IMG/VR virus record: IMGVR_UViG_3300030108_001743
Location: 1-34,790 of that record
DNA from: a virus
Length of the DNA: 34,790 nucleotides
Strand: one strand, 5' to 3'
The translations under genes were made by a program, and so were the position numbers. A model generated the notes under the pieces. That model was not told the DNA's origin, did not search any database, and worked only from the letters and a program-made list of their open reading frames with translations. This document shows positions 1 to 34,790 of the stretch, one piece after another. Position 1 is the stretch's first letter, and the number at the start of each line of letters is the position of its first letter.

Positions 1-19
1 ATCCTCAAAAAAAATTTTC

Positions 20-56
20 CGGCGGGCGGTAAACCGCACCGCCCGCCGTGTTTTTT
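20..56. terminator. Strong intrinsic terminator, left end
   Basis: A perfect 11-bp GC-rich stem (20-30 with 38-48) encloses a 7-nt loop and is followed by a T run at 51-56. On the opposite strand the stem is followed by the complement of the A run at 7-14, so it could stop transcription in both directions. If the molecule is circular it lies about 120 nt beyond the terminator at 34654-34689 and would be a second stop for the rightward gene there. Confidence 0.8.
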
Positions 57-59
57 AAT

Positions 60-79
60 GCGGGTGCGCCTTCGGCGCA
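60..79. repeat. GC hairpin repeat, copy 1
   Basis: A 20-bp element holding the 6-bp hairpin TGCGCC/GGCGCA. It differs at only two positions from 1319-1338, and one difference lies in the hairpin loop, so the stem is kept. Both copies sit upstream of a TTCACTATGAACG repeat. Confidence 0.6.
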
Positions 80-91
80 GTAAAGTATTTT

Positions 92-115
92 GTGAATGGC
101 AACCAAGCCATTCAC
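92..115. other. Hairpin overlapping TTCACTAT repeat
   Basis: A perfect 9-bp inverted repeat (GTGAATGGC at 92-100 with GCCATTCAC at 107-115) has a 6-nt loop. Its right arm runs into the TTCACTATGAACG repeat. There is no T run, so a protein site or RNA structure is as likely as a terminator. Confidence 0.5.
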
Positions 116-136
116 TATGAACGAACTGCAATCCGA
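111..136 (+). repeat. TTCACTATGAACG-N7-ATCCGA repeat, copy A
   Basis: First of three dispersed non-coding copies of TTCACTATGAACG followed, after 7 variable bases, by ATCCGA or ATCGGG (others at 1345-1370 and 33940-33965). Four further copies share only the first part, TCACTATC (1278, 33708, 33804, 34693). All lie outside genes, close to hairpins. Function unknown. Confidence 0.65.
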
Positions 137-200
137 ACATGCGTTCGTTTCAGCTTCAGCTCTAACTTTATGACATTTATGTTACAATTTGCTAAATTAC

Positions 201-229
201 TTGACATTGTTATACAAGTACGCTACCAT
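201..229 (+). promoter_or_regulatory. Promoter P1, early rightward genes
   Basis: TTGACA at 201-206, 17-bp spacer, TACCAT at 224-229. The predicted start, 7 nt after the -10 box, is position 236, which is the A of an ATG opening a 7-codon frame (236-259, M-S-T-N-K-E-R-stop) just ahead of the gene at 263. The spacer begins TTGTTATACAA, a near-palindrome shared with the promoter at 745 and almost with that at 1763, and may be an operator. Confidence 0.75.
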
Positions 230-262
230 GTACACATGTCAACAAACAAGGAAAGGTAAGGA

Positions 263-520
263 ATGACAACAACGAAACTACTGCAAGACATGGTAGACAA
301 AGGAGAGTCTTTCGGATTCTCTTATGCTTGCAAAGAGTGTCACGCACAGGGAGCTAGTGGGATTATATCTTGGCAACCCGAACGCAACACTGTTAAGCAC
401 TTTGCAAAGTTAGCAGAAGAGCAATACAAGCTCTACAACAAAGAATTTGAGTGTGACACCGAAGGGTGTAACTCATCATCAGCTTGGTTTGCTATTAACG
501 GCGAGAGTGAATGGCGATGA
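263..520 (+). CDS. Small zinc-binding protein, function unknown
   Basis: 85 residues. Two Cys pairs, CKEC near residues 23-26 and CDTEGC near 64-69, look like the two halves of a zinc ribbon, with a predicted alpha/beta stretch between them. No catalytic motif was recognised. The ATG follows an AAGGAAAGGTAAGG purine tract that serves as ribosome binding site. It is the first gene after promoter P1 and its stop overlaps the next start (ATGA), so it is translated with the 41-residue zinc protein after it. A role as an early takeover protein or transcription accessory factor is only inferred from position. Confidence 0.75.
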   Translation: MTTTKLLQDMVDKGESFGFSYACKECHAQGASGIISWQPERNTVKHFAKLAEEQYKLYNKEFECDTEGCNSSSAWFAINGESEWR

Positions 521-642
521 CAGAAGAAGAATGCAACACCTGTGGTGATACAGGAAGATGGGAATCAACATTTGAAGAAGCCCCTACTGTCCTAGTTTAT
601 TTAGGTCCATGTCCTGACTGTCAAAGGAAAGAACAATGTTAA
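517..642 (+). CDS. 41-residue zinc-ribbon microprotein
   Basis: 41 residues. Two Cys pairs (CNTCGDTG near residue 6 and CPDC near residue 32) form a compact treble-clef or ribbon zinc site; the first resembles half of a DnaJ-type CxxCxGxG module. ATGA overlap with the gene before it, and its last codons overlap the ATG of the membrane peptide after it, so the three genes look translationally coupled. Function unknown. Confidence 0.65.
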   Translation: MTEEECNTCGDTGRWESTFEEAPTVLVYLGPCPDCQRKEQC

Positions 643-743
643 ACGGATTGCACCCAGTAAGTGCAATACAACTGATCTTCTTTACCTACCTGTTTTTATT
701 TACAATGAAAATGTGGCTAGAAGAAGAAAATGTAGAAATATAA
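636..743 (+). CDS. 35-residue single-span membrane peptide
   Basis: 35 residues. A hydrophobic stretch at about residues 9-24 (AIQLIFFTYLFLFTM) is followed by a Lys and an acidic tail, consistent with one membrane span. The start lies inside the end of the preceding frame with AAGGAAAG upstream, and the stop TAA sits just before the -35 box of promoter P2. Small early membrane peptides in phages often alter membrane function or block superinfection, but nothing here points to a specific job. Confidence 0.55.
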   Translation: MLNGLHPVSAIQLIFFTYLFLFTMKMWLEEENVEI

Positions 744-744
744 C

Positions 745-773
745 TTGACATTGTTATACAAATGTGTTAAGTT
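745..773 (+). promoter_or_regulatory. Promoter P2
   Basis: TTGACA at 745-750, 17-bp spacer, TAAGTT at 768-773. The first 17 bases (TTGACATTGTTATACAA) are identical to those of P1. The predicted start near 780 begins the leader GTCAACAAA, which also follows P1 and P4. Here the triplet preceding TCAAC is CTG rather than ATG, so this is the copy without a leaderless start. Confidence 0.75.
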
Positions 774-805
774 AAAACTGTCAACAAATAAAGAAAGAGG
801 TTCCA

Positions 806-1162
806 ATGGAACAATTATTAAAAGCGCTAGCAGATTTGCTAGCACCATATTTACCAAAACCAAATATAAGCGATATAGAAACTGCTTTTCTCGAAGGCCT
901 TAATAAAGAAATTGATAGGGCAATAGAGAAAGAGTTAACTGATCTAGATATTAGTACTGAAGTATTGAATGAGTTAGAAAACTATGACTTTGATGATGCC
1001 ATAGCAAATTATTTAGATTATAACAATTATCAACCAGCAGATGAATTTGTAGACGAAAGAATTTGCACAGAAATTGCTAAGAATGCAGTTACCGAATACA
1101 TTGATGAATCCCTCAGAGATGAAATCAAAGATGTACTACGAAACGTGACTTTTGATGTGTAA
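806..1162 (+). CDS. Acidic helical protein, function unknown
   Basis: 118 residues, strongly acidic and rich in Asp, Glu, Asn and Tyr; almost certainly mostly helical, with no Cys and no recognised motif. The ATG follows AAAGAAAGAGG. It is the only sizeable gene between P2 and the terminator at 1252, so it is probably a monocistronic early gene. Acidic early proteins sometimes mimic DNA or bind host regulators; that is speculation here. Confidence 0.7.
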   Translation: MEQLLKALADLLAPYLPKPNISDIETAFLEGLNKEIDRAIEKELTDLDISTEVLNELENYDFDDAIANYLDYNNYQPADEFVDERICTEIAKNAVTEYIDESLRDEIKDVLRNVTFDV

Positions 1163-1165
1163 CGA

Positions 1166-1222
1166 ATGGCGTACATATTATTTGCTGTATTCCTAATATA
1201 CATATCAATCAAATTCACTTAG
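1166..1222 (+). CDS. Possible 18-residue hydrophobic peptide
   Basis: An 18-codon frame three bases after the preceding stop encodes a peptide that is almost entirely a short membrane span (AYILFAVFLIYISI) with a Lys near the end. There is no strong ribosome binding site, so translation would depend on coupling. It may be chance. Confidence 0.25.
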   Translation: MAYILFAVFLIYISIKFT

Positions 1223-1251
1223 GAAAGGCCATTCCTGTACAACAACCTAAC

Positions 1252-1279
1252 GAAAGCCCCGCCAACCGGCGGGGCTTTC
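1252..1279 (+). terminator. Terminator after the acidic early gene
   Basis: A perfect 12-bp stem (1252-1263 with 1268-1279) with an AACC loop. The A and T runs lie inside the stem ends and there is no separate T tract. It closes the P2 transcript. Confidence 0.75.
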
Positions 1280-1290
1280 ACTATCTTCGG

Positions 1291-1312
1291 GCTCCTCAAG
1301 CGCCGGAGGGGC
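1291..1312. repeat. GCTCCTC hairpin repeat, copy 1
   Basis: A 22-nt hairpin (GCTCCTC paired with GAGGGGC through one G-T pair, 8-nt loop). The same 22 bases recur at 33815-33836 with one change, in the loop. Both copies follow a TTCACTATC element. The 312-nt gap 1223-1534 consists mainly of such elements: this hairpin, the GC hairpin at 1319, the repeat at 1345 and the hairpin at 1422. Confidence 0.65.
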
Positions 1313-1318
1313 TAATTA

Positions 1319-1338
1319 GCGGATGCGCCTACGGCGCA
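1319..1338. repeat. GC hairpin repeat, copy 2
   Basis: Second copy of the element at 60-79 (18 of 20 bases alike), keeping the TGCGCC/GGCGCA stem with loop TAC instead of TTC. Confidence 0.6.
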
Positions 1339-1344
1339 ATTTTA

Positions 1345-1370
1345 TTCACTATGAACGCCGTATAATCCGA
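1345..1370 (+). repeat. TTCACTATGAACG-N7-ATCCGA repeat, copy B
   Basis: Second of three copies. The variable spacer here makes a perfect TATAAT (1361-1366), but no matching -35 box lies 16-18 bp upstream and the other copies read TGCAAT and TGTGAT at that place, so I do not call it a promoter. Confidence 0.65.
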
Positions 1371-1410
1371 CTTAACGATACCTATAGGCGAATTAACTTT
1401 ACCTGTAAGC

Positions 1411-1445
1411 AAAACGAAAAACCCCCCCGATAGGAAACGGGGGGG
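1411..1445. terminator. Possible leftward terminator hairpin
   Basis: An 8-bp stem CCCCCCCG/CGGGGGGG (1422-1429, 1438-1445) is flanked on the left by an A-rich tract (1411-1421), which reads as a U-rich tail on the minus strand. No leftward gene was found to its right, so it may insulate WhiB from antisense transcription or be part of the WhiB leader. Confidence 0.4.
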
Positions 1446-1534
1446 CTTGTGTCAACAAAATTCGGAGGAGGAAACCTCTTTACTAAAGATACAGGGTCCA
1501 TGGGACAAAAGCAAATGTAGTGTATTGTTTTTTT

Positions 1535-1756
1535 ATGTCGTGGTTGGAGAGGGCGAATTGTCGTGGGCTTGGCCATGATTTGTTTTATAGCGACAGCGTG
1601 AACAGGGCGAGAAACGTATGCGATAATTGTGATGTTGTTCATGAGTGTTTGCAGGCTAGTTTTGTTGAGGAACCGATAGATCAGATATGGGGTATTCGGG
1701 GTGGGCTTACTCCGAAAGAGCGTCAGCGGTTTCGTATGATAAATAAAATTTATTGA
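1535..1756 (+). CDS. whiB: WhiB-family [4Fe-4S] transcription regulator
   Basis: 73 residues from this ATG; an upstream in-frame GTG at 1520 would add five. The Wbl pattern is complete: a first Cys (in RANC), then C-x2-C-x5-C (VCDNCDVVHEC) as cluster ligands, the turn WGIRGG, and a basic C-terminal tail (KERQRFR) for DNA contact. Wbl proteins bind the primary sigma factor of Actinobacteria, and phage copies can repress host whiB genes and block superinfection. There is no obvious ribosome binding site before the ATG. A TATTGT at 1523-1528 lies 7 nt upstream, which would allow a leaderless transcript, but its -35 match is weak. This gene is the best single pointer to an actinobacterial host. 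Confidence 0.9.
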   Translation: MSWLERANCRGLGHDLFYSDSVNRARNVCDNCDVVHECLQASFVEEPIDQIWGIRGGLTPKERQRFRMINKIY

Positions 1757-1762
1757 ATTGAC

Positions 1763-1791
1763 TTGACATTGTGATACAGCGGGTATAACAT
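1763..1791 (+). promoter_or_regulatory. Promoter P3, main rightward operon
   Basis: TTGACA at 1763-1768, 17-bp spacer, TAACAT at 1786-1791. Predicted start 1798, exactly the A of the ATG of the 53-residue membrane protein, so the transcript would be leaderless. The spacer begins TTGTGATACA, one base from P1 and P2. It probably drives all genes to 6427, since no terminator was seen before then. Confidence 0.75.
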
Positions 1792-1797
1792 TATCAC

Positions 1798-1959
1798 ATG
1801 AGTTTAATCCCAGTAGTTACCACAGCGATAGCATTTGCGTTTGGTTTTGTCACACACAGATGCTACACTTGGTATAACAAGAACTACCGTAGGGATTTAC
1901 GGACTCTTAAACAGTATCAAAAGATACGCAGTCAACAAAGGAGAAATAATGAACATTAA
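1798..1959 (+). CDS. 53-residue membrane microprotein, leaderless
   Basis: A short hydrophobic segment at residues 2-19 (SLIPVVTTAIAFAFGFV) is followed by a strongly basic tail (RR, KR and RR pairs), typical of a one-span protein with its C-terminus in the cytoplasm. The ATG falls exactly on the predicted start of P3 and there is no ribosome binding site, so initiation on a leaderless mRNA is likely. The last codons overlap the next gene by 11 nt, and the ribosome binding site of that gene lies within this frame. Function unknown. Confidence 0.55.
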   Translation: MSLIPVVTTAIAFAFGFVTHRCYTWYNKNYRRDLRTLKQYQKIRSQQRRNNEH

Positions 1960-2149
1960 ATTTAATGTTGCTATTGAAATAGATGACGAATACATAGCGC
2001 ATGAGTATTTAGAAGGCTACGAGCCTACTGTTGGTGAAATCATCAAAGATGCTCTGGAAGCAATATGGACATCTCATAGATTCGGTACGAGCATGACAGC
2101 TACAGACGTTCGCATTGACGAATACGATTCGGAACAGGAGAAAAAATGA
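1949..2149 (+). CDS. Small acidic protein, function unknown
   Basis: 66 residues. I chose the ATG at 1949 because AAAGGAGAAATA lies directly upstream; the frame stays open further left, but that part overlaps the leaderless 53-residue gene in another frame. The region before it, GTCAACAAAGGAG, resembles the leader after P1, P2 and P4. The sequence shows beta-strand-like N-terminal residues (IKFNVAIEI), a helix and an acidic end. ATGA overlap with the next gene. Confidence 0.7.
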   Translation: MNIKFNVAIEIDDEYIAHEYLEGYEPTVGEIIKDALEAIWTSHRFGTSMTATDVRIDEYDSEQEKK

Positions 2150-2697
2150 GTGAAATAAAACCATTTGAAACAGATGACCCACACTTAAAGGGTATCTACA
2201 ACGCTGTTAATAACATCGTTGCATCACAACAAATAATGGTAGACCTAATACACAACGAGCTACCAGAGTTAGAAAATACCAAAGCGTTAGCAGGTAATAA
2301 CCACAGCGAAATAGCGCATCAAGCCGCTAGGGAAATGGGCGATACCTCTAGGCTAGCTAACAAAGTTCTAGCTCATTTACAATGGGCGTTGGATATTGCA
2401 TTGACTAAATCACATAGACGGCAAGCAGGCGACGACAACCCAGTATGGGAAGGTTGGGTTAGTAGAGATGAGTTATCACTTGTTGTAGGTGGCGGAGATG
2501 GCGCTAGGAGGGCTAGGGAACTACGAGAGAATGGGTATCCTGTTGAGTCCAAGATGATGAAGATAGGCGACAGGCCTAAGCAAGCGTATTACCGTTTATT
2601 AGAAGATAAAGAATCCGATGTCGAGTTGTGTCAGGGATATAACCAGCTACATCACGAAAGAGAACACAGAGAATATCGTGAGGAGGGTTTACTGTGA
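2146..2697 (+). CDS. Putative winged-helix DNA-binding protein
   Basis: 183 residues. The N-terminal half is helical, probably coiled (residues about 12-85). Residues about 105-152 (VSRDELSLVVGG...ARRARELRENGYPV...YYRL) read like a winged helix-turn-helix: a helix, a recognition helix with paired Arg, then a wing ending in Y-Y-R-L, a pattern seen in phage and restriction-associated wHTH domains. An acidic, His-rich tail follows. It precedes the recombination genes and could regulate or recruit them. Assignment is from pattern only. Confidence 0.6.
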   Translation: MSEIKPFETDDPHLKGIYNAVNNIVASQQIMVDLIHNELPELENTKALAGNNHSEIAHQAAREMGDTSRLANKVLAHLQWALDIALTKSHRRQAGDDNPVWEGWVSRDELSLVVGGGDGARRARELRENGYPVESKMMKIGDRPKQAYYRLLEDKESDVELCQGYNQLHHEREHREYREEGLL

Positions 2698-3545
2698 ATT
2701 ACACACAAGAAATATCAGAAGTTTACGGAAAGCATTTGGAGGACAGTAGAGAAGCTAAACCTACAGCTTGCGATACTCTCCTCAGAATAAGTAGCGTAGG
2801 GTCGTGCTTGAGACAACGAGCGTTTGAAGCCTTGAAATATCAAGAGACAAACCCTATAGATAAATCAACGCTCATAGCGTTTGAGATAGGTAACGCAATC
2901 CATGAGGGCATACAAGAAGCGTGCCAGAAGGCGTACAGCGGTCAGTATGAACTACCGTTAGATTTGACTCCGTTAACTAACGTTTCTTTGTCAGGGTCTT
3001 GTGACGGTTTGGTGTGGGTTGACGATGAAACACAAAGACTTTTAGAGCTGAAAACAGTCTCAAGTTTCGGGTTCAAATTGGCTAGAGAAGGTCTGCCTAA
3101 AATGGCTCACGTTGCACAATCCGCTTTGTATGCAATGGCTTGCGAAGTAGACGAGTTATGGATTGTGTACGTTGCGAAACAAGATAGTTGGCGTGACAAA
3201 ATCAAAGTAGGCGAAACTTTAGAATGGGTCATACACATGGATGAGGAAATCTCAGAGTGGGGTATGACACCACGTCAGATAGCAGAGTTAGAGTTAGGGT
3301 GGTTTAAGTCTGTACAGGAGGACATCGCTCAGGGAGCTTTACCTGTAGCGTTTATACCTAACGACGACGGAGAGCTTATATATCAAGAGAAGCCTAGCCC
3401 GTATGGCGTACCGTCTAAGGGTGGTGCATGGCAATGTAGGTATTGCAGGCACAACGAGTTGTGTTCGGTCCTTAGCGGTGATGAGGTGACGCTTGATGTT
3501 GCACGGTATCACGCAAACTTATTAGCAGGAGAAACAAATGACTAA
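2694..3545 (+). CDS. Cas4/RecB-type PD-(D/E)XK exonuclease with Fe-S Cys
   Basis: 283 residues from a GTG start that overlaps the previous stop and has AGGAGG at 2681-2686. All expected motifs are present in order: Cys38 in the N-terminal helix, His70 in GNAIHEGIQEA, Asp104 (CDG), Glu118-x-Lys120 (ELK), Gln142-x3-Tyr146 (QSALY), then Cys248, Cys251 and Cys257 at the C-terminus. This is the Cas4/AddB arrangement, in which the four Cys hold a [4Fe-4S] cluster. Such nucleases resect double-stranded DNA ends. With the Rad52-like and SSB genes after it, it probably forms a phage end-resection and annealing system. No cas1, cas2 or CRISPR array is nearby. Confidence 0.85.
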   Translation: MNYTQEISEVYGKHLEDSREAKPTACDTLLRISSVGSCLRQRAFEALKYQETNPIDKSTLIAFEIGNAIHEGIQEACQKAYSGQYELPLDLTPLTNVSLSGSCDGLVWVDDETQRLLELKTVSSFGFKLAREGLPKMAHVAQSALYAMACEVDELWIVYVAKQDSWRDKIKVGETLEWVIHMDEEISEWGMTPRQIAELELGWFKSVQEDIAQGALPVAFIPNDDGELIYQEKPSPYGVPSKGGAWQCRYCRHNELCSVLSGDEVTLDVARYHANLLAGETND

Positions 3546-3795
3546 GAATGAACAAGAAGCATGTGACAGGCAAACATACAAGTGGCTTGCACACGATGTC
3601 AAAATGATGCAAGGCATGGAAAACTTTTTATCTCTAGCGGAGAGATTAGAAGAAGAAGAAACAGAACCTAATAAAAAATTGTTAAATGATTTAGAAGATT
3701 GGACAATGTATTGTTGGGAAAGTTGGGTCTCTTCACAGAGACGTATGAAAGAGTTAGAAGAAAAATATCCGAATTGGGAGGAAATAGATGCCTGA
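3538..3795 (+). CDS. Acidic helical protein, function unknown
   Basis: 85 residues, rich in Glu, Trp and Met, likely a helical bundle or coiled coil (MKELEEKYPNWEE near the end). It overlaps both neighbours by 8 nt, between the exonuclease and the annealing protein candidate, and may be a partner of one of them. No motif recognised. Confidence 0.65.
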   Translation: MTKNEQEACDRQTYKWLAHDVKMMQGMENFLSLAERLEEEETEPNKKLLNDLEDWTMYCWESWVSSQRRMKELEEKYPNWEEIDA

Positions 3796-4204
3796 ACAAT
3801 TAATCAAATTATCAAAACCAATACCCGAAACTTTCGTTAAAGTAAAGCCGACAGGTAGGGGTGACAGGTATGTCAGCCACGGAGATATAACACAATTTTT
3901 GTTGTTGCATTTAGGTCCGTTTGACATGCGAATAGTAGAACTTATCAGAAGCCCAGAGGGCATTGTTGAGGGTTGCATTCTTGAATGCACTTTTACCGTA
4001 GACGGCAAGCAAGTCACAATCCAAGAAATTGGCGAGGTGGAAAGACCCAGTAAACACTCAGGTCAGAACGCCAAAAATTCTGTCAGCGATGCTATAAAAC
4101 GGATAGGGATGCGCTTAAGTCTGGGGTTGTCACTTTGGACATCAGATGAGTATTATGTATTACATCAACAATTAATTAAAAAGGAGAACAGTAATGTTGA
4201 ATGA
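3788..4204 (+). CDS. Rad52-like single-strand annealing protein candidate
   Basis: 138 residues. The first half has RYVSHGDITQFLLLHLGPFDM, and residues about 94-117 (KNSVSDAIKRIGMRLSLGLSLW) match the conserved D-A-x-K-R...G-x-x-L helix of Rad52-superfamily and related phage recombination proteins, where this helix lines the DNA groove. The preceding strands (GCILECTFTVDG...IQEIGEVERP) fit the fold's beta sheet. It is shorter than most family members. Position between an exonuclease and SSB is the usual one for a phage annealase. The family is inferred from pattern and context; a structure comparison would decide. Confidence 0.5.
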   Translation: MPEQLIKLSKPIPETFVKVKPTGRGDRYVSHGDITQFLLLHLGPFDMRIVELIRSPEGIVEGCILECTFTVDGKQVTIQEIGEVERPSKHSGQNAKNSVSDAIKRIGMRLSLGLSLWTSDEYYVLHQQLIKKENSNVE

Positions 4205-4598
4205 GGGAATCGGTTTCCAAATGGGAAACCTAGGAAGAGAGTGGCTACCCAAGGTCACTGGCACAGGCAAAGCAGTTTATGAGAATGCGTTAGCCGTAAA
4301 GACAGGCCCAGAAGAAACTACATGGGTAACATTAAGCGTTTGGGAAGACTCCAGAGATGGGTCAACAGCGCTACCAGAAGCCATAGCTAAAGCCACAAAT
4401 AAAGGTAGCAGAATAGCCGTTAGAGGCAAATTTACCAGCCGTCAATACAAGAACAAAGACGGACAAACTGTAACTGGTTGGGACTGTAACGTTTGGGATT
4501 TATTTCAGATCGTTAGAGCGCCTAAAGAAGATGTTTGGGCAGGCAAAACAGCAATAATTGACGGGAAACCAGTAGACAGCAATGAGGACTGGTTTTAG
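4194..4598 (+). CDS. ssb: Single-stranded DNA-binding protein
   Basis: 134 residues. The sequence fits an OB fold: strands around WVTLSVWED, a helical part PEAIAKATNKGS, then RIAVRGKFTSRQYKNKDGQTVTGWDCNVWDL. The C-terminus, NEDWF, is an acidic tip with terminal Phe like the one bacterial SSB uses to recruit partner enzymes. It overlaps the annealase candidate by 11 nt, and the next gene starts inside its stop codon. It coats single strands during replication and recombination. A Trp replaces the usual Pro before the last Phe. Confidence 0.85.
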   Translation: MLNEGIGFQMGNLGREWLPKVTGTGKAVYENALAVKTGPEETTWVTLSVWEDSRDGSTALPEAIAKATNKGSRIAVRGKFTSRQYKNKDGQTVTGWDCNVWDLFQIVRAPKEDVWAGKTAIIDGKPVDSNEDWF

Positions 4599-4750
4599 TG
4601 TGGGAGGACTTCGGTCAGAAGAAATCTAAACTCAGGAACAAATCACCGTACTACATAAGCTGTACTTGCGGTTGGGTCATCGGCTCAAAAGTAATAGAAA
4701 ACAACAACAACAAATGCCCTACATGTGGGCAGAAACATCAGGAGAAATAA
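4598..4750 (+). CDS. 50-residue zinc-ribbon protein
   Basis: Starts at a GTG that overlaps the SSB stop (TAGTG). Residues 22-24 (C-T-C-G) and 40-43 (C-P-T-C-G) form a classic zinc ribbon; the N-terminus is basic (QKKSKLRNK). The stop lies two bases before the next ATG, so the frame fills the gap exactly. It may bind nucleic acid with the SSB/annealase set. Function unknown. Confidence 0.65.
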   Translation: MWEDFGQKKSKLRNKSPYYISCTCGWVIGSKVIENNNNKCPTCGQKHQEK

Positions 4751-4752
4751 CG

Positions 4753-4953
4753 ATGGAAGCACCAGAAACCCCTACTAGGGACAAAAACGATCAGTTGATT
4801 GCCATGAGGATACCGCAAACTTTGTTAAACCAAGTTGACCAGTTAGCGATACACAACGGCCAGACTAGATCAGGTATGATACGAGATGCGTTAAACGCAT
4901 ACACGGAAAAACATTACGGACCAATAGCAGACGATATAAACGATCTGTTGTGA
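4753..4953 (+). CDS. Ribbon-helix-helix (CopG/Arc-like) DNA-binding protein
   Basis: 66 residues from this ATG, which has GGAG 9 nt upstream; the frame stays open further left, but that part overlaps the zinc-ribbon gene. Residues about 14-53 (LIAMRIPQTLLNQVDQL...GQTRSGMIRDALNAYTEKH) form a complete RHH domain: a strand with M-R-I, a first helix, the GQTRS turn, and a second helix. RHH proteins dimerise and repress promoters through the strand, so it could act on the repeated TTGACA promoters. The next start overlaps its stop. Confidence 0.8.
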   Translation: MEAPETPTRDKNDQLIAMRIPQTLLNQVDQLAIHNGQTRSGMIRDALNAYTEKHYGPIADDINDLL

Positions 4954-5498
4954 CAAACATACAGTTTCATAGAGAATGGGCTATGCCTAACTCTGAAACA
5001 TTTAGGATTCAACCCATTAACTCCCTCCTTCGCAGGGTGATGACCAAGGGAGTTTGGGTTGATCCTTATGTTCGTAACAGTTGTTTCAAGCATTTAATGA
5101 AGTTTACGAACGACATTAACCCAGAGTTTGAAGCAGACTTTCATCACGACGCTAGTCATTTCCTTTCGTTACTTGAAGATGAATCAGTTGACGGGGTTCT
5201 ATTTGACCCACCATACAGCTCTAGACAAATCAAAGAATGCTACGACGGGATAGGGCGTGTAGTTACCCAAGAGGACACACAAAACCCGTGGTCAGAGATC
5301 AAAAAACAAATAGCAAGAATATGCAAACCTAACGCCATTGTAGTGCGTTGCGGTTGGAACTCCATGGGCATAGGCAAGACCCTAGGCTTTGATATGTTAG
5401 AAATTCTTTTAGTACCCCATGGAGGAGTCAGAAACGATACAATCGTAACCGTCGAAAAAAAGCGGGCAGAAGTACAAGGAGTGTTTGATTTTGTCTAA
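4950..5498 (+). CDS. DNA adenine-methyltransferase-like protein (DPPY)
   Basis: 182 residues from a GTG overlapping the previous stop. Asp86-Pro-Pro-Tyr89 in VLFDPPYSSRQIKECY is the catalytic motif IV of amino-methyltransferases; VDPYVRNS near residues 37-44 resembles the SAM-binding D-P-F-x-G motif but lacks the Gly pair. N-terminal WAMPNSETF is often seen in orphan phage enzymes of this type. At 182 residues there is little room for a target-recognition domain. It may protect phage DNA from host restriction. The altered motif I leaves activity in doubt. Confidence 0.7.
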   Translation: MTNIQFHREWAMPNSETFRIQPINSLLRRVMTKGVWVDPYVRNSCFKHLMKFTNDINPEFEADFHHDASHFLSLLEDESVDGVLFDPPYSSRQIKECYDGIGRVVTQEDTQNPWSEIKKQIARICKPNAIVVRCGWNSMGIGKTLGFDMLEILLVPHGGVRNDTIVTVEKKRAEVQGVFDFV

Positions 5499-5853
5499 TA
5501 AAGCGAAACAGAAAGGAACCACAGGCGAGAATGAAATAGTAGCTTTACTTATGGAATGGGGGCATAACGACGCTCATAGAACCAGCGCTAGTAGCGAGTC
5601 TCACGATATCTGGTTGGGGGACTTGGATATCCCGATTGAAGTGAAATATCGCAAGCGTTGGACACTGTTCCCGTGGATTAGCAGAATACGGAAAGTTGCC
5701 CAAGATAACCAGTGGGTAATCTTTGCTATCCACGGGGACAGAAGGTCGCAAATAGGAAAAACCGTTGGTAAAGTAGCTGTTTTAGATGCGGCATTTGCGG
5801 CAGAACTGTTAACAATTTGGAGACACCACAATGAGAAAGATCTTTATTTATAG
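5491..5853 (+). CDS. Holliday-junction-resolvase-like PD-(D/E)XK nuclease
   Basis: 120 residues from a TTG at 5491, chosen because AAGGAG lies 9 nt before it; a TTG at 5485 is too close. Motifs: Glu13 (GENEIV), Asp39 (SHDIWLGD) and Glu50-Val-Lys52 (IPIEVKYRKR), with a spacing like archaeal Hjc and small phage resolvases. Such enzymes cut branched DNA, which annealing-driven replication makes, before packaging. It overlaps the methyltransferase by 8 nt and the transglycosylase by 23 nt. Confidence 0.7.
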   Translation: MSNKAKQKGTTGENEIVALLMEWGHNDAHRTSASSESHDIWLGDLDIPIEVKYRKRWTLFPWISRIRKVAQDNQWVIFAIHGDRRSQIGKTVGKVAVLDAAFAAELLTIWRHHNEKDLYL

Positions 5854-6427
5854 CACGATTTTATTTACGTTCGCTATCAACGCACTGTCAGCTACAGCTC
5901 TAGCTTACATACCTTGGGACAAAATAGAAGAACACATATTAGCTACTGAATACGACTGGTTAGAGGACAGCGGAAGGGTGCGTATGTTGCAGTACTGGTT
6001 AAGCATAGACACAGACGGCATTTACGGTGAGATTACGCATAAGCATCATCGTCAGTGGGCTATGGAACGTAACATTTCTGTGCGTTTATACTCAACTGTT
6101 TCTCCTGATGCTACTTTTAGGCCGGAGGTTGAACGGTGGCGTAGCACGGTTGAAAGCGCAATACTAGCCAACGGTGGGCCTCTTAGCGATACCGCTAGGT
6201 TCTTGAAAATTATAGATTGTGAATCTGGTGGTGATCCTACAGCGAGGTCTAGTGTTAGTACAGCTAGTGGTTTGATGCAACACTTGACAACGTATTGGGA
6301 TGCTAGAAGTCGTACTGCTTTGGGTTATGTAGCAGATGTTTTAGATGGAGAAAGTAATATAAAAGTTTCTGCTTGGCTTATTTATAGGGCTACGGGCGGT
6401 GGTTGGCGACACTGGGTATGTAGCTAG
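5831..6427 (+). CDS. Secreted lytic transglycosylase with PG-binding domain
   Basis: 198 residues. A signal peptide or signal anchor fills residues 1-25 (KIFIYSTILFTFAINALSATALA). Residues about 47-77 (GRVRMLQYWLSIDTDG...EITHKHHRQW) are a PG_binding_1-like repeat. Residues about 122-155 carry the transglycosylase core: catalytic Glu131 in CESGGDP and the GLMQ motif (147-150). It cuts peptidoglycan and reaches the wall through the host Sec pathway, so it may not need a holin. It is the last gene of the rightward block, far from the VanY endolysin of the leftward block. Confidence 0.8.
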   Translation: MRKIFIYSTILFTFAINALSATALAYIPWDKIEEHILATEYDWLEDSGRVRMLQYWLSIDTDGIYGEITHKHHRQWAMERNISVRLYSTVSPDATFRPEVERWRSTVESAILANGGPLSDTARFLKIIDCESGGDPTARSSVSTASGLMQHLTTYWDARSRTALGYVADVLDGESNIKVSAWLIYRATGGGWRHWVCS

Positions 6428-6428
6428 T

Positions 6429-6611
6429 CTATTCGTCTTTCCAGTCGATCCACACGCCTATGAAATGGCATAAAGCGCTAGCTGCCGTTATCCAGATACC
6501 GTACTCTCTTGTCTCTCCTGACAACGTAATCAACACAATACCTGTAGAACCAGCAGTAAGGCTAAGTATGAAAACTTCTCTGGTTAGTCTTTTAAGTTTA
6601 CGCTTTATCAT
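6429..6611 (-). CDS. Small two-span membrane protein, holin candidate
   Basis: 60 residues from the ATG at 6611, which has AGGAGAAAC directly upstream; the frame is open 8 codons further. Basic N-terminus (KRKLKRLTRE), a hydrophobic segment at about 11-29, a short polar turn (SGETREYG) and a second at about 37-53, ending WKDE. Size and topology fit a class II holin, and it lies beside a transglycosylase gene, though on the other strand. Its stop is one base from the stop of that gene. Another small membrane role cannot be excluded. Confidence 0.55.
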   Translation of the reverse strand: MIKRKLKRLTREVFILSLTAGSTGIVLITLSGETREYGIWITAASALCHFIGVWIDWKDE

Positions 6612-8133
6612 TGTTTCTCCTGATTGTTGGGCCACTGGGAGAAACAGCCGATGGACTGCTAGGTCTTGGAGGGGTTGGAGTTGTAGGTCTTGGAGTTGGT
6701 GGTGGCGGTGTAGGTCTAGTAACCGCTACTGTAGCTATTGTAGCAGTCGCTGTCGTCACCGCAATAATACTCCGCCTTTCGTCAACGGATATTGTTGAAT
6801 CTTCTGGCACATAATCCTCAAAGCCACCAGCGTACACGTTAATTTCAGCCTCAAGTTCATCTTTTACTTCATCAGAAGCCTCGTTAAATAGCTCTGGTGC
6901 TGACTCAAAGATAACAGTTATCTGCTCATCTGAGGCATCTTCAAAAAAATCAGGATTATCCTCTAGAACTTCTTCCAAAAAGATCTCAACAGTTTCCTCA
7001 TCTTGTAGTATTTCAGCAATAATTTCGTCGTCAAGCTCATCAGCGTCTAACTCCTCAAAGTCTATTTCTTCAATGTCCTCATACTCTTCAAGAACAAACT
7101 CTTCTTCTAGTTCCACATCTGATTGTACTTCATCTGGCTGTGCCTGTTCTCCATCATCAAAGAAAGTTGTTTCTTCTTCCTCCTCTGCCTCAATTTCTTC
7201 TGGAACAAACTCAATTTCTGGTAACTCATCTAGCTCAAACTCTTCCCATTCTATATCGTCGAAGTTCCACATGATATCATCTTCTAATGGCAATTCTTCT
7301 AATTCCTCTATGTCTATTGTCACTGGTGGCGGTGGGTTTTCTTCAACTGGTAATGGAGGAGCTGGCGCTGGGGGTAGCGATGGCTGTACTGTGGGGGGTT
7401 CCAACGGCGGGTCTGGTTCTGGCTCTTCTTCTGGTTCTTCTGGGAGAGGGGTTGGATCTTGAATAGGCTCATCTACGGGAGGCTCAACTTCCTCTTCAGG
7501 CGTAGGAGATTCTTCAGGAGTAGGGTCTGGCTGAGGCGTAGGCTCTACAGGCTCAGGCGTAGGCTGAGGAGTTGCTTCGGGCGTAGGTTCTGGTTCTGGA
7601 GTCGCTTCAGGATCAGGCGCAGGCTCAGAGTCATTAATCAAAGACCAGACACCGCCAGATAACTCCATCGTATACGTTCCAATATAATCAGTGTCGAAAG
7701 CATCAGCTTTCAGTTGGTAACTTCCGATGTCTAACGTAGGCGTAAGTTGGCTGTCCCAACACATGTTACTGCCATCATTATGCGGAGCAGAATCATCGTC
7801 ATCTGCGATCAAGGTTAAGATTTCTTCGCTGTCAACACTGTACAACCAAATGTGGGGATCAGCAGCATATTCGTGAGGTGCATAATTCCAATCGTCGCAG
7901 GTCATAGACGTAAACGTGATTGCATTAATGGGAGTTTGATCTTCTGTTATTTCTAATGCAAACATAGGACCGTTGTCAAATTCGTTGACCCAAACAGTGC
8001 AACGTAACAAGTCTTCTTCTTCTACACAAGTGGTTTCAGGTTCATTTTCTTGAGCTGACACAGGACTAATTATTGCCATGACAAACATAGAAGCTAACAA
8101 TATGCGTGACAAAACAAAGAAAAAGCGAGCCAT
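6598..8133 (-). CDS. Exported protein, PPC-like domain and D/E/P-rich stalk
   Basis: 511 residues from the ATG at 8133. Signal peptide 1-27 (FFFVLSRILLASMFVMAII...VSA). Residues about 28-165 hold four Cys and a pattern like the pre-peptidase C-terminal (PPC) domain: WLYSVDSEEILTLIADDDDS, CWDSQLTPTLDIGSYQL, GTYTMELSG. Then about 120 residues of Pro/Glu/Thr repeats (PEPTPE type), about 150 very acidic residues, and a C-terminal part with a possible membrane span (IIAVTTATATIATVAV) and a Pro/Thr-rich basic end. PPC domains are known from secreted bacterial proteins. It overlaps the holin candidate by 14 nt. Role unknown: cell-surface modification, superinfection exclusion or virion adhesion are possible. 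Confidence 0.7.
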   Translation of the reverse strand: MARFFFVLSRILLASMFVMAIISPVSAQENEPETTCVEEEDLLRCTVWVNEFDNGPMFALEITEDQTPINAITFTSMTCDDWNYAPHEYAADPHIWLYSVDSEEILTLIADDDDSAPHNDGSNMCWDSQLTPTLDIGSYQLKADAFDTDYIGTYTMELSGGVWSLINDSEPAPDPEATPEPEPTPEATPQPTPEPVEPTPQPDPTPEESPTPEEEVEPPVDEPIQDPTPLPEEPEEEPEPDPPLEPPTVQPSLPPAPAPPLPVEENPPPPVTIDIEELEELPLEDDIMWNFDDIEWEEFELDELPEIEFVPEEIEAEEEEETTFFDDGEQAQPDEVQSDVELEEEFVLEEYEDIEEIDFEELDADELDDEIIAEILQDEETVEIFLEEVLEDNPDFFEDASDEQITVIFESAPELFNEASDEVKDELEAEINVYAGGFEDYVPEDSTISVDERRSIIAVTTATATIATVAVTRPTPPPPTPRPTTPTPPRPSSPSAVSPSGPTIRRNNDKA

Positions 8134-8155
8134 AAGCCCACAGTACAACTAAACG

Positions 8156-8914
8156 CTACGGAACTATAGAGGGTTTCTCTGTTTTTTCAGCCAATCGACT
8201 TCTGCTATACGACCCACAGTCGTTACATTTCCACCGCTGATACCTATTCGTTTGAGTCGTTCTAAATCCTCTACGCTGTAAGTTATGTGAACCGCAAGTA
8301 GGACACGCATGTTCCTCCGAAAATATGTTGAGGTTTGGGTGGTTCAGCATCCAAGGTCGCAACTTCAAATACACTTGACGCAACAAATCAACATCTTGAC
8401 GGGCATACTTAATCATTGTTTTCCAAGCCTTCATATTGCCACGCATACACCCAGCCCACGTTTGAAAACCACCAGTATCCACTTTTTGACCAAGCCCCAA
8501 GTGCTGTCCTACATGATTCAAACGATTTGAGTTAAACATGAAATACCTGCGAGCCACCTTCAACGTATCAACAGACTTTACAGGAGTAGGTGGACCTAGG
8601 TCATGGTACACGAACCTAGCGTTAGCTTTACGCATATCAAACCTGTCACCGTTGTGCGCTATAACAATGTCAGCCTCATCAAACAACTCCCACATCTTCT
8701 TGACAACATGAAAATCGTTCTCTGGGTCTTTGTTATAGGCTTTAGGAAAATCAACTAGCGAACATACATGCGTGCGTTTCTGATGCTCCCACCTATACGA
8801 CACACACATAATGTACCATTCACGCTTATGCTCAATAACATCTTGCTGATATTGCCCCCACACATAAGACAAATTGGGGGCCGTTTCAATGTCGTAGTAA
8901 AGAATTTTGGTCAT
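8156..8914 (-). CDS. DEDD-type 3'-5' exonuclease with C-terminal zinc ribbon
   Basis: 252 residues. Asp8 and Glu10 in YYDIETAP (Exo I), NGDRFD with Asp93 (Exo II), and Tyr170-x3-Asp174 in YARQDVDLL (Exo III) place it in the DnaQ/RNase-H-like 3'-5' exonucleases, close to the RNase_H_2/YprB group. The C-terminus adds CPTCGS (204-208) and CNDCGS (230-234), a ribbon like those in insertion-sequence InsA proteins and probably for DNA binding. No polymerase is encoded, so it is a stand-alone nuclease. It lies downstream of the tail genes in the late operon, an odd place for a replication enzyme; host DNA breakdown or end trimming are possible roles. Confidence 0.8.
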   Translation of the reverse strand: MTKILYYDIETAPNLSYVWGQYQQDVIEHKREWYIMCVSYRWEHQKRTHVCSLVDFPKAYNKDPENDFHVVKKMWELFDEADIVIAHNGDRFDMRKANARFVYHDLGPPTPVKSVDTLKVARRYFMFNSNRLNHVGQHLGLGQKVDTGGFQTWAGCMRGNMKAWKTMIKYARQDVDLLRQVYLKLRPWMLNHPNLNIFSEEHACPTCGSHNLQRRGFRTTQTNRYQRWKCNDCGSYSRSRLAEKTEKPSIVP

Positions 8915-8922
8915 ATACTATT

Positions 8923-10830
8923 CTAGGGGACAGTCAGTAGTCGAAGGGTGCATACTCCCTCCCACCAGTTGCCATCGTCAGATAATTTCTCCGCTGACAT
9001 AGCAATCTGGTCAATTACGCAAGTATCAGTTTGCGAACCTTCCTGATACGTTATGATTTCCCGATTTGCCATAGCTGTTTTTAACGCATTGTATTCAGCT
9101 TTCGTATCGTATCCGATGGCGGAACCTCTACCCCTAGATGTAGCAACCCTTGTTTTAAGAATAATTGGTAAAATTATTTCGTCTACTCTTGTAGGAGCAG
9201 GAAACGCTTGGATTCTCCACGATTCAATAATGGGGCCAGCAGTTACTACAGAGTCCCTAGTCAAATTAAGTTGCACTTTGAACGCTTCAGATAATTCAGG
9301 AACAAGCGTCGTAATGTTCGTAGCGACCTTGTTAGTTAAATTACCTGTTGTAACGCTAACGTTCTCATCATTCGTAACCGTCGCTGTTATCGAACCACCA
9401 GCGCTAGAAGCAGCACCAGCATACTGTGTACTACTACCGCTGTACTCTACACCTGACTCACTGTATTGATTGCTTGTAGATGACAAAGATGACGGAGCGT
9501 AACGTATCTCAATGTTCCTCAACACCTTATCAAACTGGCTATTCCAACTCACATCACCAACCGTTAACGTGCCAGACGCAACCAACTCACCAGTAGACTT
9601 CTCACCCTGCACACCATTAGTAGAATCAGTAAAATACGTTTTGCCTAAAGCCCTAGCAATAAACATAACGTTACTTGGAGAAGCGTCAGCACCACCAGAT
9701 GTTCCATCTTTAACTGACACTACATCTGCTGCCCAAGCAGGAACAAGTGTTTCGGTAAACCGTGATAAATCAGCTCGATACACTTTGCCAGAACCGCCAC
9801 CAAACCACACAAAGCGTTCATCAGCAGCCAAACTAAATACTTGCCCAACGTCATCAATAACAGGACCATACGTTACCGCCCCTGACCCCCCATCAATAGC
9901 AGCGATACGCAAACCTTTAGTAGTCGCTAACGCAAGGATACCTGCATAAGAAACCATGTCGTTAATCTTTTCGCCTCTGGGCAATTCAGCTACTTGTTGT
10001 GGTTCGTCAAGCAAACCATCAGCAGCAGCTACAGATATAAAGCTAATAAAACCTGTATCAGCAGCGTTACCTGCTGCATAGAAACCTACTGGACCTGAAC
10101 AAACCGTGACCCAACTACCGCCTGCTTGAGGAATGGTTGAGTCAAGGCTGCTAGAAACTTTTGCACCGCTAGAATTAACTTCAGATATGTTATCGCCATC
10201 TAAGAAAAACAGCCTGCCACCAACAAGTCGAATAAAGTCAGGGTTTAACGATCCAAAACTTGCTGGTTGCGTAGTAGCACCAAGATTGACGCTAGCAGCA
10301 GCCCTGTTAGAGCCATACGCAATAAACACTTTTGAACCGTCAGACGCAATATCAGTTATAGTCTGCGGACTAGCTAAAGCTGTAACCGCTGACCAGTTAA
10401 CATCAGCGTCAGCAGAGTTAAACGAGTTAGAAAAATACAAGTTAGTTCCTTGAGCCACATACATGTACGACCCAAGCATTTTCATCTTTACATCAGTCCA
10501 CGCAAACGTGTCGTTCTTAGACTCACAAATAGGCAACAAACTAATCTGTCCCTCAGTCCACACATCAACACCAGACGACTCACTAAACCTTGAGCGATTA
10601 GAATTAGCATGATCGTAAAACTTTTGCCCAGACCCAAACGACCAATCAGTCTGCGATCTTAACCAGAACTGTGAACTTATTGATTGCTCTCCGGGTTCAT
10701 CAGACGTATCTCTTTGCTCACGCAACGTAGGAATCGTAGTACGACGGTATTGGTCAACGTCAATGTTGTACGAACGTGCATCAGCATCTATCGTTAGCGT
10801 AACTGGTAGCCGTTCAGCTTTGTGAACCAT
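8923..10830 (-). CDS. Tail protein, possible nozzle or beta-propeller
   Basis: 635 residues. Residues about 90-400 show repeated strand-turn units ending in short aromatic or Gly turns (SYMYVAQGTNLYFSN, VFIAYGS, RLFFLDGDNISEV, FVWFGGGSGKVYRAD), which suggests a beta-propeller. The C-terminal 200 residues look like a beta-sandwich with an insertion. T7-like tail nozzle proteins (gp12) also contain a propeller and follow the adaptor gene, as here, so a nozzle is my preferred guess. A baseplate or hub protein of a short siphovirus tail is the alternative. Starts one base after the stop of the 309-residue gene. Confidence 0.55.
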   Translation of the reverse strand: MVHKAERLPVTLTIDADARSYNIDVDQYRRTTIPTLREQRDTSDEPGEQSISSQFWLRSQTDWSFGSGQKFYDHANSNRSRFSESSGVDVWTEGQISLLPICESKNDTFAWTDVKMKMLGSYMYVAQGTNLYFSNSFNSADADVNWSAVTALASPQTITDIASDGSKVFIAYGSNRAAASVNLGATTQPASFGSLNPDFIRLVGGRLFFLDGDNISEVNSSGAKVSSSLDSTIPQAGGSWVTVCSGPVGFYAAGNAADTGFISFISVAAADGLLDEPQQVAELPRGEKINDMVSYAGILALATTKGLRIAAIDGGSGAVTYGPVIDDVGQVFSLAADERFVWFGGGSGKVYRADLSRFTETLVPAWAADVVSVKDGTSGGADASPSNVMFIARALGKTYFTDSTNGVQGEKSTGELVASGTLTVGDVSWNSQFDKVLRNIEIRYAPSSLSSTSNQYSESGVEYSGSSTQYAGAASSAGGSITATVTNDENVSVTTGNLTNKVATNITTLVPELSEAFKVQLNLTRDSVVTAGPIIESWRIQAFPAPTRVDEIILPIILKTRVATSRGRGSAIGYDTKAEYNALKTAMANREIITYQEGSQTDTCVIDQIAMSAEKLSDDGNWWEGVCTLRLLTVP

Positions 10831-11760
10831 TTACACCCCTCTATAGAAAGAGTTTTGTGTCTTAGTCCCTGATCTCATCCAATACGTTGGATACTGCTGA
10901 TCTAGCCTAGCTGCTTCAGCATTTATTCTGGTTTCACGTAACGCTCGAAGGTCACGCATAGAAGCAGATATAGCACCGGCAGGGACTTCATCTGCTCTAC
11001 GACTAGACCCTTGTTCATCTATAAATTCACGTCGAACAGGTCGAGTAGACATTAACCGTAACGCTGCTCCAACTGACGGCAAATCATACGCTGATGAGTG
11101 TAAGCCAACAGTGCTTAACGCTGTTGACGTAGCCGCCAAAGCTGTAAATCCTGTCTTGTATTGGACTCTGACTTTTTGCCCAGAGTTAGCGTCATCATGT
11201 AGAACCAAAGCATACCCTGATGCGAACGAAGCAGTATTACGATCTCGTCGCAAAGTCCACGCAGGCAACACCGGCTCAGTATTCTCAGAACCATCATCAG
11301 TGTACGTTACTTGGTACACAGTCAAAACGTCGTCAGTTACGCCAGTAAGATCGTATCCATCTTGAGATATGTTGTATGTAAACTCAACAGTTTTCATCTG
11401 GTACAAACCGTTTTGCGGCGACGATAAATCAGCTAACTCGTCGTTAATAGCGTTTAGCACAAGTTGTGCAGGAAACTTAGGGTTAACAGTTACTAAGTCA
11501 CCTGTGCTGTGTGAGGCAGCGGTTGTGCCTCGAAAGCCACGCCTAACAGTAGCGTTGTTAGTAGAAGCGTTAACGCTAAACACATACATTAGTTCAGTGC
11601 CTACTTCAATAATTGATCCTTCAACAATGCTAGAACTGTCATAGGTGAATGCTACGGTTGTATCACTTGTACTTAAATCTGCTGATAACTGGTCATGTTC
11701 TTCAACATAATCAGTTAACAACAAGTTCTTAGTTTCGTCTATCCACGTTTGAGCAGTCAT
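10831..11760 (-). CDS. Virion protein, head-tail adaptor candidate
   Basis: 309 residues. An N-terminal helix (TWIDETKNLLLTDY) precedes a beta-rich domain (residues about 25-95, including GTELMYVFSV and RRGFRGTTAASHSTGD), then LVLNAINDELADL, a helix also seen in adaptor and tail-tubular proteins, another beta domain, and a basic helical C-terminus (RDLRALRETRINAEAARLDQQYP). Between the FmdB-like gene and the nozzle candidate, its place fits an adaptor or neck protein. Overlaps the FmdB-like gene end by 4 nt. Confidence 0.5.
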   Translation of the reverse strand: MTAQTWIDETKNLLLTDYVEEHDQLSADLSTSDTTVAFTYDSSSIVEGSIIEVGTELMYVFSVNASTNNATVRRGFRGTTAASHSTGDLVTVNPKFPAQLVLNAINDELADLSSPQNGLYQMKTVEFTYNISQDGYDLTGVTDDVLTVYQVTYTDDGSENTEPVLPAWTLRRDRNTASFASGYALVLHDDANSGQKVRVQYKTGFTALAATSTALSTVGLHSSAYDLPSVGAALRLMSTRPVRREFIDEQGSSRRADEVPAGAISASMRDLRALRETRINAEAARLDQQYPTYWMRSGTKTQNSFYRGV

Positions 11761-12149
11761 ACCGCCTCAATACTATTCATAAGTCTTTCGCTTTCTTTCC
11801 TACTCGCATCACTAGAATACAAACGACCTGCCTGAATTTCGCTCTTAGTTTCAGCATGTTTCTCTAAATGCGCTGAACCATTAATAGATTTAGGTTGCAA
11901 ACCACTTTGACGCAAACGCTTATACGCAGACATGTCAGCATCTTTAGCTTTCTCAGCTTTCTTTGTAGCTTCTAAATCAATCACAGAGTTACGAGAAGGC
12001 GTAGCAGAAGGCGCAATGTTAACACCTGAAATAAGTTTGGTCATTGCTCGCCCACAAGTAACGCAATGAAACGAATGCTCATCATTAAAGCCATGTATTA
12101 TTTCTTCAACGTTTCCACATTGTGTGCATCTATAGTCATACCGTGGCAT
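11757..12149 (-). CDS. FmdB-like zinc-ribbon protein
   Basis: 130 residues from the ATG at 12149, with GAGG upstream. The N-terminus MPRYDYRCTQCG...FHCVTCGRAMTKLIS matches the FmdB zinc-ribbon family (Cys8, Cys11, Cys29, Cys32). The rest is charged and helical. FmdB-type ribbons occur in many phage structural operons without a proven role; chaperone-like or transcription roles have been suggested. It overlaps genes on both sides. Confidence 0.75.
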   Translation of the reverse strand: MPRYDYRCTQCGNVEEIIHGFNDEHSFHCVTCGRAMTKLISGVNIAPSATPSRNSVIDLEATKKAEKAKDADMSAYKRLRQSGLQPKSINGSAHLEKHAETKSEIQAGRLYSSDASRKESERLMNSIEAV

Positions 12150-12954
12150 AACCCTCAACCTCTATTCCGTAACCAGCATTTTTTAACGAATTTAGTTCAT
12201 CATCTGTAAAATCAGTAGGGGATTCATGCCCACCATATATTGTTCGAGAAACTGTACTCATATCTGCCGGTTGTCGAGTCGTTACCGACCCATCGTTTAA
12301 TATAAATATATTAACGCCTCTAGCCGTTGGAGGATAGAATCTCCGCAAGTTCCTAGCAGGGCTAATAGTCGGAAACCTAGTAACGTCTAATGTCGGAACC
12401 GTATTTTCAAATACAGGCACATACTTTGTATTGAATAATAGCTGATCTATAGACGTTGAAGCACTAATTGTAGACACACTTATATTCTGGTCCATACTGA
12501 CGGTCACAGACGGCGTTGTAGACGTTCCGCCTATAACTGATGGTTCTACACCAGCGTTGCCTGAAATCGTCGCAGACGGCGTTGTAGCAGCCGTAGAAAC
12601 GACGCTAGGAGCAACGTTCGCTGTGCCAGATATAGTCGCAGATGGCGTAGTCGTAACACCAGCAATAACACTAGGAGCTACGCTAGCCGTACCCGATATT
12701 GTCGCCGACGGCGTAGTGGTAGCGCCAGCAATAACGCTAGGAGCTACACTAGCTGTCCCTGATACAGTCGTAGCAGGAACAGTCGTCGTACCTGCAATCA
12801 CCGCAACGGCAGCATTCGCAAATGCTGTTACGGTTACAGCCGGAACAGTCGCAGAACACGCTATTGTTGATGCGTTTACTGTCGCATCTGCCTGCGAATA
12901 GTTTACGCTTGAACTTGCGTAGGTAACCGCAGATGAACTGTAGTTTATTGTCAC
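12136..12954 (-). CDS. Virion protein with 22-residue tandem repeats
   Basis: 272 residues from a GTG with GAGG upstream. Residues about 30-165 are six degenerate 22-residue repeats rich in Ala, Thr, Ser and Val (core TTPSATISGTASVAPSVIAG), likely a beta-structured or extended stalk. The last 95 residues form a separate domain (NLRRFYPPTARGVNIFILNDG...YGGHESPTDFTDDELNSLKNAGYGIEVEGY). A stalk plus a small globular domain suggests a capsid decoration, whisker or tail-associated protein. Repeat number probably changes by slippage. Confidence 0.6.
   Translation of the reverse strand: MTINYSSSAVTYASSSVNYSQADATVNASTIACSATVPAVTVTAFANAAVAVIAGTTTVPATTVSGTASVAPSVIAGATTTPSATISGTASVAPSVIAGVTTTPSATISGTANVAPSVVSTAATTPSATISGNAGVEPSVIGGTSTTPSVTVSMDQNISVSTISASTSIDQLLFNTKYVPVFENTVPTLDVTRFPTISPARNLRRFYPPTARGVNIFILNDGSVTTRQPADMSTVSRTIYGGHESPTDFTDDELNSLKNAGYGIEVEGYATV
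12490..12850 (-). repeat. 66-bp coding tandem repeats
   Basis: About five to six 66-bp units inside the 272-codon gene, edges approximate. The three central units are closest; many differences are synonymous, so the protein repeat is better kept than the DNA. Confidence 0.65.
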
Positions 12955-12966
12955 CTGCTGACCTCA

Positions 12967-13212
12967 CTACTCGTCGCCGTACAGGGACTCCTCAGATGCA
13001 GTATTCTTACCAGCTAAAGAACACGACCTATCACCAATTTTTGTAGCAGCCCAACTTTTAAGAACCGACAACACAGCAGCAAAACCAGAAGCTATAACAA
13101 GTTTCCAGTTACTTACTCCCATGTCAAGAAAGCTGTTACCACTGATTGTGGCTACCGCTGCTTGCACAAACGTTGCTGCACATCGCTCAAGTAAATCTAG
13201 ATATTCTTTCAT
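12967..13212 (-). CDS. r1t-like holin
   Basis: 81 residues from the ATG at 13212, which overlaps the endolysin stop (ATGA) with GGAAGG upstream; a TTG at 13230 is less likely. Residues about 4-25 (YLDLLERCAATFVQAAVATISG) and about 36-57 (WKLVIASGFAAVLSVLKSWAAT) match the two membrane segments of the r1t/actinophage holin family, including the E-R-x-x-x-T-F-V-Q start. A polar, acidic tail follows. It opens the membrane to release the endolysin encoded just upstream. Confidence 0.75.
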   Translation of the reverse strand: MKEYLDLLERCAATFVQAAVATISGNSFLDMGVSNWKLVIASGFAAVLSVLKSWAATKIGDRSCSLAGKNTASEESLYGDE

Positions 13213-13931
13213 CGTAATAATGCCTTCCAAGTATTTGGGCCAACTATGCCGTCAACATATAATAGCCGACGCTTTTGGAACTCCACAACAGCCTTTCGAG
13301 TGAGTTTGCCAAAATCAGAATCTATTTTATACCGATACAGTCCTTTAGCAGCCAACAACTGCTGGACAACTTTAACTGCTGCTCCTTTAGAACCTTTCTT
13401 CAAAGGGTGAGCAGTAACTAAAGCCTCTATTTCAGCAAACGCAGCAGCAATACCCTTAACATCTTGCTTCGCTGTTTTCTTAGCCTTTGTCCCTTTCAAA
13501 GCAGGCGCATCAAACCACTGAATTTTACCTTTAACTACTTTACAAGGCTGATGATGCCACCACTCAGAAGGAACTGTCTTAACAATACCGTACTCTTTAG
13601 CTATAGAATTAACCTGTGACGTAGACAAACCACGCCCAACAATACGGAAATCAACAGCATAGCCCCAGTTATTAAACGCTTTCTGCTGCATGTGATAGGA
13701 GCCTTGAAACCCTGAAGAAGTTATCCTGTCAGGATTAGCAGCTAAATTAAACCCTGCCCTTCCGCTTTTGTATCCGTCGTAAAGATATTTCTGTTGTGCA
13801 TAGGTACGCACACCAGATACGACTTTAACTTTGTTACGGATACGGCTGTCTCTAAAGAATGCTTCTAGTCTGCGTTTGAACTCTGGGTGTAGTAGTTCAA
13901 TATTAACGTGTTTACTCGTCGTCGGTATCAT
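13209..13931 (-). CDS. VanY/M15 peptidase endolysin with PG-binding domain
   Basis: 240 residues, no signal peptide. The M15 core has VVSGVRTYAQQKYLYDGY, His80 (GSYHMQ), Asp94 (GYAVDF) and EWWHHQP with His126, the zinc-binding and catalytic set of VanY-like D,D- or L,D-peptidases. Between His80 and Asp94 there are seven residues more than in the usual S-x-H-x2-G-x-A-x-D motif. A Lys-rich linker leads to a PG_binding_1 domain (about 175-240: GAAVKVVQQLL...FGKLTRKAVVEFQKRR...DGIVGPNTW). It cleaves peptide cross-links of the wall at lysis, paired with the r1t-like holin after it. Confidence 0.85.
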   Translation of the reverse strand: MIPTTSKHVNIELLHPEFKRRLEAFFRDSRIRNKVKVVSGVRTYAQQKYLYDGYKSGRAGFNLAANPDRITSSGFQGSYHMQQKAFNNWGYAVDFRIVGRGLSTSQVNSIAKEYGIVKTVPSEWWHHQPCKVVKGKIQWFDAPALKGTKAKKTAKQDVKGIAAAFAEIEALVTAHPLKKGSKGAAVKVVQQLLAAKGLYRYKIDSDFGKLTRKAVVEFQKRRLLYVDGIVGPNTWKALLR

Positions 13932-14040
13932 CTTGTTGTTCTGTTAGCTTTCTGATTTGTACTGCTTGTACACAAATCATTAATTCTTTTGGAAATTGTC
14001 TTTCTACTTCTTGGAGTACTTCTACTGGGCTAAGTTCCAT
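13912..14040 (-). CDS. 42-residue acidic protein between fibre and endolysin
   Basis: ATG two bases after the fibre stop; the frame ends inside the start of the endolysin gene (20-nt overlap). Mostly helical (VEVLQEVERQFPKELMICVQAVQIRKL) with an acidic tail (DDTDDE). The exact fit between two genes supports it. Function unknown. Confidence 0.6.
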   Translation of the reverse strand: MELSPVEVLQEVERQFPKELMICVQAVQIRKLTEQQDDTDDE

Positions 14041-14041
14041 T

Positions 14042-15583
14042 TTATCCTTCTAACGCTTCTACTTTATCAGCTAATTTCTGGCACATCTGCAATAGCATAG
14101 GAACTAGCACTGAATATTTAATGTGCTTGTAACCTTCTTCATCTGTTTTTACTAAACCTGCCATTACCTGTTCTGTTGGTTGTGCAACAAGACCAAGCAA
14201 TTTCTTTCTACTTTCTGCACTAGTATCAACAAGCGAAACTGTTTTAGTGCTGTGATCTATTTCACCGTTTTCATCTGTGTCGTAATCAATTTTGACGGCT
14301 TTGCAGAAATTAAAGTTCTTAACTTCTAGTTTTCTTAGGTCATCATAATAGTCTCTTGGGTCAGTAATGTTTTCTTTCAATCGTTCATCTGATATAGCAC
14401 CGTAAGAATTATTTTTATTGTCTACGTCACCGTCACACGCTACTAAGAAGTGCATTGTCCCTGTCGCTGAATGATCTGATAAGCCCATAAACAAGGCTGA
14501 GGTGCTGCTACTGGTTGTCCGATAGACAGCGCCTGCTGGAGTTCCGGATGGTGATTTTACACTAAAAAACCCATCGGTTGATGGAAAATCAGGTCCACCT
14601 GTTGTGCCTACAAAGAAAAATCCGCTAGAACTAACCGCTGCTTTCAGAGAGCCAGCGGTAGCAAAACCTATTCTGTTAGTATCTGCTAAATACACCCCTG
14701 TATCTTGATCCCCTGAAAAAGTAATTGAAGGTGCGGCTGCACTTCCATCAGATGCCTGAATAGTCCCACTAACAATAAGAGCATCAGCCGACTCATCCCA
14801 TTCCATGTATTTACCATCAGTAGCACCAAAAAACTTAACATCATGCCCTGTGTCATTAAGTCCTACAGTTAAAGTTCCATCAAGTTGAGTATTAGCATCA
14901 ACATCTACATTGCCATCAATGTTAACAGTGCTACTAAACGTAGTCGCTTTAGCAACCGTAATAGCCTCAGAACTATCAGTAGTCGTAAACGTGATATACG
15001 CATTATCAGCTTCCTCAATAATCAAAGCAGAAGCCTGATTATCAGGAATTTTAATAGAGTTCTCACCAGCATTCGTAAACTGCAACGCACCATCAGCGCC
15101 ACCAGACAACACCAAATCGCCAGCAATATCAGCAGAGCTAGACAGATCAAGCGTAGCTGCATCCAACTCACCAGTTAGCGTAACATTACGGAAACTAGCA
15201 ATGTCTTTACTAGCGTCAACAACAACAGCTTTAGAAGCAGTAACAGTACCGCCTGTAACGCCATCAAGAAGATTAATCTCAGCAGCAGTCGAAGTAACTG
15301 CTGTAGAACCAAGAATTAAATCACCTTCAGGAATAGTAACATCACCAACAAACGTAGGAGTCGTATCCCAAGCAGAAGTACCAGTACCAGTCCCAATTAG
15401 CACAGCACCAGAAGTAGGCGTGGTGTCACCAGTACCCAACTTCTCCTCAATCTGCAACACAGCACCATTCACATTATTGTGAATTGTCGCATGGTTAGGC
15501 GAATTAAGAGTATCAGAATCCGCTATATTATCAGGAAGCTCATTAGGATCTCTGTCTAAATCACCCGGAAATCTAGTTGCCAT
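14042..15583 (-). CDS. Tail fibre with S74 intramolecular chaperone
   Basis: 513 residues. The N-terminal part (RFPGDLDRDPNELPDNIADSDTL...HATIHNNVNGAV) looks like a virion-attachment segment. The middle is repetitive and beta-rich (VTSTAAEINLLDGVTGG, LDGTLTVG), like trimeric fibres. The C-terminus carries a peptidase S74 chaperone: SDERLKENI starts it and LGLVAQPTEQV with a long helix (LVPMLLQMCQKLADKVEALEG) ends it. In this family the chaperone drives trimer folding and then cuts itself off at the Ser-Asp bond. It probably binds the host surface. Confidence 0.85.
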   Translation of the reverse strand: MATRFPGDLDRDPNELPDNIADSDTLNSPNHATIHNNVNGAVLQIEEKLGTGDTTPTSGAVLIGTGTGTSAWDTTPTFVGDVTIPEGDLILGSTAVTSTAAEINLLDGVTGGTVTASKAVVVDASKDIASFRNVTLTGELDAATLDLSSSADIAGDLVLSGGADGALQFTNAGENSIKIPDNQASALIIEEADNAYITFTTTDSSEAITVAKATTFSSTVNIDGNVDVDANTQLDGTLTVGLNDTGHDVKFFGATDGKYMEWDESADALIVSGTIQASDGSAAAPSITFSGDQDTGVYLADTNRIGFATAGSLKAAVSSSGFFFVGTTGGPDFPSTDGFFSVKSPSGTPAGAVYRTTSSSTSALFMGLSDHSATGTMHFLVACDGDVDNKNNSYGAISDERLKENITDPRDYYDDLRKLEVKNFNFCKAVKIDYDTDENGEIDHSTKTVSLVDTSAESRKKLLGLVAQPTEQVMAGLVKTDEEGYKHIKYSVLVPMLLQMCQKLADKVEALEG

Positions 15584-15593
15584 TATTCACCTC

Positions 15594-16022
15594 TTATGGA
15601 GTTAAGTCAATCGTAAAAATACCGCCAGAAGCAAACGTAATCGTAAACGTTCCATTACTCGACGAGAAATCAGAACCAAAATCAATGTATGCGATAAGCG
15701 GATCATTAGTTAAAGAATCATCATAAATCACAGCGCCTCTGGCGTTTGTAATTGTTGCGGAGGACCATGATGTGTCGGCAGCATCAAATTTAATTGTGCC
15801 ACCTGTTTGCGTTAAAGACAAACTGCCTAACGTGTTACCACCCGAAGTATATCCTGTCCCAGAAACCTCGTTAGATACATCGCTCTTAAAATCGTGCGCC
15901 CCAAAGTCAGGGGTGTACGACGACGTAACCAACATAATTTTAATCGTGTCATTGTCTAGGTCTAACGCATGACTGTTGTTCAAAGCGTTAAGAAAAGTTA
16001 TTCCATAAAGACCACTAGCCAT
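15594..16022 (-). CDS. Virion/tail-associated beta protein
   Basis: 142 residues. It begins ASGLYGITFLNALNN...DLDNDTIKIMLVTSSY and continues with GTGYTSGG, DAADTSWSSATITNARGAVIYDD and LIAYIDFG, a pattern common in a widespread phage structural family found beside fibres and capsid genes. Mostly beta-strand. The start has GAGGAG upstream, inside the short frame at 16015-16101. A decoration or tail-tip role is inferred from position. Confidence 0.65.
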   Translation of the reverse strand: MASGLYGITFLNALNNSHALDLDNDTIKIMLVTSSYTPDFGAHDFKSDVSNEVSGTGYTSGGNTLGSLSLTQTGGTIKFDAADTSWSSATITNARGAVIYDDSLTNDPLIAYIDFGSDFSSSNGTFTITFASGGIFTIDLTP

Positions 16023-16101
16023 CAGCGTTCTCCTCGTCAGTTACAACGCTGGCTTGTATTGTCTCAGCAGCTATAACTACATCTACTTGTTCATCTTCCA
16101 T
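16015..16101 (-). CDS. Possible 28-residue acidic peptide
   Basis: A 28-codon frame that ends inside the start of the 142-residue gene and carries its ribosome binding site. It has no clear ribosome binding site of its own. It could be a leader peptide that couples translation, or simply the 5' leader of the next gene. Confidence 0.3.
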   Translation of the reverse strand: MEDEQVDVVIAAETIQASVVTDEENADG

Positions 16102-16124
16102 GATTCACAATAATAATCTAATCA

Positions 16125-16175
16125 AATAAAGAAAGATAGAGGGTAGGCCAACCTCCCAGTAAAGTCAGCCTACCC
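16125..16175 (-). terminator. Terminator or attenuator after the capsid gene
   Basis: Read leftward, an 8-bp stem GGGTAGGC/GCCTACCC (16175-16168 with 16148-16141) with a 19-nt loop is followed by a U-rich tract (16140-16125). It would lower expression of fibre and lysis genes relative to capsid. Confidence 0.6.
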
Positions 16176-16194
16176 CACTACCAGTAAGGAGCTA

Positions 16195-17136
16195 TTAGTT
16201 AGCGCCTATTGAGGATGATGTTTCAATCCTTCGGATACATTCTTCACGGAATCTTCCGTATCCTACAAGGTGATACCAACCAACTGTGTTGAATCGACGC
16301 AAGCTGTCGGTTACAGGACCGAACACGATGCTTGGATCAGCACCGAAACCGGCTGCACGACTGTGTGCTTTCGCAAGAGCTTGTTTACCAACTATTACAG
16401 TTTTGTATTCGTCAACGTTAGAAGCACCAGCGTCAGCGGTTAGCGTAATTCTTGGTGTTTCAATGAAGTCAACTCCACCGAATGTACCAATGCTACCGTT
16501 TCGGACACCTGCTCCGTCTTGACGGATTTGGTGTTGGATAACGTCAGTTACTGCTGTAGCTGCACGAAGATCGAAAGAAACGTCAGGGTGGATAAATCCA
16601 ACGTAAACGTTGCCGTCAAATGCAGGTGCAGAATCAGACCGTAGGTTAGCAACAGCTTTACGGATAAGACCAGCGGTGATAATGTCACCTGCTGCTAGTT
16701 CTCCTGTAGCTGTAGCATCGCCACCGAATAGTACGTTGCTGCCTTCAGTTACGATGTCGTGAACAATCTTATCAAGGCTGTCACCCATGTTGTAACCGAT
16801 AATGTTAGCAGCGTCAGCGTCTATGTTTAAGAAGCTGGTTCCACGTGCTTTAGCGGTGGTTTGTATTGTATTACCGTACTCAGCAAGTGTTACCGTAACT
16901 TGTGCGTCACCCATTGTTGATGGTGTGAGGTCAGAAGTTTCGGAAATTGCTGAAGTAGCTTGTGATAAATCGCTGTACTTTGTGAACTTAACGCTTGCTC
17001 CAGCGTGCGATTGGTTTGTGGTTTTCACATCGCAAACCATCTCAAAGAGAGGTTGTGATCGCAACGCAAAGTAAGCGAGCTGTTCAAACGCTGCATTACC
17101 AGCGGAGTTCAGCGAACTCATTTGTGTTATTGCCAT
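16195..17136 (-). CDS. Major capsid protein, N4-gp56 type
   Basis: 313 residues. Features of the N4-gp56 branch of HK97-fold capsid proteins: N-terminal AFEQLAYFALRSQPLFEMV, then SVKFTKYSDL, the strand VTVTLAEYGNTIQTTAKA, a helical spine (SLDKIVHDIVTEGSN), VYVGFIHPDV, and a C-terminal GWYHLVGYGRFREECIRRIETS. It assembles the icosahedral shell on the scaffold protein encoded just upstream. The ribosome binding site GGAG is inside a hairpin (17137-17166), so translation may be controlled. A terminator-like hairpin follows it. Confidence 0.85.
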   Translation of the reverse strand: MAITQMSSLNSAGNAAFEQLAYFALRSQPLFEMVCDVKTTNQSHAGASVKFTKYSDLSQATSAISETSDLTPSTMGDAQVTVTLAEYGNTIQTTAKARGTSFLNIDADAANIIGYNMGDSLDKIVHDIVTEGSNVLFGGDATATGELAAGDIITAGLIRKAVANLRSDSAPAFDGNVYVGFIHPDVSFDLRAATAVTDVIQHQIRQDGAGVRNGSIGTFGGVDFIETPRITLTADAGASNVDEYKTVIVGKQALAKAHSRAAGFGADPSIVFGPVTDSLRRFNTVGWYHLVGYGRFREECIRRIETSSSIGAN

Positions 17137-17166
17137 TAGGCTATCTCCAATTAAATTTGGAGCCTA
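17137..17166 (-). promoter_or_regulatory. Hairpin hiding the capsid ribosome binding site
   Basis: Leftward, TAGGC pairs with GCCTA and TCCAA with TTGGA, with a GATA bulge and ATTTAA loop. The GGAG ribosome binding site of the capsid gene spans the inner stem and bulge, and the ATG follows immediately. The hairpin starts two bases after the scaffold stop, so ribosomes finishing scaffold could melt it. Confidence 0.6.
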
Positions 17167-17168
17167 CC

Positions 17169-17636
17169 TTACGTCATTGCGTTAAAAGTACCGCCATTAG
17201 CTTCCCACAACTGCTTTAATTCTTCAGCGTTTGTAGTTTGTCTAATTAAACTCTCAAATTGAGGATCTGCTACAGGACCAGCATCATCACTTGCTTCAGC
17301 GATTCTACGCTCCGCTTCGACTTGCTCTGCGAACTGCGCCTGTTGCCCCAAATTAGTTGTATTTTCTTGAGACACTAGACTGGTTAAACCTGTGCTAGCA
17401 GCTTCAGCTTGTATTGCTTCAACAGTTAGCTCGCCTTCGTAGCCTTTCATAAAGTACTCAGTCATCCTGTTCGATGGGTCTAAGCCTGCATCACGAAAGA
17501 CATCTTTGCGTTGCATCTGTTGAATTTGCGCTTCAAGCTCATCAGCCCTCGCAGCTCTCGCTTCGAGTTCTCTACGCCAATTCGGTTTGGATTCGGTACT
17601 TGAAACTTCTTCTGTTTCAGTAGACTCTGTTTCCAT
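17169..17636 (-). CDS. Capsid scaffolding protein
   Basis: 155 residues from the ATG at 17636 (AAGGTGAG upstream); a GTG at 17648 would add four. Acidic N-terminus (METESTETEEVSSTE), a helical, probably coiled-coil segment (WRRELEARAARADELEAQIQQMQRK), then helical Gln/Glu-rich sequence and a C-terminal helix (AEELKQLWEANGG). Size, acidity and position directly before the capsid gene are typical. No protease gene was seen, so it probably leaves the shell intact. Confidence 0.8.
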   Translation of the reverse strand: METESTETEEVSSTESKPNWRRELEARAARADELEAQIQQMQRKDVFRDAGLDPSNRMTEYFMKGYEGELTVEAIQAEAASTGLTSLVSQENTTNLGQQAQFAEQVEAERRIAEASDDAGPVADPQFESLIRQTTNAEELKQLWEANGGTFNAMT

Positions 17637-17675
17637 TATGTCACTCACCTTCTCTTACACGCTAACAACGGTGGA

Positions 17676-17703
17676 ATGCTAGCGGAGTTTAATTATGTGT
17701 AAA
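17676..17703 (-). promoter_or_regulatory. Candidate late promoter before scaffold/capsid
   Basis: Leftward TTTACA (17703-17698), 16-bp spacer, TAGCAT (17681-17676). It lies in the 124-nt gap between the 307-residue virion gene and scaffold, the longest gap inside the leftward block, and would give scaffold a leader of about 33 nt. It would raise capsid expression independently of the long upstream transcript. Confidence 0.4.
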
Positions 17704-17772
17704 CAGCTCACCCTCTTAATGGGGCCGATTACATAACTAAATATAAGCAAATTAACGGTTTGCGTCTACAAC

Positions 17773-18696
17773 CTATTGATTTTGTGCCGATCCAAGGCCA
17801 GTAGCACCAGCGCCAGTTACTAAACTACCAGTTCTGCGCTCTCCTGCTGCTTGCCTACGTTGACGCAACCTACGTATCTCAGCAGTAGCTTCCGAATCTA
17901 AACCAAACGCTGAAGCAGCTAATTGCGTAGAAGTCGCTGCCTGCTGTTCACCAAAAGTTGCTTGAGTCAAACCTGCTTGTTGCCCTAAACGTTGCGATAT
18001 TTCACGCTGTTGCACATTCTGTCCAGCCAACTGTCTAGCAACATCAGTTTGGATACCTTGCCCTGTAGCTTGCAAAGCTGCTGCTGATAAACCAGCAGAC
18101 TCAACTTGCAACCGTTGTTCAATAACGCTTACGCCACGTTCAGGATCAAGGAAATATGCTACAAGTTCCCCGTCGTTTTCAACGCCTATACCATACATGT
18201 CTTGCAACTGCGTTTTGAGTTCAGGGTTAATGTTAGCTACTGCTGTAGCAGCCATAGCTACTCGTTCTTTCATTTCATTAGGAGACACATCGTTGCCTAT
18301 GAACTCAGCAAAATCATCAGGGCTGTCATAAAAGTTTGCAGGTAATCCTGCTGCTGCCATTGTTTGCCGGTAATTGTTTTCTAGCCGTATGTATTCTGCT
18401 GGGCTAATAGCTGGCAAACCTAGTTTACTGCGAGTTTCCATACCCTTAAAACGCTCTCTAAATAACTCAGTGTCTTTTATTTCAATCATTACACTTTCGC
18501 TTGAATAACCTTCCATTAAATAACGGTAAGCCTCTGCTGCTAGTCCTTCTAAGCCATAACCAGCTAAAGCATCTCTAATAATCGTTAAAGCATCTCTGTC
18601 GTCTTGAGTTTCTTGCGCTTGCATAACAGCATCCTCTGTTAGCACTGTATCTTCTTCAAACGCTTCAACAAAACCTCTTACATCTCCCATGCCCAT
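17773..18696 (-). CDS. Internal virion protein candidate
   Basis: 307 residues, helical. Central part PAISPAEYIRLENNYRQTMAAAGLPANFYDSPDDFAEFIGNDVSPNEMKERV; C-terminal half Gln/Ala/Arg-rich and unstructured-looking (QQREISQRLGQQAGLTQ, RRLRQRRQAAGERR). Similar conserved blocks occur, as I recall, in structural clusters of actinophages. Together with the 578-, 272- and 2068-residue proteins it forms the set between portal and scaffold that is probably ejected with DNA. Starts at the last base of the preceding stop. Confidence 0.5.
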   Translation of the reverse strand: MGMGDVRGFVEAFEEDTVLTEDAVMQAQETQDDRDALTIIRDALAGYGLEGLAAEAYRYLMEGYSSESVMIEIKDTELFRERFKGMETRSKLGLPAISPAEYIRLENNYRQTMAAAGLPANFYDSPDDFAEFIGNDVSPNEMKERVAMAATAVANINPELKTQLQDMYGIGVENDGELVAYFLDPERGVSVIEQRLQVESAGLSAAALQATGQGIQTDVARQLAGQNVQQREISQRLGQQAGLTQATFGEQQAATSTQLAASAFGLDSEATAEIRRLRQRRQAAGERRTGSLVTGAGATGLGSAQNQ

Positions 18697-20432
18697 TACG
18701 CTACCTCCCCAAACGTTTGACCAATAGAGAACGCCAACGCTCTCGCTTGATCCTTAGCATCATCAGTTTGTTGCCACTCAGGAGTAGCACGAACAAACTT
18801 CCTAACCTCAGAAAGAGTCATTGGCCTAGAAGCAGTCCCAGTATCAGGCATGTACTCAATAACATCAGAAAACTCTTCCAACATATTTACCTGCCTACCA
18901 AGCATCTGCTCAATCTGATACTTATACGGAGAAAAATACTGATCCGGCGTAACTCCCATTTCGTTAATAACTTTATCTAACGTCGGGAACCTAGAAACCG
19001 CAGTTGCTTTCAAATACTGCTCGTACTCCTCGTTAGTTGCTTCACCCGTATATATTTGTTCTGCCCAATCCTGAGCCGTCGCATCATCTATCGGTGTGTA
19101 ATACTTGTACGCAAGTTGCTGAATAGCGTCTTTAGCAGCACCAAATCCAGAAATATCACTCTGCATCTTCCCGTACTGCAACTGGCCCAACACAGCTTCC
19201 CTAATAGCTTCTTGATCGTCACTATCACCAAATCGCATAAGGTTCTTCGCTAAATCAAATTGTTCTTCGTCTGATAATTCAAAACCAAGAAATTGGGCTT
19301 CTTTAGCAAGTCTGTCTGTTAATGGCTCAAGAAACTCTGTTCTTTCTGGCTCACTCATGTCTCCCCATGTAGCGTCAAATGCTCGCATGGCTCTGTCAGT
19401 TGTTTGCCACCATTCTGTTTTCTGCAATAACCCTTTGACACGGGTAACGCTTGTTATCCCGTTTTCTACGATGTAGTCCATAAGGCTTGTTGTTTCTGTT
19501 GCGTTGGGGTCGTTGTAATCAACTAGTTTCCCGTCGGCTGTTAAACCAATTTGCATGTTTTGTGCGTTTTTTCTAAAGAAGTAGCTTGCCCCTCCAAATT
19601 GTTCTTGGAGTAGTGCGTATACTTCGTCTACGTCTGCTTCCTTTATTTCTGGGGCAGGAGCAGATCTTAAACCTGTTTGGTTGTTGGTGCCGCCGGTATC
19701 GCCAGTGCCGCCGGTATCGCCAGTGCCGCCGGTATCGCCAGTGTCGTCACTATCAGCAATATCTAAGCTTTCGGGTGTGGGGTCTGCAAACATATAATCA
19801 AACCCGACTTCAGCTTCAGTCAAATTACGCCCAACAGTTTTTTCTCTACCAGAACCACCACCTCTTTGAATAACAGGGCTTGTATCTACAGGCTTTGGAG
19901 CAGGCGCACCCGTAGGCATTGCAGATGGGTTAGGGATATCTTTAAGTATTTTTTTAGGAACAAACGCTTCAGGATTTTGAACAATTTTATTAACGTCTTC
20001 CCAAAGGTCGCTAACGTTTACTTCTTCAAATAATTGAAAAGTTGAATTACTTTCATCTTTAATTTTATTTTCTTCATCTAACAAATAACTTTTTACAGAA
20101 TCGCCGTCCGTAACTTCAACATTATTTGGTAAATTAAAATCACCATTTTCCAACAAATCTTTAATTTTATCTGCAGTTGATGGTTGAGAGGATGGGCGAA
20201 TTTTGGCTGGTTGGTATCCTGCGTCAATTAAAGTACTTATTTGATCAATAATAGATAGCCGCTCATTAACGTCTTCTAATTCGTTTTTAAGTCTTGAATA
20301 CAAAGCATCGTACATTTGGCCTTCAGCGCTTTGTTTATCAATACGAGTTCCATCATCAAATACAAAAAACTTTTTTTTCTGTTGCCTAAGCCCTGTTTCT
20401 TCCTGTTGCCTTTTGTCGCTAAGATCATACAT
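18696..20432 (-). CDS. Internal virion protein candidate, DTGGTG repeats
   Basis: 578 residues from the ATG at 20432, four bases after the stop of the preceding gene; a TTG at 20450 is possible. Charged helical N-terminus (KRQQEETGLRQQKKKFFVFDDG), Pro-rich linker (PTGAPAPKPVD), three tandem D-T-G-G-T-G units, then a long helical C-terminal half rich in Tyr and Asp. Probably an ejected or tail-lumen protein. No enzymatic motif recognised. Confidence 0.5.
   Translation of the reverse strand: MYDLSDKRQQEETGLRQQKKKFFVFDDGTRIDKQSAEGQMYDALYSRLKNELEDVNERLSIIDQISTLIDAGYQPAKIRPSSQPSTADKIKDLLENGDFNLPNNVEVTDGDSVKSYLLDEENKIKDESNSTFQLFEEVNVSDLWEDVNKIVQNPEAFVPKKILKDIPNPSAMPTGAPAPKPVDTSPVIQRGGGSGREKTVGRNLTEAEVGFDYMFADPTPESLDIADSDDTGDTGGTGDTGGTGDTGGTNNQTGLRSAPAPEIKEADVDEVYALLQEQFGGASYFFRKNAQNMQIGLTADGKLVDYNDPNATETTSLMDYIVENGITSVTRVKGLLQKTEWWQTTDRAMRAFDATWGDMSEPERTEFLEPLTDRLAKEAQFLGFELSDEEQFDLAKNLMRFGDSDDQEAIREAVLGQLQYGKMQSDISGFGAAKDAIQQLAYKYYTPIDDATAQDWAEQIYTGEATNEEYEQYLKATAVSRFPTLDKVINEMGVTPDQYFSPYKYQIEQMLGRQVNMLEEFSDVIEYMPDTGTASRPMTLSEVRKFVRATPEWQQTDDAKDQARALAFSIGQTFGEVA
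19687..19740 (-). repeat. Three perfect 18-bp tandem repeats
   Basis: Three identical 18-bp units in frame, encoding D-T-G-G-T-G, with a partial fourth. Perfect identity suggests recent expansion of a flexible linker. Confidence 0.85.
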
Positions 20433-20436
20433 TTTA

Positions 20437-21255
20437 TTACATACCCCCAATACCAGCAGCCTGCATAACTAACGAAGCCGCATTAGAATAATCCATAGCT
20501 CCAGCTTCCGTAGGAGCAGCAGCCCTAGCAGCATCAATAGCTCTAGCACCAACAGAAATACTTTGCGTACCTGAAGCCTGCAAGCTATGTATTTCTTTAA
20601 CAAACGCTTGCATTTCTGACTTAGTAGCTTTACGCCCTAAGACGCTTTGCGTTGCCGTATTAATGCCTTGCATTAAAGCAGAAGGATCAATGTAATTAAT
20701 TATTCTTTCAGGTTTACGTCGTAACTCCTCAATGCGTTCATCAAAAAAAGCTTGTGATTCTTCAAGGCTTACTTCGCCTGTACGCATAATAATGTCAATA
20801 AAATCAGAGCCTCCTCCTATTTCAGCTTGCCGCTGTGCGTACATCATTGTTCGTGCAAAAGCGTCTATAAACTCTCCTTCGTTAATAGAGCCATCATCGT
20901 CAAATAAATCGTCAGCGTCCCCGTATGCGTTGGGAACAAAACGAAACATGTCATACGCTATTTCTTTGCGGGTTTGTTCGTCGTATCCGCCAAGAAGCTC
21001 AGAAATCATGTCGTCTGTTATTGGGGTAAGTTCCATTTCCCCAGTTTCAAAAGCAGGAACTTCTATCTCTATAGGTTGTCCTTGGAAAAAACGAGTTGTT
21101 GTAGTTGCTGGAGTTACAGCAGGAGCTTCGGTGTATCCGTAAACGTTGTCAACTGATTGAGGCATCAAGGCTTGAATAGACGCTAATATGCTTTCAGCTA
21201 AATCCAGTTCTTGTTGTGTAGTGCCTATTGGAATTGGATTTTCAGTTTGAACCAT
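20437..21255 (-). CDS. Internal virion protein candidate
   Basis: 272 residues, helical and acidic. Notable blocks are DADDLFDDDGSINEGEFIDAF, which resembles an EF-hand loop (D-x-D-G-S-I-x-x-x-E), and the C-terminal SVLGRKATKSEMQAFVKEIHSLQASG followed by an Ala-rich end. The start overlaps the 2068-residue gene by 14 nt, which suggests coupled production with it. Calcium binding is a guess from the loop. Confidence 0.5.
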   Translation of the reverse strand: MVQTENPIPIGTTQQELDLAESILASIQALMPQSVDNVYGYTEAPAVTPATTTTRFFQGQPIEIEVPAFETGEMELTPITDDMISELLGGYDEQTRKEIAYDMFRFVPNAYGDADDLFDDDGSINEGEFIDAFARTMMYAQRQAEIGGGSDFIDIIMRTGEVSLEESQAFFDERIEELRRKPERIINYIDPSALMQGINTATQSVLGRKATKSEMQAFVKEIHSLQASGTQSISVGARAIDAARAAAPTEAGAMDYSNAASLVMQAAGIGGM

Positions 21256-24200
21256 TTACAAAATCTCCGTTAGTAAACGCACGCCATACATCTGGCCGTA
21301 ACGTAGAAATAAAACTTTCTGTAGTAATCATATCTTGTTCAAAGTACCTATCATAGATCCTAGAAAATTCAGGTCTTGCAGCTAACGCTTCTTTCTGATT
21401 CTCCCACATTAACTTCAAATCAGCGTTAGAAGCAGCAGTTAATACATTGCTTCCAACACGACCAGTTTCAGGGTTTCGTGTCGTGCTACGTTGAATAAGG
21501 TTTAACTCAATAAAGTTTCTTAGTTGGAAGTACTCAATAACGTGTCGTGTGGAAGGCCGTGCAAGAATGTTATCTTGCTCTAAACCAGCTAAGAAACCTT
21601 CAATAATTGCAGGTGTTTTGCTAACCCTTGACTTTGTTGCGTACTCTTCACCCCAAGCAGGTATTTCATTTTTCAAACGTTCAACAAGTTGGTCAAACAT
21701 TATCTTTACTGGCAGCATTTCAGTAGAAGCCATAGAATAATCTAAACCAGCAGCTTTACGTTTCTCTTGCTCGCTTCTAACAATATCGGCATAAGTAGAG
21801 TAAATGCTCCAACCACGTTCAACTTCAGTATCAGCTATTGTGTCGTAAACACTTTTGCGTTCCCTACGTTTCGTGTCGTCTGACGGGCTTATATCCATTT
21901 GAGTTTGTCGCCTGTATGCAGCAGAACTAAACTTAAATTCTTCATCGCCAGCGCCAAGGCTTCCAGTCACCCAACCACCAACTTCAGGGTGGGCTTGCAC
22001 AAGCTCTTGATTTTCTATGTACGCTATTTCAGCAGTTGCAGAAGCAGCAACACCATCGTTTAATTTTGTCATTCTGGCTGTTAACGCAAACAGTTCAGGC
22101 CCGTGTTCTTCCAAGAAAATTTGGTTACCAGCTAACGTGCCGTGTTCTCGTTGCAAATTCCTTGCTTCTTTTATTAAGTCGTCATAAGGAGAAAACGCTG
22201 TCGTTGACGTAGGCATAAACAAACCTGTAGCTACCCTAAACATGAAAAAATCATTTGCACGTTGGTTAGCTTCTTCTATCAACATGTTAAGTTGCTTTTC
22301 GTCTGTAACATCTATCGGTGTGCCATTTTCGGCTTGCTCTACAAAAATTTGTAACGCAAATGATTGCACTTGCCTTTCCCTAGTAGGAGTCTCTCTTACA
22401 AGGTTGTCTATGTTTTGTTGATAAGCAGGAATAAACCCTGACTTTATGCGTTCAAAAACACCGCCTTCAGGGTGACCAAACGGAAACATAAAGTTAAACG
22501 TTTCATCAAGTTCAGGATTCCTCAATACAGCTTCTCGTACAGGTATCGAAACAAGAGGACCAAAACCCGGAGTTGTTGATTGCAGCATAGAAGCTAATCC
22601 TTCTTTACTAAAACGTAACGGGTTGTTACTCAACAACTGACCTAACGGCCCTTTGCTTATCAAATTTAATGGCCCACCGTCGGCAGGTAATTTATCTAAC
22701 CCATTTACAGCCCATTCTGGTAATCTAAACGCTAGATAATTAGCGCCTGTTTCTTCATCATTTATTTCAGTTATGCCTAATGTTTCTGCGTTCCAATCTG
22801 ACATGTATAAACGCACGCCTTTGGCTACTACAGCAGGGTTTTCTTGCCCTAACTTAACCCAACGACCTATAACTTCTTGCCACGCATTGTAGAACGGCAT
22901 TACCAATGCAGCCATTTCTCCAAATCGTGTTTCTTCAGCTAAATCGTATAGCAGGTCCCGTGTTTCTAGTAGCGCTACATCTCTGGCGCTATCTTCTAGT
23001 TTTCGTAATTGGTTCGGGCTAATTGTGACTTGCCCGTCTGCATCCATGTACGCTGAAATTTTGCGGTAAAAGGCACGTTCATATTTTGTTCTGTAGTACG
23101 GGTTACGAGATAAATGGTCTGCTGGTAACGTTCCAAGGTTTTCATATATGCGTTCAATAAATTTACCTGATTCCTTTCCAAAACCTGCTCTTTGTGGAGC
23201 TATTGACTCAGGAGTTGGTGACACTTGCCTACCAAAATCTCCATAACTTTTACCTTCTAATACATTTCTAGGAACTCCACCTAAACGTATATCTACAATA
23301 AGAGCGTCAACATCTCCGTCATTGTATTTCTTGCTTTTTTTAGTGTGATCCTCTAATGCTTTTTGAACGTCTTCCCATTTAACCGGTTGTTGCGTTCGTG
23401 CTTTTTCTCTAAGGTTATCAAAAATTTGTCCTCTTGGTAGCACATTGTCGTACTCGTCAACAATGTTATCTGCTATATTGTAAATTACTTCGCTAACAGG
23501 TGTTACAGCATTTTTTTTAGCTTTTTCTATTGGGTAATACAAACCTAAATTATTTGAAAGCGCTTCATTCGTTCTAATTTCTTTAGCAAGTCGAGCAACA
23601 CGCACATCTCTTGGCAAATCAGCCCACACAATATCAAAAAACGATGACTGCCATTTATCTCCAATAGCTGTGTAACGTTCCATCATTGTTTCCCACCCTT
23701 TAGCAAAGAAACTTTTATCTTCATCAAGGATGTCCCAAGCTCTCCATTCAGCATTATTAAATTCTTGCAATCTTCGTTCGCTTGCTTGCTTAAAGCCAAG
23801 GAACATAGCGCTTTGAGCTTTTGTTGAAGAAACAGCACGTTGGTTCATTGCTATAAAATCAGCGTCATCTCCAAAAGCTCCACGGGCAGTAATGCCACCT
23901 ATTTTAAGATTGTAATGGCCAGCTTCAACTAACAACCTTTCTGCTTTCTCAACACTGTTCACAACATCATCTAAACCAACCATGTCTTTATCTAAACTGT
24001 CTACTAGCGTTCTCATGCTGACACCTTGTTGCAGCATTTGGTCCGCTAACGCACGCATAGCGGCAGCTTCGTCACCAGCAGCTTCAAACGCATCGTCTAA
24101 CAATCGTTTAGCTTCTGTCTTGTACAAAGTAGATTGATGCAACGCTGCACGTTTTCCAGCAATGTTGTTAATTCTGCGATGTCTGCTAATTCCGTGCATA

Positions 24201-27200
24201 CCAGCCCATGCCGCACCAGCTAAAGGATTTAACAATGTCCCAGCTATAAACGCCCTACTTACAGTAGGCATAGCGTAACGCAACTTATTTTCTTGCTTTG
24301 CTTTTTGCGCAGTTTCTTTAATTCTGTTTTTAAGTATGTCTGCGCCGCCTTCAACCATATTCATAACTTCATACGCTGTTACATCATTTGCCTTAATTTT
24401 TCGTTCAAGAAACTTTTCAGCAGTAATGAATCTAGACTTTTCAAAACTTTCGTCAAGAAAACGTTTTTGACCGCTTTTTAATTTTTTAGTTTTTACATCA
24501 GGAAATAACGATGTAACGCTGTCTTCAACATCTATTACCAAATTATTATTTTGAATAGCTTCTATAGCGTCTTGTTTAATAGTAGTTGTAACGTCACGCA
24601 TTGACGATTCAATACTTCGTGTAGCAAACGCATCTTTCAAATCACCCATACCACGGAACACATTACGCATTTCCGTAATTGCACCAAGGTCAGCTAAACG
24701 CCGCAACGTTTCATCTAACTGCACACGCATCGGCCACTTAGGAGTCAACAACACCATAGGCCGCCAAACGTTTTGAGCTTGTTGCGCTCTATTCCTTAAC
24801 GGCCTAGCAACACGCTTAAAACCATCTTTTGTTTGGACCCAACGTCTAGTCGTTAAATCCCTAGTGTATTGTTTAGGATTAAAATTATTAACAGCTTGTT
24901 GTGCTTCATTAACTGCTTCTTCAGCCGCCTTAATTTTTTTAACGCTTGCTTTATTAGCTTTAAGTTCTTCAAGGTTTTCTTTAGCTTTGAATAATTTTTC
25001 ATTTAACTGATTCTTAGTCAGCACAACTAAACGTTGCTTGTCTTGAATAAAATCATTAATCAAATCAAACCTTGGAATAACTTCTGCTTGTTTAACCATG
25101 TGCGGAGACATGCCATGGTCAATAAACACCATGCCATCATCACCTTTATACGAACTATATGATCTTTCTGCGCCACGCACAGAACCACGAGTTTTTTTAC
25201 CTTGCTGTTGAGCTTCTTTTACTTGTTTACGAGAAGCATCTTTTAAGTTATTAGCTTTTTGTAATTGGTCAGCTAAAGAATCACCAATGTCAATCCCTGC
25301 TTCTTCAATTAACTCATCTGCTTTATTAACAAGTCGAGTCTTAGCGTTATCAAATTCATTTCGTAAATTTGCTGCCATATTAGAATCCGCACGGTTCCTA
25401 ATTTCCATCCACCTGCCCAGCAAATCACGGACTTCATCGGCGTTAATAATTGATTTACCGTTAATAGTTACGCCGCTAGCGTTAGCAAGCATACGTTCAT
25501 ATTGTGTAAACGCACCTGCATCGTTAAATTCAATTAACGACTGAGGCACACGCTCTGTAATTACACGCAATGTCCTAAAACCAAAAGGTGTAATGACTGA
25601 CGGGATCTGATACACACGGTCTATAAAATCAGCGTTGCGTCTTTGCAGCCTTCCTAACTTTTCTCCTTTTTTTGCCTTTCTGTTAAGTTCTCGCAGATGC
25701 TTATTGCGGAGAGCTTGCAACGAATTAGTTCTATACACTTTATCTATAGATACATCTACCCCTTTGAAAGGAGCTTCTTCTAACACATCTAGAATAGCCA
25801 AACGTTCTAACACAAACTCTGCTGTTGCCGTTAAACCAGCATCGGCTGTTAACATTTCATCAGTCAACGTGTTCATGCGAACATTTGTTGAGCCATTAAC
25901 AATTTGAGTTATCTGACTTTCTTGCAAACCTACTTGCAAGTCATACATCATTTCATAATCAACGCTGTCAAGTTTTTTTTCTGCTATTGCTACACGTTCG
26001 TAATAAGGTTTTGTTTCATCTTGTAAACGTTTTTTTTGATTTTGGAACCTTGTAAGAGCACCTTTTTGACCGCTCGTAAGATTTTCTGGTTTACCATAAC
26101 TATCAATTTTCTGATCTAATACTTCAATACGGCTATTCAAATCATCAAGCATTCTTAAATCATTAAAATAGCTTTCATCTTCAAGTAGCGCTCTGCCTTT
26201 TTCAGCTATGTCTTTAGCTTCATCAAACGCAGTCATATCCCCAATCAAAGCACGGGCAGTTAATCTTCTAGCCTCTGGGGTAGCACCGTGACCAATAGCA
26301 AACGCTGCTGACTCAGGCATACTTGCTGCTGCACGCCGACCAACCGTTTCCCGAAGAACAACGGCACGCCGCCTTGCTGCTGCTTCTCTACTAAGACCGC
26401 CGTCTGCAACAGGGACGCCTACAAGTTTATCTATTTCGGCTAATTCCTCTTCAATTAATTTATATTTAGAACTATTCACAAAAGCGTGCGCTCTTGCTTG
26501 CGTACTTGTCGTACCAATCATGCGACGAATTTTGCGTTGTTCTTCAGTCAAACCTTTGAACCTACTAGAAGTAACTAGCTCGCCGTCAATTAATTTGTCC
26601 ATTCTGCGCCAACCAGTAAATAAGCCTCCACCCGGAGCATAAATGCGTTGGGGGCTAACATGTCGTCTACCAAGCGTAGACGTTAACTCGCCAGTCTTTT
26701 TCCCAGTAGTAGGATCAATTACTTCTTTAACGCCAAGTATCTTAACGTCACCAGTTTTAGTTACACGACCAAGCGCTGTCTTCCCTGACAAAACGTTTGC
26801 AGTACCACCTAACGCTATGTCAATAGGGTCAAGGAACTCTTGTGCGAAATCAAGCATTCCTGAAAACAATTTGAACATGTAATCGTCTTGCACAGCGTTC
26901 ATTGCTTCGTCATCGAACGGATCGATCATCATTGTTGCTGCAAGCATCGACTGACCGAACGTGCGGCCATGCCCTTCTATTCTTTTTCCAGTTACAGGGT
27001 CAAAAGATTTGCTATTGATCTCGTAGGCTCTTGCCCACGTTGACCCATCCCACATTCGAGAAATGTTACCGTCACTTAAACTAGCGCCAACAACAGTAGC
27101 GAACGTTCCAAGGCCATCATCGACAACGGATTGCATTACCCAATCCCAGCCTTCCATCGCAGCATTAAAATACTTGCCGCCACCTGTCCTAATAAAACCA

Positions 27201-27448
27201 AGCGGACCTGATTCTGGCAACGCACCAATAACAGAACCTATAACACCTTCGGGGCCAAACGCACCTTGCATAGCAGTCCCAAGAATGTCCTCTTGCCAAG
27301 AATTAAACCAAGTTTCAGCAGCCTTATCAGGTTGCATACTTATCAAATAAGCACTTGATTTAACAGTATCTACAGCAAAGTCAAGGCTACCTTCTCCTAT
27401 GTCAAGAATGCCTCCACCAATGTCTTTCAATCGGTCTAGAAAACCCAT
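21242..27448 (-). CDS. Giant 2068-residue internal virion/ejection protein candidate
   Basis: The largest gene, about 18 percent of the window. Begins with an amphipathic, Gly-rich stretch (GFLDRLKDIGGGILDIGEG). Predicted coiled coils lie near residues 430-490 and 815-860 (ENLEELKANKASVKKIKAAEEAVNEAQQAV); a hydrophobic patch lies near residue 1070 (FIAGTLLNPLAGAAWAGM). The rest is helical and charged. I saw no lysozyme, protease or polymerase motif. Size, helical character and place after portal suggest an ejected internal core protein like T7 gp16 or P22 gp20; a tape-measure protein is the alternative, but no tail-tube gene was recognised. Confidence 0.55.
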   Translation of the reverse strand: MGFLDRLKDIGGGILDIGEGSLDFAVDTVKSSAYLISMQPDKAAETWFNSWQEDILGTAMQGAFGPEGVIGSVIGALPESGPLGFIRTGGGKYFNAAMEGWDWVMQSVVDDGLGTFATVVGASLSDGNISRMWDGSTWARAYEINSKSFDPVTGKRIEGHGRTFGQSMLAATMMIDPFDDEAMNAVQDDYMFKLFSGMLDFAQEFLDPIDIALGGTANVLSGKTALGRVTKTGDVKILGVKEVIDPTTGKKTGELTSTLGRRHVSPQRIYAPGGGLFTGWRRMDKLIDGELVTSSRFKGLTEEQRKIRRMIGTTSTQARAHAFVNSSKYKLIEEELAEIDKLVGVPVADGGLSREAAARRRAVVLRETVGRRAAASMPESAAFAIGHGATPEARRLTARALIGDMTAFDEAKDIAEKGRALLEDESYFNDLRMLDDLNSRIEVLDQKIDSYGKPENLTSGQKGALTRFQNQKKRLQDETKPYYERVAIAEKKLDSVDYEMMYDLQVGLQESQITQIVNGSTNVRMNTLTDEMLTADAGLTATAEFVLERLAILDVLEEAPFKGVDVSIDKVYRTNSLQALRNKHLRELNRKAKKGEKLGRLQRRNADFIDRVYQIPSVITPFGFRTLRVITERVPQSLIEFNDAGAFTQYERMLANASGVTINGKSIINADEVRDLLGRWMEIRNRADSNMAANLRNEFDNAKTRLVNKADELIEEAGIDIGDSLADQLQKANNLKDASRKQVKEAQQQGKKTRGSVRGAERSYSSYKGDDGMVFIDHGMSPHMVKQAEVIPRFDLINDFIQDKQRLVVLTKNQLNEKLFKAKENLEELKANKASVKKIKAAEEAVNEAQQAVNNFNPKQYTRDLTTRRWVQTKDGFKRVARPLRNRAQQAQNVWRPMVLLTPKWPMRVQLDETLRRLADLGAITEMRNVFRGMGDLKDAFATRSIESSMRDVTTTIKQDAIEAIQNNNLVIDVEDSVTSLFPDVKTKKLKSGQKRFLDESFEKSRFITAEKFLERKIKANDVTAYEVMNMVEGGADILKNRIKETAQKAKQENKLRYAMPTVSRAFIAGTLLNPLAGAAWAGMHGISRHRRINNIAGKRAALHQSTLYKTEAKRLLDDAFEAAGDEAAAMRALADQMLQQGVSMRTLVDSLDKDMVGLDDVVNSVEKAERLLVEAGHYNLKIGGITARGAFGDDADFIAMNQRAVSSTKAQSAMFLGFKQASERRLQEFNNAEWRAWDILDEDKSFFAKGWETMMERYTAIGDKWQSSFFDIVWADLPRDVRVARLAKEIRTNEALSNNLGLYYPIEKAKKNAVTPVSEVIYNIADNIVDEYDNVLPRGQIFDNLREKARTQQPVKWEDVQKALEDHTKKSKKYNDGDVDALIVDIRLGGVPRNVLEGKSYGDFGRQVSPTPESIAPQRAGFGKESGKFIERIYENLGTLPADHLSRNPYYRTKYERAFYRKISAYMDADGQVTISPNQLRKLEDSARDVALLETRDLLYDLAEETRFGEMAALVMPFYNAWQEVIGRWVKLGQENPAVVAKGVRLYMSDWNAETLGITEINDEETGANYLAFRLPEWAVNGLDKLPADGGPLNLISKGPLGQLLSNNPLRFSKEGLASMLQSTTPGFGPLVSIPVREAVLRNPELDETFNFMFPFGHPEGGVFERIKSGFIPAYQQNIDNLVRETPTRERQVQSFALQIFVEQAENGTPIDVTDEKQLNMLIEEANQRANDFFMFRVATGLFMPTSTTAFSPYDDLIKEARNLQREHGTLAGNQIFLEEHGPELFALTARMTKLNDGVAASATAEIAYIENQELVQAHPEVGGWVTGSLGAGDEEFKFSSAAYRRQTQMDISPSDDTKRRERKSVYDTIADTEVERGWSIYSTYADIVRSEQEKRKAAGLDYSMASTEMLPVKIMFDQLVERLKNEIPAWGEEYATKSRVSKTPAIIEGFLAGLEQDNILARPSTRHVIEYFQLRNFIELNLIQRSTTRNPETGRVGSNVLTAASNADLKLMWENQKEALAARPEFSRIYDRYFEQDMITTESFISTLRPDVWRAFTNGDFVNGSN

Positions 27449-27450
27449 AG

Positions 27451-27837
27451 TTACTCTCTATTCTGATTTTGTAAATCTTCCATCGGCCCGATAGCAAGCC
27501 TTAACTTCCTAGCAAAGTTTCTTGTTTGTGGAGAAGCATACGGTTCAGAAGCAGCTTGTTCTAACAAAGGCAAAATAGCGAGCATTTGCATTTTGCGTTG
27601 TTGCGTGGCCTCTGGAGTCAACACAGCTTCAGGTTGGCCCATAGCTGTAACCATTTCATTAGGTCGTTCAGAACGCCTACCGAACGGTTGCTCCCCTGCT
27701 TTCATCGTAGGAATCTGTGGTTCCTCCATACTGGGCAAAGGAACAGCGGCTTGCGCTTCTTCTTGCATTTTGGCTTGACCATACTGTTGGCCAGTTAAAG
27801 TCCTTGCAGCTTGTTCGCCTTTACGTTTTCTAGGCAC
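27451..27837 (-). CDS. Small basic/Pro-rich virion protein, unknown
   Basis: 128 residues. Basic N-terminus (PRKRKGEQAARTL), a Pro/Glu/Met-rich disordered middle, and a helical C-terminus (TQQRKMQMLAILPLLEQAASEP). It sits between portal and the giant gene and overlaps the portal stop by one base. It may be a portal-associated or core assembly factor. Confidence 0.6.
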   Translation of the reverse strand: MPRKRKGEQAARTLTGQQYGQAKMQEEAQAAVPLPSMEEPQIPTMKAGEQPFGRRSERPNEMVTAMGQPEAVLTPEATQQRKMQMLAILPLLEQAASEPYASPQTRNFARKLRLAIGPMEDLQNQNRE

Positions 27838-29603
27838 TATAAAGCTCCTAATAGTTCACGCAAACCAGCAGGCCCACCCTCAGCAGAAGGCGGAGCAACC
27901 ATAGCTTCTGCTCCTGCTTCGGGTTGGGCTATGCCGGATTGTGCTTCAGGGGATGTAGGCGAAACCATTGTGGCTTGCCTTTCTTGGGCTTCACGCTGTA
28001 CTTTCTCAACAGCGGAAGCTAATTCAGCTTTGTCCGATTTAACAAGATCAATGATACGAGCAAGATCAGCAGGTGATATTGCCCCTGTCGCTGCTTGTTG
28101 CTGCAAGCCAGACAGTAAACTTTGCTCTAACTGTTCAGCAGTCACAGCATCACGTTCAAATTCAACATCCTCAACTAGAGGATCTATTTTCATAAAGGAT
28201 TCTTTCGACATCGTTCCCATTGCCAGCCTTTGACCGCCAGCGATAACAAGATTATTAATGTCAGCCCCAGCGTGACTATAACTGACCACATTGTCATCTG
28301 TCGTAAAGTGCTTGTTTGGAACATAATCTACCTTGCCTTTCACTTTGCCCATAGATATATAAAACGATTTAGATTTATTACCTGCATGAGCTTTCGCCAT
28401 AGTAATAGCTAACTTGTTTTCAGTTTCTAATGAGCGAGCAAGAATGCGTTGCGATTCCTGCACAGAGAAATCGACAACAGCAGAAAGAACAGCGTCGCCA
28501 CGGCGACCAGTACGAATGTTGCTTGTAGATTCACCACCGAACTCAGCAGGAATACCAGCAGTTAAACGTTGCGCTCTTTCCAAACGATCAATGGCAGGGT
28601 TTGTCATAAATCCGGGTTGCAACTGCATGTCTCGCAAATCACCACCACGGATAACGCCAACTTCGCCTGTTAATCCATTCGCAGGGTTAATAATTGTTGG
28701 TTGTTCACCTGCACGACCTACTAGCCATGTATCAGGGAACACGCCTTTTTGTACAGCTATAACTTCTAACGCCATAAGTTTTGCTTGTTGTTGATACATT
28801 CCTAGAATGCCGTCAAACTGTCCGTTAGGTTCATCTAATGAAATGCTTTGGGACATCACAACAGGGCAAACATTTGTTCTGTTAGGTGTTCTTTCTAACT
28901 CAGCAATAATTGGTTCGTGATTGTCGTTCATCGTATGCACGCCAATGCTGTGCGCAGGGTTATGTATTGCTATTAACACATATTCTTCACGGTCAACGTA
29001 TTCAATAAGTTCGACAGGTCTGTCATTGTCGTAAGGTGCTTCGTTAACGCCAGCGAAACGTAACGCAGCATCAGGATAATGTCTACGAATCCAACCTTGA
29101 GAACGCTCATAACCAAACACGCAATCAACTGGACTCATTTCATCAGGTCCACGCAAGTTAGACGGATACGCAGTTAAGGGGTCACGCACATGCCATGTAG
29201 GGCAACCCTTCTCATGGTCAAACCGTATTTGCACAATACTACTTGCATACCCGATAAGATGCCTTGCACGTTTCGCAAGTTGCATGTCAATGCGAGAGTT
29301 TTGCCACCAACCAAACAATGCTTTGCGACGAATCGCAGCAAACTTTTGAGATTGCTTAGATGATTCGTCTTCAGGTGGGCAAACAATATCAGGAGTAACA
29401 GACGCTATACGCATAGCAGTCTGATCTAACCCCTGCGCTAACAAGTTTGCTACAGACGACGCTTCAGTCGAATCTATCTCAGGTAAAGGCACAATTACGT
29501 CACCGTTGTAATGGTCACGGATAAGGCGCATACGTTCTTTCACACCAGCATGGTTAGATGAACGTGTATAGTACAGATCTACAATTTCTTCAGCGGTTTT
29601 CAA
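27837..29603 (-). CDS. Portal protein
   Basis: 588 residues. N-terminal EEIVDLYYTRSSNHAGVKERMRLIRDHYNGD and a clip/stem region with GYASSIVQIRFDHEKGCPTWHVRDPLTAYPSNLRGPDEMSPVDCVFGY are typical of portals of this size; a long C-terminal helical region ends in a Glu/Ala/Pro-rich barrel or tail. It forms the dodecameric DNA gateway of the capsid and docks terminase, whose gene is directly upstream (4-bp gap). Confidence 0.8.
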   Translation of the reverse strand: MKTAEEIVDLYYTRSSNHAGVKERMRLIRDHYNGDVIVPLPEIDSTEASSVANLLAQGLDQTAMRIASVTPDIVCPPEDESSKQSQKFAAIRRKALFGWWQNSRIDMQLAKRARHLIGYASSIVQIRFDHEKGCPTWHVRDPLTAYPSNLRGPDEMSPVDCVFGYERSQGWIRRHYPDAALRFAGVNEAPYDNDRPVELIEYVDREEYVLIAIHNPAHSIGVHTMNDNHEPIIAELERTPNRTNVCPVVMSQSISLDEPNGQFDGILGMYQQQAKLMALEVIAVQKGVFPDTWLVGRAGEQPTIINPANGLTGEVGVIRGGDLRDMQLQPGFMTNPAIDRLERAQRLTAGIPAEFGGESTSNIRTGRRGDAVLSAVVDFSVQESQRILARSLETENKLAITMAKAHAGNKSKSFYISMGKVKGKVDYVPNKHFTTDDNVVSYSHAGADINNLVIAGGQRLAMGTMSKESFMKIDPLVEDVEFERDAVTAEQLEQSLLSGLQQQAATGAISPADLARIIDLVKSDKAELASAVEKVQREAQERQATMVSPTSPEAQSGIAQPEAGAEAMVAPPSAEGGPAGLRELLGAL

Positions 29604-29607
29604 TGTT

Positions 29608-31512
29608 TTAACTTTCTGTTACCCACGAAGGCCGCCATTGCCTAATAGGCTCAGACATAGGCGTATATATTTTTTCTAGGTTATGTTCTACAAACCATTG
29701 TGCCATCACACAGTCGTCAGTTCTAGACCCTGTGCCTTCTGGGTTCCATTTTGTTACTTCATTGACTAATAACAAAGAATGCGGCCTAGCATCTGTTCTT
29801 TGCATACCCGGAAGTCGGATACGACCTAAACGATACAAAGGAGCTAGCATTTGCACACCATATTTAGGGTCACCCTTGTTTCTAGCGTGCGTATAATGCG
29901 GTACTAGCTCCACACCTCGCAACGCTGACCACCTTCGGAAATGATCGTACTGCAAAATAAACTTTTGTGCAGCGTTAGCTTCAACTATCCAATGCGTAAT
30001 AGGGTGACCTATCTCATTACTTATTTGCCACCACTCTTCAGCTATGCCAGTAAAACGTTGCGTGTCATGGTTCCAGTCAAGAAACGCAGGAGCATCCATT
30101 TTGCGCCTGTACGACTCTAATAAATAACGATATTCGCTTTCAGGGCAGTACGCCCAGCATTGCAACGCCCAAAAATTAGATGGTGACGGGTCAGCAGACG
30201 CTACAACCATCACATCGCCTGCTAAGTATTGAGGTATTTGCCATAGATCACGGTCTTTATCCCAACAACCAACGTAATCTACACCGTTTTTTCCGACTCC
30301 TCCGCTAATCCAAAGCGGATCAACAAGCACTGATGCAGGGTCAGAGTCTTCTTGTTGATACAGTATCTCGTATCTGTCAGGTGTTTGTGCTTTAATGTGG
30401 CGTATTTTTCTCCATGGCAGTCGCCGTGGGTACAGTAAACAGCCTTCTGGGTATGCTGGGTCGCTAGGTTTGTGTAGTTGTTCGCATCTGTCGTCGTAGT
30501 GTGCTTTGTATTTGAGGTGGTTGTATTTGCGTTCGCCTTCTGCTTCTACTTTGTCTTCGTCTACTTCGTCGTAGTCTTCGTCTATTGGTGCAAATTTGTC
30601 TAATGCGTAGCGGTATATGTCGTCAGAGGCCATGCGTTGTCCTTGTAGGACTAGTAATCCGCTTGGTTCTAGTCGTGTTTCGGCTACTTCGTCCCACCAA
30701 CGGTACATGTCGGATCGTGATTCGCTATTGCGCATTTTGCGTGGGTCCCACACATCGTCCCATATAATAAGATCGAATCGGCCTCCTAAGAAGCCGGAGT
30801 CCATGCCGAACGCTGACCATGATGGTTCTTTCTGCGATAGGGGCATGTCGTCTTGTTGTACTATGGTGAATGCTTCTGCACGCCATATTTCTTTAGCGTC
30901 AGGTTTGAATTGGCCGAAGTCTTGTTGCATGGTTCGTTCAGCGTCAACTGCTAATCCCATTTTGACATCGTTGAGTTCGGCACGGGCAACATGCTCACGT
31001 TCAAACTCCGCCCGCAAACGTCGTGTGTACCATTCTGCTAACCGTTGCGTCGAGGAACCTAGCATACCTCTGATAGCCCTGTTACGGACTGTTGCCCATG
31101 CCGGTAAAACTTTTGCAAAAAACGTGGACTTACCTGAACCCGGAGGTGCGTTGATAACAACGTACTCCTCTTGAGGTGTTTCAAATAAATCAAAGATACG
31201 TTCCGTGGCTTCGATTTGCCATGGTTGTAGTATGATGCCGAAATATCGGAGCGCAAATTTTTCTATGTTGTTCCAACACTCTTGTACTTCAGGTGGTAGT
31301 TCTTCATAGGAAGGTATCGTAGATACACCTATTCCTTCTACTTGTTCTTTGGCGATCAGAAAGTTTCGTGTGCTTACTTTGCCAGATTCATTGTCTCTAG
31401 CTGAATGATAATTAACACCAGATTCTTTCGCAGCCTTGTATATGCTCATGGTGCGTCTTAACAGAAGATATTGCACCCATTTTTCTACAGTTGTTGCTTT
31501 GCCGGAGGCCAC
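29608..31512 (-). CDS. terL: Terminase large subunit
   Basis: 634 residues from a GTG with AAGGGA upstream. Residues about 20-40 (TMSIYKAAKESGVNYHSARD) look like a helix-turn-helix, which may replace a separate small subunit, as none was found. Walker A is NAPPGSGKST (121-130); Walker B is FDLIIWDDV (246-254). The nuclease domain shows SADPSPSNFWAL, WIVEANAAQKF and DDCVMAQWF, giving the acidic residues expected of an RNase-H-like nuclease. It packages and cuts DNA. Confidence 0.9.
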   Translation of the reverse strand: MASGKATTVEKWVQYLLLRRTMSIYKAAKESGVNYHSARDNESGKVSTRNFLIAKEQVEGIGVSTIPSYEELPPEVQECWNNIEKFALRYFGIILQPWQIEATERIFDLFETPQEEYVVINAPPGSGKSTFFAKVLPAWATVRNRAIRGMLGSSTQRLAEWYTRRLRAEFEREHVARAELNDVKMGLAVDAERTMQQDFGQFKPDAKEIWRAEAFTIVQQDDMPLSQKEPSWSAFGMDSGFLGGRFDLIIWDDVWDPRKMRNSESRSDMYRWWDEVAETRLEPSGLLVLQGQRMASDDIYRYALDKFAPIDEDYDEVDEDKVEAEGERKYNHLKYKAHYDDRCEQLHKPSDPAYPEGCLLYPRRLPWRKIRHIKAQTPDRYEILYQQEDSDPASVLVDPLWISGGVGKNGVDYVGCWDKDRDLWQIPQYLAGDVMVVASADPSPSNFWALQCWAYCPESEYRYLLESYRRKMDAPAFLDWNHDTQRFTGIAEEWWQISNEIGHPITHWIVEANAAQKFILQYDHFRRWSALRGVELVPHYTHARNKGDPKYGVQMLAPLYRLGRIRLPGMQRTDARPHSLLLVNEVTKWNPEGTGSRTDDCVMAQWFVEHNLEKIYTPMSEPIRQWRPSWVTES

Positions 31513-31513
31513 G

Positions 31514-31690
31514 TTAGTCCCTTATGTGTACTACTGTCCAACAACAATCTATATCACCGTCATGTTCTTCTTCGATTATTCGATTCATTTCTTCGTAATC
31601 ACTTGGGTGCGCTATGTCATGGATACCGCAATAAGGAGGCGAAATCCACCCTTTATCCATACCATACTGAACCCAAGCATCAACATTCAT
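31514..31690 (-). CDS. Small protein upstream of terminase, unknown
   Basis: 58 residues from the ATG at 31690, four bases after the preceding stop; the frame is open further but overlaps the gene before it. Features: GWISPPYCGIHDIAHPSDYEEMNRIIEEEHDGD, Cys and His that could bind metal, and an acidic stretch. Terminase starts right after its stop. Function unknown. Confidence 0.6.
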   Translation of the reverse strand: MNVDAWVQYGMDKGWISPPYCGIHDIAHPSDYEEMNRIIEEEHDGDIDCCWTVVHIRD

Positions 31691-31694
31691 GAAA

Positions 31695-31877
31695 CTAATC
31701 ATTCCATTCAATCCACGCTCTAGCACCACACGACAACGGCTTTTCAGGTTGCACAACAACAGCGTCTTTAGGGATGGTAAACGTTTGATGATACTCAGAA
31801 CCCTTATACGTTCTGTGAATAATAGCAGGCAAACCTTTACGCAATCTTTGTTGATGAATATGCACCTGATGTTTCAT
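31695..31877 (-). CDS. Small basic protein, unknown
   Basis: 60 residues. Basic N-terminus (KHQVHIHQQRLRKGLPAIIHR) then beta-like YHQTFTIPKDAVVVQPEKP and an aromatic end (ARAWIEWND). Four-base overlap with the gene before it. A DNA- or terminase-binding role would fit its place. Confidence 0.6.
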   Translation of the reverse strand: MKHQVHIHQQRLRKGLPAIIHRTYKGSEYHQTFTIPKDAVVVQPEKPLSCGARAWIEWND

Positions 31878-32137
31878 TTTTTGCCCCTGTTCCTAGCACG
31901 ATTCTTAGAAGGATTCTCCAACGTAAAACCGCCACCCTTCTTATGCGACACATCTTTACCGCCCTTACCAGCAATACCACGATTACGACGCTCACGCTGC
32001 AAATCAGCACGATACTTCTTACGCTTCTTCGTAGAATGATACTTCGTATCATACGCTTTCTTCTTAGCCCTAGCCTTAGGATTCTTACGATAATACGCAG
32101 CAGTTCGCTTAGGCTTCGCTACTTTACGAGGAGCCAC
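31874..32137 (-). CDS. Highly basic protein, conserved marine-phage type
   Basis: 87 residues, about 40 percent Lys plus Arg. Blocks AYYRKNPKARAKKKAYDTKYH and GKDVSHKKGGGFTLENPSKNRARNRGKK resemble a small protein I recall from memory in cyanophages and other marine phages; its function is unknown. Strong positive charge suggests DNA or RNA binding. Part of the basic cassette before terminase. Confidence 0.65.
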   Translation of the reverse strand: MAPRKVAKPKRTAAYYRKNPKARAKKKAYDTKYHSTKKRKKYRADLQRERRNRGIAGKGGKDVSHKKGGGFTLENPSKNRARNRGKK

Positions 32138-32140
32138 ACA

Positions 32141-32425
32141 TCACCACTTAGTCTTATTAGCCCAATACGCAGCAGACATCTTACCCTTAGCAATGTTCTT
32201 CGCATGTCGAGCCTTAAACGACTTACGCCTAGCCTTACCTTTAGCAGTCTTAGGATTCTTACCAGCACCAGACACACCCTGCTGACCAAACCTAATAGTC
32301 TTAATCTTGTTACCCTCCTTAGCCACAACAACATGCGACTTCGTAGGATGGTTAGGCGTTTTCTTAACTTGGTTATACCTAGACACACCAACTTTAGCTA
32401 AACGAGGATCTTTCTTTTTAGCCAT
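32141..32425 (-). CDS. Basic protein, conserved marine-phage type
   Basis: 94 residues. Blocks HPTKSHVVVAKEGNKIKTIRFGQQG and KARRKSFKARHAKNIAKGKMSAAYWANKTKW are, from memory, well conserved in unrelated marine phages. The second block is a Lys/Arg/Ala helix followed by an aromatic end. No enzymatic motif. The preceding stop overlaps its start by one base (TAATG). Confidence 0.7.
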   Translation of the reverse strand: MAKKKDPRLAKVGVSRYNQVKKTPNHPTKSHVVVAKEGNKIKTIRFGQQGVSGAGKNPKTAKGKARRKSFKARHAKNIAKGKMSAAYWANKTKW

Positions 32426-32622
32426 TACTTTTTCTTTTTAGCAGGTTTTCTTTTCTTAGCTGTCTTAGCTGACTCCCTAAACGCTTTAGCAGTAGGCGCA
32501 CCCTTAGAACCCGGCTTACGCATCTTTTCACCAGAACCAGCCTTAATGCGTTTACGTTTAGCATGTATATTAGCGTACAAACCTTTTTTAGAACTAGCCT
32601 TTTTCTTTTTTTTAGCAGCCAT
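32425..32622 (-). CDS. Small Lys-rich protein (DUF5872-like, from memory)
   Basis: 65 residues. Poly-Lys at both ends flank GLYANIHAKRKRIKAGSGEK and RKPGSKGAPTAKAFRESAKTAK, a motif I associate with a small family of unknown function in aquatic viruses and bacteria. Starts in the TAATG overlap with the gene before it. Probably nucleic-acid binding. Confidence 0.65.
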   Translation of the reverse strand: MAAKKKKKASSKKGLYANIHAKRKRIKAGSGEKMRKPGSKGAPTAKAFRESAKTAKKRKPAKKKK

Positions 32623-32771
32623 TATTTACGCCTCTTTGTCGCTCGTTTAGCTTTTGTACGCATATTACGAGTACGCAAACGACCATCAACAGAACCAAAC
32701 CCTTTACCAGATTTTGGTCTATATCTAGCCTTTTTTTTATTACCCGCCTTGTGCATAGGTTTATGTGGCAT
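32622..32771 (-). CDS. 49-residue Lys/Arg-rich protein
   Basis: 49 residues of which nearly half are Lys, Arg or His; contains KSGKGFGSVDGRLRTRNMRTKAKRATKRRK. Its stop overlaps the next ATG, and its own ATG overlaps the stop of the gene before it (TAATG both sides), which strongly supports coding. Likely DNA-binding. Confidence 0.6.
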   Translation of the reverse strand: MPHKPMHKAGNKKKARYRPKSGKGFGSVDGRLRTRNMRTKAKRATKRRK

Positions 32772-32863
32772 TACATTCTCCTCTTCATTTTTTTCTTTGC
32801 TTTTTTCTTTTTAGGCATAACCCTTTTTCTAGGTTTCATAGCCTTACCATAACCATACGCCAT
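32771..32863 (-). CDS. 30-residue poly-basic peptide
   Basis: 30 residues. After an aromatic N-terminus (MAYGYGKAMKP) it is almost only Lys, Arg and Met. AAAGGAG lies 9 nt upstream of the ATG and the stop overlaps the next ATG. First of the chain of basic genes. Charge suggests binding to packaged DNA. Confidence 0.55.
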   Translation of the reverse strand: MAYGYGKAMKPRKRVMPKKKKAKKKMKRRM

Positions 32864-32875
32864 AACAATTCTCCT

Positions 32876-32974
32876 TTACTGACAACTCTCACAAATGTCA
32901 GGATTCTCTAACCCACACTCTAACACCTCATCATCATCAACATCAAACACCTCATCAAAATCTTCAAAAAACAT
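32876..32974 (-). CDS. 32-residue acidic peptide with Cys motif
   Basis: 32 residues, opposite in charge to its neighbours: FFEDFDEVFDVDDDEVLE, then ECGLENPDICESCQ with three Cys that may bind metal. The start has a near-perfect ribosome binding site, AAGGAGG, 6 nt upstream, the best in the window. The frame is open far upstream, but that part is low-complexity and non-coding. First gene of the leftward block. Confidence 0.6.
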   Translation of the reverse strand: MFFEDFDEVFDVDDDEVLECGLENPDICESCQ

Positions 32975-33069
32975 GCAAAACCTCCTTGCTAAAAAAACGT
33001 AACCAAGGTAACCTAACACAAGGCAACAAACAAAAAAGGGTATTGTGGACCCTTGACCAACCACAACAA

Positions 33070-33084
33070 CGCTTGTAAGAAGCG
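33070..33084. other. Small hairpin
   Basis: CGCTT and AAGCG pair across a GTAAG loop. It lies at the edge of the hairpin-rich block; the perfect dyad GGTGA-G-TCACC follows at 33099-33109 and looks like an operator or another small hairpin. Confidence 0.4.
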
Positions 33085-33127
33085 CCCGACTAACCATCGG
33101 TGAGTCACCCGTCAGAAGGGTAACCGC

Positions 33128-33166
33128 CCCCTGTGACAACGCAAAGAGGAAATGAGCGCACAGGGG
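33128..33166. ncRNA. Possible structured RNA element
   Basis: CCCCTGTG (33128-33135) pairs perfectly with CACAGGGG (33159-33166); inside, CGC and GCG can pair. The octamer CGCACAGG recurs 13 bases after its first copy. There is no U tract, so it is not a simple terminator. If transcribed leftward it would lie in the leader of the microgene cassette. Confidence 0.35.
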
Positions 33167-33260
33167 CGTAACGCACAGGACAAAGCGATTACAAGGCCAA
33201 AGCAGCCTCAATGCTTGGGAGGTTCCCAAGGGAATCCACGCCCAAACACCAAACCCCTTA

Positions 33261-33307
33261 CAAACACAGGCCTCTAGACCCTCTAGACCCTCCACACATG
33301 TAACAAA
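33261..33307. repeat. CTCTAGA-containing repeat, copy 1
   Basis: About 47 bp that recur, diverged, at 33364-33411. Inside is a 9-bp tandem pair (CTCTAGACC at 33272 and 33281) followed by CTCCACACA. Confidence 0.65.
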
Positions 33308-33322
33308 AGTAACCTCCGTAAC
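33300..33322. repeat. Three GTAAC elements with 9-bp period
   Basis: GTAAC at 33300, 33309 and 33318, each 9 bp apart. A pair with the same spacing stands at 32999 and 33008. Confidence 0.6.
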
Positions 33323-33363
33323 AAACAATAACACCCCCGCACAACAACATATAACAAAAAACA

Positions 33364-33411
33364 CAAACACAAGGCCTCTAGAGTCTCTAGACTCTCCACA
33401 CACATAACAAA
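33364..33411. repeat. CTCTAGA-containing repeat, copy 2
   Basis: Diverged copy of 33261-33307. The 9-bp pair is CTCTAGAGT (33376) and CTCTAGACT (33385), which also creates the inverted repeat GAGTCT/AGACTC. Confidence 0.65.
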
Positions 33412-33420
33412 CAACCACAA

Positions 33421-33456
33421 AATGTCACAAATGTCACGAATGTCACGAATGTCACG
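33421..33456. repeat. Four AATGTCACG iteron-like repeats
   Basis: Four direct 9-bp units, three identical and the first ending in A. They place GTCAC at 33424, 33433, 33442 and 33451. They look like short iterons, as found at replication origins or operator arrays. Confidence 0.8.
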
Positions 33457-33814
33457 GCCCCAAACACAACAAACACCCACCACAACAAACACAAAACACC
33501 AACCACACAAAACAAACAAAACACAACAGCCCCACAAAACCAAAACACCCAACAAACACATAGCATACAGGTGTATATAGGGTACCAAGGCACATGCCCC
33601 CATTGTAATTTGCCACAAATAAACAAAACCTACCCACCGTACCCCTGTAAATTAGCGAGACAAGCCGGTAGGGTACCATGTTTTTTCTTGGCTTTGCGCT
33701 AGGGGTGTCACTATCGCCAAAAAAATTTGCGGCTCGCCTTCGCTTACGCTCCGGCTCGCTGGGGAGCTGGTTGTTCTGCAAGGTTGTTGTTGCCCCTCTG
33801 TGTTCACTATCCTT

Positions 33815-33836
33815 GCTCCTCAGGCGCCGGAGGGGC
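33815..33836. repeat. GCTCCTC hairpin repeat, copy 2
   Basis: Same 22-nt hairpin as 1291-1312 with one loop change, again just after a TTCACTATC element. GC-rich hairpins follow: GCGCCCG/CGGGCGC near 33847 and CTGCGG/CCGCAG near 33867. Confidence 0.65.
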
Positions 33837-33939
33837 TTGTGTGCGGGGCGCCCGTTGCGGGCGCTCTGCGGTCTCGCCCGCAGACTGCGACCAAAGGCAT
33901 GCTGCCTTGTGGAATCCTGCGGGAGTAAACAGCAAGCTG

Positions 33940-33965
33940 TTCACTATGAACGCATTGTGATCGGG
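33940..33965 (+). repeat. TTCACTATGAACG-N7-ATCGGG repeat, copy C
   Basis: Third copy; the end reads ATCGGG instead of ATCCGA. It lies about 80 bp before promoter P4, as copy A lies about 65 bp before P1. Confidence 0.6.
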
Positions 33966-33982
33966 GCGAACAGAAAGCGAAC

Positions 33983-34012
33983 ACAATATGACTTTTATAT
34001 GACAATGTTCAA
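33983..34012 (-). promoter_or_regulatory. Candidate leftward promoter, divergent from P4
   Basis: Leftward TTGAAC (34012-34007), 18-bp spacer, TATTGT (33988-33983). The start of the spacer, ATTGTCATATAA, resembles the ATTGTTATACAA of P1 and P2. Its -35 box lies 6 bp from that of P4. It could start the long leftward transcript. Confidence 0.4.
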
Positions 34013-34018
34013 AAACGC

Positions 34019-34047
34019 TTGAAATGTATAACGTCATACGCTACAAT
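34019..34047 (+). promoter_or_regulatory. Promoter P4
   Basis: TTGAAA at 34019-34024, 17-bp spacer, TACAAT at 34042-34047. Predicted start 34054 is the A of an in-frame ATG, and ATGTCAAC at that point is identical to the start after P1. Confidence 0.75.
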
Positions 34048-34053
34048 CTAGAT

Positions 34054-34632
34054 ATGTCAACGAAACAACAAAAGGAAGAAATTATGACAGCCGATGAAAC
34101 TGATTCATATTACAACCCAACCGACAGAACTTACATCAACGATGTGATAGACCTAGCCGAAGAAGCTATGTTTCATATCCTTGATGAAATGTCAGACAGC
34201 TTTGACAGCCTAGAAGATTTGCAAAACTGGTGGATCACTGAGGACTACCCAAACGGCGGACATGTTGACCTGTGGGAATTTATCAGCGGACAAGCAGACC
34301 GGAGTCATTATGTATTTACCAACTGGCAAGCCGTCAAAGTAGTTACAGAGTGGTCAAACAATCCAGACGCATACGCAGATTACGGCATTCACCTAAGCGA
34401 AAAATATATTAAGGATAACGGCGGAAACCCTTTACACGTTGTAGCCGTACAGATGGCATATTATTCAATGATGGCAGATATCGCCGATCAGATTAACCAC
34501 ACTCTAGACCTTAAAAACGGTCAAGCAAAAACAGCCGACAGAATGAAAATCTACAACGACTGGGAAAAAAGTAGAAAAGAAACTTTCTCAGTCGGTCTTA
34601 TGTGGAAGCTAGCAAATGAAGGAAAAATCTAG
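34054..34632 (+). CDS. Acidic protein, function unknown (possible early gene)
   Basis: 192 residues from the ATG at 34054, which lies on the predicted transcription start of P4 (leaderless); an in-frame ATG at 34084 with AAAGGAAG upstream would give 182. An ATG at 34024 lies inside the promoter and is unlikely. Acidic, helical, rich in Tyr, Trp and Asp: DVIDLAEEAMFHILDEMSDSFDSLEDLQNWW, NPLHVVAVQMAYYSMMADIADQINHTL, YNDWEKSRKETFSVGLMWKL. No motif recognised. It is alone between P4 and a strong terminator. By promoter type it is probably expressed with the other early genes and may act on the host. Confidence 0.75.
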   Translation: MSTKQQKEEIMTADETDSYYNPTDRTYINDVIDLAEEAMFHILDEMSDSFDSLEDLQNWWITEDYPNGGHVDLWEFISGQADRSHYVFTNWQAVKVVTEWSNNPDAYADYGIHLSEKYIKDNGGNPLHVVAVQMAYYSMMADIADQINHTLDLKNGQAKTADRMKIYNDWEKSRKETFSVGLMWKLANEGKI

Positions 34633-34653
34633 ACGGCATAATTCTGGCCAGTC

Positions 34654-34689
34654 CGAAAAGCCCGCCCTACCCTAGGGGCGGGCTTTTCG
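34654..34689. terminator. Strong bidirectional terminator
   Basis: A perfect 14-bp stem (34654-34667 with 34676-34689) with an 8-nt loop. The stem ends in AAAA/TTTT, so it can act in both directions. It lies 22 nt after the stop at 34632. TTCACTATC follows at 34692. Confidence 0.8.
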
Positions 34690-34704
34690 TGTTCACTATC
34701 TCTT

Positions 34705-34790
34705 CGAAAAAATTTTTCTTTTTGCTTGCTTCGCTGCGCAAAAAGGGACTGGGCCTCCTTCGTCGGCTAACGGAGCCGCCGTTACGGCGG
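34705..34790. other. Palindrome-rich right end
   Basis: An A/T tract (34705-34715), TTTTTGC/GCAAAAA inverted repeat (about 34720-34744), and at the very end CCGCCG-TTA-CGGCGG (34776-34790). Non-coding. If the map is circular, this end joins the A/T tract and terminator at 1-56. Confidence 0.5.

Follow-up and report, generated by a model that had tools for sequence, protein, structure and literature searches.

The DNA analysed here (the window) is the complete IMG/VR record IMGVR_UViG_3300030108_001743, 34,790 nt in length. At several of its rightward promoters an ATG stands where transcription is predicted to start, which raises the question whether one leaderless promoter block has been copied to several early genes, as an earlier note on this DNA had proposed, or whether the repeated element serves another kind of common control. 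The record belongs to a tailed phage whose minus strand encodes terminase, capsid and tail fibre, together with a protein of 2068 aa that may be the tape measure, and whose plus strand carries the early genes. The WhiB-family gene (Pfam Whib match, 8e-13) points to an actinobacterial host. No near relative was found among cultured phages, and the proteins scanned included no recognisable integrase.

Promoters, operator-like site and leader tag

All four promoters of the earlier note were confirmed, each with a 17-bp spacer (Table 1). The ATGs at 236, 1798 and 34054 also lie at the predicted transcription starts of P1, P3 and P4, each 6 nt past the -10 box. P2 had been described as having the same leader with CTG, and CTG is indeed found at 778, but the leader stands 2 nt closer to the -10 box than in P1 and P4. 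That the block has been copied is supported by the shared 17-mer CTTGACATTGTKATACA, present in exactly three copies in the window against 0.25 expected, with no more sites at up to three mismatches, and by further copies of the module in the relatives L009/L039 (in L009 at 186, 536 and 1188), L015/L097 (in L097 at 4779 and 3586), L138 and L025. Possible chance matches aside, the complete module is restricted to this lineage.

Table 1. Positions of promoters, leaders, genes and the candidate small RNA in the window
Feature	Position	Strand	Description
Promoter P1	201-229	+	TTGACA-17-TACCAT; operator-like GTTATACA at 209-216 in spacer
P1 mRNA leader	236-262	+	Tag (AT)GTCAACAAA, with GTCAACAAA at 238-246; Shine-Dalgarno
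P1 gene	263-520	+	85 aa; no family match
Promoter P2	745-773	+	TTGACA-17-TAAGTT; operator-like GTTATACA at 753-760
P2 mRNA leader	778-805	+	Tag (CT)GTCAACAAA at 780-788; Shine-Dalgarno
P2 gene	806-1162	+	118 aa; no family match
Candidate antisense small RNA	1417-1479	-	About 63 nt; 5' hairpin GAGG-CCUC, seed CUCCGAAUUUUGUUGACACAAG, intrinsic terminator (stem 1448-1419)
Seed UUUGUUGACA	1450-1459	-	Exact reverse complement of P1/P2 leader tag UGUCAACAAA; P4 via one G-U pair
Small-RNA promoter, predicted	1486-1514	-	TTGCTT (1514-1509), 17 nt, TATCTT (1491-1486); geometry kept in relatives
whiB-family gene	1535-1756	+	73 aa; TATTGT (1523-1528), 6 nt, ATG; likely leaderless
Promoter P3	1763-1791	+	TTGACA-17-TAACAT; operator-like GTGATACA at 1771-1778
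P3 gene	1798-1959	+	53 aa, hydrophobic N-terminal segment; no Shine-Dalgarno; likely leaderless
Leader tag GTCAACAAA and Shine-Dalgarno of next gene	1931-1948	+	Promoterless
Gene 1949	1949-2149	+	66 aa; predicted small-RNA target
Promoter P4	34019-34047	+	TTGAAA-17-TACAAT; reversed operator core TGTATAAC at 34025-34032
P4 leader	34054-34083	+	ATGTCAACGAAACAACAAAAGGAAGAAATT; 30/30 identical in L015, CDS diverged
P4 gene	34084-34632	+	182 aa; alternative in-frame start 34054

An operator-like 8-mer sits inside the spacer of each promoter, as GTTATACA in P1 and P2, as the variant GTGATACA in P3 and as the reverse complement TGTATAAC in P4, the spacer of which has no TTGTKATACA and carries the core of that sequence in reverse. 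The reverse form is also present in the P3 promoter of L009. That the 8-mer is retained whichever way it points suggests that a protein binds it and that it was not simply inherited, and GTTATACA is probably an operator; phage proteins that come into view in this connection are WhiB and a CopG/ribbon-helix-helix protein encoded at 4666-4953. Two further sequences were noticed outside the modules. Approximately 50 bp upstream of P1, at 134-147, lies a perfect palindrome, CGAAC-N4-GTTCG (CGAACATGCGTTCG), which in sequence resembles the actinobacterial LexA/SOS box. In addition, TTCACTAT occurs six times (111, 1277, 1345, 33803, 33940 and 34692), where 1.3 copies are expected. All six lie between transcription units, three of them as TTCACTATGAAC and the others close to terminators; the sequence is possibly a cassette boundary or a regulatory repeat.

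Downstream of the promoter, P1, P2 and P4 have in common a 5' leader, (N)GTCAACRAA, which is followed by a Shine-Dalgarno sequence and then by the ATGs at 263, 806 and 34084. With six copies of GTCAACRAA in the window against 0.9 expected, the leader repeat exceeds chance. One copy, at 1931, precedes gene 1949; another, on the plus strand at 1451, is leader-like with a Shine-Dalgarno sequence, and has neither an ATG nor a gene behind it. Both had been overlooked in the earlier note, as had whiB at 1535 with the same -10-to-ATG geometry. Throughout the sequences of the lineage GTCAACRAA lies, with few exceptions, either 13-28 nt ahead of a start codon or inside the RNA locus discussed below. 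In the modules of the window and its relatives it is always followed by a Shine-Dalgarno sequence, and the two bases before it are AT, CT, CA, TA or CC, which in the relatives usually make no ATG. The ATGTCAAC of the earlier note is this leader tag, which by chance contains ATG in two window modules. Tagged genes are mutually unrelated, and these early slots look like places for exchangeable accessory genes; in the relative L015 a tagged cassette slot (5898-6809) is occupied by an ArdC-type anti-restriction gene (ArdcN, 4e-25). The leader itself is probably a target site.

We make no claim for GTCAACAAA as a general start motif of phages. An IMG/VR scan for -35, -10 and tag returned at least 120 stretches, many of them near-identical copies from single lineages, versus 73 for a composition-matched control word. 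Many other viral contigs (L016-L135) do have a -10 box, 6 nt and GTCAACAAA, for example the AACTAG-GTCAACAAACAAAACAATG group, which is one lineage in many copies.

A candidate antisense RNA next to whiB

The antisense copy of the tag lies in a locus adjoining whiB. Its minus strand reads TTGCTT-17-TATCTT, 6 nt, AGAGGUUUCCUCCUCCGAAUUUUGUUGACACAAG and a C7/G7 terminator with UUUUU; a promoter of its own, with a weak -35 (TTGCTT), and an intrinsic terminator are thus predicted, as for a trans-acting antisense RNA. Within the candidate RNA the single-stranded seed UUUUGUUGACA is complementary to the leader and the adjacent CCUCC to the Shine-Dalgarno sequence. Folding of all variants gave the 5' hairpin, an open seed (78-86% unpaired) complementary to the leader and Shine-Dalgarno region of the putative targets, and the terminator; shortened forms of the RNA gave z values of -3.7 and -3.9.

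An IMG/VR scan recovered the RNA element in nine contigs besides the window, all of this lineage. The independent comparison is essentially one of two clades. The small-RNA promoter of the L009 clade reads TTGTCA-17-TACACT, and tag and seed are matched between the two clades while the spacer of this promoter is randomised (5/17 identical to the window; 2/7 for the 7 nt past the -10 box). Also kept are the -10-to-GAGG distance, the 5' hairpin, CCTCCTCCGAA, TTTGTTGAC and the terminator. A search of the window against Rfam gave no match to any RNA family, that of the P1 c4 RNA included, and the bacterial genomes searched for the element yielded two chance-like matches, with no prophage and no host. 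A more distant clade, at 52% identity, lacks both tag and seed and has a hairpin at the same place: in L225, L227, L228 and L229 it is terminator-like, lies just upstream of whiB and has a CU-rich loop, UUUCCUUCCUUCUUUU, complementary to the GA-rich leaders of that clade, both sequences being of low complexity. This only suggestive likeness might reflect an analogous RNA whose seed has changed.

At least nine contiguous Watson-Crick pairs with the RNA seed of the same sequence were found at 2-3 gene starts in each of five sequences; shuffled seeds gave a mean of 0.03-0.12 starts and reached the observed value in a fraction of 0-0.011. In the window these are the starts at 263, 806 and 1949; the start at 34084 pairs through one G-U. 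In the promoter-proximal mRNAs the pairing starts at the predicted 5' end, and the Shine-Dalgarno sequence is within reach of CCUCC. Predicted duplex energy alone fails to set the tagged starts apart (gene 18696 on the minus strand outscores P1), because CCUCC pairs with any Shine-Dalgarno sequence. Pairing energy was dropped as a target predictor, being too unspecific, and the argument therefore relies on the contiguous match of the seed, on where it lies and on its conservation.

The match of tag and seed could in part be inherited from a leader duplicated in reverse. In a rival reading the tag is only a leader that favours ribosome binding and was spread as cassettes duplicated, and the minus-strand element is a terminator beside a decayed reverse copy, without any regulatory role. 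The modules clearly duplicate, the plus strand at 1451 has the leader-like form described above, the duplex energies are unexceptional and tag-like words follow promoters in unrelated viral contigs too. We nevertheless consider this unlikely, given that tag and seed are identical between clades in which the neighbouring sequence is randomised, that the minus-strand -10-to-hairpin spacing is conserved and that there is no minus-strand gene at this place in need of a terminator.

Leaderless starts and the proposed control of the early genes

The proposal of a leaderless block copied to several genes stands for P3, to which whiB can be added, and is not supported for P1, P2 and P4. At P3 and whiB the start codon is located at the predicted +1, 6 nt past the -10 box and without a Shine-Dalgarno sequence, and this is kept in relatives. 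The -10-to-ATG distance, for which the earlier note had suggested a comparison with related phages, was retained for P3: the 6-nt gap, ATGAGTTTRATCCC and the protein start are found in L009-L011 despite a different spacer and -10 box. For whiB the window has TATTGT-6-ATG, L009 TATTCT-6-GTG, L225 TAGTAT-6-ATG and L227-L229 TATAGT-6-ATG, so the geometry of both genes is preserved across clades. Judged from these sequences, the mRNAs of P3 and whiB, and of these two neighbouring genes only, are likely leaderless. This is an ordinary actinobacterial feature and not remarkable alone, since leaderless mRNAs are known in Actinobacteria and their phages.

The functional starts of P1, P2 and P4, in contrast, are preceded by a leader and a Shine-Dalgarno sequence. 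ATG 236 opens only MSTNKER-stop, the P1 coding sequence with its Shine-Dalgarno sequence beginning at 263, and ATG 34054 is in frame with ATG 34084, which has a Shine-Dalgarno sequence of its own. A leaderless block serving P1, P3 and P4, with translation from 236, 1798 and 34054, has in its favour the ATG at +1 in all three, the finding that RTG at the 5' end suffices for translation in mycobacteria (Shell 2015, PMC4633059) and the preservation of the P4 ATG and its frame in L015. It is made quite improbable by the seven codons that are all ATG 236 yields, by the Shine-Dalgarno sequences and ATGs further on, by the paralogous modules, in which GTCAAC is kept and the ATG usually is not, and by the P4 leader, unchanged beside a diverged coding sequence as expected of an RNA element. 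We therefore rejected leaderless translation for P1, P2 and P4; the ATG of P1 and P4 appears to be an accident of the two bases preceding the conserved GTCAAC. The AUG could still be usable by an actinobacterial ribosome if the transcripts start exactly at the A, in which case P1 would yield a peptide of 7 aa and the P4 protein would be longer by 10 aa. A single inverted-repeat operator formed by TTGACA and TGTCAA around the promoter, with the tag as a DNA-binding site, fits the reverse complementarity of the two words in P1 and P2 and was rejected as highly implausible, because the tag stays constant while the -35 changes (to TTGAAA, TTGCAA, TTGATT or TTGCAT) and stands at 1931 without a promoter.

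The reading that we favour, with a probability of roughly 0.6, is that the early genes are controlled through a common operator and by a single trans-acting antisense RNA resembling c4, and that the leaderless P3 and whiB escape the RNA. It builds on the cassette, the tags, the seed-tag complementarity, the promoter and terminator signals and their conservation, all of which can be read from the sequences. Separately transcribed early genes would be governed together, by way of a cassette common to them that consists of sigma-70-type promoter, operator-like 8-mer in the spacer, GTCAACRAA leader, Shine-Dalgarno sequence and start codon. We infer that a protein acts at the operator and that the minus-strand RNA of about 63 nt is transcribed; its seed UUUUGUUGACA would then lie on the tag and CCUCC on the Shine-Dalgarno sequence. 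Bound to the 5' end of the tagged mRNAs, it would most likely repress them by blocking ribosome entry or translation, with mRNA decay as a possible alternative effect, whereas the tagless starts of whiB and P3 would escape. Its role may lie in the lytic cycle, as early shut-off, or in the silence (immunity) of a prophage. If this is right, a single RNA and a copy-paste leader tag would provide regulon-wide shut-off or prophage silence, and newly acquired genes would come under control simply by landing behind the cassette.

Comparison with known systems

Cluster A mycobacteriophages use one short repeated regulatory sequence, the stoperator, genome-wide. The phage studied here has a short repeated, probably regulatory sequence as well, but its operator-like site is inside the promoter spacers, and L5-type stoperator sites (GGTGGMTGTCAAG-like) were absent from the window at up to two mismatches. 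P3 and whiB correspond to the leaderless mRNAs of mycobacteria (PMC4633059) in having the start codon at the predicted +1 and no Shine-Dalgarno sequence; they are new only in their phage context, and P1, P2 and P4 are leadered.

The c4 RNA of phages P1 and P7 (Citron and Schuster 1990, reviewed in PMC12197685) is described as a short phage RNA complementary to leader sequences next to a Shine-Dalgarno sequence in the phage's own mRNA, the expression of which it blocks. It acts within one operon of an enterobacterial phage, whereas in this actinobacterial phage the targets would be several unrelated genes that have promoters of their own and carry copies of the tag.

The closest architecture is that of the cluster K mycobacteriophages, in which a 13-bp start tag, the start-associated sequence (SAS, or SAS/ESAS), stands before many early genes. 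About half of the SAS sites follow a promoter with an overlapping inverted repeat (Pope 2011, PMC3203893; PMC11373665). There, too, a leader tag is repeated, and subcluster K1 has one reversed copy in a hairpin loop. The cluster K tag, GGGATAGGAGCCC, is different, and no homologous sequence is shared with the lineage of the window, where a single site with two mismatches (0.27 expected) is no real match to the SAS and the window is not counted among SAS-bearing genomes. Cluster K may offer an independent parallel. The reversed SAS was found in a hairpin loop in Adephagia and Angelica; in Mycobacterium phage Adephagia (L230:38651-38701; JF704105, ~58650-58700) it is single and lies in the loop of a conserved hairpin. 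This hairpin is situated between genes 92 and 93, at the reported start of late transcription (PMC11373665, PMC3203893). The region is present in 161 phage records, and the hairpin is kept in the nine relatives examined, with 93.5% of cells paired versus 36-45% when slid, and not in Pixie and ShedlockHolmes. Three pairs showed two-sided changes, a covariation not beyond that of shuffles (80/500), and approximately 10% of random windows from that GC-rich arm fold as stably.

We infer from this arrangement that the reversed SAS may act as an antisense RNA on the SAS regulon. Tentatively, and with the balance still against it, start-tag regulons with a single antisense RNA might be a recurrent scheme of actinobacterial phages that arose at least twice, in this lineage and in cluster K. 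If so, unrelated early genes would gain a copied promoter-operator-leader cassette and one complementary RNA would shut off the set, which would explain the purpose of start-associated sequences. The comparison bears on the role of the SAS in cluster K mycobacteriophages, a question standing since 2011, and cluster K phages are culturable.

Follow-up and report, generated by a model that had tools for sequence, protein, structure and literature searches.

The leader of the leftward late operon in a 34,790-bp virus record (the window, i.e., the whole stretch of DNA analysed) carries a previously uncatalogued, strongly conserved structured RNA and, beside it, clusters of short GTNAC and CTAGAG elements that recur with a 9-bp step. 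While the first-pass annotation had described the phased elements as the strongest unexplained pattern of the window, this rank belongs to the structured RNA, which it had missed and which is the stronger and more remarkable finding. The RNA probably acts in cis on the late transcript as an element of its own, and the phased elements are tentatively read as sites on duplex DNA at which a dimeric or oligomeric protein regulates late transcription.

In this record, the early genes face rightward and the late genes leftward, and the gene content includes a terminase, a capsid protein, an exonuclease, an annealing protein and an SSB. The presence of a WhiB-family regulator, given the known range of this family, suggests that the host of this uncultivated phage probably belongs to the actinobacteria. 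The phage also encodes a ribbon-helix-helix (RHH) protein; in a monomer model built from the single sequence, the helices fit the RHH fold and the strand was not formed. The consensus of the actinobacterial LexA/SOS box is CGAAC-N4-GTTCG, and the one dyad of this kind in the window, CGAACATGCGTTCG, immediately precedes an early promoter (TTGACA-17-TACCAT), a position hinting at SOS control of the early genes; none was found in the late leader. Between the leader and the terminase gene lies a series of very short ORFs that are rich in Lys/Arg and highly basic (32119-32850), and stretches resembling them have low-identity matches in diverse marine phages. A 66-bp tandem repeat of about 3 copies is found within a late gene (12602-12798). 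For the 196-aa protein encoded next to the region (34042-34629), a search matched only one close relative and identified no informative family.

On the minus strand, a sigma-70-like promoter (33588-33560) is followed by a G/U-rich leader, by two modules that each consist of a GTNAC array and a CTAGAG pair, by the structured RNA, by a GTTAC pair and by the first late ORF, which is preceded by a ribosome-binding site (Table 1). The promoter would place the start of late transcription near 33553. An alignment of the upstream regions showed a recognisable promoter block in nearly all relatives, with a -10-like block (TGCTAT, TGATAT or TTATCG-like) directly before the G/T-rich leader; a generic promoter scan of the window did not return the TTGGTA/TGCTAT late promoter. 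Upstream of the structured RNA, the leader strand has a G+T content of about 80%, as judged from the composition of the window and its relatives. A block GTGCC(G/T)(A/T)GG(C/T)AC...TGCTATCGGTGTTTTGG, covering 33554-33594 and sequence upstream on the minus strand, is kept across the clade, and part of it forms a GTGCC-GA-GGCAC dyad that overlaps the -35 position. At the other end of the leader, the GTTAC pair is retained in L002, L003 and L021, and the acidic ORF that opens the late operon is kept in three close relatives.

Table 1. Features of the late leader and of related loci in the window.
Feature	Coordinates	Strand	Details	Basis
LexA-box-like dyad upstream of first early gene	134..147	.	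CGAACATGCGTTCG	
WhiB-family regulator	1520..1756	+		Pfam Whib 1e-12
Ribbon-helix-helix (CopG-like) protein	4753..4953	+		Pfam RHH_1 2.4e-05, exceeds curated cut-off
Short acidic ORF, first of late operon	32876..32974	-	MFFEDFDEVFDVDDDEV...	GGAGG precedes
Untranslated leader of leftward late operon	32975..33553	-		Base composition; no frame kept in RNA part
Two direct GTTAC between RNA and first ORF	32999..33012	-	9-bp step	
Conserved structured RNA	33033..33263	-	9 helices and likely GGGU/ACCC pseudoknot	Covariance model R1
Module B, CTAGAG pair	33272..33287	-	9-bp step; TCTAGAGGGTCTAGAG	
Module B, three direct GTTAC	33300..33322	-	9-bp step; spacers GGAG, TTTT	
Module A, CTAGAG pair	33376..33391	-	9-bp step; TCTAGAGACTCTAGAG	
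Module A, four direct GTGAC	33424..33455	-	9-bp step; GTGACATTC GTGACATTC GTGACATTT GTGAC	
Putative -10 of leftward late promoter	33560..33565	-	TGCTAT, 17 bp from -35	Conserved block in relatives
Putative -35 of leftward late promoter	33583..33588	-	TTGGTA; conserved context GTGCCTTGGTACC / GTGCCGAGGCAC	Read from sequence

The structured RNA is near-identical among close relatives, while the adjoining coding sequence diverges. When ten relatives were aligned by sequence alone with MAFFT, the alignment supported the nine helices as well as the pseudoknot; both sides had changed in 13 pairs, and no equally good result arose in 500 shuffles. The covariance model matched the RNA, at an unchanged position, in more than 30 relatives. 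In the model-based alignment, compensatory change was found in 42 of 52 pairs, although the 13-pair MAFFT count is the cleaner one since this alignment was fitted to the model; 92.8% of cells were paired, as compared to 38-45% when partners were slid, and none of 500 shuffles reached as high a value. Thermodynamically, the single sequence gave a modest signal (z -2.3).

Searches against known RNAs did not identify a family for this element; none of the 4227 Rfam covariance models matched it at the gathering score, a relaxed Rfam threshold returned only a chance match elsewhere (E 0.058), and a tRNA/tmRNA search found none. Words from the RNA had 12 chance matches in bacterial genomes, none of which scored with the covariance model, and all three forward frames of the RNA region contain stops in every relative checked. 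A T-run follows the pseudoknot in the window but is not conserved, and the RNA was therefore read as an element that acts in cis within the leader and not as a small RNA that is terminated separately. The put antiterminator RNA of phage HK022, which causes RNA polymerase to pass terminators, is likewise folded and lies in the leader of a long operon. Judged by its predicted fold and position, the RNA described here resembles put in heading such an operon but differs from it in its size (about 200 nt), its nine helices and its pseudoknot.

The phased elements are found on the plus strand as GTAAC at 32999, 33008, 33300, 33309 and 33318, as GTCAC at 33424, 33433, 33442 and 33451 and as CTCTAGA at 33272, 33281, 33376 and 33385, exactly where the first-pass annotation had placed them and with the 9-bp steps that it gave. 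Additional copies within the structured RNA (GTAAC at 33120 and 33168, GTCAC at 33104) are unphased. The 706-bp stretch 32975-33680 contains 6 GTMAC pairs at 9 bp, whereas none of 2000 dinucleotide-preserving shuffles of this stretch contained more than 1, and the clusters are thus not an effect of A/C-rich composition. In a motif-free test of the same stretch, 45 5-mers recurred at lag 9 as compared to 2.5 +/- 2.3 in shuffles, with lag 9 standing well above every other lag from 6 to 30. Tandem Repeats Finder also detected the 9-bp period, as an array of 4.0 copies at 33421-33456 (96%) and as pairs at 33271 and 33376. All 6 sites of the form GTNACNNNNGTNAC (GTNAC-N4-GTNAC) in the whole record are located within the 457-bp stretch 32999-33455, and GTNAC itself is neither avoided nor enriched across the record (160 seen, 145.5 expected). 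Masking GTNAC and CTAGA reduced the lag-9 z from 32 to 5 in close relatives and from 13 to 3 in distinct relatives; a weak lag-9 excess persists, but as masking removes most of it, the period belongs to these elements and is not a general property of the low-complexity leader. The GTTAC array has identical cores and varying spacers (GTTAC-GGAG-GTTAC-TTTT-GTTAC), a pattern more consistent with a recognised core than with bare slippage.

Relatives were collected as terminase-based loci, and three close relatives (L002, L003 and L021) were found to share all or part of the two modules. Close relatives are few and partly fragmentary. The number of GTGAC copies is 4 in the window, 3 in L021 and 2 in L002, both CTAGAG copies of module B have changed jointly to GCTAGAGGCGCTAGAG in L002 and L021, and L003 is missing module A and most of module B, a loss that could be an assembly effect. 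The changes by whole 9-bp units and the loss in L003 indicate that repeat turnover also acts on the array. Among other relatives, the more distant L014 has the direct sequence GTTACAAAAGTTACAAAGTTAC in its leader, L067 has a near-match direct copy (TGACACTTATGACACTTGTGACACTTGTG), L006 shows the 9-bp geometry upstream of the promoter (GTTACAAACGTAAC), and L015 carries eight inverted GTGACN4GTCAC dyads, seven of which are clustered just upstream of the promoter. The phasing therefore recurs in the close relatives, in L014, in L015 and, as a near-match, in L067, but most sister phages, as well as most relatives that carry the RNA, do not have the array.

In a reduced set of relatives, 21 GTNAC pairs at 9 bp were found in the intergenic sequence (31.8 kb) as compared to 8 in the late genes downstream (283 kb), representing an approximately 24-fold higher density with a sharp peak at 9; the 21 pairs come from five records (6 from the window, 5 from L002, 8 from L015 and 1 each from L006 and L014) and hence from few lineages. 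In sister phages, the sequence upstream of the late promoter carries CGAACN4GTTCG dyads, whose half-sites also have a 9-bp step, and dyads with a 4-bp spacer are the commonest class at this position. Both dyad types (GTNAC and CGAAC) occurred together in the region in none of the relatives examined, a sample too small for significance. A weaker class of repeats with an 11-bp step was observed on the early side of the intergenic region, as direct GTAAC/GTTAC repeats in L265 (four consecutively), L002, L012, L017 and L079 and as ATGAC in the window (33980-34060). Across all viral contigs, at least 119 stretches with four GTNAC at 9 bp were found, nearly all of them in open frames; among the matches listed, 7 of 119 were without a long open frame, and the structured RNA was absent from those tested.

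The tentative assignment of the phased GTNAC elements to DNA is supported by their phasing, their confinement to the intergenic region, their recurrence in direct and inverted orientation and their place between a promoter-like element and the late genes. As the core of GTNAC is palindromic, direct and inverted copies present the same core, and the inverted dyads upstream of the L015 promoter, which resemble DNA operators, point to DNA as the form that is recognised. The CGAACN4GTTCG dyads at the equivalent place in sister phages and the TGTGACN4GTCACA dyads of unrelated viral contigs also count in favour of this reading. The array looks like a phage-specific regulatory site, as far as its sequence indicates. 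The regulator would load side by side where the leftward late transcription unit begins, with the adjoining CTAGAG pairs probably also belonging to its sites, and the loaded protein could repress, block or gate late transcription. Some observations weigh against an operator: the arrays in the window lie downstream of the likely transcription start and not at a classical operator position; their copy number shifts in steps of a complete 9-bp unit, which is the behaviour of any tandem repeat; and the absence of the array from most RNA-bearing relatives, together with its loss in L003, suggests that it is dispensable or replaceable.

Known regulators provide partial parallels. The operator consensus of CRP/GlxR is TGTGA-N6-TCACA, which is fitted exactly by the L015 dyads (e.g., TGTGACAAACGTCACA), with half-sites that start 9 bp apart; this match is by sequence, and the copies in the window differ in being direct, in forming longer runs and in including GTTAC besides GTGAC. 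The CRP/GlxR inverted repeat is absent from the late leader of the window; among the relatives, the dyad is found only in those of the L015 type. The CGAACN4GTTCG dyads of the sister phages, which we take to be similar to actinobacterial LexA boxes, occupy the same intergenic place and share the 5+4+5 geometry of the array, but their half-site is unlike that of the window.

We infer that a protein reads this DNA and acts as a regulator, with the phage RHH protein and a host factor as candidates. RHH dimers have been shown to read short elements, direct or inverted and several consecutively, as in Omega-type proteins (PMC9499535). As RHH proteins read such rows, the protein encoded by the phage is a natural candidate, even though the Omega/ParB sites of pSM19035 are 7-bp heptads of another element rather than elements with a 9-bp step. 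The beta-strand residues that presumably contact DNA, which were assigned by alignment with Arc, are identical in phages with CGAAC dyads (L012 and L017) and in the phage with GTGAC dyads (L015). Contact residues therefore do not track site type, which weighs against the phage RHH protein as the reader of the array. A literature search covering marine actinophages, RHH arrays, P4 iterons and phage leader RNAs provided analogies only.

A less likely, although credible, explanation is that 9-bp repeats turn over neutrally or nearly neutrally in a fast-evolving low-complexity leader and have no reader. The whole-unit changes of GTGAC (four, three and two copies), the concerted change of CTAGAG, the near-loss in L003 and the lag-9 excess left after masking are all consistent with such turnover. 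Evidence against it comes from the identical cores with wholly different spacers in the GTTAC array, from the same core and step in separate lineages and in another arrangement, and from the sharp family-wide peak at 9.

Another explanation, about as likely as neutral turnover, is that GUKAC repeats, together with UCUAGAG, form an array for an RNA-binding protein in the G/U-rich, poorly structured leader and work with the downstream RNA, for example in processive antitermination or in translation control of the late operon. In the window, L002, L021, L014 and L067 (a near-match), the repeats are within the likely transcript and always read GTKAC on the leader strand; in the window, L014 and L067, approximately 40-60 nt separate the last array from the structured RNA, and this RNA is strongly conserved. 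The strand preference is nevertheless predicted by a G/T-rich leader alone, an RNA reader would not need the 9-bp geometry upstream of the promoter and in inverted form, as seen in L006 and L015, and most relatives have retained the RNA but carry no array. The first-pass annotation had proposed a repeat-reading protein or an RNA-binding array in preference to slippage; this proposal is partly supported, as the pattern exceeds chance, recurs in relatives and has varied spacers that favour a recognised core. The analysis yielded no support for an RNA-binding array, the nearest comparative evidence (the L015 dyads) points to DNA, and whole-unit turnover contributes as well. An extended version, in which a protein is brought to the nascent late transcript by the phased GUKAC and UCUAGAG elements and then passed on to the pseudoknotted RNA, so that the leader is a single RNA device that forms a new kind of complex for processive antitermination or a late switch in marine actinobacterial phages, appears quite improbable.

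Very little probability is assigned to replication-origin iterons at the point of divergence between early and late genes. Like the iteron origins of phages and plasmids, the array consists of short direct repeats with fixed spacing in a divergence region, and the cumulative GC skew has its minimum around this region, although skew is confounded with gene direction. Similar sites occur in other elements: the unrelated, integrase-bearing L209 has many direct GTGACAYTN repeats with a 9-bp step near a primase/helicase-like gene (1470-1740), which are perhaps origin iterons, and in the unrelated viral contigs L247 (14200-14500) and L250 (1050-1300), TGTGACN4GTCACA dyads adjoin clusters of DnaA-box-like sites. 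In L247, these dyads alternate with CGAACN4GTTCG. GTGAC-type sites with a 9-bp step thus appear to be used in unrelated elements (L145, L209 and L247-L250). The window itself has no cluster of DnaA boxes near the array and no recognised initiator gene, and the array is not conserved in the family. Finally, a coding origin of the 9-bp step, as three codons of a 180-aa ORF (32876-33418, minus strand) that is open in the window and includes VTEVTFVTC and EGLEGL, was rejected, as the frames of the relatives are closed in the RNA region, close relatives differ by indels of 1-2 bases that disrupt the frame, base pairs covary instead and the GTGAC array lies outside this ORF.

For phages of this type, the array would represent a tractable case of operator turnover in uncultivated phages, in which core, orientation and number change fast while the 9-bp geometry stays. 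The RNA is new, well supported and common to a large clade of uncultivated, probably actinobacterial phages, in which it always heads the late operon. It can serve as a marker for finding these phages and, if it acts in cis, would reveal how they switch on or extend late transcription.
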